Made by a program: the position numbers and the translations under genes
Assembly: GCA_025765595.1 (NCBI GenBank)
Contig: JAIVFH010000030.1
Span: forward strand, 1-64,000
Direction of reading: 5' to 3'
DNA: 64,000 bases
From: Obelidium mucronatum
Lineage: Eukaryota; Chytridiomycota; Chytridiomycetes; Chytridiales; Chytriomycetaceae
Notes under the pieces: generated by a model
The model's input: the letters and a program-made list of their open reading frames with translations, nothing else
Database searches by the model: none
What the model was told of the DNA's origin: nothing
Part shown: positions 1-64,000 of the stretch, in pieces
Layout: every line of letters begins with the position of its first letter
Position numbering within the stretch: the first letter of the stretch is position 1

Positions 1-266
1 TAGCATTAAATGAGAAATGCACATTAACTACTGAAAACCTTTTAAAAGATGGCTATTAGAACTCCTATTAAGAGCTAACAAATGCTATAAGGACAGGTCC
101 GATTGGCTCATTTGCGATTAGGAGCGCCACTAGGACCCCTAATAGCGCCCTATTAGACGCCTAATCGGTTCAGCTCCTAATAGGGTCCGATTCGGACTCC
201 TAGTCGGACTCCTATTCGGGCCCTAATCGGACCCCGAATCGCGCGTGCCGCTCGGACCCCGGGCTG
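1..266 (+). repeat. Left terminal inverted repeat (about 267 bp)
   Basis: Begins TAGCATTAAATGAGAAA and ends GACCCCGGGCTG. The inner 200 bases are packed with degenerate copies of CTCCTAATAG / CCTAATCGG / GACTCCTA motifs, which look like subterminal binding sites. It pairs with 8037-8303 as a nearly perfect inverted repeat with a few substitutions and small indels. Confidence 0.85.
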
Positions 267-413
267 CAATTTAACACAAGATTCGATACAGAAAGAGTTG
301 AATAAAAATAAGGAAATGCAAATATGCATGTTTTCAGTGGCAGGCAGGTAGGACATTGTGTGGAGACCCCAAGGCTGAAAACACCAAGACCAGACAGAGC
401 AGCCCACAACAGA

Positions 414-480
414 GAGAATGAGAAAGCCCATTCATCATCTGGTTGATTGTGGAATGGGAGAATGAGAAAGCCCATTCATC
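414..480 (-). repeat. Two copies of a 23-bp repeat (GATGAATGGGC type)
   Basis: Two minus-strand copies of the motif starting GATGAATGGGCTTTCTCATT lie at about 414-436 and 458-480, 21 bases apart. The same motif occurs four times on the plus strand at 12,283-12,460, which ties this element to the second mobile-element zone. Confidence 0.8.
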
Positions 481-668
481 ACCACAGACTGCTCAGAGTG
501 GTTTTGTATTTTTTGTTTAATTTTTATTGACAGGAGCGGTGGGAAATGAAAAACAAACAACACTCTCATCCAGCAGGCAACACCTTCATCAAGAAAGATC
601 TTTGCAGCTTGTAATTTTAAAAGGCAGTTCTGGTTTATATGTTTAGTGTGGTCTTCTGTGATTTTATT

Positions 669-1266
669 GCAGGTTGCTTGTCAACCTGTCATGTTAAGGG
701 GGAGTTTGAGGGGGTTGAAGGCCAATTCCTTGTAGTTCTATTTATAGAAAAGATGTTCCTACCTTGTTAAAATGGTTTGAGGGTTAAGAAGGGGGTTTTT
801 AATAGTTCTATTTTTAGAAAATGGACACGTTCAAGCTGTTGCTTCCCTGGTAATTAAAGGAAAATTGACTTGGAAACCATAGTAACTCCAGACAACACAA
901 CTGTCTCAAGAAGGGTTTTTTGATCTGAGTAATCATATTTTACTGATTTAATTTTCCGGCTGCTGCCATGTCATGCTTGTCCACCTGAAAACCAGAATAA
1001 GCGTTTGTCTAATTGATTTCATCAACTAACACAAATAATGGAAGCTCTAATAGAAGGCAAAATAAGACTCATGATGAGAATCAGTCTCCTTTTGGCTTGT
1101 TTGACATCTTCTGGTTAAATTTGGAAACAAAGACGACAGTCTCTTTTAATTTTCTGGCAATCAAAATAGAAATTCTGACTTATCGCAAACACCCCTAGAA
1201 AGAAAATTTGTGCTTACAAGTTTTGTAATCCCATTAAGTCCTAATTTCTCTGGAGTTGCAACCTGC
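669..1266 (+). repeat. MITE-like repeat, copy a
   Basis: About 598 bp, starting GCAGGTTGC and ending GCAACCTGC (9-bp inverted ends). Related copies lie at 3531-4178 (same strand) and about 4220-4806 (opposite strand), with a short inverted fragment at 3469-3530. No coding capacity is evident, which fits a non-autonomous element. Copy a and the inverted copy at 4220-4806 flank the pogo-type pseudogene, so together they could also be read as long TIRs of one nested element. Confidence 0.7.
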
Positions 1267-1535
1267 ACTGCGAAGAAGCAAAGTGACTGAGCGTATGTCT
1301 CTAGTGAATTGGTTTTTACAATTCCAGTCAGGGAATGAGTCAACCTTCGAACCCGACCAAAAATCTGGGATTCGAACCAAGATATTTTTTCACCTTTCGA
1401 CTCCTAACTTCCAAACCAAACCCTTGCCATCCCTGCATTTTTACGACTATAAAGATGTTTATTCGATTTCATTAACCACAAAAAGATAGAAGAATTGAAG
1501 TTAAAATCAGAGCGGAAAGACAAGCAGTAGGTCCC

Positions 1536-3053
1536 TCACTTTCCACAACCCAAAACGTGCTCATCAAACGCTTCCTCGAACTGTTCCTTGCAGCCAGGGC
1601 ATACTCGATACGCATTGCAAATGCTGCAGCTAAGCCAGGCGGTGCTGGACTTCCAGATATTGGCGCAACGGTCATGTTCATTGGCTGATTGACATTGTTT
1701 CGAGTCCTTTCAAGTGATCTTTGCCTTCTCCTTCGCCTCCTTCACCTTGGCTCGATCAATTTTCTTCTTAGCTATATTGTTCTTCTTTGTTTCCTTCTCC
1801 TTGGCCGCTTTTTGCTGCTCCAATCAAAGTTCTTCAAAGGAGTAAACACGATCCAAGCTGACAACTTTCTCTGCTTGGATCGGAGCCTTCTGTACAGCGT
1901 GAGTAGGAGCCAAAGACTTCATTGACTCAATCAGGTGGGTTACAAGTGGTGGGAAGGCGTTGGCAGCATCTGAGACATTGCCAATGTTGAGTTTGGCGTT
2001 TTCAACAATTAATTCTTTCTTCCACGGAAAGGTGCCCGTTCGCTTGAAAGCAGATCTAATGAGTTCTGCTGTGATACACTTGCGCGCTTCCAGTGTGATT
2101 GGCACCAGTTCTTCCCCAAGACCCACCAAGGTACAGTTGCTGTAGCTCCGTTTTTGCTGAACATGCGGACAATCAGGTTTTTCAAATTCGCAAATATCAC
2201 ATCATCCAATGGCTGCAAGAAGTGAGTCATGTTAGCAGGTAGGAAGAAACCGGCTATTCCTTCTTTTGATTCCCGGGTACAAAATCTCCCAGTTTCACTG
2301 AAAACAAACAGGCATTCTGGGTTGTTTTGGCGGCGATTAGACTTGGGATCGCCTTGCAACTCGAGATTTCCGAATTTGGATGGCAAGACAATAACATCCA
2401 ATATACGCTCCCCATTGGCTGTAACAAATGGAATGAAGCTTGCAACCCGACCTCTGGTACCAGTGATCTTGTTTGGACAGGCAATTGAAGTGCTGACAAT
2501 GGCGCTTGCGTTGGAGGAGCTGTTTTCGAGTTTGATACGCATTTCATCGACATTGGTAAGAAAAACCCAGCTGTAGCCATTCTTTGCCAACCACGCCTCA
2601 AACGCTTCAACCCAGGACTCAATTTCCTTTAAGGTAAGCAGATCGGTGCGAGCCTTGGTTATAGCCTTTGTGGTTCGCATTTTGATTCTGTCTTTATGAC
2701 GCTGTGCAAAACCTGCGTACCACTTGTGAGCCGTCCACTTGGAGTCTTTGTCCTTCTCCTGATTCATCTTGGTGACCAAATTGATGAAATCGATTTGCGC
2801 CATTGGTTGATGAGACAGCAATCTGGCTTCCAAAAAGGCAACAAAGACTTCTTCTTCTTCATCAGAGAACCGCCGGTTGCCATGGGAGCTTCTCCATCCG
2901 TCTATAGGCCAATCGAACCGCTTCCTTGCTGGTCTTGAGTGAGGAACTGACGATATCCGCAGCCTTGTTCATGGAATGGTTGGCTTTGATGAGGTTGGTG
3001 ACATCGGAGAATATGCGCTTCTTGATGGACAAGCGTGAGCTAGAACGCTTCAT
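1536..3053 (-). pseudogene. Broken pogo/Tigger-type (DDE_1) transposase
   Basis: Read right to left, this encodes an N-terminal helix-turn-helix region (2862-3053), a CENP-B-like DNA-binding stretch with W-x5-W-Y-A-G-F and repeated basic residues, then a DDE catalytic core (2009-2833) with the first acidic motif N-V-D-E-M-R and the terminal L-Q-P-L-D-D-V-I-F motif of the DDE_1 superfamily. The segment that should carry the second aspartate appears shortened or lost. The C-terminal part (1536-2129) is in other frames, has an internal stop after the E-E-L at about 1824, a Lys-rich helix, and a cysteine cluster C-x2-C-x6-C-x2-C followed by His and Cys. Frameshifts near 2870 and near 2130-2250 and in-frame stops show it is inactive. 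Family membership is supported by the D-E and QPLD motifs; the gene is clearly not functional. Confidence 0.75.
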
Positions 3054-3111
3054 AATTCACTGTTAAATTTTCAGTCTTGGACGACACGGGGAAGGTTGTG
3101 TTTTATTGATG

Positions 3112-3175
3112 TGTTTAAAAAAATGTCTTGGTTCAAATCCCAGATTTTTGGCAGGGGGGTGGTGATCCCAGTCTA
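3112..3175 (+). repeat. Short dispersed repeat with a tRNA B-box-like motif
   Basis: Contains CTTGGTTCAAATCCCAGATT, with a GGTTCAAATCC core like a Pol III B box. A similar minus-strand copy lies at about 1331-1392 (GGTTCGAATCCCAGA when reversed), and a partial copy at 6822-6866. No paired A box or cloverleaf could be found, so a SINE-like or tRNA-derived origin is only a suggestion. Confidence 0.3.
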
Positions 3176-3468
3176 CTTTCACTAGAGAAAAAAAAATCCG
3201 TTTTCACCAGGTCATTTGAATGACCCCCTCCACGTAAACTTTGACCTCTATCCCCGCCAGCCACAGGCATCGCAGAACGTCAAGCGATAGCGCAATCGAT
3301 AGCGAACGATAGTGCGCAGATTTGTCCGGGACCACAATTCTTGATTAGAGCGCAGGAAGTGTGTTCTTGCTTGAATTGTGTTTTCCTTCGACGTCTATCA
3401 GGGCTCCAACCGCACGCCGCAGGGACTTCACTAGAGACATACGCTCAGTCACTTTGCTTCTTCGCAGT

Positions 3469-3530
3469 GCAGGTTGCAACTCCAGAGAAATTAGGACTTA
3501 ATGGGATTACAAAACTTGTAAGCACAAATT
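3469..3530 (-). repeat. MITE-like repeat, inverted end fragment
   Basis: Matches, in reverse, the last ~65 bases of copy a (GCAGGTTGCAACTCCAGAG...). It abuts the next full copy directly, suggesting insertion of one copy into the end of another. Confidence 0.6.
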
Positions 3531-4178
3531 GCAGGTTGCTTGTCAACCTGTCATGTTAAGGGGGAGTTTGAGGGGGTTGGAGGCCAATTCCTTGTAGTTC
3601 TATTTGTAGAAAAGATGTTCCTACTTTGTTCAAATGGTTTGAGGGTTAAGAAGGGGGTTTTAAATAGTTCTATTTTTAGAAATTGGACATGTTCAAGCTG
3701 TTGCTTCCCTAGCAATTAAAGGAAAATTGACTTGGAAACCAAAGTAACTCCAGACAACACAAAAGTCTCAAGAAGGTTTTTTTGACCTGAGTTATCATGT
3801 TTTACTTATTTAATTTTTTAGCTGCTGTCATGTCATGCTTGTGCATCTGAAAAGGAGAATAAGCTTTCCTCTAATTGATTTCATCAACTAACACAAATAA
3901 TGGAAGCTCTTAAAGAAGGCAAAATAAGAAGTGGCTCAAGGCCAGATTAAAAGGATTGTAGGCAGACTCATGATGAGAATCTGTCTGCTTTTGGCTTGTT
4001 TGACGTCTTCTGGTTATCCCCCAAGATTTAAAATTTTGAAACAAAGACAGCCTCTTCTAATTTTCTGGTAATCAAAATAAAAATTCTGACTTATTTCAAA
4101 CACCCCTAAAAAAATTTTCTGCTTACAAGTGTTGTTGCAATCCCATAAAGCCCTAATTTCTCTGGAGTCGCAACCTGC
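3531..4178 (+). repeat. MITE-like repeat, copy b
   Basis: About 648 bp with the same GCAGGTTGC / GCAACCTGC ends as copy a. It is more diverged internally and carries an extra ~50 bp around 3930-3960 relative to copy a. Confidence 0.7.
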
Positions 4179-4219
4179 ACTGCGAAGAAGCAAAGCAACT
4201 GAGCGTATGTCTCTAGTTT

Positions 4220-4806
4220 TCTTTCTAGGGGTGTTTGCGATAAGTCAGAATTTCTATTTTGATTGCCAGAAAATTAAAAGAGACTGTCGTCTTTGTTTCC
4301 AAAATTAACCAGAAGATGTCAAACAAGCCAAAAGGAGACTGATTCTCATCATGAGTCTACCTGCAATCTGTACTGCTTGCTAGGCATTAATCTGGCTTTG
4401 ACTCAATTCTTATTTTGCCTTCTTTTAGAGCTTCCATTATTTGTGTTAGTTGATGAAATCAATTAGACAAACGCTTATTCTGGTTTTCAGGTGGACAAGC
4501 ATGGCATGGCAGCAGCCGGAAAATTAAATCAGTAAAATATGATTACTCAGATCAAAAAACCCTTCTTGAGACAGTTGTGTTGTCTGGAGTTACTATGGTT
4601 TCCAAGTCAATTTTCCTTTAATTACCAGGGAAGCAACAGCTTGAACGTGTCCATTTTCTAAAAATAGAACTATTAAAAACCCCCTTCTTAACCCTCAAAC
4701 CATTTTAGCAAGGTAGGAACATCTTTTCTATAAATAGAACTACAAGGAATTGGCCTTCAACCCCCTCAAACTCCCCCTTAACATGACAGGTTGACAAGCA
4801 ACCTGC
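4220..4806 (-). repeat. MITE-like repeat, copy c (inverted)
   Basis: Reverse-complement copy very close in sequence to copy a, ending GCAACCTGC at 4798-4806. Its other end is truncated where it meets copy b. The close match to copy a suggests that a and c were deposited together or that c arose by inverted duplication. Confidence 0.7.
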
Positions 4807-5059
4807 AAGCCATAGCGCAATCGATTGAGATAAACAATACCCTGACTTCTCCGGGAGTACTTTTGCTGATTTGGTTTTAGAAAACAAGCTTTCAATAAAA
4901 TAGTTTTTTACTTGTAATTTTATCTTCCTCAACACTCAGGTACTCTAGGAATAAAAAAGTACTGTCTTTTACTATAAACGATGCTTTTCGGAATTTTTCG
5001 GTATTTTTCAACCATTTCTGAGACCATTGATTGTGACAACGTTCCTCACTGTTGTTCGG

Positions 5060-6206
5060 ACACAACTAAAAAAAAGTCTCAAAAAACAGCCAAATGCCCC
5101 CAATAACGCCAAAAAGAAACAACGGAAGCGGGCATTGCACCAAGCTGCGCTGCTCCATGAGCGTGAGTCCCATGATATCATCCTATGATTCTCAATGTTA
5201 ACTCTGCCTCAGCGTGCTGTGAATGCTGCCGCCGTAGCACATGAACAACTCTATGACGAAAACACGGCCATTTCGAAGAAGGCAAGGGTTGAAGACTCAC
5301 CGGTAATGGAAATGGAGCTTGATGAAGGTAACTATAGTTTCATTCCTTGTTTTGCTTGAGAGCACGCCTAAAGCTGCAGTTATCACGACAGATAATGGTA
5401 CTTATAACGATGATGTGTCATTGGCATCAGCAGGTATCTCCTATTTTTAGTGATTCCCGTTCTTATTGCTGATTTCTGTTCTGTTCTATCCTACTGTCTC
5501 AGCTGCAACAATCATGTTCAAGACAAAACTGCTTTTAGCTCCAGTTGCCGTATTTCTGATTTCCAACCCGAGCAACTCCGTTTTTCAAGCTCAAGCCTCT
5601 CTCCAAACTGATAGGATTGCAATCCACCTTGCTACGATTTGAAAGCTCGGACATTGTCTTCACAGCGACTCGATTGTCAGGATGTTACGCTGCCAACATT
5701 GATGGAATCTGTGCATACCTTCAGTCACACCCCAAGCTTCTTGCCCAGTCGCTTCTTTTCCCTGAGAATAGGTCCAATGGAGTACAAGTCCAACTTGCAA
5801 TTATTGCGCTTACAACATTTCTGATGAAAGTAAAAGCTCGGTTACTGAAAATCACCCTGAAGCAGCGACCACATCTGGAATCCATACTGAACAAGTGCCG
5901 GTCCAAGCAGTGAACTCATTACCAGCAGAAAACAGTGGCTGGATTGACGTTGAAGATGTCCCCAAGAACTCTTGTTCTGAACAACGCGAATCTACCAGCA
6001 AGTCTCTTATGAAATCTGCAACCTCCAATCTTGAAAGTGCAAATCAACGAAGCAGAAACCTTGCAAACACGGTCTCCAAGCTCCGTTCGGAACTTTTATA
6101 TCTCAAATCCATCCTTGGACCCACGCAACGGCGTCACTTGCAAACTATTCACGAGCTAATCAAGAGTGATGGACACACTTTAACACGAACAGCAATGGTT
6201 TATTGA
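5060..6206 (+). pseudogene. Degenerate ORF of unknown function inside the TIR element
   Basis: Several coding-like pieces lie in one direction. A basic Lys/Arg/Gln-rich stretch sits at about 5060-5180. After it come an acidic Glu/Met-rich piece ending near 5327 at a possible GT donor, a middle piece at 5617-5913, and a C-terminal piece at 5895-6206 that is Ser/Asn-rich and probably forms a short coiled coil (L-A-N-T-V-S-K-L-R-S-E-L-L-Y-L-K). The pieces are in different frames and some have stops, so either introns were missed or the gene is decayed. I recognise no family. The basic N-terminus would fit a DNA-binding accessory protein, but that is conjecture. Confidence 0.35.
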
Positions 6207-6928
6207 TTGGTCGAGATTTGAGGATCAGGAGAACATTTAACTTGATTACGGGGCTGTGTCATTTAGTTTTTCCTCCCCTTACTCTTTTTTTTTTGTGTGG
6301 GGGTGGCATCAGTTGTGCTTGTATTCACCGTGTTGATGGAAATAATAAAGAGTTGCGGACAAGCTTTTCACACCAACACACAAACTCTCTATAACGATTT
6401 CGACTTGAATAAATTGTTTTACTATCCATGATTGGTTACACGCGTGGCGCCCCAGAATTGGAATTCGGTGGCCACGTTTGTTGCGTCAGCGATGCAGTAA
6501 TCAATATTTATATGGCTGAATAGTTTGTTTATTAAAGTCATTTATGGTTTTCAAACATCACTTAAAAAGGATTGGTCAGAAGTGGGGATCGAACACCGGG
6601 TTCCAAACGGCTGGAGCAGATTGATGCGGATGACCTAGACGTCCCTAACTCGCTAGACAGATATTTATATTTATACAGCTTTAACAATCATTTCTCTATT
6701 TCATCACCAGCTAGCAAGGATGTGTTCCAATCATCTTTTTTGATATTTGCGATAGTTTATTTATCGGTTTTAGAGCGTGCAGCCCCGGTGACAGTGACTT
6801 TGGGTGTGTTGCCAACTTTTTGTGTGGATCACCACCCCCCTGGATTTTTGGTTGGGTTTGAAGGTTGACTCAATATGAAAAGACAGTGGATTCCAAAGCG
6901 TTCAAGTTGTAAAAACAATTTTCTTTCC

Positions 6929-7460
6929 TTACAAAATCCTGCACCAATCTTCTGCAACTCGTTGGTCAGCCCATGCAGCTCTTGCTATATCTATGAAGGT
7001 CATGTTGGTGTTTGTTTTTTTTTTCTTGTTTGTTTCAGTCCAGAATGCGTGTCTTCTTTCTAATTCAGTTTTAATAGGTTTGCGCAGCCAGTCACAGTCA
7101 ACACAACGCTGAATGTCCAATGTATTGGCCAGAAAAAATCCCTTAATTGTGTCAGAGGGTTTTCCTTTATTGCATGCGTTTCTGTACTTGGTGATATCAC
7201 TTTCTCTTTGATCCCACTTTTGCCTGCCTCATCCTTTCCATCTTCTTGTTTGCTTGTTTTACTTTCAGCCTTTTTGCAACAGATACTAGACAGCGGAGAA
7301 TCCGGCTAATTCTGGCAGATGGAATGGGAACAACGAGCTGGGCAGTGAAGAATAACCAGGACAGTTTGCAGAAAGCGGTTACCTTCAACATCAATTGCAA
7401 TGCCACAGATTGCAATTGGAAGATACGGGAATCAGTTTTGCAAGCTCTGGATTGAGCCAT
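6929..7460 (-). pseudogene. Fragment related to the KDZ-associated gene at 16.7-17.1 kb
   Basis: The minus strand around 7120-7225 matches 16,820-16,930 closely (the shared DNA encodes K-W-D-Q-R-E-S-D-I-T-K-Y followed by K-P-S-D-T-I-K-G-F-F). The match continues as diverged sequence to about 6929. The reading frame is broken by indels at 7200 and 7110. It is a decayed copy of the N-terminal part of the cysteine-cluster protein and shows that this TIR element once shared genes with the KDZ-type element to the right. Confidence 0.55.
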
Positions 7461-7639
7461 GTGTATTTATTTCTATCCATTCATATAATTTTTTATTTAT
7501 AATAAACAGCTATTTTCCTTATTTTATATAATTTTTATGACTTATTCTTGATTTTAGTGATGGTTGGGGGGGTAGCGGCCTGTGAACCAGTGGCTTGTGG
7601 CTTGTTCCCCACATAAAAAGGTACAGAGCGGCCTGCTCA

Positions 7640-8036
7640 CAGGCCGTGGCACACCCTAAGTGTGTTGTGATTTGTTTGAGCAGGGAAGGGGTACTAACTG
7701 CGTTTTTATTGATAGTCTCGCAACCAGTGTTTGCTCGCCCTGCCGTTGTGACCCCACTGTTGTTGCGATTGTATCCAACTCCAATGCTTCCAAGCTCTGG
7801 CTCCAGCAGCTTCCGCCGTGATTTGATGGAATCAACGTTGACACAGTCGTCAATTGTGTTTTGACCAGCAGGACGTTTGGGAGGAGCAAGTCTATGATGT
7901 GATGAAGTATGCGATCATCTACTGCAAGCTGTTGGCTGAAGAGAACATACGGAAGGACAAGATCCCGGTAATGGTCAAGCAGGAGACTGGGTTGGTCAAC
8001 TTCCCTGACAAGAAGGAGTCTGGATATGCGTACGTT
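7640..8036 (+). pseudogene. Truncated copy of the unknown gene at 8.8-11.3 kb
   Basis: The stretch 7854-8036 encodes V-M-K-Y-A-I-I-Y-C-K-L-L-A-E and F-P-D-K-K-E-S-G-Y-A-Y-V, nearly identical to the minus-strand exon at 9134-9376. Upstream, 7655-7700 matches the reverse of 9460-9520. The copy is cut off exactly where the right TIR begins, so it probably represents internal cargo left after deletion. It is oriented opposite to the full copy next door. Confidence 0.7.
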
Positions 8037-8303
8037 CAGCCCGGGGTCCGAGCGGCACGCGCAATTCGGGGTCCGATTAGGGCCCGACTAGGAGTCCGAC
8101 TAGGAGTCCAAATCGGACCCTATTAGGAGCTGGACCGATTAGGAGCCTAATAGGGCGCTATTAGGGGTCCTAGTGGCGCTCCTAATCGCAAATGAGCCAA
8201 TCGGACCTGTCCTTATAGCATTTGTTAGCTCTTAATAGGAGCTCTAATAGCCATCTTTTAAAAGGTTTTCAGTAGTTAATGTGCATTTTCTCATTTAATG
8301 CTA
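8037..8303 (-). repeat. Right terminal inverted repeat
   Basis: Reverse complement of 1-266, beginning CAGCCCGGGGTCCGAGC and ending CTCATTTAATGCTA. It contains the same dense array of GACTAGGAG / CTATTAGGAG motifs. Confidence 0.85.
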
Positions 8304-8815
8304 TGTCCTATTCGGAAGTCCGACTAGGAGAAAGAAAACCCCTTCAAATAAAAGGAAAAAATAGAAATCTCCTACTGGAAACAGGTTAGGAGTACATTCA
8401 GGGGCGGCTAGGAGCCTGAAAAAGGTGATTGTTTGTTTACTGGCTGCTGTCTGTGTTTTCTGGTGTCCCCATAGCGAGCCGGACCTCCGGAGCTGCTAAC
8501 GGGCCGCTTAGCAAGCCACTCGCGACCTGTGGGCGACCCGCGTGCGAGCCGCTAACCAGTGGAAAGCCAGCCGCGTCGCAGTTAGTTCACGGGCCGCAAG
8601 CCAGTTGACAGCCAGTGAAGAGCCAGTTGAAAGCTAGTCGTTACTTTATGTTGAAAAAGGTAAGAACAATGAGCAGAAAAGTTTTAAAACCATAATATAT
8701 GTATTTAAAGTAATAAACAAAATCCAAAGTACCAACAATAAACAAAAACAAAAAAGGATGCGCGAAGTTCAAATTAACAAAATATTGAAGAAACAATAAA
8801 TAAAAAAACCCCCGA
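8304..8815. other. Intergenic spacer with a GC-rich repeat-like stretch
   Basis: No gene is seen. Bases 8320-8340 and 8380-8420 still carry CTAGGAG-type motifs. Bases 8470-8640 are GC-rich with imperfect repeats of GAGCCGCTAAC and AGCCAGTTGA. The last ~170 bases are the AT-rich 3' end of the minus-strand gene that follows. Confidence 0.4.
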
Positions 8816-11342
8816 TCAGCGCTTTGCCTTCTTGCTTGCGCTTCCTTCCTGAAGCGGCTCCCGCCAATACGCCTTCTTGACATGTTGGTTGTTTGCAAAG
8901 GCCCGAAGCACCACATACGTCTCTGGGTTGCGCTGATGGCGGCTTTGCCCTGCCTTGTAGAAGTGCAGATGGTTGAATGCTTGGATGTAGCTGCCAGAAT
9001 TGTGGTTTTTGTCAGGAACACCAGTATGGAAGGACAGCTTTTTGGTCCATTCAGCAAAATGACAATTCGCTAATTCAAAAGTAAACGTCAATCCGCTGTA
9101 TGTCGCAAAGAAGCACTTGTACTTCAAGAAGATCTATACCAAAGTCAGAAAACGCATAACACTCAATAAACATGCGATCACCTTTTTCATCTCCTCATTG
9201 TACAAATGGAGCCCAACGTACGCATGTCCAGACTCCTTCTTGTCAGGGAAGTTGACCAAGCCGGTCTTCTGCTTGACCATTGCCGGGATCTTGTCCTTCC
9301 GTATGTTCCCTTCAGCCAACAGCTTGCAGTAGATGATCGCATACTTCATCACATCATCGACTTGCTTCTCCTTCACTCCTCCCGAACGTCCCGCTGGTCA
9401 AAACACAATTGACGACTGCGTCGAAGTTGAGCATTGGAGTTAAATACAATTGCGATGACAGTGGGGTCACAACGGCGGGGCGACCCCTTCCCTGCTCAAA
9501 CAAATCACAACACACTCACTGCTTCCGGCTTTGATGTCAATCTGTCCAAAGACAGCTGTGTATTGAATTACAAATGACGATCGTCCAAAGCCATCTTCGT
9601 CAACAAGCTCCACGTAGTCGCAGCGGATACCCCTTGCCAGGAATGCTGCGTGACTTGAGAGGACCTTGATGATGTCACTTGGACCTAAAACAGAGTTAAT
9701 ACTCTGAGGATTTGAGGAAACAACAGCGGAAGAAAGGATCCACTTACCTAAAACATAGCAGTCTTTCCGATCCAGCACATACGGAATTTCAACAAGCAGC
9801 TTTGTCGACTTGTCCGCAATAAGAGTGACTCTGATTTTGGCTTTCGGCGGTTCTGGTGCTGGACTTTCGTCAGCTTCATCTGCTGAATGTTGTTAGCCAA
9901 GCAATAAAAACATATCTCTCACCATCATCGTAATCCAAAGGAAAAGGCTGCGTATCTCTAATGCAGCTGCGGATAGAGCCAGACAACTGCGGCTGGCTTG
10001 ACACTTGTTCGTCTTTGTCGTCATCTTCGTCTTCATCCAAGTCTTCGTCATCACTGCGAGCGTCCTGTCTATCAGACTCGCTTGAGGATGCATTGACATC
10101 ATCGCCATCAGCGCCATTGTCTGCGTCGCTTCCAGATTGGATTCCCCGTTCGTCTGGTGAACTTACAGACCCTGTTGTGTGATTTAAATAATTGAAATTG
10201 AAGAAACCCCATTTTAACAACGCTTACGTCTTCTGCGCCTTTCCATAGCGGTCTCATTGCGTTTAGCAGAGCTGGGCGTCTTGCTGTAGGTTTTGCGCGC
10301 GGGCTGTTTGGCTGGTGTTGGCGATGCTTGGCGCTTAGTCTTGGACATTAAAAATAAAGAAACATACCTGCAATCGTTGGACCAACAATTACAACATCGT
10401 CGTCGCTTTCCTTTTCTTTGTCATTGGAAATGTGGAGAATAAAGCCACTCTCACTCCCATCTTCGCGTTGGCGTTGCTCCCTGCGAACTTCATTCCTGAT
10501 CGCTTCCTGCAGGTTGACCTGCGACTCCCGCAGTGAGACCCTGTGCAAGCGCTCCGCGTTCTTTGATCCATCCACGTTTGTTTTGCTGGGCTCTGGGTAC
10601 AGTTGTGTGGTAAAACGCACCTTGAACATGTTGTTCACATTCTTGCGATCTATAACACCAAAAAACAGAGCTTTAGCAATATATATACACTTAAAGTCAA
10701 ATAAAACATTATCGTAGATGAATCGCGGCATTAGTTTTCTTGCTATCTCAAGGTCCAGCTCTTTTTCGTCAGGATACATGACACCAAACCCCACTTGTCC
10801 AGCCAGAGCTGCGAGGTCTTTGTCTGTAAGAAACTGAAAAGACTCGACAGTTTTTTTCAGTGTTGTTAAGACAATGGGGAAGTCCAGGTGTACAACAGTC
10901 ATTAGCTGTTCGTCATTTTCTTTCAGGTGATAGTTGTACACCACTGGCTGCGCAAAGTTAGTATTCAACATACTTAAATAAGGCATGTTAGATATAGTGG
11001 GTAGGATCGTGTAGAATGATGAATAAACATTACATGATTATATGCGGCACCAGCTCTCGCAATGCGTCTGTGCATGCGTTGGGCGCCAATTTTGAGATGT
11101 TTGGGTAAAACACGTGCCCTGTGGATTGTCTTCCAAAGGTACTTGAGTGACTTGGGGTTAACGGAGCCATCCGCTCGCGGCTTGGTTATCCATTGGTAGC
11201 CGCTAATCCACGTCCCGTCTGCAACTGAGGGGAGCGAAAATGGAACATTGATGAAGTGTCTGCAGTCCCGACTGTTGCAGATACGGTCCAGCAGACCTGC
11301 GACTGTGCCGGCGTCTCCTGGGGCTAATGGATGTTTGGACAT
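8816..11342 (-). CDS. Unrecognised multi-exon gene carried by the mobile-element zone
   Basis: Open segments in one direction are separated by short introns with GT-AG borders: 11,342-11,035; 10,945-10,350; around 10,330-10,230; 10,175-9,925; 9,880-9,750; 9,690-9,525; 9,400-9,180; and 9,120-8,816. I know of no family for it. The N-terminus is basic and aromatic. The middle has a region rich in Asp, Glu and Ser (D-E-D-L-D-E-D-E-D-D-D-K-D-E), followed by a more globular part (I-P-Y-V-L-D-R-K-D-C-Y-V-L-G and C-D-Y-V-E-L-V-D-E-D-G-F-G-R-S). The C-terminus ends in basic residues (S-K-K-A-K-R) like a nuclear localisation signal. A truncated second copy at 7640-8036 next to a TIR indicates that it moves with the element. 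A role as an accessory or regulatory protein of the transposon is inference. Exon edges are approximate. Confidence 0.5.
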
Positions 11343-11466
11343 AGAAATTCTTCTTTATTTTTTAAAAATAAACCAAAGTCTTTTAAAAACAACCCAAAGT
11401 TTTTTTATTCGTGAAAAGACAAACGGAGAGTAGGGAAGGAAGGGAATAAATAACCCACATATACTC

Positions 11467-12081
11467 TCAGAAGTCTGCCCTGTATCGCCCAGGCGTGTAC
11501 AATTCCCCATCAACAATTGGGAGCCCTTCCATGAGTTCCCCATCAACCAAAACCATCCGATCAGGTCCCCAATCCGATCCCACGTCTGAACTTGAATACG
11601 ACAGTATTTCATCATTGTCGTCCTCCGCTTTTGGTGTTGGTCCAGGAGATCCACCAAATCTGTCATCCCCACGATTCCATCCAGCGCCAACAGGTTCCAT
11701 CTTCACTTGTTCTTTTGATTCCATCTTCATCTGTTCTTTTGATTTGTATAATCCTTTCAACAGATTGAGCCGTATCCGCGCTTTTGGCTTGGTGTTGCTT
11801 GGACCAGCATTGATGTACTCCACATCTGTTGATCTCCTTGACGCTGTCCCTTGATCAAGCCGAATTGTTGCCTTTGGTTTCTTCGAGTTAACTCCGTTGG
11901 ACAGGACCATCTGTGAGGCCGTGATTGCCTTGGTTTGTTCTGTTGCTTTAGTCTGACCCCCCTGCTTCAATTTTGGTGCTTGTTGACGCAATCCTGGTTT
12001 GGCACACCGGCTGGGCCATGGTGCCTTGGTTGGATCCACGATTTCCTGAGGATTGGCTTGCAATCGTGTTAATGGGGACAT
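11467..12081 (-). CDS. Small basic/acidic hypothetical protein next to the unknown gene
   Basis: An open frame of about 204 codons starting at the ATG at 12,081; an upstream in-frame ATG at 12,138 would add a hydrophobic stretch. The protein is rich in Lys, Gln and Pro in its first half, has two copies of an I-R-L core with Lys and Pro before it (K-P-K-A-T-I-R-L-D and K-P-K-A-R-I-R-L-N) and repeated S-K-E-Q-M/V-K-M-E units, and ends in an acidic tail. No family is recognised. It lies upstream of the unknown gene in the same orientation, separated by about 120 bp, so the two may be parts of one transcription unit of the element. Confidence 0.45.
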   Translation of the reverse strand: MSPLTRLQANPQEIVDPTKAPWPSRCAKPGLRQQAPKLKQGGQTKATEQTKAITASQMVLSNGVNSKKPKATIRLDQGTASRRSTDVEYINAGPSNTKPKARIRLNLLKGLYKSKEQMKMESKEQVKMEPVGAGWNRGDDRFGGSPGPTPKAEDDNDEILSYSSSDVGSDWGPDRMVLVDGELMEGLPIVDGELYTPGRYRADF

Positions 12082-12282
12082 AATATTAAAAATAAATAGT
12101 AAGAGAAGAAACACACACATACCACAATCAGCAATCAATGAATCATGCTTGCTGTTTCAGCAGGGAGGCCAACAAAGATTAATGCAGCGATAGGGGATTG
12201 TTGTACAGGTGCAGTTTGACATTATTTTCGTCCCGCCAAAAGTGTTTTAACAAAAAAATGGCAAAAATGCGTAGTTGGTAGT

Positions 12283-12460
12283 GATGAATGGGCTTTCTCA
12301 TTCTCCTACTTTGCAGATATGCAGATGATGAATGGGCTTTCTCATTCTCTCTGTCCTGCGGCGCGAGTTTGTTGTTTGATTCAGTGGTGATGAATGGGCT
12401 TTCTCGTTCTCCTGCTCCCAAACACTTCTATGCAGATGACGAATGGGCTTTCTCATTCTC
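12283..12460 (+). repeat. Four copies of the 23-bp GATGAATGGGC-type repeat
   Basis: Copies at 12,283-12,305, 12,327-12,349, 12,389-12,411 and 12,438-12,460 differ by only one base each and are separated by 21-39 bp of unrelated sequence, often including GCAGAT. The spacing and near-identity look like an array of binding sites just downstream of the KDZ-like transposase gene. The same motif occurs twice at 414-480. Confidence 0.8.
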
Positions 12461-12499
12461 TCTGATCTGTGTTTCTCACTGTCGACGCAAGGGGCGCAA

Positions 12500-15395
12500 A
12501 AACCAAGTTCGTAAATGTGAGTTTTGTTATTTATTCATCCTCTTCTTCCTCATCCCCTTCCACTCCTTCACCATCATCTTTATTGGCGTCTTCATCATCC
12601 TCCTCGTCATCCTTTTCTTGTTGCCCCCTCTGCTTCCATTTTGTCTTCGCTTTCGTTTCTAATTACTCTTTTCTTCTTTGAAATTCTGCTCTGGATGTCG
12701 GCGTTTCTCAAGTCTGCAAGACACCACATAATGAAATCCGCTTGGACAGGCTCATGGAAGCGAATCAGGTGAGCAGTCACTTGGCGCAGTGTTCTGCCGC
12801 GGACGTGTTAAACCTCCCCTTTCCATTTGCAGGCCCTCCTGACGTCAATTCCTTGAATTTTGCTGGATCGCAATGCTCTGTACAGAAGTCGTCCCTGTGC
12901 ATCCGAAAGTGGAACCTGTCAACCACAAACGTAACAGTCTTGTACAAGAACCTGATTCCAACAAAGATTGGTGGTAAGTATAAGAAGAGAACACTATATA
13001 ATGAACAGAGCGCGTAATAATAAATAAGTAAAGTGCACCTTTCATATATTGTGAATTTTCCTGCTACATGTCGGGCGCGTAGGGATTGGAGCAAGCGGCA
13101 GGCTCTATCGTAGAAAACAAAGGTAGGTACTTTGCCCATTTGCGCAAAACAGTGGCATAAGAAGCGTGAAATAAAGGTAGAAGACTCAAAAGAGTACATC
13201 TTAGATATTCCAATGATCATGCCGCAGCTCCACACAGCCATAAATATTCCAGGCAGGAACCGCTGCTTCAGACTGTACTTGAACCGCTGATCCGCTACTA
13301 ACTCTTTTTCTTGTGTATTGTTTGTTCTGCACCAAATTGAACTCTGGTTCAGAAAAAACTCGCACCGGCTCGATTTTTCCACCACCACCCAAAAACCTGA
13401 ACAGATGCCCTCCATCGCCCTCCAAAGCAACCAATCACCATCTTGCTCTGCAATCGACCAATAGTTTAATTGCTACTGGATCATGGACTGAGACCTGCGT
13501 CGTCTGACGTTTGTTTCTTCCTGTGCATGGAGTTCAACAACCAAACCACATGAAGTGGACCCTTCAATTCAACCAGCAGCTCGGCCCCTTGCCCTGCAAC
13601 GTCTTATATATTTCACCAAACAGCAAGATGTAGACTTCACAGCCTCCAGAAGGACTGTGATTTAATTTAATAAAACCTTCTTTTATTCCTTTATTCATCT
13701 TCGTCCAAGCCATACTGTGCAATATCAGCTTGGACTGCATGCGAGTGAGACTGTATAATCCATGTGCTGATGGCTGATTTCGCCTTTCCGAAGTACCCAG
13801 CAACTGCCAACTGGTTGACATTGTCGAAGGAAATCCATTTGGAAGCAGTAAAGCTTCACATCCTTGGATGCATGCGGTGCTTTACAACACAAAGGACGTT
13901 AGTGGTGGCGGAAAAATCGAACGGAAAAATTGAGCCAGAATTCAATTTTAGCCAAAACACACAATATCAATATGCACTGTAGATGTTCGCGTTTTCTTGG
14001 ACTTTCGCGTCGCTTTAAAGTCCTTGTTCCACTGTTTCCCAATGATTTCCTGGACAGTCGCGTTGTGAGAGCTGAGTCCGCAGGTACTCAAAACAGTGTC
14101 TGTCTTTTTTCGCTTGCAGCCAGAGATGATGCACTCATTCTTCAGCTGGGCATGCGATGAGCAGAACAATGTGTTCACACCAAGAATAGGCAACACACAG
14201 CCAGGCACAGAACACAAGAGATGTCCCATAACTTTCCCATCCATTACACTGCCAGAGATTTCTTTTCCATTGTAAAACTGGTGGCACCCGTCGCAGCGGT
14301 GACATTTCTTGCTAAAGTAATCAGTCATGAACGTGACGTATTCCCGCATTGCGGGCCCCTCCTCTTCTTCCTTTTCAGCATCAAGCTCATTTTCTCCAAA
14401 ATCAACATCTCCAATCTCATCATCTTCATCAGCTTCAGACCCTTCAGGTGCATTGTCAAGTGGTGTTAACTCACTTTCTAAAATTGTCAGCATCTGTCGA
14501 CTTTCTGTGAGCTTCTGCTAAAGTCTTTAGCATAGCCTTGAGATTATCCATGCTATCGGCAACTGCGGGAGATATCACCGTAAAAGTAGCAGTTTTGGAG
14601 GCACCAGCAGATCTTGGCTTGAGGACAGCTGTTTTTGGCACTGGCTTGGAACTGGAATCAGCTGTCTTGTCTGCTGTCTTGGGAGCTGGAGTTGCCTTGG
14701 GAGCTGGCATTGCCTTGGACACTTTGGAAGCTGAAGTAGCCATGGGAACAGTAGTGGCCTTGGAACCAAAAGTGGCTTTCTTTGGGGAACCAGATGGAGA
14801 AGCAGGAGTAGTATTTGTAGCAGTGTTGGGAACTGTAGTAGCCTTGGAATCTGTAGTGGCCTTGGGATCTGTAGTAGCCTTGGAAGCAGAACTGGTCAAG
14901 GAAACAGATGGGGGACCAGAAGCAGTCTTGCCAGCACCAGGAGTAGTCTTGGCAGAACCAGAAGAAGCAGGAGTAGGATTAGCCTTTGCAGAACTTGGAG
15001 AAGCATGAGCAGGAATCGTGGAATTGGAAGAAGAACCAGCTTGCTTGGATGGAGATCCTATCACATAATTAAATAAAATATTTGTAATTCAATCAAAAAA
15101 ATGAGACTATAAATACCCAAACCAATCGGATCATCAGATCCCAAGAGTGGAAATGAAATTTTAGACTGCTCTTCTAGGCCCGTTTTCTGCAGCAGAGCCT
15201 AGAAGCTGGCTGATAGGAGGAATATCAGGTTCACTATCAGACCTAACCTCATTAGCAGCCTGTTGCCTTGCGGCACGAGCAGTAGCCTTCTTGGCAATCT
15301 TGGTGGCATTGGTGTCTGCAGGAATAGGAGCAAAAACAAAATGGTACTTGTTGTTTGAAACTTTTCTAGCTAAGAGATAAAAAATAATAATAAAT
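12500..15395 (-). pseudogene. KDZ-like transposase gene with CxC cysteine cluster (frameshifted)
   Basis: Minus-strand coding pieces run from about 15,395 to 12,536. They are: an exon with A-R-K-V-S-N-N-K-Y-H near 15,370; a Ser/Ala/Thr/Pro/Lys low-complexity region (15,064-14,490); an acidic stretch; and a cysteine cluster (14,340-14,080) with C-H-R-C-D-G-C, then V-M-D-G-K-V-M-G, C-S-V-P-G-C, F-C-S-S-H and C-I-I-S-G-C. This spacing is that of the CxC6 clusters known to accompany KDZ transposases. After 13,430 comes the catalytic region: V-F-Y-D-R-A-C (acidic residue), a probable intron, V-D-R-F-H-F-R-M-H, and N-T-S-A-A-E-H (final Glu). The frame breaks at about 12,778 and resumes with A-H-L-I-R-F-H, ending in an acidic tail. 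Stops and frameshifts suggest decay, though sequencing error in one base is possible. Family by motif: KDZ, moderately confident. Confidence 0.6.
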
Positions 15396-15424
15396 TGTTA
15401 GATTATTAGATCATTAAAGAGTGG

Positions 15425-15680
15425 GCTGAATCAGCTCCTAATAGTGCACCAAATTGGTTCCTAATAGCACTCCTAATAGCACTCCTAATAGCACTCCTAA
15501 TAGCACTCCTGATAGCGCACCAAATCGGCTCCTAGTAGCGCTCCAAATAGCCCTCCTAATAGCGCTCCTAATAGCGTTCCTAATAGCGCTCCGAATCGGC
15601 TCCGATTTGGATCGCAAATCGGAGACGCTAATTGTGCTCCGAATCGGATCGCGAATCAGATCGCAAATTGGAGCCAGGTT
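15425..15680. repeat. Subterminal motif cluster (left partner)
   Basis: About 250 bp made of repeats such as CTCCTAATAGCACT and GCTCCGAATCGG. It is an inverted counterpart of 18,600-18,770, and the similarity continues outward through the N-N-K-Y-H-encoding exon on both sides. It resembles the TIR interior of the element at 1-8303. It could be a TIR, or an intron that has acquired transposase binding sites. Confidence 0.65.
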
Positions 15681-15689
15681 ATAATTATG

Positions 15690-16415
15690 AGAAATTGATA
15701 ACTTTTTATGATTAATTTTAACTAGTGTTATTTTGCCTTTTCTTAGTTCCTTGAATGCCCCATCTTCATTTTCTTCTAGTTCTTCAATTTTTCTTTTTGT
15801 TGGTCTCTCTTCCTTCCTTTTTTCATCTTGTGTTACTTCTGGGCTCCGTTTTTGGGCCTTTTTCCTGGGCTCCTAGTTCTTCCTGGGTTTGTATTCAAAT
15901 TCCTCGTTTTTGGTGTCTACGTTCATATATCTAATCGACGTTGACATCCACCCAGGTTTTCTGGTCTTCCATTAGAGTTTTGATTGCATTTTTGATTCTC
16001 CCCATTCTTCCTGAGCATTCATGGTTCCCTGTTGGGTTCAATTCTTCTTCACATAGTTGGCATGTTATTCCATTTTTGATTTTTGTGTTGTTGTCCTTTT
16101 TCCATTGTTTTTGTGGTTTTGTTCCTAGGCCCATGTTTAGTGGTCCCTTTTTCTCTTCTCCTTGTCTTGGCTTTTTTGGTGATTCTATATGTAACTTCAA
16201 ATTCAATTGTCCTTTCGTTGGGGTACTTCCATATTTTTCCTTCTTAGGTCCTTCCAGGTTTGTATCATAATTCTCCTTATGCTTTCAGCCTTCTGGACTC
16301 CGCATTTTTTAATGCATTCATGTGTTACTTCTGGAATTAGTCCATATCCTGCAACCTGTTTGAATGTGAATTTATCTGTCTTCATGTTAACTGTGTTCCT
16401 GCACATACACAGCAA
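15690..16415 (-). pseudogene. Unknown ORF remnant with a Cys-His cluster
   Basis: The minus strand is largely open from 16,415 to 15,700 with a few stops and at least one frame change. It is Lys/Glu-rich and contains C-Q-L-C-E-E-E-L-N-P-T-G-N-H-E-C, a possible C2HC zinc-binding knuckle, then K-R-K-I-E-E-L-E-E-N-E-D. Lys-rich composition and a single knuckle would fit the basic domain of a retroelement or a transposon accessory protein, but no reverse transcriptase motif is present. I do not recognise it. Confidence 0.3.
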
Positions 16416-16738
16416 GGATCTGCTTTGTAAAGAGGCCTGGATATCTCTCTGTCATTCCTTCTGGATACCTGCACACTGTGATCACAGTCTCAACAACCAA
16501 GGACGCGACATCCATCATGGGTGGTGCACACGTAATCTTTCCAAAAAGACTACCTGTATGTATACAAGTACAATTGCGCCAGCAAGCACACGCTCCTTTG
16601 GGGGAACACAAATGTCTAAGTACCACTACTATATGGTTTGGTTTTATTACCGCTCTACTATCTTTAAGGGCAACAATGGTGGTTGCCAGGAGTTGCAAGG
16701 GGACTTGCTAACTGTAGAGAGATTGCAGGTTTGATGGG

Positions 16739-18592
16739 GTGAGGGATGTGGTGGCTGAGTTAGTGTCAAATTGGGCAGTGTGGGGTGATGCTGGAAAAGT
16801 GGCAGCAGCCAAGGGCGAGGCCAAGTGGGATCAAAGAGAGAGTGATATCACCAAGTATCAAAGTGCATGCAATAAAGAAAAACCCTCTGACACAATTAAA
16901 GGATTCTTTATTGCCAATATATTGGACTTACAGCATCGCGTTGATCACAATTAGTTGGTTTTCCCCATCAGGCTGAACGCAAACTTATCAAAAATGAGTT
17001 GCAAAGAATGATGGCATTCTGGAATGCACAGAACAACAAAAGTAAAAATAACAAACATTTTCTTCATAGATGAAACAAGAGCGGTAGTTGTGCTGGCCAA
17101 CGAGTTGCGGAAAGTCAAGCCATTCCTACATAGGTACAAGTCCGCAGTCAAACTATATGACAAGAACAACCGCATGAGGGCCATCTGGGATCACATCTCC
17201 AAGCAGTTTTCCTTGACCAATGAAAAAGTATTTACCTTGGCTGACAGATTATTCAAGTGCCCAGGCATGGACGCGGTCAATCATGGGCAACCTGTCCAGC
17301 CATCTGTCCTTGTGGCTCCATTCTTGCCATGCCACAGGCGCACCAAAAACTTGACTTTCAGCAGCACACAAGTAGTGGTGTTGGGGATGGAAGGCTCATA
17401 CTACGCGCCGCTGTTCAAGGGCAACTGCACTAAATGCCGCATGTGGTACAATGTGGATTCTGTCGCGTACATGAGCAAAGACAAACAGAAGCAGTTGATA
17501 GAGATGTATCTGCTTGAAACTATCATGTCAGTTGGGTTCCTCAAGATCAATGAGCAGTACTACGTCACCATACCTTTTGCAGATCTCTGGCCTTCTGTTG
17601 GTATTTTCTTGCATGGTAAATACTAAATTGCTTATTTACTCATGCCTCGCACATAGGGTGAAGCTGTATCATGAGCAGCGCACATATTCACTGGCCTTCC
17701 CAAGCATCAAAGTGCCTGATCCAGACAGCGCAGTGATCTTCAAACGTGGATTTTAAGTGTATCACATGCTACTACTGCAGCAGTACATCTCCAAGATCCC
17801 TGCCAATGATGACTATCAACATATGCGGTTCACTCACTTCAGACCTTCCTGGGCCCCCAAAACAACACATGTGTGGAGCAACTCCCTGTTCCTGGGTCCG
17901 TACTTACCAAAAACAGGTGATTCTATTCATGACATCAGACCCGCGATGCGGGAATACGTCACCTTCATGACTGACTACTTTAGCAAGAAGTGGTGTCACC
18001 GCTGCGACAGGTGCCACCAGTATTACAACAGAAAGGAAATCTCTGGCAGTGTAATGGATGGGAAAGTCATGGGGCATCTCTTGTGTTCTGTGCCTGGCTG
18101 TGTGTTGCCTATTCTTGGTGTGAACACATTGTTCTGCTCATCGCATGCCCAGCTGAAGAATGAGTGCATCATCTCTGGCTGCAAGCAAAAAAAGACAGAC
18201 ACTGTTTTGAGTACCTGCGGACTCAGCTCTCACAACGCGACTGTCCAGGAAATCATTGGGAAACAGTGGAACAAGGACTTTAAAGCGACGCGAAAGTCCA
18301 AGAAAACGCGAACATCTTCCATAGATGTTCATTGGATTCTTCCTCCTGCGACAGGCATACCCTACAGCATCTGTACATTGAAGCTGGTCTTTTTGGATAA
18401 AACCAAATGTACAGTCCACATCCCTGGGCTGAAGAACAAAACCCTGACAGAAGTGTACAAGTGGATCAAAGACACAAACCAGGATTTGACAGCACTGGAG
18501 GACCTCTGCTTCAGTGGGATTGTGGATCTAGATGGAAATCAATCTGACAATAATGCGAAACGCATAGCAGCGCTGGCTAAATACATATATGG
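16739..18592 (+). pseudogene. KDZ-associated CxC5/CxC6 protein, inverted second copy
   Basis: Plus-strand coding pieces: 16,739-16,954; 16,980-17,040; 17,070-17,600 (a first cluster with C-P-G-M, C-H-R-R-T-K-N and C-T-K-C-R-M-W-Y, like CxC5); 17,640-17,754; and 17,755-18,592. The last contains C-H-R-C-D-R-C-H-Q-Y-Y and the same V-M-D-G-K-V-M-G ... F-C-S-S-H ... C-I-I-S-G-C cluster as the minus-strand gene at 14,340-14,080, with near-identical DNA. An in-frame TAA at 17,752-17,754 and doubtful splice phases near 17,630 show that it is probably broken. In known KDZ proteins such clusters precede the transposase core, but here no DDE core follows. Confidence 0.6.
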
Positions 18593-18599
18593 TGAGTCT

Positions 18600-18770
18600 G
18601 ATTCATTTTGCTGTGATGCGCTATTTGGCTCCAATTCGCGATCTGATTCGGATTGTGATTTGGAGCCCATTTGGGGAGCTATTAGGAGCCAATTTGGGGT
18701 GCTATTAGGAACTGATTCGGGGCGCTATTAGGAGCCGATTCGGGCACTATTAGGAGCGCATTTAGGGCCA
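18600..18770. repeat. Subterminal motif cluster (right partner)
   Basis: Six or so degenerate copies of GCTATTAGGAGC / GGAGCCAATTTGGGG, inverted relative to 15,425-15,680. It sits between a good GT donor at 18,592 (GGTGAGTCTG) and an AG acceptor near 18,831, so in the plus-strand gene it would be intronic. Confidence 0.65.
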
Positions 18771-18831
18771 TCCTCCCATTCTTAAATGTTTTAATAATCT
18801 ACCAATTTTTTATTATATTTTTATCTTTTAG

Positions 18832-19505
18832 CTAAAAAAATTTCAAACAACAAGTACCATGTTGTTTTTGCTGCTGACACCAATGCCACCAAGATCGCCA
18901 AGAAGGCTACTGTTTGCAGGTTCTATGTCTTCCAAGCAACGCTGCCAAGTCCCCACGTCTGTTGCTGAAGTTGTTGCTAAAGCTAAAGGACACACCAGCA
19001 ACCAAGACAAGTTCATTAGCCAAGTGAAAGAAGTGGGTATCTGCTTTTCTTACTTGACGCAGGATCGAGAGCCACCAATGACCAAAACCCTTGCTGCTGC
19101 AACCCTGTCAAAGGAATCCCCCACCTTTGGAAACACTGTGGAAATTTTTGGGGCTTATGTTGGAGTCTTCTTTGCTGATTTGGAGTTCCAAAGAGTAAGA
19201 ATCACTGTAAGCAATTTCTTTTAATTATCCTTTATTCAATTATTCTAGCTCTTTCCAAAAACGTACACAAGCTACTTTGACAAAGAAGATTGCATCTTCT
19301 CTTGCAGCGATGTTGGGAAGCACATGTCAAAGTTCAATGCAAGATTGGTCCCTAGGCATATCAAATATATAGTTGGAGTACTCAAGGTTTTCAAGACGTT
19401 GAAAAGTACTTTCAAGTGTATCAGGAGTGTATATTGGCAAACTCTTGGAAGAGGCAACCTGTTCCGAAGAAAACCAAGTGATATTTTGTGTCTTGTTTTT
19501 CTCTG
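18832..19505 (+). CDS. Continuation of the inverted element gene, unknown domain
   Basis: Starts after an AG acceptor with A-K-K-I-S-N-N-K-Y-H, the same exon as on the minus strand at 15,370. It then changes frame into a segment from about 18,900 to 19,195 (S-K-E-S-P-T-F-G-N-T-V-E-I-F-G) and, after a probable intron with an AG near 19,248, continues with L-F-P-K-T-Y-T-S-Y-F-D-K-E-D-C-I-F-S-C-S-D-V-G-K-H-M. No family is recognised. The frame change means it may be a remnant. Confidence 0.35.
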
Positions 19506-19622
19506 ATTTTTCTCTGATTTTTCTTTGATTTATCTTTGATTTATCTTAGATTCTCTTTGATTTATCTTAGATTTTTGTTTGATTTATCTTTGATTTATCT
19601 TTGATTTATCTTTGATTTTTTT
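19500..19622 (+). repeat. TTTGATTTATC microsatellite-like tract
   Basis: About ten imperfect repeats of TTTGATTTATC / TCTGATTTTTC. It lies at the border between the mobile-element zone and the host gene block. Confidence 0.85.
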
Positions 19623-20530
19623 CTGTTCTCTGCTTGGTAACCTCAAGTGACCTCCACGCTCGACCTGTGCCTGTTGTTTTGGAAGATTGCACTGAACGCG
19701 ATTTTCGCAAACATCAACATGTCTCCCAGCACAGCTTGCAACAACAACCATCACTAACCCACGCAACTCTGAGTAGGTACGCGGCCGCGCTTTGGTGGGT
19801 CTCTTACCATTGCCAACGACTTGCTTACTCACCATTGCCATAGGGTAAGGGTGGTTGTTGATGGCCCACTGCTGGCGCTGACGCGATTTTCGCAAAATCA
19901 ACACCTGTCCTTCTCCCAACCTACCTTATCGACTCATTTGCTCAATATCTCTTTCAATTGTTCAACTTGCTGGGTTTCTCTCACTCAATAAAAACTTTCG
20001 GAGGGTGGTTTGCGGGCTCGTTGACTCCTCCACTTGCCCATTTTGCGCCCAAAATTGGAAAATGGTGATTCTCGGTTATGGAATCTAACAAGTTGTCTGT
20101 AGGGCATTGCAGCTTCATTTAGTAACACACAATTGGTCCTGCGATGGTCCAATGCCGGAAGAAGCACCTGGGCTTGACTTGACTGCATGTTAATTTTTTT
20201 AAGTGAGTCGGACGGTTTCCATTCCCAGCAATACTTTCTCAACCAGCTTGGAGTCTCGCTGCTATTTCTGGTTGACTCTGGCTCTTCTTTGTTTGGCAAC
20301 ATTCTATTCTTCTCCTTTTCTTTCTTACAATATTTGGTCATCAACCACTTAGTATCAAAAAGTAATGGTAGCCTTGGCGCTCAGTGTGAGAAGAAAAAAA
20401 ACGTGTCCGAAAAAACACGTGTTTTTCAGGATACAAGCCAAAAAAAAACACCTTTTCAAGAACACGATTTTGATTGGCCAGCCACATAAAAAAAAAACCC
20501 CCATCCCCAGAAGAAAACTTTGGAGAAAAC
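19623..20530. other. Intergenic stretch, no gene seen
   Basis: No convincing ORF. Two nearby copies of ACGCGATTTTCGCAAA (about 19,697 and 19,880) are the only repeat noticed. The last 150 bases are A-rich and form the PhoD gene's upstream region. Confidence 0.4.
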
Positions 20531-22785
20531 ATGGGCGCCTCCGTCTTCCACCATGACCACCCGAAGCGGACGCTTTTCATAATCGCCGTTTTCCTAGTCA
20601 CTTCCGCCAGATTCTCCTCTGTCGTTCCACGGCCAAAACTATGGACGTCAACCCCCATTGAAACCTTCAACAGCGAAACATCATCGAGTCCCTTGAAAAA
20701 TACCTACATTGCTGAAGTGGAAACACTGGTAGTAAATGAGAACCTCGTCTATCAGCATGGATCCGAGAGTTTGTTTTACTCTCAGTGGGCTTCGTCGAAT
20801 GGATTCGTTACATTCAACAAAAACGTGTTTTTGGAAGATGGACAGCAAATCACTGGGAATCCCCCGTTTTCCTCCACAGAACCTCGCTTTATGCATGGTG
20901 TGGCAAGTGGCGATGCCCTTTCCGATCGAGTAATGTAATCCGTCGCTCTTGCATTGCTTATTGGTGGTTTTGGTTGTTTGGATTCTGAAACGAACGCCGG
21001 TTTTTTTTTACACAGTGTTTGGACAAAAGTCACTCCGCCGCCTGATACTCCTTCATTCTATGTTCGATATGATGTCTCATTATCCGCTGAGGATCCAGAC
21101 ATATCGCTTCCAGGATCTCCTCTAACGCGACTGGGGCCCTCCATATTCTCTGGAACAGTCATGACTGGCCCTGAAGTTGATTACACTGTCAAAATCGACC
21201 TACTTGGTCTCGACCCGAAAACCGTCTACTACTTTCAGTTTTCAGTCCCGTCAAACATTGCAGACTACAATGCGGGAAAACCACACAGCCTAGTATTCAG
21301 TCCTGCAGGTCGAACACAAACTCTACCTGCGCAAGATGATGCGTCAATTTCATCTGTTCAATTCGCTGTGGTTTCGTGCTCCAACTGGCCGCGAGGCTTT
21401 TTCAATGTTTATTCTTCTATTGCTGCTAGACCCGAGATTGATGTTGTTCTGCATTTGGGGGATTATATTTACGAATACCGGAATGGAGAGTATGGGGATG
21501 GTGCATCGATTGGGCGTATTCCTCTTCCAGACAAGGAGCTATTGACTTTGGAAGATTATAGGTTTGTTAACGTGTCTTTAATTTCCGGAGGATTCTGCTA
21601 AATTGAGAGTTCGCAGGGGCCGCCATGCACAATATAAAGAAGATGAAGATCTGCAAGCTTTGCATCGCTTGAAACCATGGATCGTCATTTGGGAGTGAGT
21701 ACTTCATAGAAAAGAAATACTCTGTACTTATCAACCAACCACTTCACAACAATAAAAAAAAATAGCGATCACGAATTCGTTGACGATATTTCTGGATTCG
21801 CATCATCATTCCACCAACACTCAAACGAAACAATGTCTCGAATCCCTGCCGCCATGCGTGCCTACTTTGAATACCTACCGATCAGAGCTCAAAAAACATT
21901 CACCTACACACCCACACATTTATCGGTCCAGAAAACCAGCAATCAAGAGGACAATCAAAACCTTCTCCTTCTTTCAAAAACAGAGCGCCATGTCCAACAA
22001 CAACAGGAGCGGTCGGGGATCTACCGAAACTTCCACTTTGGTACTTTGCTGGATTTAATGATGCTCGACACACGGATCCATGGTCGGGATAAAAGTGATT
22101 GGTCGACACTTCAAGACGAAGGACGAACAATCTTGGGGGATGATCAAGAACAGTGGCTTGTTGATCAATTACAAGGTTCCATGGATCGTGGAGCTTCTTG
22201 GCGGATTATTGGGAATCAAGTTGTTTTTGCTCAAATGGATTACTGGGGGTTGATGTTTAATGGGGATGCGTGGGACGGTTATCCTGCAAGCCGAAAACGG
22301 ATTCTGGAAGCCATTGAAGAGAGGAAGTTGAAGGATATTGTGGTCTTGACTGGAGAGTGAGTAGTCTTTTGATTGATTTTTTTTGGGTGAAACTGTTTCT
22401 AAGACGGTTCTATAGTGTTCATTCCTCATTCTCATTCAACGTCCCAAAGTCCTTGGATTCGTATAATCCCAAAACTGGGGAAGGATCCTTACTCGTCGAA
22501 TTTGTGGCGCCAGCTGTTACAAGTCCATCGCCACTCGAGTCAATCCATGTTGGATTCTTGAACCCATTGGCAGAAATGCTATTCCCCCGAATTGAACCTC
22601 ATTTGCATTTTATGGATTTATCGCGAAGGGGATACATGATTTTGAAAGTCGGAGTAGAAAGAACTGTGTGTGAATATTGGTACACAAAGAATGTGCGAGT
22701 ACGTAATTCCGGGGAATCGCTTGGTGCGATTGTTGAAACGGAGAAAAATAGTGGAAGGATAACACGCGTTACGACCATGCCCTGA
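20531..22785 (+). CDS. PhoD-type alkaline phosphatase
   Basis: A secreted or membrane-anchored metallophosphoesterase that removes phosphate from phosphodiesters and monoesters. Five exons fit exactly in frame: 20,531-20,934, 21,016-21,561, 21,617-21,694, 21,766-22,356 and 22,416-22,785, giving about 662 residues. A hydrophobic N-terminal segment (R-T-L-F-I-I-A-V-F-L-V) is followed by the PhoD N-terminal domain (H-G-V-A-S-G-D-A, then V-W-T-K-V-T-P). The catalytic domain shows the family signatures V-S-C-S-N-W, H-L-G-D-Y-I-Y-E-Y, Y-R-G-R-H-A-Q-Y, W-D-D-H-E-F-V-D-D, L-D-T-R, G-N-Q-V-V-F-A-Q-M and L-T-G-D-V-H-S-S. All metal-binding Asp/His positions I can identify are present, so it should be active. 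Length and architecture are usual for fungal and bacterial PhoD proteins. Confidence 0.93.
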
Positions 22786-22927
22786 GTATATTGGCAAAAG
22801 TCTTTTCTCTTTTTAAAGAGATACACCTCTTTTATTGTGCAATAAGTTAAATATATATAAATGAATATTAAAAGTCAGAGAGACGAATAACTTCTAGAAA
22901 GTCTGAAAAACTGAAGCTAAAAATATG

Positions 22928-23330
22928 ACTATTCGCTTCGCATCAATGTCGATTCCCGTCGTTTATTACTCTTGTAGTATGCATCAGTATTCTTATTACT
23001 TTCTGGTGGAATAGCGATGATCATTGTCAACCGTCCACTTCCTATACCGACGACAGCCTCCTAAAGAAAAAGTTGATGCCCTTCTATACAATCAGCGATT
23101 TTATCCTGGACAAAAAGTTAAAGCTCAATTCGCGTATGAAAGGAATTTATCTGATGAATTGAATGTCATGTGTGGTGATGAAATCTTGATCAAAATGATA
23201 TTCGACGACAATTGGTGTCTAGGGACGTAATACATCGACAAACGAGGAAGGAACGTTTCCAATGCTTTGTCTTCACACCACTCTTGAAATTGAAAAACTC
23301 AAAAAGCGAATGTCAAGTAAACTCGTGACA
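22928..23330 (+). pseudogene. SH3-domain gene remnant
   Basis: The region 23,070-23,270 encodes a recognisable SH3 domain: A-Q-F-A-Y-E-R-N-L-S-D-E-L-N-V-M-C-G-D-E, then F-D-D-N-W-C-L-G. The frame then shifts by one base at 23,221-23,224 and continues G-R-N-T-S-T-N-E-E-G-T-F-P-M-L-C, the expected SH3 C-terminus. Upstream, a hydrophobic stretch (V-F-L-L-L-S-G-G-I-A-M-I-I-V) followed by proline residues is in another frame with stops. A membrane protein with a cytoplasmic SH3 domain (as in fungal Sho1/Fus1-type proteins) has probably decayed here. Confidence 0.6.
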
Positions 23331-23365
23331 ATAGCGTAAAAACATATTCTCAGTGGTTGTTGAAT

Positions 23366-24735
23366 TTATTTGCCGTTATGAGATTCGATTAAAATATCCT
23401 GTGCTTTCCTGATGGCATTCCTGTAAAAAATCATAGTTTATAAGTAAATTGGTGTAAAATATATGAGATTAATGACTCACCGGCTGGAGATGCCACTAAC
23501 AGACGGGTCCACACGTGCGGGCTTTACAGAACTTGGTAATGAAGATGAAATATTGCCTGTTGCTAGAAACAGCTCCTACAAACTCGGCAAAAGTCTCTGT
23601 TTGAGAAACAGGAGCCTTTTCAACATTGGAGGCGCCTGAATTTGCAGAAGCTATAGGAATCCGTGATGATCTCGAAGTAATAGATGAGGAAGAATGAGGC
23701 GGAGGCGATGGAGATGACGTATTTCTGCCACCATCGTCGCCAAACACAACGTTGGATTTGTTGTAGAGTCCGTTAAATCGAGACTTATACAGCGGAATAG
23801 AAGACGGTTTGTTAATGCACAGAGAAGGACCGCCATCGTCACCAAACACAATGGAAGTCTTGTTTCCCGAGGCCGATCCAGGCCTTTTTTGAGGTCGACT
23901 CGCCTCAGAAACATTCGAAGATGATAACGAAGGTGAACCAAATTGAATATTGCTTTTGTGTTTGTAGTGCATCGCCATTGCAGACGCTGGTCGAATTTGA
24001 GTTTCAGGAGTTGTTGGAGGGTTGATGATATTGTGCGTTGCAAAAACGTTCCGTCGACCTGCGGCAGGAATATCTGAATCCTTTACAGAATTGTTATTTC
24101 CAGCTCGTTTGGGTTGTTCGCTTGATTGCTGGGCTGATTCCAGTGCAATTTCAGAAACAGTGTAGACCAATTTGAAGGATGATTTTAGATTTGGCGACAC
24201 TCCAACAGGATGCCGCCGCCCAGGAGCAATTGCATCAGCGGCTGATCCAAAGACAGGAGCACTTTCCCTGCGCGGTCCAGGCCGGCGGCCAGGTCTGGTG
24301 AACAGCTGGTTGTCGCCGCCAGACGCCACCCCAGCCGAGCCTTGCCGCGACGCAGGCCCCGCACTGCTTTCAGTGTTTTCAAAGATGCCTACGAGACAAG
24401 AGCGCAGAGAAGAGAGAAGAAAGAGAAGGTGAGTCATCCACGCAGCCGCAGCCAACCAACGCACCACTCAGGCTTCCCTGCCTTGGCGTCCGCGCAAAGC
24501 GCGTTGGCGTCGCACAGCTGCTGGTTGACGTTGACGTTGAGATCGACGTTGACGTTGACGTTAGGCGCCAGGCGGCCGCCGACACGTCGTCGCCAAACAC
24601 AACGTTCGACTGCGACGCGCGCTGGCTCGTCTGGCTCTCCAGCGAGCCGCGTGTGCTCCGCGTGCTCCAGCGACAGCGTCGAGAATGCCGCCGGGCGGCC
24701 GGCGGCTGGGCGGCGGCGGGGAAGAAGTCATTTCG
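23366..24735 (-). CDS. Ser/Pro/Arg-rich protein with repeated S-N-V-V-F-G-D-D motifs
   Basis: The 3' exons are clear. An exon runs from 24,387 to about 23,553 and ends in A-E-F. A ~55-nt intron leads to P-A-R-V-D-P-S-V-S-G-I-S-S-R, another intron (GTGAG...ACAG) to N-A-I-R-K-A-Q-D-I-L-I-E, and the stop is at 23,366. Upstream, a GC-rich exon at 24,600-24,473 joins by a GTGCG...GTAG intron. The start lies near 24,735 (M-T-S-S-P-P-P-P-S-R-R-P-P-G-G), but the frame between that ATG and the exon is unresolved. The motif S-N-V-V-F-G-D-D or T-S-I-V-F-G-D-D occurs three times and a weaker K-S-N-I-Q-F-G once, spaced through low-complexity sequence. Short R-P-P-G-G and F-G motifs recall Jupiter/HN1-type microtubule-associated proteins, but that is a weak guess. 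Confidence 0.55.
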
Positions 24736-24771
24736 GAAAATAATAATAAAATAAAATCAGAGACGAAAGAA

Positions 24772-26202
24772 ATGAAGCTTCTTGCGTTTTTGCTTCTTCT
24801 CGTCTGCGCCACGCTGGCGCTCGCCTGGGAAAAGGAAGACTTTGCGATCTTTGACTTGGTGGGTTTTGCTTTTGTTTGATTGTTTGGCTGGCGTTGGTTG
24901 GATCGAGTTACTAGATGGACAGAGACCGACAGTCGGCCATACACCCACATGAGTCACAATAGCTCGTCTAATATTCAAATAACAGCACGATAAACTCGTA
25001 AAGATCAAGGGCGAAAAGGACGGAAAGCGCATTGATTTCTACAAAGTACTTGACATCAGTCGTACTGCCACCCCCATCCAACTGTCCCGAGCCTACAGAA
25101 AGCAATCTCTTGAACTGCATCCAGACAAGAACCCTGCCCCTGAAGCTGCCCAACTGTAGGCAATCTTAATACCTAGATTTTTTTTCACAACCAACTCACC
25201 GCTGGCATTTATTTCTTAAAACTTCCTTAGGTATGCTCTCCTCACGTCCATCCACGGTGTTCTTAAGGATAAGGAAATGCGCGAGAGATATGATGCTCAC
25301 TTGAAGAAGGGAATTCCAACTTGGAGGGGAACTGGATACTTCCTTGCCAGGTAAAAGCTCAACTCCGAAACTGCAATGACTACTCTACCCCTTGTTCTTT
25401 AAGTAGTAATCCTAATAATATATGTACTCAAATCAAACACACAAAAAAAAGATACAAGCCAGGTCTTCCATTCATCTTGACATTTGTCGTATTGGCCATC
25501 AGTGTGTCGCAGTACCTCATTCAATACACCCAATACTACTTGGCAAAGAAGAAGACTGAAACAGAAGTCGTGGAAGTTGTTGAAGAAAAGACGTCCAACG
25601 ATCTCACCTACAACAACCTTCGTCGCATGCTCAAGAAGGCTGGCCACGCTGAACCACCCGCAGCTGTCAAAACTGCCATCCGCAAAGGTGTTGCTGTTGC
25701 CGAAATCTTGAAAATGCCCGAGCTCGCTGGCCTCATTACTGAACAGGATCAAAAGGAAGAGTTCCGCGCTGAAGCCACGGACTCGTTGAGCAAGTTGGAT
25801 GCGCTGAAGCCAAGCTTCAACAAGACTTTGATTGTGCAGTTGCCTGAAGCTATTTTGGGTCTTCCAGCGTGGTTGTCCAAGAAGAGTGCCAAAAAGTCTG
25901 AGTCTGCGCGCGAAGTTGCCGCTGAAGAAGAGGGTGATGATGTCGAGGAAGAAGTTGCCGAAGAAGCTCCTACATCCAAGAAGGCAGCCAAGAAAGCCGC
26001 CAAGCAACAGGAACAGCAGCAGCAACAACAACAGCAAGCTGGTGCGGAAGATCAGGAAGGAGGCTTCGAAGTTGTGGAAAAGAAGAAGAAAAAGAAGAGC
26101 GTCAACAAGAATGTACTCAAGTCCAGCACAGGAGTAGTGATGACCAAGGCCGAGTTTTTGAAGATGAAGCAACAAGAATTGGCCAAGGCCAAGTCAGAGT
26201 AA
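24772..26202 (+). CDS. ER membrane J-protein (Erj5/DNAJC1-like)
   Basis: An Hsp70 co-chaperone of the endoplasmic reticulum. Exons 24,772-24,858, 24,986-25,155, 25,231-25,350 and 25,452-26,202 join in frame to about 375 residues. A signal peptide (M-K-L-L-A-F-L-L-L-L-V-C-A-T-L-A-L-A) is followed by a J domain (F-Y-K-V-L-D-I-S, Y-R-K-Q-S-L-E-L-H-P-D-K-N) with the HPD motif intact. Next come G-I-P-T-W-R-G-T-G-Y-F, typical of the Erj5 group, and one membrane segment (P-F-I-L-T-F-V-V-L-A-I-S-V). The long C-terminal tail is acidic then Lys-rich with a Gln tract (Q-E-Q-Q-Q-Q-Q-Q-Q-Q), and should lie on the cytosolic side. The start is fixed by the signal peptide. The gene is divergent from the 23.4-24.7 kb gene, with only ~40 bp between the proposed starts. 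Confidence 0.88.
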
Positions 26203-26298
26203 AGATATCTATCTGAAAGAACATTGGAATCGTGATTGATGGGTGGGGTTTGGTTTCTTGGTATGAAATCAGTGATGAATAAACGATTTGATTCAATA

Positions 26299-28075
26299 AT
26301 GCACATCCTTCCAATCCTATCTTGTTGTTTGATTCCTCTCGTCTTTGCAACGGACACTGAACTCTCTGGATACCCATCTTATTCATCTGTATTGAAGCAG
26401 CTGCAAGATATTGCCCTCAGCAACCCTACGCTGGCAACATACGAATCGATTGGCAACACTCGAAGCGGCCTCGAGATTCCGTCTCTTGCGATCCACTTCA
26501 GAGCCCACCTCGAATCCGCCGCTGTAGACCTCAGGCCATATGTGCTTCTCGTGGCGCAGGTGCAGCCACGGGAAGTCCTGTCGTTAGTTACAATCTTGGA
26601 AGTTGTTGAGAATCTGGTTCGGGTTTCGAAAGAGCCAACAGCGGCCGTTGCCAAGGAAGATAAGCGTGTTTTGGACGCGGTGAAATCTTCAAGGATTGTT
26701 GTTGTTCCGATGGTGAATCCGGAGGGCTACGAAGAGCTGCGCCTCAAATACCCCCAATGTATAAAAGTTGCAGTATTGTGCTGGTTCCCGTTCTAATAAT
26801 TCGCATTTCTTAAACTTAGTTAAAGAAGAAGTAATGAAGAATGGGGCTCCAGGCTGTGCTGGTGGAGATATATCTACAAATGGCGTCAACTTGGGGCACA
26901 ACTGGGACTTTGAGGTATTCTTGCCAAACACCAGTCCGAATCCTTTCCGAAAAGAATGTTACGCTTATTCTAGTTCCTAATTTGCTTTCCCCCCTCTTCG
27001 TTTAGTGGAACTATCCCGTAATATCACAAGAAGACTTTTCAGACCCATGTAGCCCCGCATATCGAGGCTCCGAGCCCTTTTCCGAACCAGAAACCCGCGC
27101 GCTGCGAGACTTGATTCTAAAACACACACCCAAATCTGTCCTGATTCTCCACTCCCGCCATACATCCCAAGAATCTCGACTGATTGTCCCCTTCATGTTC
27201 CACAAATCCACGTTCCTCAAATCTGAATCTACACCCAAAAATGCCAAACTCAAGCTGCTTTCTGATAAAGACATTGATACGTATTCTTTGATAACGGATT
27301 CCATGCAATCCTTGGTTGACGGCGAATCTAAAGATTCGGCGTATTCGGTGGGAACCTCATGGGAAACTATTGGCAAGACCATCTCTGGTTCAGATTTGGA
27401 TTGGATCTTTGACAATACGGGAGCATTTTCTCTGGTTTTGCAAATTGGGACGAGTAAGGACGAGTCTTACTGGCCTTCTCAAAAAGATGTCCCCAAACTT
27501 ATCAAGAAGGTAAAAAAAAAGAAATATTTTTTGCAAATTTGGTGATACTTAAAAACGTTTGCGAAACTAAGCATGTGAATCCAATCATGGAATTCATCCA
27601 CCAATCCGCCACACTACCCATAAAGACAACCTCAAAGACAGCAAACAGCGCCTTACTGAAACATTTTTCTTGGATCCCCTTGTACTTGGGTGTCGCGCTC
27701 TTCATCGTGATTTCCAGTGTCCTCGGCACGTCTTGGTGTTTGGGGTACGATAAAGTATGGGCCCGATTCAAGACTTGGGCCAAACGAGTGGAGAGACAGC
27801 TTCATAATCGCAGAAAGCAGTATATTGGGTTGAGGAGGGCCAATGGCGCGGGCTCTTCGTCTCCAGCAAACAGGAATCAGGATGTTGGGTTGTTACCGAC
27901 GCGTTCCTCAAATGCGAATGCGAATGCAGCAGCCGGTAGTAGTGCTGATGGAGGGATTGGTAGTAGCTCAAGTCGCGTTAGTATTTCGACGGATGATGAG
28001 TTGGAGTTGATGGAGGATTTGGTGCATGATGAGGACGATGATGACGAGGGCGTAGGGTTTTCCTATCGTGCGTAA
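26299..28075 (+). CDS. M14 metallocarboxypeptidase-like membrane protein, probably inactive
   Basis: Exons 26,299-26,758, 26,820-26,914, 27,006-27,509 and 27,572-28,075 give about 520 residues in frame. The ATG at 26,299 opens a signal peptide (M-H-I-L-P-I-L-S-C-C-L-I-P-L-V-F-A); an upstream in-frame ATG at 26,236 is less likely. The fold is that of zinc carboxypeptidases: Y-P-S-Y-S-S-V, then Q-P-R-E-V where active enzymes have H-x-x-E, V-V-P-M-V-N-P-E-G-Y, N-L-G-H-N-W-D where N-R-N-W is usual, I-L-H-S-R-H with the third ligand His kept, and L-V-L-Q-I-G where the catalytic Glu is expected. A membrane segment (Y-L-G-V-A-L-F-I-V-I-S-S-V-L-G) and an acidic cytoplasmic tail follow. Loss of the first His, the Arg and the Glu argues for a non-enzymatic role, perhaps peptide binding. 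Confidence 0.82.
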
Positions 28076-28216
28076 AATCCAAAAAACAAAAAAGCAATCA
28101 TCCTTCCTTTTTTTGCATAAAATGTCAGTTTGTGTCATTTTTGAGGCGCAAAAGGTTTTATGGGGCTGGTGTAGCTAAAAATAAGAATTTGGTTCAACAA
28201 AAGCATTGAAAAAAAC

Positions 28217-28645
28217 ATGACAGAAAACAAAATCTCGGATACAATGCAATCCAACGCAGTTACAAGAGACAATTCGTTTCCTTCTCCTGGAGCAGCAGAT
28301 GGGACTTCTCCGATCAAGGTTCCATCACCTCCTCCTCCATCTTCCTCAGACAAACGCCAAGCTGCATTCTGCAACAACGGCAATCGGCGTTTCGAGAGTG
28401 CCATTCAGATTCCAAGACATACTTTTTCTAGTTCCTTAATTCAGCTCAGCTCTCAGACATCGCTTGCGTTGTTTGATCAAGATTTCGAAGCTGTGGATTG
28501 TGGAATCTTTAAAAACAGACGATCCAGCTTGACTTCTTGCCCGATCCAGTTGGATAATTCTCTCAAGCAGAATAATGCGCAAAACAATGTATTCAGCTCT
28601 GTGCAAACATTGAATGATCTGGAACTCGAAGGGGTCAAGACCTGA
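28217..28645 (+). CDS. Small Ser/Asn-rich hypothetical protein
   Basis: A single open frame of 142 codons starting at the first ATG after the preceding gene, 140 bp downstream. It is rich in Ser, Asn, Pro and Gln, with a proline run (P-S-P-P-P-P-S-S-S) and no membrane segment. No family is recognised. It converges on the carrier gene. It could be a real short gene or chance; codon use looks similar to its neighbours. Confidence 0.45.
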   Translation: MTENKISDTMQSNAVTRDNSFPSPGAADGTSPIKVPSPPPPSSSDKRQAAFCNNGNRRFESAIQIPRHTFSSSLIQLSSQTSLALFDQDFEAVDCGIFKNRRSSLTSCPIQLDNSLKQNNAQNNVFSSVQTLNDLELEGVKT

Positions 28646-28898
28646 TGAAGGCGGCTCCCCCCAAAAGTTCTCAACTATTTATACAAAAAAAATTCCAAAC
28701 ACTTCTGTAAACCCTTAATTCTAACCCGATATATATATTTTCAGTGTGCGATACGTTTTTATCTTTTTTGTTCCTTCAACGCAGTTTCCAAGTTCCAAAA
28801 TAAAATAAGAGTAGTACAGTGAGTTCTCACGATAGATATATACGGCATGCTTTGCTAATAGACTAAGAAAGAAGAGAATGATGAATGATACACTTAAA

Positions 28899-30093
28899 CT
28901 AAACAGGATCGAAATTCGAAACCCCCCTCACCTCATACACCACAAACGTTAGTACTGAGCCAGGCAACACACGAATCAGATTCGGTCCGATTCCTTTATA
29001 AAATCCCCATAACCCCTCGCCCTTGTAAACAATACGAATAGTTCCAAGAGTCGTCTTATAAACGCCCGCCGCATCACCCCTCTGGTTCTGAATCCGCGCT
29101 CTCACCACCTGATACGGATACGTTATCGTCATTGCAAACAATTTGGCAACCGTAGCCATCCCCATATAATCCAGTGTCCCCAACCGATTCAAATCCCCTC
29201 CGCCAACACGAGCTGTCCTCCATTTTTTAAGTTCCTCATAAGCAACAAACTGGAACGACTTCTGAGAAACACCAAACAGCGCAGGAACGAGTCCGCGATA
29301 GAGCCCTCGGATCCCTTCGTTCCTATACATTGATGACATTCCTTCTCGAAACGTTTGGTATGCTCCTGGATCCACTTTCCGGTCTGAACACATGCGGATT
29401 TTCATGATCCAGAGAGGGTTTGTTACGAAACAGGTGAGGACCCCGGTTATTGTGGATGCAATGAGGTGGTGGGTTGGAGTGAGTCGGGATGCTGTTTTTA
29501 TGGGTTTCCCGTCTGGTGTGAATGATTGAACGACAGGTGTTGCGCTATGGTTGTCAACGTATATTTGCATTTGGTTCTTGATGGAGTCATAGCTTTAAAA
29601 AAGTAGAAGGGTCTCAGGTTCCCTTTTTGTTTGAGAAAGGGCCAAAACTCACCATGAAAAGTAGAAGCCCCATGCAGCAGTAGCTCTGAATTACAAAGAA
29701 GAAATGAAAGAATGCCTTTAAGAATCTTATTTTCGATGAAAACACCACTGCTGTCTGTGAGGGAGAGAAAACTTACCCCAGGAAGTTTGCTGTCAGTCCT
29801 CGGTACAAGCCTCTGAATCCATCCTCAGCCTTGATTGTTCTGAGAGCCCTTAGAGTTCCTCGAAAGATCCCTCCTTTGTCTTTATCATTGACTGTATCCG
29901 ATTTGTAATATTTGCAAGTGTCAGTTCCAACACACATGATCGCAACCTCTCTCTAAACACACACACCCTGAAACCGGATCTTGACAACATCAAGCGGATG
30001 AAGCAAGATTGTTGTAACTGCTCCAGCTGATAGACCAGCAACAGCTTGGTGGAGTGCTGTTGAGTTGTAAAACCGTTTCCGAGTTTGTTCCAT
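28899..30093 (-). CDS. FLX1: Mitochondrial carrier, FAD/folate type (Flx1/SLC25A32-like)
   Basis: An inner mitochondrial membrane transporter with three tandem repeats. Exons 30,093-29,967, 29,891-29,777, 29,685-29,653 and 29,592-28,899 join in frame to 322 residues, the normal carrier length. The three signature motifs are H-P-L-D-V-V-K-I-R-F, T-N-P-L-W-I-M-K-I-R-M and T-Y-P-Y-Q-V-V-R-A-R-I, with matching G-L-Y-R-G-L-T, G-L-Y-R-G-L-V-P and G-F-Y-K-G-I-G-P-N repeats. The P-L-W motif in repeat two and Y-P-Y-Q-V-V-R-A-R in repeat three are characteristic of the yeast Flx1 / human SLC25A32 subgroup that moves FAD or folate. Substrate is inferred from subgroup only. The start is the only in-frame ATG before the first repeat. 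Confidence 0.92.
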
Positions 30094-30599
30094 ATTTAAA
30101 CTCGACAAAAGTAAATAATACGATAGTTGCAATTCTTTTTTACTTTTCATTTCAATATGCTCAATTTTGCTGCTATTTTAAAAAACAAAGAGGGTGTTTA
30201 TTACATATGTGAGGGTGTTCACAAAAACCAAAAAAAGAAAGAACGAAGAGAATCACTGGGTGGGACTCAGACTGACACTCATTCAAAACAAAATTGCGTG
30301 ATTGGTATAAGGAGACCCTGATATAATATTAGTAAATAACTGCCTACCAAAATAGAAAACACGTAACAAATCAAGCTCTACTGATAAACGTTCCTCAAAA
30401 TTCTACACAGTTAGCCTCCTCCCACTCCACTTCTTTCGCTCCCGTTTCGAGACGTACTACGCTTGTTCAGGCTGATCCATGTTCAGACAGACTTTGCAAT
30501 CCAAAAGAAGAAAAGATATGAACTGCAACAATTCACGGATACAGAATAGGTATTCGTCTATCTTAGCTTATTTGTGTTGATTTCTTCTCTAACATTAAT

Positions 30600-31196
30600 G
30601 TAACACCAGCGCTTTAGGCCAGTTTCGCAGCCAATGCTCAACGCGTATGGAAATTACACTCACCAGTCACCACTGATACATTTCTTAGAATCCCGCTTTA
30701 GCTCCAAGTGCTAGTTTCCCAGAAGCCAGTTCCATCGACAGCACCGGTTGCCGCTTTTGCCGTGACGGAGATGGTAGACATTGGCAATGCTTCCAGTGTG
30801 TCCAACTTTATGTCCACTGCCGATGCAATTGAACAGCTTGCCAGCATACGACGGTGGCAACTGAATCTGCTGAAGTTTTTGACATTGACTCGGCAGATTT
30901 GGATTCCAAACTGCTGCCAATGGTGTTGACTAATCCCACACTGCTTCAATGAGGAAGGCGGCTCTGCTTACTTCACCATACTCGAGCGACTTGCTGAGTA
31001 CAGAGAAGTTCCAGAGATCAACGGCGTCGCAGTAGACAAGTGCACGGCATATCTATCCTTGGCGATAGAGGCCTGTGTTGACCATCTTGGCAACCAAGCT
31101 TGCGTTTGCTGTCAGGAGTGGGCATCCGATTCCGATCCAGTTGCCCTTGCTGCGGAGTTGAAATCGGCGCTTGAATCATCAAGGCCGCTGGCATAG
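30600..31196 (+). pseudogene. Broken paralogue of the gene at 33.0-34.3 kb
   Basis: Bases 30,530-30,720 match 32,990-33,190 in arrangement: a GGATACAGAA motif, an exon ending CTCAACGC|GTATGG, and an intron ending at AATCCCGCTT. Coding remnants then align with the intact copy: S-A-E-V-F-D-I-D-S-A-D-L-D against A-A-E-I-F-G-V-D-S-T-E-L-H, and C-V-C-C-Q-E-W against C-V-G-C-Q-G-D-W. A stop at about 30,950 (after T-L-L-Q), frame changes, and loss of the central coiled-coil segment mark it as a pseudogene. Confidence 0.6.
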
Positions 31197-31199
31197 ATG

Positions 31200-32990
31200 T
31201 AAGTTTGATGTCCTTGGCGACTCAACGTTAAAAAATATTTACTAATGCTTATATCCTTTTGATTAATGTGCTCTATTTTGTTGCTCTTGTTTTCTCTTTT
31301 GTTTCGGTTTTGTTACTATTTTGTTGCTATTTTGTACTTTCATAAGAGTGTATTCGAGTTGACAGTTCATCGCAAAAACAAAGAAATAGAAAGAGCAAAA
31401 AGAACCACCGGTACTGATACACATTCACACAAATATGTGCGAACTGAGTTGGTTAGACCCTGATATTGTACTTGTAAATAATTTGGCAAAAATAAGCATA
31501 ATGAACCAAACCTGCACTATTCAGCGATAACTATAAAGGCGATCGGCATCCATATATTAAAGGCTAAAAATGCGCCTTCTTGGACTAGTGAGTTGACTGA
31601 TTGATGCTACGATTCAGTATGATGTTGGGTTTGAATGAAACACATATTAACTTCCATAATAGTGCTACCCAAGCTCAGCAGACACTAGCCGTCGATCAGG
31701 ACTCTCTGACGCAATGATATATTCATTTTGATGAATGCTTTGGCCCATTTGATTCGATTTTAATTGAAAATCCAAGTTGCACCAGAGGAACAACGTGTCA
31801 ACGTCGCGTCTCATTTGTCTTATTGTTGATGCTTCATGGAGTCTTTATCTAGCATTATTTTTTGGTCTTCGTGGTCAAAGTCTCCAGTGCTTCGTGTGTT
31901 TTATTTTGCTCTTGGAGATATATGCTGTAGATTTGATTCAGTTTGACTGTAGTGTCTGTTTCACGAAAAAAAATACAATGGTTGGTTGAGAATGTTCAAA
32001 AGAATGGTTGAGCAGATACCTTCGGACTCGAACACAGAGCTGCTTGTGGGAAAAAACAACGGCCAGGAATTCACCTTTAAAAAACAGTTCAGTTCTTCGA
32101 GCTATTGAATTCTTCTTTCTCTATGTTTCGTTTTGTTCTTTGGGCATACTTGCAGTGGAACTGTGAGAAGAACCTTTATGTCAGGGAACTCTGAGTCACT
32201 TTGCAAATCTGGCGACTCGAGAATCTTCCGGATTAAGTCACAGAAGGGCGTTGATTCAAAGGGAGATGCCTCAAGTTGCAATCTTAACTGCATGTCCACC
32301 CAAGTGATACAAACAAAGACGACTCTGGGCCACTCAGATGCAAAATCAACCGCGCCGGTTTAGCGGACAGACACGGCCACAGCCAGACTCAGCTTGATTT
32401 GCTGATTTGATAATAGTCGAATTTTCCTCTTATGTCTGGCATTTGCATTCTGAATTCTCTTTTTTCTTTCATAAAATGACCGTCTTTGGATATCCATTCG
32501 CGAAGGTACCCCCCCCCCCCCCCCCTCCCGCCTTCCCTGTCTTTGTATGATCACCGATCACTTCCCTTTCTTCAGTTTATTTTTATATTCCAATGAGTGA
32601 GTGAAAGAAAGGAAGCGAAGCTTCGACGCGTTTTTAGATCACGTTTTTTGGATTTAGTAATTGAGCGAATGCTCGGGAATCTCGTGGATTCTCGGCTGAA
32701 TATGACCCGTCTTAACAAACACCACGTGTTTGAGCTAGTTGGAACTTCTTGGATGGTCGAACGCGGTTTAGGTCACCATGACGAACTAGGCATTATCTCT
32801 TTGCCGCTCCTCTCACAAAAACAAAACAGCCACACTGTATCCTACTACACTATTAACTCCGTTTATTTATTTCCCTCTTTTTCCTCCTGTGTCGCGTTGT
32901 TGTTGCTGTCGTTCGTTTACTGACAAACTCTATTTTCTCTTCCCCTGACAATTCTTGTTTTGATCAATCAAAAAACACAAATACTACAAT
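31200..32990. other. Gene-poor stretch, no gene seen
   Basis: 1.8 kb with only short open frames and no intron-like structure. It contains a run of 16 C at 32,510-32,525. The last 400 bases are the upstream region of the next gene. Nothing else recognisable was found. Confidence 0.4.
32510..32525. repeat. Poly-C run of 16
   Basis: Uninterrupted homopolymer in the gene-poor stretch upstream of the 33-kb gene. Confidence 0.95.
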
Positions 32991-32992
32991 CT

Positions 32993-34260
32993 ATGGATAC
33001 AGAAGAGGTATTTAAAATAGTTGAACTGTGTTATTGAGCTCGATCTTCCATAACATTATTGGATAAACAGCTTATCAAGCCCTTACACGTGCAAGTTGCC
33101 GCTGCTCAACCCGTATGGAATCTAAATGAGGACTTATATGTTTATTCCACTCACCAGCTTGAATATTTCTAGGATTCCGCTTCGCAGCAGTATTCGGGCA
33201 GTTGCAGGCCCTGCCACCCCCGTCACGAAGACCCCCGTTAAGAAGCCCTTGGTTCATCAACCACTGACTTCGAAGCCAAAAACCAGCGGCTCGACGCTCA
33301 ACCGGTATGGAAGCTTGGATGAAAAGTCATCTATATAAGCGCAATTTCCAACAACTTATCCCCGGTTTTGTTAGGATTCCCCTCCGGAGCAGTATTCGCG
33401 TCGCCGCCGCAGCCACCGCCGCCAAGCCGCAGCACTCTGCGCCAGCGCCACTGAAAGTCAAGAAATTGGCTTTCAACCAACCCATTCATGCGACATCTAA
33501 GTCGGATGAATGTCGCGCGCGTCTTGAGCGCCGCGTCGAGGTGCTGGAGGCACTATTGGCCGAGTCTGACGCAAAGGTTGCGCAGCTCGCTGAGGACAAC
33601 CACTTGCTGCGTGAATGCAGCGAGAAGGGGTTGAACCTCCTCCATGGCTGCAGAAGCCGTTTCCAGCGCCAAATGGCGCACGGCGCGAGGGTTTGGGACG
33701 TCCTCGTCATCAGCGAAGCGCAGGCGGCATCTGCGGCCGAGCAGTCAATGGCCATGCTGGGCCTTGTGGAGAAGGCGGTGGGCGTCGCAGTGTGCGAGCT
33801 GGCGAAAGAAGGAGTGACTAAATCCTCCTTCACCACCGCATGTCCATCGAGGGTGGTCGAGAAGCTGGTGGCGCGTGCGAGCGTTGCTGCGGAAATATTT
33901 GGCGTTGACTCGACGGAGTTACATGTCCAAATTTCACCGCTACTGGTGGACTTGATGCCGTGGTGTGGCATCACTGACTGCTCTTTTCAGGGTGTCCCCG
34001 TACTCCAGCAACTGGAGGACTGTAGAGCGGCGCAGCACAAGACCTGTGCTGTCATTGAGAGGTGTATTGCCCTCTTCAACAAGACAGAGGAAGCGTACAC
34101 CGAACACTTCGGCAGGGGGGCCAAGTGGGAAAGTGAACCCTGCGTTGGCTGTCAGGGAGATTGGAGAAGAGCTCCTATGATGGCTGCCGCTAGTTCTGAG
34201 CCAGTCGTCGCTCTTGCTGCCGAGCCAAACGGTGCTACTGGCGTGAAAGTGCCGATGTAA
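32993..34260 (+). CDS. Unknown coiled-coil protein with a C-x2-C-Q motif (orphan family)
   Basis: The main exon runs from about 33,375 to 34,260, preceded by an exon at 33,174-33,304 that joins through a GTATGG...TTAG intron. Both exons open with the same sequence I-P-L-R-S-S-I-R, so an exon was duplicated. One or more small 5' exons (from about 32,993) are likely but their phase is uncertain. The protein is Ala-rich with a leucine heptad coiled coil (E-R-R-V-E-V-L-E-A-L-L-A-E and A-Q-L-A-E-D-N-H-L-L-R-E), then a helical region and near the end C-V-G-C-Q-G-D-W. Base composition is noticeably more GC-rich than the surroundings. I do not recognise the family; a decayed paralogue lies at 30.6-31.2 kb. 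Confidence 0.6.
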
Positions 34261-34961
34261 AAATGTAACTTAACACCATCCAAGTATTTGAAATTGGTTG
34301 CTGACTTAAAAACAACTGACTAGCGGACTTGCCAGTAAAAAAACTTTAAAAAAAAACCAAAAAAAAGACGGGGATTGTAAGTATAATTGCCGCATATTCA
34401 CTCATATTAACAAGAAACTCAACAGGTTATTTTCTTCCGAGTGCTCCTATAGAGCCTTGGTTTGGTTGAAGGTGACTAGTGATGATAAATGTGCCAAAGA
34501 TCGTCTATTAATGTTTGGCACTTTTCTTTTAGGAATACCGCGGCCTGTTTCTTTTTTTGTTGCACTCAACCTGGGTTGGGTGCTTTTTTTTCGCAGGTAT
34601 CTATTGATGTCAATTGCACCATCATTCCAACTGTTCAAAACTAACAGCAAACTTGACAGCTTAGTATTTTGGTTGAGGAAAAGCCGGCTGGACAATACTA
34701 CATATGGAGTTGGCCAAAGATCGCTTCAAGAGGTTCATTGAAGGCAACGTACAGCATCAGTTGAATAATACACGTTGTCTGTTGGACTCTGGTAGTGATT
34801 TTCAGTATTCGAGCTTGTGGTCTAGTTGGCGTATAATTGTGCAAACGCAACGCTGAGTGAGCAGTAATTCACGAACAATATGAAGAAATCAACCGCCAGC
34901 GCAATAGACCAAAGACCGAGTAGTAATTTGAAGAAAAAGGCCACTATGTTTGAAGCGTGAT

Positions 34962-35000
34962 TGGTCGTTAGTTGGCAGGGACGCCTACAACTATCGATCA
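34962..35000. repeat. Constant-loop hairpin 1
   Basis: Arms TGGTCGTTAGTTG and CAACTATCGATCA pair over 13 positions with one G-T wobble and one T-T mismatch. The loop is GCAGGGACGCCTA. Confidence 0.7.
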
Positions 35001-35135
35001 TGAACTCCACCATCTCAACCAAAGCATAGCCACACAAATACCTGACTGAATCATAATATCACATACAACAGCTGACTGATTTCTTATGTTATTGCGGCAA
35101 GACTTTTTTTAATAGGTACAGTGAGTGTGGCAAGC

Positions 35136-35136
<1 letters not shown>

Positions 35137-35176
<40 letters not shown>
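35137..35176. repeat. Poly-T run of 40
   Basis: Uninterrupted homopolymer (assembly length may be unreliable) between hairpins 1 and 2. It could be the A-tail of an old retroposed sequence on the minus strand, but no body was recognised. Confidence 0.9.
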
Positions 35177-35525
35177 CGTATTTATTCGTATCAGACCAGA
35201 ACTTTGCTCCTCATCAAACTTGCGTCCTGACTCCTGTCCAGAAACACAATAGACTTGTTAAACAAATACCGAAAGCAGCTCCAGTATCATTTGACAGTAT
35301 GACAGTAAAAACCAACCATAAATAGTGAATCAAGACGACCAAGAGTATAAATGTACGGCAGAAAACGAAGCAGCAAGACCGGAAAAGAGGGAATATTCTT
35401 CAACTATCAATTAATTATCTTCAATTGTATCTATTGTGCCTGACTGGACTCGAAGTTGGTGTGGGAAGCAATGCCAAAAAAAACCGATCGACCTTATAAT
35501 TAGAAGGTTAACTGTTCTGGGGGAA

Positions 35526-35555
35526 TGATCGTTGTTGGGACGCCTTCAACGATCA
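35526..35555. repeat. Constant-loop hairpin 2
   Basis: Perfect 9-bp stem TGATCGTTG / CAACGATCA. Loop TTGGGACGCCTT. Confidence 0.75.
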
Positions 35556-35787
35556 ATTATTTTTGTACTGGACTCGAATTTGAAACATTGACTGGAAAGC
35601 ATGAATGAATTGTTTGAACTGAAAATAAGTCCGCCACAGTTTGCCCGAAAAGACTTTCCCATTAGTTGCAATATTCCTTCAAGAAAAATCACCAAGTTAG
35701 AACTGCTGTATGATCCATAAATAGTCCAACGAATACGTTTTAATTCCCTGATCCATTTGATTTTTCAAGTCCCTGTTGCTGTGTCAA

Positions 35788-35818
35788 TGATTAGTTGTTG
35801 GGACGCCTTCAACTATCA
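35788..35818. repeat. Constant-loop hairpin 3
   Basis: Stem TGATTAGTTG / CAACTATCA with one bulged T. Loop TTGGGACGCCTT. Confidence 0.7.
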
Positions 35819-36251
35819 AAATAATTTTATCTGGCTTGTCATGGTTGTTAGCAAGCGAATTCGAGTGATCCAAAGCGTTTTAGAAAGTGAAATCAGTTCG
35901 GTTGATATTCCTATTGCTCCCATCAGTCTTATTCCCTCTTAACAAAAATTGTCCAAGCCCTTATAAATGGTTATACTGATCCAAAAAACATGCCAGAAGT
36001 ATAATTCCCTTCGAAATCATGAACCACACTCGTACTACAACTTGACTTGAAATTTGAAAATATTTAATACGCAGCTTAACTGATTGGGGGAATACAAAGT
36101 CGAGAAAATATGAAAGTTGAAATTTGCCAGTGACGAATCATTCACACAAACAAGGGACTCAAGTCCCCTATACACGATGCAATTTAAAGCCCTTTCTTAT
36201 CTTATACCTTCCAGAATAGTTTGTTGTCCTAGTCTAGGCAACTTGCTTGAA

Positions 36252-36289
36252 GCATGATAGTTTGTTGGGACGCCTCCAAACTATCATGC
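36252..36289. repeat. Constant-loop hairpin 4
   Basis: Perfect 13-bp stem GCATGATAGTTTG / CAAACTATCATGC. Loop TTGGGACGCCTC. Confidence 0.8.
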
Positions 36290-36716
36290 ACACTGTTTCC
36301 CAAAAAAAAGGTACCAAACAAATAATGGCCGCATTGAATTTATTTATCTCCTGCTCGAAGTCGAATACTATTATCATATTGCTGCCATCCACGATCTTGA
36401 ATCTATTTTACCCTTGCGACTATCAGGAAGCGACAGAATAAGGAGTGTTCTAAAATAACTGCCGACCCACCTTCACAAAAATTGAGAAATACTAGCCGTC
36501 ATATGTTATTACAGTTTGTATTTCCTTCTATTTTTTTTTCCTTTGATTTGATTGATTTTTTTAAAAAAAAAAAAAACCTGTCCCAATCCCATAAATTTAG
36601 AATCACAAGACTTGGACAGAATACCAAAATACCAAATATTCAAACCCAACACAATTTTGAAAATCCTATTCTTTGATTTTTCTCTTGACTCTATACAATA
36701 TGTGACATCATTGTTT

Positions 36717-36762
36717 GGATTGGTGGTGTTTTGTTTGGGACGCCTTTCAAAACCCACCATCC
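36717..36762. repeat. Constant-loop hairpin 5
   Basis: A 15-bp stem GGATTGGTGGTGTTTTG / CAAAACCCACCATCC with two bulged T. Loop TTTGGGACGCCTTT. The stem sequence is unrelated to the others except for the loop-closing TTTG/CAAA. Confidence 0.75.
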
Positions 36763-37175
36763 ATAGTTAATCCAAAACATTTATGATCCCTTATACGGCT
36801 CTAGCACTATCAGCACAACTTCTAAAAAGAAAACTTGATCGGATATAAACCAAATGAACACGAAAAAAAGATCCTTTCGACCCAACACTCAACAAAGCTG
36901 ACTTGAACGCGATAAGAAACATACATACGGACATAATGGCAATCATAAGGAAAAAAGCAACAAGTCACTCTAGGAACTCAATGGTTGTGTCTTCATAATC
37001 TCTTAAAATTTCAGCATTTAGTTTTTTTCCTATAGATTATTTATTATTTCATTTGTCGTTGAATATAGAGTTGAAGAGAATAAGAATTTGCTTTTTCGTT
37101 AAACTATACTGTACGACATTACTTTATTTGCAACTATAAGAACTCCTCTAATCCAAAAATCCATCCATCTTCCAA

Positions 37176-38657
37176 CTAATTCCTTGAAGCACAGTAAGAT
37201 ATAACAGCAGCCAAAATCTGCTTCTGCCCAATCAAGTAATCCAAAATATACCGCTCATCCGAAACCCCCGAAACAGGCTGTTGCAGCATCAACTCCTTCT
37301 TCCTCTCCAAATCGCTTTCCAACGTCGTGACATACATTCCCAACAACGTTTGCGCCATCAAATCCACCATCTCAAACACTTTTGCTTCATTTTCGTCCGA
37401 CAGCGGAGAAGTAATTCGCTGTGCAATATTGTCCTTGTTGATGGACTCCAAATCCTCTTGATTCGCAACCAAAACACGCAAAGACATGATCATTGTCTGT
37501 GGAATCCCCGCTTCTTCCGGCGTCAACGCAACAATCCCTTGAGAAGGCGGCGCAGGCCCAAACTCTTGATCTCTTCCAAGCGACAACGCCAAAACCTCCG
37601 CAGCCACCGCAAGCAACTCATCTTTCCGTTCCTTCAACCGCATCGCTTCCACATCGTCCTCTTGATTCCCATCATCAAACGTTACATTGACGGTTTCCTC
37701 TGGGTTTCCTTCAATCGCGAATCCATAGTGTGTTAGGAGGAACCAATTTGGGACCGAGCTGTCGTGGTACGCGATTGTGACTTCTTGGCCGGCTTCAATG
37801 GGTTTTTTGGATTTGATGATGAGTGATTTGGTTTCGGCGTCGACGCCCTTGACGACTAAATTGGGTATGTTGGAATGGTTTGCGAGGTCCAAGTAGGGAA
37901 CCATGAAGACCTTTGTTTTGTGTTTCGGTGAGTTGAAGGCCCCACCCATGCATGGTATCGGGTATAGTACGAAAAAAAAAAACAGAACCAGTACCTCAGA
38001 TTGTTCATCAGACTTTTCTAATCGAAACGTGAATGCACGACTCGCAATCGCAGCATGCGCCCACATCAGCTCCGCCCATAACCGATTCTGCAAAACCTCA
38101 TCATCAACATCCTCCGAATCCTTCAACAGAACTCCCGGAAACAGTTTCACCAGCGGCATCAGCACATGCACCAGAACCAATTCCATCTGCGATCGCTCAT
38201 TCTCCATGACAGCTTCCACCAGTGTTCCCTTCAACCGATCCAGCGCGCGTGGATTTGAAATCTCGAGACACAGCAGATTAGAGAAGGCGCGTGGGACCGT
38301 GTCAATGTACGGCGAGTACGGCGTCGCGTCGGGACACGCCTTTGCGTGCATGAGCAGCAGCGCCAGCGCCAGGTGGTCGTCCCAGTGGTCCATCAGCGGC
38401 GGCGGCGCTTCAGACAATTCTTTTGCGTGTTTGTTTTCGCTGTGCTGATTTGTCATCGCGCGCGCGAGCAGCGGCCGCAGCGTCGCCTGGTTCGTCGCCG
38501 CCGACGCCGACAGCAGCTTCGGCGCCGCGACCGACAGCACCAATTTGTCAGCGGCGATCGGCGCCGCCGCCCACAGCGTGCGGCCAGAGGCGTCGTGGCG
38601 GGCTGCGAGCGGCGGCGCTTGGCCGAGCCAGGCAAGCAGCGTGTCGACGGGGTCCAT
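37176..38657 (-). CDS. SET-domain lysine methyltransferase (Rubisco-LSMT/RKM type)
   Basis: A protein lysine methyltransferase of the SETD3/RKM/LSMT group. Exon 1 is 38,657-37,995 and exon 2 is 37,910-37,176, about 465 residues. The 84-nt intron has no stop and is a multiple of three, so retention would add 28 residues. The split SET domain shows V-P-Y-L-D-L-A-N-H-S-N (the cofactor-binding N-H motif) and V-T-I-A-Y-H-D-S-S-V-P-N-W-F-L-L-T-H-Y-G-F, the usual end of the domain. The C-terminal ~150 residues form the helical substrate-binding half seen in this group. The N-terminus has a long Ala-rich GC-rich stretch. Targets in yeast relatives are ribosomal proteins or elongation factors; here the substrate is unknown. 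Confidence 0.88.
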   Translation of the reverse strand: MDPVDTLLAWLGQAPPLAARHDASGRTLWAAAPIAADKLVLSVAAPKLLSASAATNQATLRPLLARAMTNQHSENKHAKELSEAPPPLMDHWDDHLALALLLMHAKACPDATPYSPYIDTVPRAFSNLLCLEISNPRALDRLKGTLVEAVMENERSQMELVLVHVLMPLVKLFPGVLLKDSEDVDDEVLQNRLWAELMWAHAAIASRAFTFRLEKSDEQSEVLVLFFFFVLYPIPCMGGAFNSPKHKTKVFMVPYLDLANHSNIPNLVVKGVDAETKSLIIKSKKPIEAGQEVTIAYHDSSVPNWFLLTHYGFAIEGNPEETVNVTFDDGNQEDDVEAMRLKERKDELLAVAAEVLALSLGRDQEFGPAPPSQGIVALTPEEAGIPQTMIMSLRVLVANQEDLESINKDNIAQRITSPLSDENEAKVFEMVDLMAQTLLGMYVTTLESDLERKKELMLQQPVSGVSDERYILDYLIGQKQILAAVISYCASRN

Positions 38658-38692
38658 CGAAAAGAAAAAAGAAATAAATTAAAATAAAAAGT

Positions 38693-40086
38693 TTATAGGG
38701 TTCGAAACCACGTGAACAACGATCCCACAAGGGGGCGCGACTGAGGCCGGATTGCAGGTGATGCCGCTGCGGGCGTTGATGATGAGGAGCTTGCTGCACT
38801 AGACAAAGCAGATGGTATGGCATAATCCGGAACTTGAATGGCAGAGTCACTGCGTGAATGAAGAGCACTGACTACTGGTTTCTTTGAAGCTGCTGTCGCT
38901 TTTTTCCTTCGCTGGCTTCCCCGTCGAACTTGAACATTCAGCGCATCGCGTGAAGGAGACCCGTTTGGCTGCTGCGAACTGACTACTTCTTCTCCAGTGA
39001 TTTGATTGCCTGAACTGTTGTTACTATTGGGTATTCTATTCAAGCTAAACTGTATACCATCAGTTTCAAATAATCGATCACATATGGATAATGCAAAAAA
39101 AAAAAACACTCACCAATCAATCATTCCTTCAACTCCAAACTCAAGCGCCTCCCACGCCGCGACTTCCACACTTTCAGCTATTCCTTCAAGCCCCCAAAGT
39201 CCTCCCCCCAAGGACCCACTGCCCTGCTGATGATGATGGGACAAGGAATGCACCTTAACAACAAGCACAAGAACCAAATCAAAGTCCACAACTCCATCCT
39301 CTTTTTTTATCGCAGTGTAGAGTCTAGTTAAAGGTTCTAATAAAGGGTGTCGATTCACAGACGCAGTCGTTGATGAATGTCGTTTCGCTTCAGACTGCTG
39401 ATACCGAATATAGTTTATCGCCTGTTTTTATTTTGTCCGAATTTTAACGATTATTGAATATCTATATATACTATATCGTATGTAATCACCTCTTCCAGTT
39501 CAGATTCCAGGCCAACACGTGTAAACAAACTGCACCCCTTCCTCCAAAAAACCTTCTCGACTCGATCTAACCCTACCAGAAAATCTTGATATCGTTCCAA
39601 ACCGCCGCTGCCGCTGCCGCCGCGAGGATCCCGTGTTTTCCGGAGCACTGACATGAGGGTATGGATTTCGTGTATAGATTTCGGTACATGAGGCGTGTTT
39701 GCGAGAGTGCTGGATTGGCTGTACATGGGGTAATGTATGTCTGAGAAATCTTGGAATGCGTCTCGTAGGTTTTTTAAGGATGGGTGGTGTGTAGAGTATG
39801 GATCAAATGCTGGTGGTTGTGGAGGAGGCTGTGGATGTGTCAGTGGTGAATATGTGGAGTGGTTAGAAGAGACTGAATATCTGCTTGCAATAGATCCATT
39901 GCTTTGACGACGAGATGGCGATGGGACAAATAGATGGCCATGACTGGACGACCGCCGTGATACTTCTTTAGCGGGAGGAGGAAGAGGTGGAGGTGGAGGC
40001 GTTGTGGCTTCAACGACTCTATCGATTGCTTGAGCGGCACGTAGAAAGCAGTTTGAGGTTTGGACTACTGGCGCTGGAAAAGTCAT
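38693..40086 (-). CDS. Pro/Ser-rich protein of unknown function
   Basis: Exon 1 40,086-39,490 opens with M-T-F-P-A-P-V-V and contains T-T-P-P-P-P-P-L-P-P-P-A and a long Ser/Pro linker. It then has a more ordered helical region (E-I-H-T-L-M-S-V-L-R-K-T-R and F-L-V-G-L-D-R-V-E-K-V-F-W-R-K). Exon 2 39,421-39,114 contains H-P-L-L-E-P-L-T-R-L-Y-T-A-I-K-K. A Ser-rich 3' segment (39,060-38,693) is open and same-strand, but the splice phase from exon 2 does not fit cleanly, so it may be joined differently or be a separate piece. The stop lies only 35 bp before the SET gene start. No family recognised. Confidence 0.5.
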
Positions 40087-40342
40087 CCAGTTCTTTTTGC
40101 TTTATGAGATTTCGTGGATGGGTTTTTTTTTTTTGTTTCAACTGCTTTGACGCGATCACTCTCGCTTGAACACAAAAATAAATTAAGTAGTTCAAAACAG
40201 TTCCAAACTGAACAACAACTGAATAATAATAATAATGAAGACACACTATTTACTCTAAAAACAACAAATGATAAAAAAAAAAAAAAAACAACTCCCCAAC
40301 TCCCCACACACACACACACAAAACACACACAACACCCTACTT

Positions 40343-41004
40343 TCAAACACCAAAAACAGCTTCATTATCCAAAACCATCACTTGAAACAACCCCCCCGGA
40401 ACCCCCAACGTCGGACTAAACACAATACTCAAATTCGACATTGTCATCTTATTCACCTCCCGATACTGAATCACCAAATTCAAATGCGCACTCAACCGTT
40501 TCAACAAGGTGTAATTCACCTCAGGCAACTGCGGCAGCAACCGCACCAATTCCTTCACCTTATCCGCCCTCTCCCCAGGCAAACTCGCTAGTTTCATCAA
40601 CTCCTTCTTGAGTTCTCCTTCACCCAACAGGGAATCAGGTAACTCGCGCAGGTACAGTTTGAGTAAACCCGTGACGGCATGGAAATCAATGATTTCGGTT
40701 TCTCCGAGTTTGAGGAGGTTCAAGTCTCCGTCTAGGTCAAAGTGTTGTTTTAAGGTTTGGATTAGGGTGGTGGCGCCAGAGAGGCGGTAGATTCCTTCTT
40801 CCTTGATTCCGTCTTTGGATTCGAGGAATTCAATGCAGCGGGAGACGACGGAGCTGAGGGCGATGGATGGGTCTAGTTGGGAGAGGGCAACGCCACGTTC
40901 GAGGGGGGCGCCAAAGATGACGCGGTCTGGATCGACAATTCGAGGGGCGTCTGTTTTTTTTATAGCAAGTTCAAGAAGGAGATCAATCAACTGATAACCA
41001 GAAA

Positions 41005-41037
<33 letters not shown>

Positions 41038-42929
41038 ATAGTGATGACTCACCCTTCTTGATTTTTTGAGATCCTCCCAAAAACATGTTGAAGCCTCGTC
41101 TCGCAACACCAACAGCGGCACTGCCGCCTTCCTGTAATAAGTTGATTGCAGTTCTGTTGGCTTGTCCTGGAGACTGCAACATTTGGTGTTGCAGGGCCAG
41201 TTGTTGTGGCGTCAGTTTTGGAGATGTAGCAGTATTTCCACCACCATCTAGACTATCTTGTCGTTCTGATCTTTCTGTAGCTATCGTACGTTCAGGTCTT
41301 TCAACACGCAAGTGTCCTTCACTCGGTCTGCGCATGCGTCTAGATGATGATGCAGCACTACTAGAAGCTGCTGCTTGGATACGTGAGTTGATGGCTTCTA
41401 CCCAAGCATCGCGATCGCCTTGAGCGTGTGTGCAGAGGGTATGACGGACAGTGACGGGAGCAGGCATGGAGTGTTTGTGTTCCGTGATTGTGAATGCATG
41501 AGCGACTCCGGCGGATGAGTTTTGTGGAGATGTTTGTATGATTGTGACTGTAGTGTTGTGTTTTAATTGGATTGATGTAATCTTGGAGTGTGTTTTCTGG
41601 TATGTTGTTTGGTAAGTATGAATGAAGGAATGAAGGAATGAATGAAGGAAAGAAAGAATATACACTGCCGAAGGCGGTGGAAACACGCCGAAGGCGTGAC
41701 ATGAACCGCCTTCGGCGGTAGATATATGCCTTCGGCGTGAGAAAAGAAAAAAAGAATAAACCGCCTTCGGCGGTGGAAACACGCCTTCGGCGTGAGAAAA
41801 AAAAAATCCACGCCTTCGGCGTGACAAGAAAAAAAAAAGAATAAACCGCCTTCGGCGGTGGAAACACGCCTTCGGCGTGACATGAATCGCCTTCGGCGAT
41901 ATAAAAAAAACTCACCGAATCACACTCCTCCAAAACAGAATCCTTCAACCTAAAATACCTAGGTTTCCAACCCCAACCTGAACCACCTTCACTAGCAAAA
42001 GGAGTATTATTCATTTTCTTGACAAGAAATCCTTCCATATGTACAAAAACAATGGCATCAGAAGAAGAAGAAGCATCGGTAGTAGAAGTAAAAGAACCGT
42101 CTCGTGGTAACAAGACGGGAGGAACAGAGTCAGTTGTAGTAGCAGAAGAACCCCTGGCAGTGATTGGAGGAGTTGAAGCAGAAGGTTGTTGTTGTTGAAC
42201 AACTTGTTGAGATTCCTCAGTCTCTGTGGTACCCACTTCTTCAGTGATAATGGTCATGGAGTCAGATAGTGGAATAGCAGTCGACAGACGAGCCGATGCG
42301 GCAGTAGACTGACCCCGCTTCGGAATGACCAGATTGTTTCCTTCCAAGCTAGACGATGAAGGCCGAGACTGTCGAGGCGGAGTGGGTGATGGCAGCTGAT
42401 CAAGCGGCGATGGAGGGGTCACGTTGGCAGATGGATTCTCTGGCGAAGACGGAGTGATTGGCGACAGGGCCGTGCCCTTTGACGAGCCGCGCGGTGCCAC
42501 GGCAAACGACTGCTTTGGTGAGATTGGGGTTGTGGTGACAGCGCCCAGGATGTAGCTGTTTGGCAGGGCGAGCGAGTCGTCGCTGTGCGCCACGACGCTG
42601 ACGGACAGCGCCGACAGAATCGACTTGCGCACGCGGCGCTTCGACGGCACGGCGGCGTCGTTCTCGATGTCGTCGTTCTCGTTCTCAGAGTCGTTCTCGG
42701 AGTACAGCGAGCTGCGGTCGCGCAGCGCATCGAGCTGCGCGCGCAGCCCGTTGCGCTCGGCGGCGAGCCGCGCGACGAGGCCGGCGACGGGGAGACCCGC
42801 CGCTGCGTACGCCGCAAGCGCAAGCGCCACCTGCGCAACGGCGTCCGGCGTGGCTGCGGCGATCTGCGCGAGCGCGTCGGCGGCGTCGGCTTCGGCTTCG
42901 GCGGACGGATCAGGCGCGAGGTGCAGCAT
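40343..42929 (-). CDS. PH-RhoGAP protein
   Basis: A GTPase-activating protein for Rho-family GTPases, expected to act in polarity or cytoskeleton control at membranes. Exons 42,929-41,916, 41,596-41,053 and 41,004-40,343 join exactly in frame to about 739 residues. After a low-complexity N-terminus with a Glu/Asn/Asp tract comes a PH domain split by intron 1 (M-E-G-F-L-V-K-K, W-G-W-K-P-R-Y-F-R-L-K, then H-A-F-T-I-T and D-R-D-A-W-V-E-A-I). The RhoGAP domain has F-G-A-P-L-E-R, G-I-Y-R-L-S-G with the catalytic arginine finger, Y-L-R-E-L-P-D-S-L-L and N-L-S-I-V-F-S-P-T-L. Intron 1 (319 nt) holds a cluster of GC palindromes; intron 2 is mostly a 30-nt homopolymer. The protein ends soon after the GAP domain. 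Confidence 0.9.
41007..41036. repeat. Poly-A run of 30 (plus strand) in RhoGAP intron 2
   Basis: Homopolymer filling most of a 48-nt intron. On the gene strand it is a poly-T acting as the polypyrimidine tract before the TAG acceptor. Confidence 0.9.
41663..41903. repeat. Cluster of GC palindromes with TTC/GAA loops (RhoGAP intron 1)
   Basis: About ten short palindromes alternate: ACCGCCTTCGGCGGT, CACGCCTTCGGCGTG and ATCGCCTTCGGCGAT. They share the core GCCTTCGGC, but outer base pairs change on both sides together. Spacers are A-rich (GAAAAGAAAAAAAGAATAAA). The cluster lies wholly inside the intron 41,597-41,915. Confidence 0.85.
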
Positions 42930-43368
42930 TGCTTTTTTTTATTGGATTTGGAAAGAAGGACAAGCACTGCCTCCTGACTGACACACCCTGAAAATCTCAT
43001 TTCTTTTCTTTATTGTTTTTTGCTGCAGTTCTTATTCAGTGTCTTGCATCTCGTTCATCTTGAATGGGCTTGTGTTATAGACTTGAAACTCCCTTCTTCA
43101 CTTTGCTTGTGTACCATGTAGGCGTGTGTTTATCCACTGCCGTGAACGCTAAAGTTGAAAAACATCTGAAACAACACTTCCCCCAAAAATTCTGTAATGA
43201 AACCTACAACCCTTTGCCCCCTCAAATTCTCCGTATTGACACTTTCTTTTTTAGATGGATTCAAGGCGATGAGAATATTTTGTTGGAAGATTTACATAAT
43301 CATGATCGCCAAGTTTTTTATTTCCCACTTGTGGAGATTTACATATGAAACCATGGTTTCCTTTTTTT

Positions 43369-43715
43369 GGATTACATGCCAAAGGCGTGTTTCTACCGCC
43401 GAAGGCGGTTCATCACGCCGAAGGCGTGGTTTCCTTTTTTTTTTGGATTACATGCCAAAGGCGTGTTTCTACCGCCGAAGGCGGTTCATCACGCCGAAGG
43501 CGTGGTTTCCTTTTTTTTTTGATTACATGCCAAAGGCGTGTTTCTACCGCCGAAGGCGGTTTATCACGCCGAAGGCGTGGTTTCCTTTTTTTTTGATTAC
43601 ATGCCAAAGGCGTGTTTCTACCGCCGAAGGCGGTTTATCACGCCGAAGGCGTGGTTTCCTTTTTTTTTGATTACATGCCAAAGGCGTGTTTCTACCGCCA
43701 AAGGCGGTTCATGTG
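43369..43715. repeat. 75-bp minisatellite, five copies, with GC palindromes
   Basis: Units start at about 43,369, 43,446, 43,521, 43,595 and 43,669, each with GATTACATGCCAAAGGCGTG, then TACCGCCGAAGGCGGT and CACGCCGAAGGCGTG, then GGTTTCC and a T run. The palindromes are the same family as in the RhoGAP intron 1.5 kb away. The array lies between the divergent RhoGAP and YHYH genes, in what should be their shared upstream region. Confidence 0.9.
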
Positions 43716-43984
43716 TCATGGATGATGGCTGAAAAGTATTTGGCTCAATTTGAGTTTGAAACTGGGGTGCAGATGGGTTTTGTAACGAGTCGATGACTGT
43801 TGTTCTGTAATAAAGTAGACTGGAACGATTTTTTTCGTATACTTAATAATAATATTCTCTTTAAGAGCCATATTCGCTGAAATTCGCTGTTAACATTGTC
43901 AGATGGTAGTTTTTTTCTGACAATTCTTCTCAAGTACCCCATTGACAAAAACAGCAGTACAGAACAAACAAAAAGTACAAAAGA

Positions 43985-46442
43985 ATGCTGGCTCTGCTCT
44001 CTGCCTCATTTCTGACAGCATCGCGGGTGCTGGCTGCAGCTTCGACATGCACCAGTTCTACTACCCAGTGTCCGCACGATGGCTCCGGAAACTATATTTC
44101 CCTCGCTGGCCTCACCTATTCCAACACAACCGGCATCTTCTCAGGATCAATCGTGACAAACGGATGCCCTTCATACCCGTATTCCAACTACACATACAGT
44201 GGTACAACCGCGACCTCGAAGGGCGGTGCCAAACCCACATGTACCACAGCTGTGATCAACAGTGTACGTGCCACACCCGCAGCCGCTTCACTCAGAGGAA
44301 ACATTGGATACACCATTTCCGGCATCAACATTTACGGGCCCTTCGACAACGGATTCGTCGCGGGCGACGTCTGCGCCACGTCTTCTTGCGACAGCGGTAC
44401 AGACGTGAATGTGTGTTTTGTCCAAATGCAAAAACAATGCGGCAGCTCCTTCGACTTTGGAAAAGGTCTTGACATGTGTAACGGGCACGCGAATCCATAC
44501 CATAATCATTTGGATTTTGTTTGTAATTACGATCGAAATGCGACTGGGCATTCGGCTTTGATTGGGTTCGCACTCGATGGACGTGGGATTTATGGATATA
44601 AGGAGTCTTCTTATTCTTATCCTACTGATTTGGATTATTGTGGCGGGTTTGTTGACTTTTTATTTTTTTTTTGTTTTTTTTTGTTGGTTTTGTTTTGTTT
44701 TGTTAATATTTACTTACTTGACAATTCCAAAAATCTATTTTTTTACCCTCCTCGCCAGGCACTACGGCCCCGTCCCTAGCTTCACAATGAACGGAATCAC
44801 CTACCCAGCAGGAACAAACATCTATCACTACCACACTCAACCCAATGCCCCCTTCACACTTGGCTGTTTCGGTCCCGTAACCGAATACGCAACATGCACA
44901 AGCCTATACCCCACCACATGCAACACAGGATACAGCACCCTCACGGGCGTCGCTGCCAACGGGACTACCTGCACATATAGCTACGACACGGACTGCCCTT
45001 GCTTTGGGAAGAACTTGGTCTTTAACAAAAATCAAGTCTGTGGAGTGACGACTACCCAGGCAGCTCGAATCACTTACCCTGCGTGGGTTTCGACTTCTGC
45101 GGCGGCTGTTCCTGTCGTAACTGGTGGAACTGGGACTGGAACGGGAAGACCTACCGGTCCTGCGCCCTCTGGTTTACCCACAGGTGGAAGCGCGGGACCA
45201 GGTGCCAGTGGCTCTGCTAGACCCGCGAGTGGAAGCCCGCCGCCAACTGCTACTGGAAGCGGGGGTCCGGGACCAAGCGGAGGTTCAGCTAGACCAGCGA
45301 GTGGAAGCCCAGCACCAACTGCTAGTGGTGGAAGCGCAGGCCAAGGACCAAGTGGTGCATCTGTTAGACCAGTGAGTGGAAGCCCATCGCCAACTGCTAC
45401 TGGAAGCGGCGGTCCAGGACCAAGCGGAGGTTCAGCTAGACCAGCGAGTGGAAGCCTAGCACCAACTGGCGGCAGTTCGGGACCAGGAGCAAGCGGCTCT
45501 GCTAAACCAGCCAGTGGAAGCCCGCCAACTGCTACTGGCAGCGGGGGTCCGGGACCAAGTGGAGGATCTGCTAGACCAGCGAGTGGCAGTCCAGCGCCAA
45601 CTGGCGGAACTGCGGGACCAGGAGCCAGTGGCTCTGCTAGACCAGTGAGTGGAAACCCATCGCCAACTGCTAGTGGTGGAAACGCGGGCCCAGGACCAAG
45701 CGGAGGTTCAGCTAGACCAGCAAGTGGAAGCCCATCGCCAACTGGCGGAAGTACAGGACCAGGAGCAAGTGGCTCTGCTAGACCAGCCAGTGGAAGCCCG
45801 CCGCCAACTTCTACTGGAAGCGGGGGTCCGGGACCAAGTGGAGGATCTGTTAGACCAGCGAGTGGAAGTCCAGCACCAACTGGCGGAAGTTCGGGACCAG
45901 GAGCAAGCGGTTCTGCTAAACCAGCCAGTGGAAGCCCATCGCCAACTGCTAGTGGTGGAAGCGCGGGCCCAGGACCCAGCGGAGGTTCAGCTAGACCAGC
46001 GAGTGGCAGTCCAGCGCCAACTGGCGGAAGTTCGGGACCAGGAGCAAGCGGTTCTGCTAAACCAGCCAGTGGAAGCCCAGCACCAACTACTACTGGAAGT
46101 GGGGGTCCGGCACCAAGTGGAGGCTCTGCTAGACCAGCAAGTGGAAGCCCAGCACCAACTGGCGGAAGTGCGGGACCAGGAGCCAGTGGCTCTGCTAGAC
46201 CAGCCAGTGGAAGCCCAGCACCAACTGCTACTGGAAGTGGGGGTCCAGGACCCAGCGGAGGCTCTGCTAGACCAGCGAGTGGTAGTCCGTTAGTAGCACA
46301 AGCTACTGGAGGCAGCGCAGGTACTGCTAGACCAGCGACCGGTAGTCCAGCAATGGCTCAAAGTACTGGAGGAAGTGCAAGACCAGTAAGCGGTTCTGGG
46401 GCACCAGCTAGCGCAAGATCTGTCAATCCATCTCCTCGTTAG
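43985..46442 (+). CDS. Secreted YHYH-domain protein with long Gly/Ser/Pro repeat tail
   Basis: Exons 43,985-44,646 and 44,759-46,442 join in frame to about 781 residues. A signal peptide (M-L-A-L-L-S-A-S-F-L-T-A-S-R-V-L-A) leads into a Cys-rich globular domain of the YHYH family, with H-A-N-P-Y-H-N-H-L-D, I-G-F-A-L-D-G-R-G-I-Y-G and the naming motif N-I-Y-H-Y-H. From residue ~340 to the end the protein consists of alternating units of about 20 residues. One type is G-S-G-S-A-R/K-P-A-S-G-S-P-like; the other is T-G-S-G-G-P-G-P-S-G-G-S. This is likely an extended, glycosylated wall or matrix stalk. The function of YHYH domains is poorly known. The DNA of the repeat region is itself tandemly repetitive. 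Confidence 0.82.
45130..46330 (+). repeat. Coding minisatellite in the YHYH gene
   Basis: About 1.2 kb of imperfect tandem repeats around GCTAGACCAGCGAGTGGAAG and CCGGGACCAAGCGGAGG. Two alternating half-units make a ~130-bp higher-order period. Copies differ mainly at synonymous sites, suggesting recent expansion with selection on the peptide. Confidence 0.85.
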
Positions 46443-46587
46443 ACCATGCTGCTCAACTCTATCGGAGCTGATATTTGTTCAAATATATTTTTTTTTTTGA
46501 CTTGCCTTTGAACATGTAATGTTGATTTGGTCTGCTTTTACCTCTGGTATTCTTTTGCGAAAGACCTCATAGCACCGCTTTTTCGGA

Positions 46588-47527
46588 ATGAGCAGCGCCA
46601 AACCGATAGCGATAAAAGCGTCACTAAGTACGAAGACTACTAGGGGTTTATCTCAGGGTGGGGGCAGTTATCGTGGCCGAACTATTAGCTTGAAGAAGAT
46701 GACCCAGGCCGGCAGATCTGCTGCCAGCCCTTCCAGCTCAGCCGAAAGCTCCAGCTTCGCGTCAAATTCAGTAGCACCAGTGTTGCTGGATTCTGAGAGT
46801 CCTTCAGTGGTCATTCCGGCGCCGTCGCAGGACAGGTCGCAGGAGGAACAAGAACAAAATCAAACTCAAAACGCTGGGGGCAATAATTCTACTCTAAACG
46901 AAATGGCAGTTGACAGCGAAAGCGCACCTCTTTTGCCGACCTCGCCCATTGATATTGCGCCGGCTGCAGAGGGAATCGCCGAGACAAACCAACCAGTGTG
47001 GGTGGCCCCACCTCCGCAACATTCTCGGGCAGATCGGGAGGCCTCTTATCGCTTCGGGGGTATGTACATGATACAGCAATACGAGGCCCTAATTCATGCC
47101 CTGTTGAGTAGCCTCCGTTGCATGGAAGCTTGGCTGTTTGTTTGGCTTCTCCGCCGCCACGGTATCGATGATTGGCTACTTAAATCTCCCGAACTCTACT
47201 CTGGTTGCATACACGATGCCATTTTCGATCGCAATCGGCAACATGATTGTCCACGCGATGCTGCTCTTGATTGTTTCGGTGCGCTTGGGTGCATATCGAG
47301 CCGCCAACTATCATCACACCAATCCGACGCTTCTGCATTCAAACCCTGTCTCAAAAATGAGAATCCACGCACCAATGGTTTTTGTGTTGTTTGGAACTGT
47401 GGGATTTAGTGGAGGAATCTTGACTGGACTTTTTATTGATGATTACAGTTTGGGGGGATTCTGGCCTTTTATTCCTGCAGGCGCTGTGAGCCTGGCTCTT
47501 GCGTGGCTTTCATTGCTTTATATTTAG
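46588..47527 (+). CDS. Integral membrane protein with about four helices, unknown family
   Basis: Exon 1 46,588-47,059 and exon 2 47,112-47,527 give 295 residues. The 52-nt intron has GTATGT, a CTAAT branch-like site and TAG. Without splicing the frame would break, so the intron is well supported. The first ~150 residues are a Ser/Gln-rich cytoplasmic region with S-A-P-L-L-P-T (a di-leucine-type sequence). They are followed by helices at about C-L-F-G-F-S-A-A-T-V, M-P-F-S-I-A-I-G-N-M-I-V-H-A-M-L-L-L-I-V, M-V-F-V-L-F-G-T-V-G-F and F-I-P-A-G-A-V-S-L-A-L-A-W-L. It resembles tetraspanning vesicle or HPP-like proteins only in topology. Function unknown. Confidence 0.65.
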
Positions 47528-47678
47528 TTTTTATTTTTGACTTGTCAAGTTGCTGCATGTACATTATAATATAGTTTGATACCTTACTTTTAAGTTTCAA
47601 CTGCTTGGCAAAAGAATCTTCATCCAGACCAGAACAGTAGAACTCCTTCTGCCCTCCATCAAAAACCACTGAGGCATC

Positions 47679-49297
47679 ATGAACGACCAAACAACTTCGC
47701 CCCGCAGACGTCATTCGGCGCCTCCTCGGCCTGACTTTGATGTTGCATCCTTCACAAATAGTCACTTGAATGCGTCTCTTCAGGGACCCTTTTACCAGCA
47801 ACAGTTTTCACCGCTTCTGGCTGGAACTTCTTCAGACTCAGTTATCTCTGATGCCGAGACTCATGCTCTAGAAATTATGTCACAGCTAGGCTCTTTCAGT
47901 ATGCCGCCATTCTATCTGCCCGAGCGCACTGTTTCATATCCAGTTGAACAGGCTTCGCTTTTAGCACACTCACAGTTTTATCAGTCTATGGCATCAAAGG
48001 TAAGCTCTGGACATGTAAGTAAAACCCACTGAAGTCAACTAGCAGCCTGAAACCAACGCGAATGAAACCGTTTCGTCCTCTTCAACCAGCAAGGTTCTCT
48101 TTCTTTACTCCATATTATTATTCTCGGTTCCCTAAATACATTCTATTTGTCGAACATAGAATCATAAAAGAAAAGGTCGCGAAGAAGACGCGTTCCAGAA
48201 ACCTCCTCTTTTGCCTCACAATACACCCGTATATGCATTCGCGCAATCAAATTTAATCGCTACTACCGAGACTTCATTGCCTAAATCCGGCGATGCATCT
48301 CTGAATCCCCAATCACGAATTCGTTCCAGCCGCCGAGGGTCTTCAGCCTCTTCGTCCAATCTGGCCAAAATCTCCATTGTTCCTGGCTCGGAAGTTCCGC
48401 GTGCTATCCCAGCAGATGCTGTTATTGCGCGGAGCACTGGGAATCCTGACCGCACAGCATCAACGGAAGCGTCTTCAGCACGATACAAAAGCGCCGTTGG
48501 CAACGTGCTGAAACGACGCGGAAGCTTAAGTAGTATGAATCCACATTACGACCAAACTACCATGCCCAACTTGTATACGGATTCCTTGTTGTCAAGTAGT
48601 GCTCCTACTTCAATGAGGCCCACAGCAAGCGGATTATCATCCATGGGAGAAGTCCTTAAAGCTGCAATGAAGTCTTTGGAAACAGCTCAAACGACGCCTT
48701 CTGCATCATTGAGATCGCCGTTGCTTTTAAAACGCGCTGATAGTATACTATCGACACAACAAACTCCCGCCGCACATGCAGCAAACAACAGCGTTCAAGT
48801 TATATCACCAGACTCAACGAATAGAGCTTCAACCCAAGAAGATTTGATGAAGGAAATGTTCTCATTCGATAATTTCGAATCATCGGCATTGCTTTCATCA
48901 ACCAATACTGAAGCCATGAACTCGATGACTTACAGAGATTCCATAGATTTCGCTTTAAGTATGGACTTGGCTACAATAGCTCCACTTGCAAACAATATGT
49001 ACTCATTTTCTGGATTGACGCCTTTACTGGGTCACATGAGCATGCTTCCAACGCCTCCAAGATCAAGCGACCAGAGTTTGGAAGATGCTAGAAATGCTGC
49101 GAGCGCTCAGTCGTCCGTGTACTGGGCGGCTTCGTTGGAGGACCAAATGGCTATGATGCAGTCAAATCAGTTTCCCGTGTTTGATAATCCAGGTTCGTAA
49201 AGCCAACATTTAATAAGTTTGGGTGTGTTTTTCGACTTTTGGTTTTGATATTCTTTGGCAAACTGTAGATGCGTTCATGTCCTTTAACTTGGAATAA
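47679..49297 (+). CDS. Ser/Thr-rich protein of unknown function
   Basis: Exons 47,679-47,999 (or -48,014 using an alternative GTAAGT), 48,160-49,192 and a 29-nt last exon 49,269-49,297 (ending D-A-F-M-S-F-N-L-E) give about 460 residues in frame. The protein is mostly disordered, rich in Ser, Ala, Met and Thr, with R-R-R-H-S-A-P-P and K-R-R-G-S-L-S-S that look like basophilic-kinase sites. Short hydrophobic/acidic patches (D-L-M-K-E-M-F-S-F-D-N-F-E and S-S-V-Y-W-A-A-S-L-E-D-Q-M) could be activation or docking motifs. No DNA-binding domain is visible. A regulatory protein is possible. Confidence 0.55.
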
Positions 49298-49592
49298 GAA
49301 GTTCGTAATTCCAACTCAGTAGCCCATCCCCTTTTGTTTTTCTCGTAGTAGTCCGATTTAGTGAGTCTGAAATCATTTGGAGTTTTTGTCCTCTAATTAC
49401 CATAAAAAAACACAACCCAGGTTCTTTCTGTTTTTAGTTGTCTAACGTTTTTAAACATTTAATTTGGCTCCACGTCACCAATTAGTTGAACTTTTTTGGT
49501 ATAGTTTTTGGTGTGTGTGGTTGTATGCTTGTGTGTTTATTTATTTCTTAATTTATCGGAGTTATATGCATTAAAGTTTTCTGGAACTCAAA

Positions 49593-52085
49593 TTACAACC
49601 TCTCCAAACTCTGGATTCCATCATCAATTTGAATCGAGCAAGAAGCGGCGGTGTGATGCGATCCTACAACAGCACAACTTTCCCCTTCCTCTTTCAGCCG
49701 CACAGTTTTTTTCGACAGTGTACTTGATCGAGTGTCAAGAGACTTGAGTATAGAAGGCCGATGCGATTGGGCTGCATGAGCTGGTTGAATCCCACTGAAA
49801 GCAAAGAGGTCATTGTAATCATTATCAGGACTATTCCTTGCCGACGTAGGCAATGAAACTGTTGCCGCGGTCCCAATTCTGAATCTTCGTCCAGCTGATA
49901 AAACCTGTGCAGTGCTGCATACTTCTACAGGGACTTGGAAATGGAGAGTTACGCGTTTAAATCCCGTCAGGAGTGTGGCCGAGCCTTTCATTCTTTTTGT
50001 TAATTCGTAGGCTATGGCTAGAGAGAGTGTTGTTGGGGGAACGGCAGGAGGGGTCGTACTGGTGGTGGAATTCGGATCTCCAACTAGTTGGCATTCTTCC
50101 GACAGAGCAAGTGTTTCATGAGAGCTCAAGGTGGAGGATTTGATTTCTTGATGCTCTTGTTGCTGGTTTTGTGGTGTCTGTCGCTGGTGTTGTTTTTGTT
50201 GTCGCTGTTGTTTTCTGGTGGTATAGGCGTGATACCAAGACGTTGTTGCTGACCAGTGATTGAATGGATTCAAGAGCTGTTTGAATTCTGATTCAAACGA
50301 TGAAACGTCAGATACTCCACAGACATGCAATGTAAGTTCCATGAAATAGGAAATCGAATTGTCGGATACTGCCGATGATGATTGTGATGAGGCGTTGTCG
50401 GATTCCATATATCCAGATGATTTGATTGCGATGGATGATAAAATTGAGTTATATCTATCTAGATACTGTTTTTTGTTTTTGTTTGGTTTGGTTTTTTTGC
50501 AATTTAGTTTTTATGTTGGGAAGTCTGAATTTGGTTACATACTTGAATAGGAGACAAGAGAGCATTCAAAACAATCTGCTCAATCCTCACAGGATCCACA
50601 CGTATCCAATCATAAAGTGCATTGAACTCGTGTCTGAATTTAATGCCCAAATTTTTATATGAAGTATACACGTTTTCAATTCGATTCGCCAAGAGCTCTT
50701 CCAAATCCGTCACCACTGGAACTACTTCTACGTGATTCATTTCGATTTCAAGGTAAAGTAGGTATTCTTGGATAGTCGTCAATGGTTCGTCTTCTCCTAG
50801 ATTGGTGATTGCCTTTGGGATATCAGCCCCATCGGAATTTAACGCTGGAACAGATTCGCTGCAGCCACTATTCCCAGTGCATTCAGCTACAACGACAGCG
50901 CTCGGAGACTCATTGGTTCTCGTAGATGCTGAGGTTGCTGCTTTCATACACAACAGCTTCAAGTATGTCAGCTTCTTGACTTCAGATTCGCGGTTCTCTT
51001 TAACAACTTCTTCCAACTTTTCTCGCATCAGCATCGTACCCGATTCTTGAACCTTTTGGATTTGTGATTTCCAAAACGCCTCGCGAGCGACAATCGCGAG
51101 GCCCGTTATTTGAATTGCAATGTGGAAGTGGAGGAGCATCAAGTGGCTTTTTGAGGCTGATGATGGATTGAAAAGAATTATTTGATAGTTGGCGGTTGTT
51201 GTTGTCAAGAACGCGGCCCAAAGCGAAATCAAGAGTGCCGTTAAATTAACCAGAGAAGTCCCAAGAAGTCCTCCATATATTGCGGATGGGTATATAAGGA
51301 GTAGAAGGACGGCGAGTGGAGAATATAGGTAGAATTCAGGGGCCGCGTTAGCGAGTTTGAGGGAACCTGGCGTTAGTGCTGATAGAATTACAACCATCAA
51401 TAGTATAATGTAGTTTGGTTTTGTGGGATAGAAGCCCGTGAGAAAACATCTCTTCGGTAGTAAAGGTGGAGTCAGCATGACGAGACCCGCAAAATGCGCG
51501 ACCCAGTCTAAATAAATGAGTTCAAAGAGACTGAAATCGTTATCGTTTGGTTGCTGTTTGTCTGTAATATAGAATCGAGCCGCTGATGCAATAGCTGTAA
51601 TGACTAGAATGACCAGTGGAAAAATTATTGGAATTGTCACCATGACTGTAGTTGGGATTGTCGATCTTGGTTTCAACCAGCCAGGAACGATCAATGAAAT
51701 TATAAACGCCTCGGTCACATACGACAAGGCCAGAAGAACCGACGTAACTGGAGAATAGAAGCTGTAAAAGAAGCCAGCGCTGACAGCCAACCAGCTCCGA
51801 CCGAATACCCCAAACTTGGCGTAAATGTTTGAGGCAAGCGACTCTGTGCGCAGAAAGAACGCGACATGGAAGCCTGTTAAGCCGGAAAACAGCGGAATGG
51901 ATGAAACGCTCATGGCAAAAGAGAGGCGGACGAGGGCGCAGGATGCGATCATCCCGATTCCTGCGAGAAGCACTGGTGTGTTTTTGATTGAGCCTTCTAT
52001 CCCAGATACTTCTTTAAAACTTCAAACAAACTCAACTCTTATGCATCTTCCACGGATAATTTTTGACTTTATCTTCGGGGTCCAT
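49593..52085 (-). CDS. MASE1-like membrane pseudo-histidine kinase, copy A
   Basis: Exons 52,085-52,037, 51,972-50,543 and 50,465-49,593 give about 783 residues exactly in frame. Eight or so membrane helices form a MASE1-like sensor region (L-D-W-V-A-H-F-A-G-L-V-M-L-T-P-P matches its W-x2-D-x2-G-x5-P signature). A coiled coil follows, and then a histidine-kinase-like module. Where kinases read I-C-H-E-I-R-N-P this protein has L-C-M-K-A-A-T-S, so the phospho-acceptor His is missing. The N box is present only in outline (V-D-P-V-R-I-E-Q-I-V-L-N-A-L-L-S-P-I-Q), the D-x-G box is C-G-V-S-D-V, and the last ATP-lid helix survives as L-S-L-A-I-A-Y-E-L-T-K-R-M-K-G. No receiver domain follows. ATP binding and catalysis are therefore unlikely; a sensor or scaffold role is inferred. 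Tandem with copy B, same intron positions. Confidence 0.75.
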
Positions 52086-52399
52086 ACTGACGGTATCTAG
52101 TTATGACAGATCTGATGTTGTTTTTTCTTCTGGCGAGATTTTCAAAATTTCAAAGTTTTTCTGACTTGAGACGATAATAAGTTACCGTTCGAAAACCATG
52201 GGTATTATTACATGATATTGACGACATGGATGAGGTCTTCCAGTAAAAATTTGATACATTCATAAAATTTATATAATAACTAGCTGGCGAATTACGGATC
52301 GTAAAAATAGGTTCCTTTGCATTTATTTATTTTTGTATTTGTAGCTGTGTGCCCAATTTGATCTTTCTGGCGTTAGAAAAAAAAATCAGCGTGTTTTAT

Positions 52400-54786
52400 T
52401 CATTCCGCAACTTGAATCCTCACAGTCTTTTTCGAAACAGTACTACTTCTTCTGGGCCCAGACCCCTCCTTCAATATCGACGACGGCCGCCGAATCGGTT
52501 GCACAGAATTCACCTCACCAGGGAACAAATCCAAAACACAATTCACTGGACTATTGCACGCAGAAGGCGGCACGGAAACAGGAGCTCCGATCCTCTTGTA
52601 TCGCCAGCTCGCTGCTGCTGCTGTTGCCGCTGCTGCTGCTGCCGCCGCTGGTCGTGGATTGCTGCCGTAGCTGCTGCCTCCAGATGCACTAGATAAGACT
52701 TGTGCCGTACTACAGATCTCCACAGGGATCCTGAAATGCAAGGTTACGCGTTTTATCCCTGTTATGATGCTTGTGTTTCCGTTCATGAGTTTCGTGAGGT
52801 CGTGAGCGATGGCGAGGGAGAGTGGGGCGGTAGTAAGGTCTTCTCCGTCACCAGATAGTGCTGCTGATTCTGCTGCTGTCAATTTTCCTTCCTCTATATT
52901 AAATGGAGATGATAATGTATTCGTTGATGATAAACGAAGCGTGTCTTGCGATATCGAAGTTTCATCCAGTCGTCTTGGGTGGGGGGATCCATTTTCACCA
53001 ATCGACAGTTCTTGATGCTGCAGCTTCTCTGGGCCGGCGTTGACAGACTCTTGACTCTGATATTGATGAACGTCTGGTTTTGCTTGAAACGGGTTGTGTT
53101 GGAGAAGCCGTTCAAACTTTGTTTTGAAGGAATAGACATCTGTGACTCCGCAAATGTGCATCACAAACTCCATAAAGTATGCCAAGGTGGATTCTTCATC
53201 GTTCGAAGTTACCGATTTGATTGTGATTGTGGATGCTAGAGTGTTGGATGGATTGAGATGCTGCAGTGTGCATGAATTCAGTCTCGGCGATATAAAAAAA
53301 AAGAAACCCAGACAAAAAGATCTATCAAACCTGCATTGGTCCCATCAAGACATTCAAAACCACTTGTTCGATTCTCACTGGATCAACTCGGATCCAATCA
53401 AACATGGTGTTAAACTCGTGCTTGAATTTGATGCCTCGCTCTTTGTACATGTTGTAAATTGCTTCGATTCGTGTTGATAGCAGGTCCTCCAAATCCGTTG
53501 CCACCGATTGAATCGTTAATTTCTTTGATTTGAGTTCGTGGTAGAGTAGATATTCAAGGATATCAGAAGCGCAGTGATTGGGCAACATTTCATTAGAATC
53601 TTGAATTGCTGGGCTACCAGAAACATCCATATACTTGTTGCATATCGCTCTTATGTATTCTATCTGTCTGATCTCTTGCTCGCTATTCTCTTTTTGGAGT
53701 TCTTGAATTCTCATGGTAATCAAGTCTTGGCCTGCGGTTTTCTCAGCTTGGAGTTTTAGCTTTCCATCCAGAGAAACCCATAAAAGAACCATGCCAGTTA
53801 TTTGAATTATCCCGTAAAAGTAAAGAAGTATTAAATGGTTGTCGTGAGTGTGTAATGTTGTTGAAAGAGTCACATTGTAGTTGTTGGATGGTTTCAAAAA
53901 CAGGAACCAAAGTGCAAGAACGAGGGATGTCACGTTTGCCAGCGATAATCCGATAATTCCCCCGCATAGTACAGCAGGACAGGAGATAATGAGGCTTGCG
54001 AGAACAATGTATAGGTGGGAATCGAATCCAGCGTTCAAAAAGTTGAGACAGGTGGGGACAATTGCCGAGGCAACGGTTGTTAAAAGCAAAATCCAGATAG
54101 TTTTGGAGTTTATAGCAGGTGCATAATCCGTGTACTTTTTGAAGGAGATGAGAATCGTAGGAGCTAGTAGGATAAGACCTGCAGTATCGGCAGACCAACT
54201 TAAAAGCATGGCTTGAGAAGGACTCAGTAGTGAGTCATAACCGCCTCCTCCAGTATTTTCGATTATAAAGTATCTGCAGAAAGAAGCAATTGTGCTAGGA
54301 ACGGCAATAATTAAAAATGGTGACGCCAAAACGGTCATAATTGACAAGTCTTGGACATTTGTAAATCCCATTGCCTTGGCCAAAAGTCCCCAGACAGCCA
54401 TAGCTTCTACTGCGTAAGACAATGACAGGAGTAACGAGGATGTAAGAGAGTGAAATGAAAAGAAGCCAATAAATATTGCAATATAGCTTTTGACAAACAC
54501 CAGACTTGTTTCGACTATATTACAGCGACTCCCCGCAACTTGCGAAAAGTATGCGACAAGGAAGCCTGTGATCCCTGAGAACAGAGGGATATTTGAAAGG
54601 CTCATGGAAATCTCCAAGCGAACGATTCCATAACACGCGATCATCCCAAGTCCCGCCAGAAGGACTGGTAGGAGGTATCAGAAAACTCATGGATTGGGAC
54701 CAGGTCCCCAAACAAGCCCCAAAACAGGCCAAAGTAATATTACCATTAGTAACGTTCCAGTTTCCGGTTGTGATCTTCTTGCTCAT
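52400..54786 (-). CDS. MASE1-like membrane pseudo-histidine kinase, copy B
   Basis: Exons 54,786-54,744, 54,664-53,331 and 53,260-52,400 give about 745 residues, with intron positions identical to copy A (before L-L-A-G-L-G-M, and after the N box). The MASE1-like region contains L-L-S-W-S-A-D-T-A-G-L-I-L-L-A-P. The dimerisation helix reads I-C-N-K-Y-M-D-V instead of I-C-H-E-I-R-N-P. The N box is V-D-P-V-R-I-E-Q-V-V-L-N-V-L-M-G-P-M-Q, the D-x-G position C-G-V-T-D-V, and the lid helix L-S-L-A-I-A-H-D-L-T-K-L-M-N-G. A poly-Ala tract lies near residue 670. The end (S-I-L-K-x5-R-x-S-T-V-S-K-K-T-V-R) is conserved with copy A and the 57.5-kb fragment, so the tail is under constraint. Divergent from the Ima1-like gene over ~210 bp. 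Confidence 0.75.
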
Positions 54787-54994
54787 TGTTGCCCTGAGCT
54801 GACGGTTGGTGGTAGGTTTCGATGGGCGCACCACCAGATTACAAGATTTACGTTCTACCCTGGAAATAAAGTAAAATATGTTGTAGATCATGTATAGTTT
54901 CTTGTATATATTTTCTTTTACTAGTTAGAACGAATACAATCAATAATATTTAATATTTCTTCACTTTTAATTGACTGTTAGTCAATCAGAGCCA

Positions 54995-57104
54995 ATGTCC
55001 CTCTGCGAGTCGTGCGCCACCAACTGTGCGCTGGCGACGCAGCTCGTCAACGGCTTCGGCGCCTCGGATGACTCATCTGCCGACGATGACTCACCGGACG
55101 AAGTGCAGACGAAGCTGCGGCGGGCGCACGCGGACCGCGTCGCGGCGCTGCTTCCGTTTCCGTGCGGCGCGTGTCGCGGGCGCGTCGCCGGGCGCATCGC
55201 GGCGGCGAACCGGCGCCTTGCGTTTGCGAAGGACGCGCCGCGGCACAGCGCCGCCGCCGGCTTAGTCAGCGGCTTAGTCAGCAGCGCGGCGCTGGCGCTC
55301 TTCGTCGCGGCCGAAGCCATCGCGCTGCTTGCGCACGTGGCGGCGGCGATTGCGCCATTGTCGCTTCGTGCCGAAACGCGTCTTTTGCATTCGTGGATTC
55401 CAGCGAATCCAGTCCATGTCTCAGTGTGGTTGATTGTGCTGTCCCCGCTGCTGATTGCAAATCCACTGGCCCCACTGCTGAATTCGTCGGCCTTCTACAA
55501 CTATAATCCGGTCATCGTGGATCATCCTCATTATCATCAGACAGACGAATTTGAATACAAGGGAGATATATCATGGGTCAGAGATAATTCTGTAGTATTT
55601 TTAAAGTGGAAGAGAAGGAGGAGGACCAAGGCTTGGTTTGGAAATTCGTACTGCTGTTTCTCAGCGTGATAGGGGTGGTACTGGCAGCTTGGTTCGAATT
55701 CGCTTGCAAAAGGCTCGCTATCTTGTAAGACTTGAGGATTATTCTATTCAACTGCAGATTATTCAATTTTGGGTGTTATATTCTCAGTCTGTGCAGGCCG
55801 TATTACTTTGCCCTTCGTCTATTTGCCATTCGCGTCTTTTCGTTCTCCCACAATGTAAAAGCTTTTGCGCTCTATCATGTCGCATTTTTCATTGCTCATA
55901 TTCTGGTTTGACCACTCTATTTTCGCTGTTATTGCCTGTTCTGATGTTCGATTTCTGCATCAGGGACTGTGGCTCTTGAAGACATGTTTTATTTTCTCAG
56001 TCATTGGAGGAGGTACTGATTCCTCAATAGGACTCACCTCCTCGCCGCAAAAGATTCCCTCGACTCCAATTGATACACCCACACTAAAACAACGTTTCAT
56101 TAATCGACCTGATACAAGTTTGACTGGTCTTTTTCTTCGCAAAAGAATACCCCCTCTTTCAATAGAACCATCTGAGAATGATTCAAGCCCCCATGTATTG
56201 TCTCCTGAAGATGGTGACGAGGTCTGTCTCTCCATTCAGTTGATCTTTTTGAACCCAATCATTATAACTGAATTGACAACAACCAGCCTGAATTGGATGG
56301 TCTGGAATTTGCATTTGCAAACTCCTTGACACCATCGAAAAACACTGGAACACCAATAAGCAGGAGGTCTAGTGCTATGGCCAGCAGCCGACGGCAAACG
56401 CTGACGCATCAGCAATTGTCTCCAATTAAAGGCGGGGGCGGCGATAGTTCTGTATTACCAGACATGGAACTGGTCGAAGCAGAATACTCTGCTTGGTTCA
56501 AGAGAATCCAGAGGTTCCAATATACAAGTCTTTTCTTTTCGGCTGTTTCGGTTGTGTCTCTGGGATTCATTTACTTCTCTGATGATGTGGTAGTGAGTTT
56601 TTCTCCCATTATTTAATTTTTTTGTGTACTGAACTGATTTGAAGAAGCCACAAGCTCCAACAGCTTTGATTCATACGACAAGTAGAGTATTGGGTGTCCT
56701 GTTTACGACTCTGTGGAGAAAAGATTTCATCAATTGGAAGGATGAGGATGTATCAACCAATCGAGTTTTGCAGTCGTTGGCTTTTGTTGAGTTACCCGCC
56801 CCACCCTCCCTCCCTCACAAATGAAACTTTCCTAATGCATTTTTTTTTATTCCAGTATTTCACCTGCATCTTGAATCTAGTTATTGGGTTTTGCCACCTA
56901 TATGGCAATGTTACTGCGATATGGATTCCTGACAATTACTACCACCCCACTGCATCCTCTGTGCCTATATGGGCAGGCCGCGAACTCCTTCAAGTTTTTG
57001 AAATTGATTTGGTCCAGCTGGGGTGGTGGGTGATGGTTGTGGGAGATTTGTGCTTGTTGGTGGGTGGTTGTGTGGCGAGTAGTCGGTTCTCGCCGTTTCT
57101 CTAG
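54995..57104 (+). CDS. Ima1/TMEM201-like inner nuclear membrane protein
   Basis: Ima1 proteins sit in the inner nuclear membrane and link it to chromatin and the cytoskeleton. The N-terminus has L-C-E-S-C-A-T-N-C and, about 50 residues on, F-P-C-G-A-C-R-G-R-V. These are the second and third C-x2-C pairs of the Ima1 N-terminal domain, with the same spacing and flanking pattern. The first pair (C-W-x-C) is not found in the 210 bp upstream, so this family member is either N-terminally shortened or has a missed exon. Membrane segments follow at about 55,260-55,350, 55,640-55,720, 55,800-55,910, 56,510-56,590 and 56,860-57,100. Introns near 55,725, 55,910, 56,223, 56,595 and 56,800 restore the frame. 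The first one (around 55,570-55,605) is uncertain. The 5' part is very GC-rich. Confidence 0.6.
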
Positions 57105-57144
57105 ATTTTTCTTCTTGGAATCATGTATAGTAAACTGCATTAAT

Positions 57145-57463
57145 TAATATTTTTCAAATGTTGGAATCTGCCCAATTATAACTTTCTTGATTCGCTTGAA
57201 AATAAAATAAGGATAGATTATAACAGACTGAAGACGTAATAATTTATCGTTCCAAAACAACGGGAATATGATATTATGAGGTTCCTTTAAAATATTCAGA
57301 ATATTTATGTTACAGCTAGGTAACAAATTACAGATCATAAGTGTAGGTTCCTTCGTATTCATTTTTTTTTAATTTGGTACTGGTAGTTGTGCGACCAATA
57401 CAATCTTCTCATCGCGATCTTGAGCATCGTGTTCTTGTGTTAAGAATAAAATAACGGCGTGTT
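57145..57463. repeat. Duplicated downstream flank of pseudokinase B
   Basis: Diverged copy of 52,130-52,400: shared stretches include the GACG(T)AATAAnTTAnCGTTC region and ATTACnGATC. It shows that the fragment at 57.5 kb came from a segmental duplication that included the 3' flank. Confidence 0.55.
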
Positions 57464-57919
57464 TTATTCAGCAACTTGAATCATAACAGTCTTTTTTGAA
57501 ACAGTGCTACCTCGTCTAGGCCCAGACCCATCCTTCAATATCGACGACGGCCGCCGAATCGGCTGCACCGCGGCCAATTGCTCCACAGAATCCACATCAC
57601 CGGGGAACCTATCCAAATAACAATTCAATGGACTATTATACGCAGACGGTGGCAAGGAAACAGGACCCCCTATTCTCTTGTATCGCCAGCTCGCTGCTGG
57701 ACTGCTGCCATAGTTGTTGCTGCCTCCAGATGCACTAGACAAGAGTTGCGCTGTACTGCAGATATCAACAGGGATCCTGAAATACAATGTTACGCGTTTT
57801 ATCCCTGTAATGATGCATGTGTGTCCGTTCATGAGTTTTGTGAGGTTGTGAGCGATGGCGAGGGAGAGTGGGGCGGTTGCAAGGTCGTCTCCATCAGGAG
57901 ATCGGGTACCTGTGATCAA
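57464..57919 (-). pseudogene. Truncated third pseudokinase copy (C-terminal part only)
   Basis: Encodes only the last ~145 residues of the pseudokinase: L-S-L-A-I-A-H-N-L-T-K-L-M-N-G, I-T-G-I-K-R-V-T-L-Y-F-R-I-P, S-W-R-Y-K-R-I-G and the conserved tail S-I-L-K-x5-R-G-S-T-V-S-K-K-T-V. The poly-Ala tract of copy B is absent, and a 5-residue V-E-Q-L-A-type insert is present. Homology stops at about 57,900. The rest of the gene is missing, and AT-rich sequence of the Plavaka neighbourhood begins there, suggesting truncation by the transposon insertion or by the duplication itself. Confidence 0.75.
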
Positions 57920-57929
57920 ATACGTTAGA

Positions 57930-58372
57930 ATAAATAATTTTGTGTTTCAACGTATTCGAACTCTTCAAACGGGCCGAATGGCTCGCCTAGTCGTGTGACA
58001 CGCATTTCAAATTCCCCAAATTAAAAATACGCGTTCGAAACACACAAAAACACAGATTATAATTTGATGTGTTTTATTATAATTCCGTGCATTTTCTAAT
58101 AAAATTATTGTATTCTCTCTTTATCTCACATGAGCTTGGAATCCAAATTGAATGTTGGGTTGGTATTACATTAAAAAAAGAAATAGACTCAAACTTCTGT
58201 CCTTTAATTGGTTGGATTTCAACATAATTTCGAATGCACTACAAATATAACGTATTTATTATTGGTAAATTTCATATGTGTCCTGATTGTTCGCAATATT
58301 GAAAAAAGAATCAAAAAACGTGATTTATTCGATTAAAACGCGTAGAATGAAAGCATGAATAAACCACTTGTA
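57930..58372. other. AT-rich spacer, no gene seen
   Basis: No coding pattern. Possible left margin of the Plavaka-type element; no terminal inverted repeat could be matched by eye to 63,385-63,540. Confidence 0.4.
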
Positions 58373-59857
58373 CTACTGCTCACTTCCGCTGTCCACGTCA
58401 CTTTCGTTCTTTTGCTTCCCAACTACCGGCTTTTCCTTGATTTGGGCTTCCAAAGCGTCAAAAAAACGCTTGCTTTTCGCTTCCATGCTGCTTTTCGTGG
58501 CTGAATCGAAAAGAAGCGCACAATTCTCCGCGTATGTGGAATATGAAGTACAGGTAAGATTGAACTCGCCCGTTTTTCCAGTTGCGGCACGTTCTAACAA
58601 ATGGCGAGTCTGTATGGTAGATTTCAATGACTAAAATGGATAGAAAAGCATAGAACTCACCATTGCAGCACAAAAGAACATGAACTTCGGGTGTTTCGAG
58701 AGTTCCAGCAGCGGGCAGAGCTTCTTGACAGCGGAATGCGTGGCAACTTCCCGAGCAACGGCAAGGAACGGATCGCTAAGGAATTGGCCACTCTGCTTCA
58801 CCACACCTGACGCAGTAGTTCGAACCGATTTCCAAAGGTACTTGCAATCGTCAGTTATCAAAGCGGCAGCTTCGGCAGCAGAGACGTCTATACTTGTTGA
58901 CAGCTTGTATGGATTCAGTCTTTCATACAAAATCGTGATGTCACGAAGCAGTCGACTGGCAAAAAGGCGAGTTGTCTTGATTTGCTGTAAGTAATAGTCT
59001 TTTAGAACGTTGTAGCCATCAATACAAAGTAGACACTCACAAAAGCAATCGCTGCATCAGGAACTCTTGTGACTTGTGCCTTGAATTGTTCGACAGTGAT
59101 GCCAGCAGCCTTGGTCCAAGCTTCGCAGATAAGATCCTTCTGCGAGGGGACTGGCACGTCTTCTGGGAACGCATCCGAAATCAAGGTATGCTTTTGTATC
59201 GACTTTCGAAGCACATCTTGTTTCCTGACCAATCTGTTGAGTGTTTGATATAACAACATAGATAAGACTTATACTTACTCAGTCAAGCACCGCTTCCAGC
59301 TGAACAAAAGGCCCGCTGGTTGATTTGGAGTAATCGCGGCTGCTGGTACACTTGCAGTGTTGGTTGGGGTTTGGTTGGCTCTCTGAGCGAGACTAAGGGG
59401 ATTTGATTTTTTTGTTGAAGACGTGGCAATGCTGAAAAATAAGAGACGCATTAATAATATTAATAAAGACCCAAGACAAACCGTTGCTTCTTCTTTTGCT
59501 GTCCTGGTAATTGCTGCCTTTCAGTCATGTTCAGCATTGCAACTAATTCTAGTAAAGAAGTACTCACTTTTGAATGGTCCTTTTCTGATGGTATTCCCTT
59601 TCTTCTTCATCATCCTCCCCATCATTTTCTTCATCTTCTACGTCATCTTCAATGTCATCTTCTACATCATCATTGTAATTCGTGTCAGAGTCTTCATCAC
59701 TTGTGTTGTGTCTACTCTTCATGAATTCTCCAGGATCATACGAGCTACGATACTGTGAGAATGGAATGGATAAGAATGAAACTCACCGTTGCTTTCCTTT
59801 CTTGGCATCATCACTGGTAATGGTTCTTGTGTTTCTGGAGTTGTGAAACTTTGTCAT
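58373..59857 (-). CDS. Companion protein divergent from the Plavaka-type transposase
   Basis: Exon 1 59,857-59,787 (M-T-K-F-H-N-S-R-N-T-R) joins through a TAG acceptor to a very acidic exon (Y-N-D-D-V-E-D-D-I-E-D-D-V-E-D-E-E). Further exons encode a Pro/Thr-rich linker, W-K-R-C-L-T-E, L-V-R-K-Q-D-V-L-R-K-S-I-Q-K, L-I-C-E-A-W-T-K-A-A-G, L-L-R-D-I-T-I-L-Y-E-R-L, H-P-K-F-M-F-F-C-A-A-M, and F-N-L-T-C-T-S-Y-S-T-Y-A-E. The helical pattern with AW, HP and TCTSYSTYAEN recalls fungal DUF6532-type proteins, but I am not certain. It shares a 148-bp divergent upstream region with the transposase, so it is probably an accessory protein of the same element. The acidic part may bind basic partners. Confidence 0.5.
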
Positions 59858-60005
59858 TCACGTTTTTTTTTTTTGGAAATTTTTTTCGTAATGATTTCAA
59901 ATGCCACGCAAATGAAAGATTTCAAATAGTTTGATTATTTGAAATCAATGTTTTGAATAAAATTGTCAAAATTTGTCTGCTACAATTTATTAATTTGAAA
60001 TTCAC

Positions 60006-63000
60006 ATGAAAATATCAAGTCTTCATTGCCGTTGGTGCATGAAGAGTTTTGCTGGTCGGCGGGCCAACTTCTTGCGCACAAAGCATTGTGAAAAGAACCA
60101 CGCTGAGGAAGTTGCAGCAGCTATGCAAACAAATCCAGGGACTGCAATTTTGCAGGACATAATCGGTAAATTTACGCGCTGCACTTTCTGCATTTTATTA
60201 ATTACTGAACGCAGCTCCTCCACCCTTTGTGAATGAAGAACTGCACGCAAGCCACTCACATGATCCCTCGCCCAATCACTCGCCCAGTCAGGTATACGTC
60301 TCAGAAGCATCACCACCCCAAGATCGATCACCGCCAAACAGCCCTCAAGTTAACAAAAAATATGGCAAGTTTCTGTAATGTTTCTTTCGCCAATTCTTTT
60401 CTCATGCTTGCTTAAACTCTAGGAAATCCACTGTCTCCAACCATCGTGAAGTCCATCTTTTTGAAACGCAAGCGTCAGATAAAGCAAAAATTCAGTCGAC
60501 TTGATATTGATTTTATGAAGCATGTCATTTTGGATAATCCAATGGGTCAGACAACTGTTTCTCGGTTTGACATTACTTTTTGAGCTCGTGTTGATTCTTT
60601 TCTAAATTTGTCATTTGTATATATAGATTACTCAAATTTCTAGCAGCTTCCATTCCAAAAGAGTACCTTCCTTCGTTCAAGACAGGTAAAGCCCTTCACA
60701 AAGCCGTGGACGAACTGCAACTGAGTGTGGTTAGTGGATCCATTGTTAAATCACTTTTCTCCTACATTTAACACATTATTCAGGATTGCAAGCGGCATGT
60801 TATTTCGTTTGATGAAATATCCATCAGTCTTCCGACCAATTATTGTGAAGATGCTCGGACATTTTATGACTCAATGGAACCAATTGTCTATATTCGACCC
60901 CTTCGAAAAGTCATCGAAACTACGCTTCAAGATCGATCTCTTCAAAACCATTTTGTGTATGCGTTTGAAGAGCAAAAAGATTCAGAAAATAATCGAATTT
61001 ATTCTGAGGCTTGGTCATCAGACCGTTGCAAAGAGCTTCAGGTTGATTAATTATTATGTGCCTATGTGGTATTTATCCAATTCTTTACACAAGGAAATGC
61101 TTCCGGCCGGTGCAACGCCTTTACTACTAACAATGGGTTCTGACTCTGCCGTTGCCACCAAACTTGGGAAAAATTCATTCCACCCATTTCATTTTGACTT
61201 TGGTAAGTTTTTGAGAAGCGCTGTATGGATACTTTTGCCGAAGGCGCCATCACTGCTTTTGATTTCTTTATTGCCAAAAAAAACTAACACAAGTTAAGCA
61301 AATTTAAACAAGGACTATCGTGTAATTCTGTCTAATCGTTCTCGAAAGTTGGTCTTCTACATGCCAGACATCAAACGAAAGTCGGATAGCCAATCAAACT
61401 CTCCTCCTTGGTTTACAACCTTTAAACGGGCGTTTTTTCATGCTGTTCTGCGTCTGGTATTGTCGGATATTGAAGATTGGATCAAATAGTGAGTTGTAAT
61501 TGAATCAAGCTTCAAATCTGATCTATATTTTGCCAGCGGGGTACATTTAGAGAGCCCTGACGGGAGAATTCGACACTTCTATCCAGTTCTCATGCACGTT
61601 AATGGAGATTATCCGGAATTATGTTTGCTGGCAACTACCATTGCAGGAAAGTCAGCACCTATGACTTGCTGTTTTGTTCCTGAAGATCATTTGTGTGATT
61701 GTGGAGATCCTTGTGGCAAGCACTATGATGTCAAGACAACAGCAACAATGAAGGCTCTTATTGAACAAGGTAATTTACTGGCAACAAAGACTGCGCGAAC
61801 AAAATTCTTTAAATCAAAGGGAATTGTGGAATACATCCAGGTATGATTACTACCATGCATTGCAGTTAATTTTTCTAATACCAAAATAGAATGCGTTTTA
61901 TGCTTTTGGTGATACATTTTGCATTCATCGAGCAATCACTCCCGACAAGCTACATGTCAATGAATCTGGAGTTTTTGCTCACCATTTGTGGGAGTTCATC
62001 AAAGTAATTATTGAGAAAGAACACACTGTTATTGGAAAGGATTTACTTGATTCCAGGTACGCTATTTGGTTTTGCTAGTTTTTCTTACTGCTCCCAAGGT
62101 TTCGACGCCTGCCAACATTTCCTGGAGTGAAGACATTCAAAAATGGGGTGACTCCTCATAGCTGCCTGACAAAAGACGATTATCAAAGCATCATGAAAGT
62201 GAGTGAAATGTTTTAGTCAAGACACTCATCTAATTTTGTGTCAGTCATTATTGCTCTGTGTGGAGGATTTATTGGATGACAACCACTTGGAGTGTCTGAA
62301 AACTTTTATTGACTTGGTTATGTCCATTTCAGCATCTTCGTTCACTGATTCAGATCTGGACGCTATGCAGGTGCAATTTGAAATTTTTGAAGAGCAAGTG
62401 AAGTGCTTTTTGCAGAATTCACCGGTATGACTGCTTTGTTTGTTATTGAATATTAATTGGGACATCAGTCTGAGCTTTGCTTTCCCAAACTGCATACTTT
62501 TGGCCAGTATGCACACATGATACGAAGTTTAGGCGCTCCTGACGGTTATGGTACAGAGGCAGTGGAAGCCAGCCACGTATCTGACGTTGTGAAAGCCTAC
62601 TTGGCCACTAACCGAAAGAACATGGAAGAGCAGGTATGGCTTGAATTTGAATTATATTTATGCTCATAAAATGTAGATGATACGTTTTGTTGCACGCCAA
62701 GACAAAATGTTGCTTGTTTGTAGGATCTTTGGTTTGAACAATTCCAAAGAGAGATCTATGACTGGCGAATCACACAAGTTACTCAAATATCTGTTCCAAA
62801 CGTCGATTTCTCAACTCAATAGGGCTGCGGATCTGGATTTAAATGGTATTCAGAAGAAGATTGCAAGTCACGTGAATGTCAAGGACAATAAGGTTTCTGT
62901 TAAATTGCATTTTTTTGGTTCATTGATTCACTGAGCTATATTTCAGATTAAATTCTATCGCACTGTTAAAATTGTTGATCACGATGAGGATGGAAAGGAA

Positions 63001-63384
63001 ACTATTCAAATGATCAAAGGGGGAAAAAAAGATCAGGAACACTGTCTTTATGATGTTGGAATGGGTAACGGAATTAAAGGATGCCGTTGGAGATTGGGTG
63101 GAGTCGTTGCGTATTTTAAAGTTTGGAGTAAGGAATCCGAAGCTAGTTTTGCACTCCTGCAGAAATACGAGACTCTTCTGCCTCGTATGCAGAACGGAAC
63201 AGGCTTATGGATTTTTGAAAAGCCAACTCCAGGTTCTACAGTTGTCATACCACTCAAGAAGCTTGGAATGAGGGCTTGGGTAGTACCATACTTTCAAGAT
63301 GGCAATGAAGGAGCAAGTGGGAGAGTTTACTTGAATAGCTATTCTGACAGATATGTCTGGTCTCAGATTCCTCGCTCTTTCTGA
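60006..63384 (+). CDS. Plavaka-family (CACTA-like) transposase, apparently intact
   Basis: Ten or more exons with short introns. The N-terminus has a C2H2-type finger (C-R-W-C-M-K-S-F ... H-C-E-K-N-H). The DDE core follows the Plavaka order: T-P-L-L-L-T-M-G-S-D-S-A-V-A-T (first Asp); H-F-Y-P-V-L-M-H-V-N-G-D-Y-P-E-L; a metal-binding C-D-C-G-D-P-C-G-K-H-Y-D; I-T-P-D-K-L-H-V-N-E-S-G-V-F-A-H-H-L-W-E-F; R-R-L-P-T-F-P-G-V-K-T-F; F-P-K-L-H-T-F-G-Q-Y; and G-A-P-D-G-Y-G-T-E-A-V-E-A-S-H with the final Glu. The C-terminal domain ends V-V-I-P-L-K-K-L-G ... V-Y-L-N-S-Y. Reading frames could be joined at GT-AG sites without a stop in the parts I checked, so the element may be active. Exact exon edges were not all verified. 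Confidence 0.8.
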
Positions 63385-63439
63385 TTTTGCAATAAATCAT
63401 TTTACTTAGGGCAGAATGCAAGATTTTATTTGTTTTGAA

Positions 63440-63540
63440 TAAGGTGCAAACAGGTTGGGTTTGGGTCAGGTTCATCCCAAAACCGAAGGTTCAGGTTCGG
63501 GTGTTGGGGTAAACCCGAAACCCGTCAGGTTTATTCCGCA
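63440..63540. repeat. GGTTCGGGTT-type low-complexity stretch at the copia junction
   Basis: Imperfect repeats of CAGGTTCGGG / AACCCGAAACCCG on both strands between the Plavaka gene end and the copia fragment. It may mark an element end. Confidence 0.5.
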
Positions 63541-64000
63541 GGTCTTTGGGAAATCGTCCATTGTATTGGGGTAAAGCGTTGACGTGTATGACTTACGTGG
63601 CAAATAGGTCGCCGTATGCGGACTTAAAAGTTACACCGCTTGAGGGGTTTACTGGAGTTAAACCGGATTTTGGGAAAATGCCATTGTGGGTGTTAACTTG
63701 CGCTCGAGAGCATGTTTATTTCTTAATTACGTTCAGGGCGGTCATGCCTATGAGGTGGTGGATGTTGAAACAAAAGAGGTTTTGTTACAACAAACCTAAA
63801 GTTTGATGAACGCGGTGATTCTTTTGAGGGAAAGTTTCCAGAAGAATTGGATGACATGTGCAATTTGTTGAGTGGAAGTGATGGAGAAGATGAAGATTAT
63901 AAAGTAGCTCGTGTGGACGAGGGGGTGATGGGAGTTGGTGAAGTAGATGAGGATGATGTACCTGATGAAGCAACGGATTATGCTTCTGAATATGGAACGG
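63540..64000 (+). pseudogene. Ty1/copia retrotransposon fragment (integrase end), runs off window
   Basis: The stretch 63,560-63,680 encodes W-G-K-A-L-T-C-M-T-Y-V-A-N-R-S-P and L-E-G-F-T-G-V-K-P-D-F, the C-terminal integrase pattern of copia elements (family consensus: tryptophan-led helix, N-R-x-P, then G-x-K-P-D). After frame changes near 63,690 and 63,740 it continues Y-E-V-V-D-V-E-T-K-E-V, the usual 'G-Y-R-V-W-D' zone. Another one-base shift near 63,800 leads to L-K-F-D-E-R and an acidic stretch continuing to the last base. At least three frame changes mark it as decayed. Confidence 0.7.

Follow-up and report, generated by a model that had tools for sequence, protein, structure and literature searches.

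Five hairpins with an invariant tip behind a fast-evolving coiled-coil gene: candidate RNA elements in the chytrid Obelidium mucronatum

The window analyzed here, a stretch of 64,000 nucleotides at the beginning of contig C30 (JAIVFH010000030.1) in the 48.3 Mb genome of the chytrid fungus Obelidium mucronatum, contains a gene for a fast-evolving coiled-coil protein, whose main coding exon is preceded by small 5′ exons, and, behind this gene, an array of five hairpins built around the sequence GGGACGCCT (Table 1). A convergent gene for a SET/Rubisco-LSMT-type protein, with a product 91% identical to an O. mucronatum entry, would mark the downstream limit of the array’s transcription unit. The coiled-coil protein matches no Pfam family above cut-off, a protein search found no homologs outside its own genome, and its AlphaFold model, obtained from a two-sequence input, has a mean pLDDT of 46.

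Table 1. Features of the coiled-coil gene and the hairpin array in the window; z compares the predicted RNA fold with shuffled sequences.
Feature	Position	Strand	Core	z	Remarks
Main coding exon, coiled-coil protein	33307..34260	+			317 aa from this ATG
Putative intron 1	34377..34425	+			GTAAGTA...TTAACA...CAG; from the four-sequence alignment
Putative intron 2	34472..34532	+			AAG|GT...AG|GAA; 61 nt in both window alleles, 56 nt in both paralogous haplotypes
Further conserved hairpin	34562..34583 (to 34592 with T run)	+		-3.04	GCACTCAACCTGGGTTGGGTGC, then T run; not of the GGGACGCC type
Hairpin 1	34962..35000	+	34978-34986	-3.97	AGGGACGCCT; one T.T mismatch, absent from the other allele
Hairpin 2	35526..35555	+	35537-35545	-3.47	9 bp, TGATCGTTG/CAACGATCA
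Hairpin 3	35788..35818	+	35800-35808	-2.22	9 bp, one T bulged; weakest
Hairpin 4	36252..36289	+	36267-36275	-6.57	13 bp, GCATGATAGTTTG/CAAACTATCATGC; strongest
Hairpin 5	36716..36763	+	36737-36745	-4.13	GGTGG.GTTTTG/CAAAACCCACC, one bulge
SET/Rubisco-LSMT-type protein	37176..38657	-			convergent neighbor

GGGACGCCT occurs exactly five times in the window, always on the + strand and always in one of the hairpins between 34962 and 36763; dinucleotide shuffles of the window contain 0.27 copies on average, and five copies were reached in 0 of 100 shuffles. The core is extended to TGGGACGCCT in four of the five hairpins and to AGGGACGCCT in hairpin 1, and TTGAAGCRTGAT is found directly upstream of hairpins 1 and 4. 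A preliminary description of the array, made from the sequence, is borne out, including the stems which it quoted and its spacing of 230–530 bp, which fits the gaps between the hairpins (the start-to-start distances of the cores are 559, 263, 467, and 470). In the predicted fold, a variable stem is followed by an internal loop of the UU/UU kind, two invariant G-C pairs and a GACG cap, giving the order stem-UU-GG-GACG-CC-UU-stem. The core is as invariant as had been described, but two G-C pairs are predicted within the supposed loop. Similarly, the claimed complementarity of the stems is present but interrupted by a bulged base in hairpins 3 and 5 and by the T.T mismatch in hairpin 1. When folded in 300-nt contexts, the window arms still pair, mostly with a probability of at least 0.8, which is partly lower in hairpin 3. 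The stretch CTTCAACTATCAA at 35398–35410 equals the 3′ arm side of hairpin 3 but has no partner arm, and is possibly the relic of a sixth hairpin.

Further arrays of this kind were found at three other places, such that 18 hairpins in total are distributed over C30 (the window, five), C3 (five), C11 (four), and C514 (four). Since C3:705000–714499 matches positions 20559–30078 of the window at 96.9%, C3 and C30 were read as the two haplotypes of a diploid, whereas C11 and C514, which are 94% alike, represent two haplotypes of one diverged paralogous locus. At the latter, the array is located on the other contig strand, again behind a gene related to the coiled-coil gene of the window. All 18 hairpins are oriented alike, in the direction of the preceding coiled-coil gene, and the distance from its stop codon to the first loop is 718, 721, 649, and 645 nt in the four arrays. 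The upstream and downstream neighbors differ, being genes for a mitochondrial carrier and the SET protein in the window and, as judged by eye, ilvD-like and Cbk1-like genes on C11; we conclude that the array belongs to the coiled-coil gene and has moved with it.

Not every relative of the gene is accompanied by hairpins. None of this type was detected on the 5′ side of the window gene, within at least 5.6 kb downstream of related coding exons on C260 and at C30:100.6–101.4 kb, or within 1.4 kb of a coding-exon fragment on C546; near the second of these exons, one core-like match without arms occurs on the other strand (C30:95000–104900, position 1446). The C260 and C30 100-kb paralogs of the window’s coding core (C260:24000–33900, positions 5724–6620 of the piece, and C30:95000–104900, positions approx. 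5650–6490 of the piece, both on the minus strand) share 82% DNA identity with it over only about 720 bp. As they are 95% alike, they look like alleles of each other; the C30 100-kb copy contains stops and the C260 copy is open.

Between the stop codon and the array, two putative introns can be recognized, whose splice signals are kept in all four sequences, while their interiors vary in sequence and length between the loci. Because of these conserved signals, we take them to be introns of a transcript from the + strand that extends into the hairpin region. They are followed by a further conserved hairpin, also present at the paralogous locus with small differences. The composition of the stems fits a + strand RNA as well, since among the 17 distinct hairpins the exceptions to regular pairing are G.U in 13 cases and A.C in five (P = 0.048, one-sided, for rows which are not independent). 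On the other hand, the duplex energy of the arms alone is better on the + strand in nine of 18 hairpins, and the stems are consequently weak evidence for the strand, weaker than the gene-like organization with its putative introns. The energy of full hairpins, better on the + strand in 18 of 18, was discarded as evidence because the identical tip contributes a constant offset. A run of 40 T is located between hairpins 1 and 2 (35137–35176). Pol III should terminate there and not transcribe the array as one unit, so that Pol II is the likelier polymerase.

The hairpins may belong either to the coiled-coil mRNA or to a separate non-coding RNA. Introns more than 50 nt past a stop codon are expected to mark an mRNA for decay. 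The position of the putative introns well past the stop codon therefore speaks for a separate RNA, whereas the fixed distance to the gene speaks for the coiled-coil mRNA.

In the genome, hairpins with the array-type arms are practically confined to the four arrays. All nine genomic copies of the exact sequence TTGGGACGCCTT are on C30, C3, C11, and C514. A pattern requiring array-like 4-nt arms on both sides, which detects such arms alone and misses three array hairpins (C11.3, C514.2, and C514.3), matched 17 places, 15 of them in arrays, and its reversed control none; the two remaining matches, on C10 and C193, are without this hairpin fold. A 20-mer search allowing up to three mismatches gave 18 matches (eight for the reversed control), of which 14 are in arrays and four lack this fold. 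Less specific was the core combined with the 3′ arm, with 22 matches, 12 in arrays, compared to 12 for the control. The bare 9-mer GGGACGCCT was found 182 times on both strands of the genome, against 101 for the reversed control, and only 16 of these copies are in arrays; it was rejected as a marker, being common and owing its excess over the control largely to dispersed repeats.

Next to these patterns, 87 of the 166 outside 9-mer sites were examined regardless of the sequence of their arms. By sequence, they group into 54 families, including three repeats with 15, 10, and 7 rows. Arms were scored with a tolerance of one bulge and compared to random positions, whose 95th percentile is reached by 17 of the 18 array hairpins but by only 15 of the 69 distinct outside sites (Mann-Whitney P = 1e-7). 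An earlier, bulge-free score exceeded this percentile in 12 of 18 array hairpins and in one of nine outside sites. The fold alone discriminates poorly, as at least six pairs around the core are formed in 18 of 18 array hairpins and also at 37 of 69 outside sites. The preliminary description had proposed a genome-wide count of arm-flanked GGGACGCCT. Such sites do exceed the random level modestly, with nine of 54 outside families at or above the 95th percentile, but the signal is local: the arrays stand out in the genome, and the bare 9-mer does not.

Several of the outside 9-mers are part of dispersed repeats. The first repeat consists of near-identical copies, with 35 genome matches at up to three mismatches, and two copies that were folded give a long hairpin whose tip, GG-GACG-CC, is that of the array (minimum free energies of -32.2 and -26.0, z approx. 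-3.3 against mononucleotide shuffles). The second, in which the 9-mer is part of TTAAGGGACGCCTTAA, has 36 matches within a repeat of at least 3 kb, two copies being 97.8% alike over 3 kb; it is possibly subtelomeric, several matches being near contig starts. A third repeat resembles the second around the core, as judged by eye. Rfam and tRNA scans of 12 outside 9-mer loci found nothing. Likewise, no Rfam match was obtained in the whole window at the gathering score or in 34260–37180 at E ≤ 5, and a tRNA scan of the window found none. Beyond this genome, the exact 20-mer had no match in public viral contigs and four in public prokaryote genomes, all of them actinobacterial; three are identical over the compared stretch and fold into a short version of the hairpin. 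These matches were taken as chance.

Since the arrays exist in two haplotypes at each locus, substitutions in the hairpins can be compared to those around them. The alignment of the two window alleles shows 150 identities, five substitutions and five gapped bases in the hairpins (5 × 32 nt), whereas the rest of 34950–36780 has 1335 identities, 197 substitutions and 138 gapped bases. Thus, 5 of 155 aligned bases are substituted in the hairpins and 197 of 1532 outside them (Fisher P = 6e-5; P = 0.012 for random placement of five blocks). The same tendency is seen between C11 and C514, with 115 identities, four substitutions and nine gapped bases in four hairpins (4 of 119 substituted) versus 931, 100, and 81 in the rest (100 of 1031; P = 0.011 for rarer substitutions in hairpins). 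When all four sequences are aligned, few islands are common to both loci, and the hairpins belong to them. Not each hairpin takes part in this: if allelic identity is measured over 40 nt at a time, window hairpin 3, at 80% versus a mean of 83%, and hairpins 2 and 3 of C11, at 62.5 and 87.5% versus a mean of 89%, are not above the mean.

The pairing itself was assessed by exchanging arms between hairpins. Cognate arms pair better than swapped ones in the window (-14.3 versus -6.8 kcal/mol, P = 0.008), in nine non-redundant hairpins, for which hairpin 3 of C514 replaced the degenerate one of C11 (-13.0 versus -8.0 kcal/mol, P = 0.00015), and in all 18 (-12.5 versus -7.9, with 0 of 20,000 permutations as good). 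Individual hairpins deviate: the cognate arm ranks 14th of 18 in C11 hairpin 3, which is degenerate in loop and stem, 16th of 18 in C11 hairpin 1, sixth in window hairpin 3, and sixth and seventh in C514 hairpins 1 and 2. In a MAFFT alignment of the hairpins, 84.3% of the cells pair versus 77.9% after shuffling, and the covariation score is 0.288 versus 0.176, a value as high being reached in 0 of 500 shuffles; related rows inflate these pairing and covariation tests. No excess was found for two-sided changes, which occur at four of nine stem pairs versus 2.8 after shuffling (116 of 500 as high), or for pair types (10 versus 10.0), and the covariation term of RNAalifold is small (-0.28). The stems had been said to change freely, which overstates their variation in view of the consensus, approx. 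TGATAGTTG/CAACTATCA, shared by the arms of the arrays. Their sequences indicate that the stems descend from a common ancestor and that the hairpins derive from one another. Nevertheless, an invariant tip on stems which change yet remain paired, as generally expected of a hairpin binding site, is found on average, C11 hairpins 1 and 3 being the exceptions. The proposed selection on single-stranded structure is supported by fewer substitutions in the hairpins of both loci, the shared islands, and the average advantage of cognate arms.

The coding exon in front of the array behaves very differently. In 500-bp steps, allelic identity is 95–99% on both sides, falls to 53–68% over the coding exon, amounts to 80–95% over 34.5–37 kb, and returns to 95–99% from 37 kb onward. 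The proteins encoded by the two alleles (window 33307–34260 and positions 2075–3049 of C3:714500–724400) are only 28% identical, or 30% for the annotated form, although the flanks are approx. 97% identical in DNA. Upstream of its own exon, at 30735–31193, the window contains a partial copy resembling the coding exon of the C3 allele (85% in DNA, 63% in protein), and the window haplotype thus carries pieces of both allele types. This pattern is suggestive of alleles that are old, balanced or exchanged. We do not claim a mosaic C-terminus for the window protein, as the local score of 44 does not surpass the shuffled maximum of 46.

Taking the observations together, we lean, if only narrowly, toward the reading that the five hairpins are + strand RNA elements in a long spliced region behind the coiled-coil gene, be it the 3′ UTR or an adjoining non-coding RNA, and that they would control this gene through a factor reading their tip. 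They probably serve as docking sites within an RNA and are less likely to be mobile DNA that was inserted here. The region would be transcribed and spliced either as a long 3′ UTR or as a non-coding RNA beginning just behind the gene. The invariant GG-GACG-CC tip together with the flanking uridines may then be recognized in trans, most likely by an RNA-binding protein, while the lower stem would merely present the tip and, needing nothing but pairing, could vary in sequence. With four to five copies per RNA, binding might be multivalent and allow a cooperative or graded control of RNA stability, translation or location.

An alternative close to this reading is that a non-coding RNA gene of its own, spliced and without a role in controlling the coiled-coil gene next to it, has the array as its body; the hairpins would then serve a scaffold or guide RNA as modules for binding. 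The two putative introns past the stop codon, and A-rich tracts between the stop codon and these introns at both loci, would agree with it. However, the position and distance of the array relative to one and the same gene family are maintained at both loci, and three pieces of the gene’s 5′ non-coding region are also conserved, at 71–76% between the window and the paralogous loci; we therefore consider this alternative unlikely, though it deserves to be taken seriously. If the hairpins were instead substrates of RNase III or Dicer-like enzymes, releasing small RNAs or setting RNA ends, stable hairpins in series on one strand would be expected, just as found. Yet it is the tip and not an arm that is conserved, stems of 9–15 bp would make short Dicer substrates, and yeast Rnt1 recognizes an AGNN cap instead of GACG, which makes processing an improbable purpose of the array.

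Other explanations operate at the level of DNA. Matching arms can arise by mutation alone, and the hairpins might be quasi-palindromes whose arms are kept complementary when template switching corrects them in replication, or sites of single-strand recombination tied to the exchange of the coding exon. The nearly strand-symmetric pairing of the arms and the sharp allelic difference of the adjoining exon would be understandable in this case. A mutational process, however, would preserve the arms, whereas the tip is most constant, and neither the related exons on C260 and at C30 100 kb nor the 5′ side of the window gene carry such hairpins, so that we regard a DNA-level origin as very improbable. 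Finally, the preliminary description had considered a hairpin-specific mobile unit, i.e., hairpins stemming from inserted, foldback-like copies, perhaps akin to the dispersed repeat with the same tip. The descent of the array hairpins from one another and the 35 matches of a repeat folding around GG-GACG-CC are compatible with this idea, and the repeat remains a lead. Beyond the core, though, the repeat has no evident sequence likeness to the hairpins of the arrays, and it was through the 9-mer that its copies were detected in the first place. Moreover, the armed pattern and the 20-mer, both searched genome-wide, revealed no dispersed array-type copies of the kind known from MITE or foldback elements, array-type arms being limited to the corresponding arrays except for the two matches without the fold. 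As all array hairpins have a single orientation and are conserved at the tip rather than at their ends, a mobile unit is, in our opinion, highly improbable.

The hairpins, read as RNA elements controlling the coiled-coil gene, have counterparts among known systems. Iron-responsive elements (IREs) have the loop CAGUGN. The transferrin-receptor (TfR1) mRNA carries five IREs in series in its 3′ UTR, and the five hairpins of the window would be analogous in arrangement and in the way they act. They are unlike IREs in that all five window loops read GGGACGCCT, that neither the window at the gathering score nor 34260–37180 at E ≤ 5 matches the Rfam covariance models of IREs, and that the gene encodes an orphan coiled-coil protein. 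In Smaug/Vts1 hairpins and mRNA zip codes, the loop is what an RNA-binding protein recognizes, and the stem carrying it may vary in sequence, as proposed here for the array; these differ from the array hairpins, which have no CNGG loop, a strict core of 9–10 nt, and an arm type confined to one gene family. The formation of hairpins from repeats is shared with foldback/MITE elements and integron attC sites, but the array hairpins are neither dispersed nor part of a cassette array, and their tip instead of their ends is conserved. The order of boxes in attC sites is also a different one. The IRE stem is characterized by an unpaired C or a UGC/C bulge (PMC4112806). A limited search of open papers found no such element for this fungus. 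We conclude that repeated RNA hairpins with a common tip would be a known kind of element, whereas this particular tip has no match in Rfam, in agreement with the earlier statement that no described element has this loop.

The contrast between a fixed array and a variable exon also permits a more far-reaching, speculative interpretation, which we think quite unlikely. A multi-allelic recognition locus, for mating or self/non-self discrimination, might have the array as its constant regulatory part: highly divergent coding exons would be exchanged there, each followed by the same spliced 3′ RNA; if the hairpins of this RNA bind one factor, any exon would be controlled equally. Recognition loci are, to our knowledge, little known in chytrids, and the contrast between coding exon and flanks marks a testable candidate for one. 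Further, we know of few descriptions of cis-acting RNA hairpins that recur with a constant tip outside animals and bacteria. Confirmation would yield a defined motif for RNA recognition in a fungus of an early-diverging lineage, for which the four arrays offer 18 natural variants to compare, and would point to a new RNA-binding protein.
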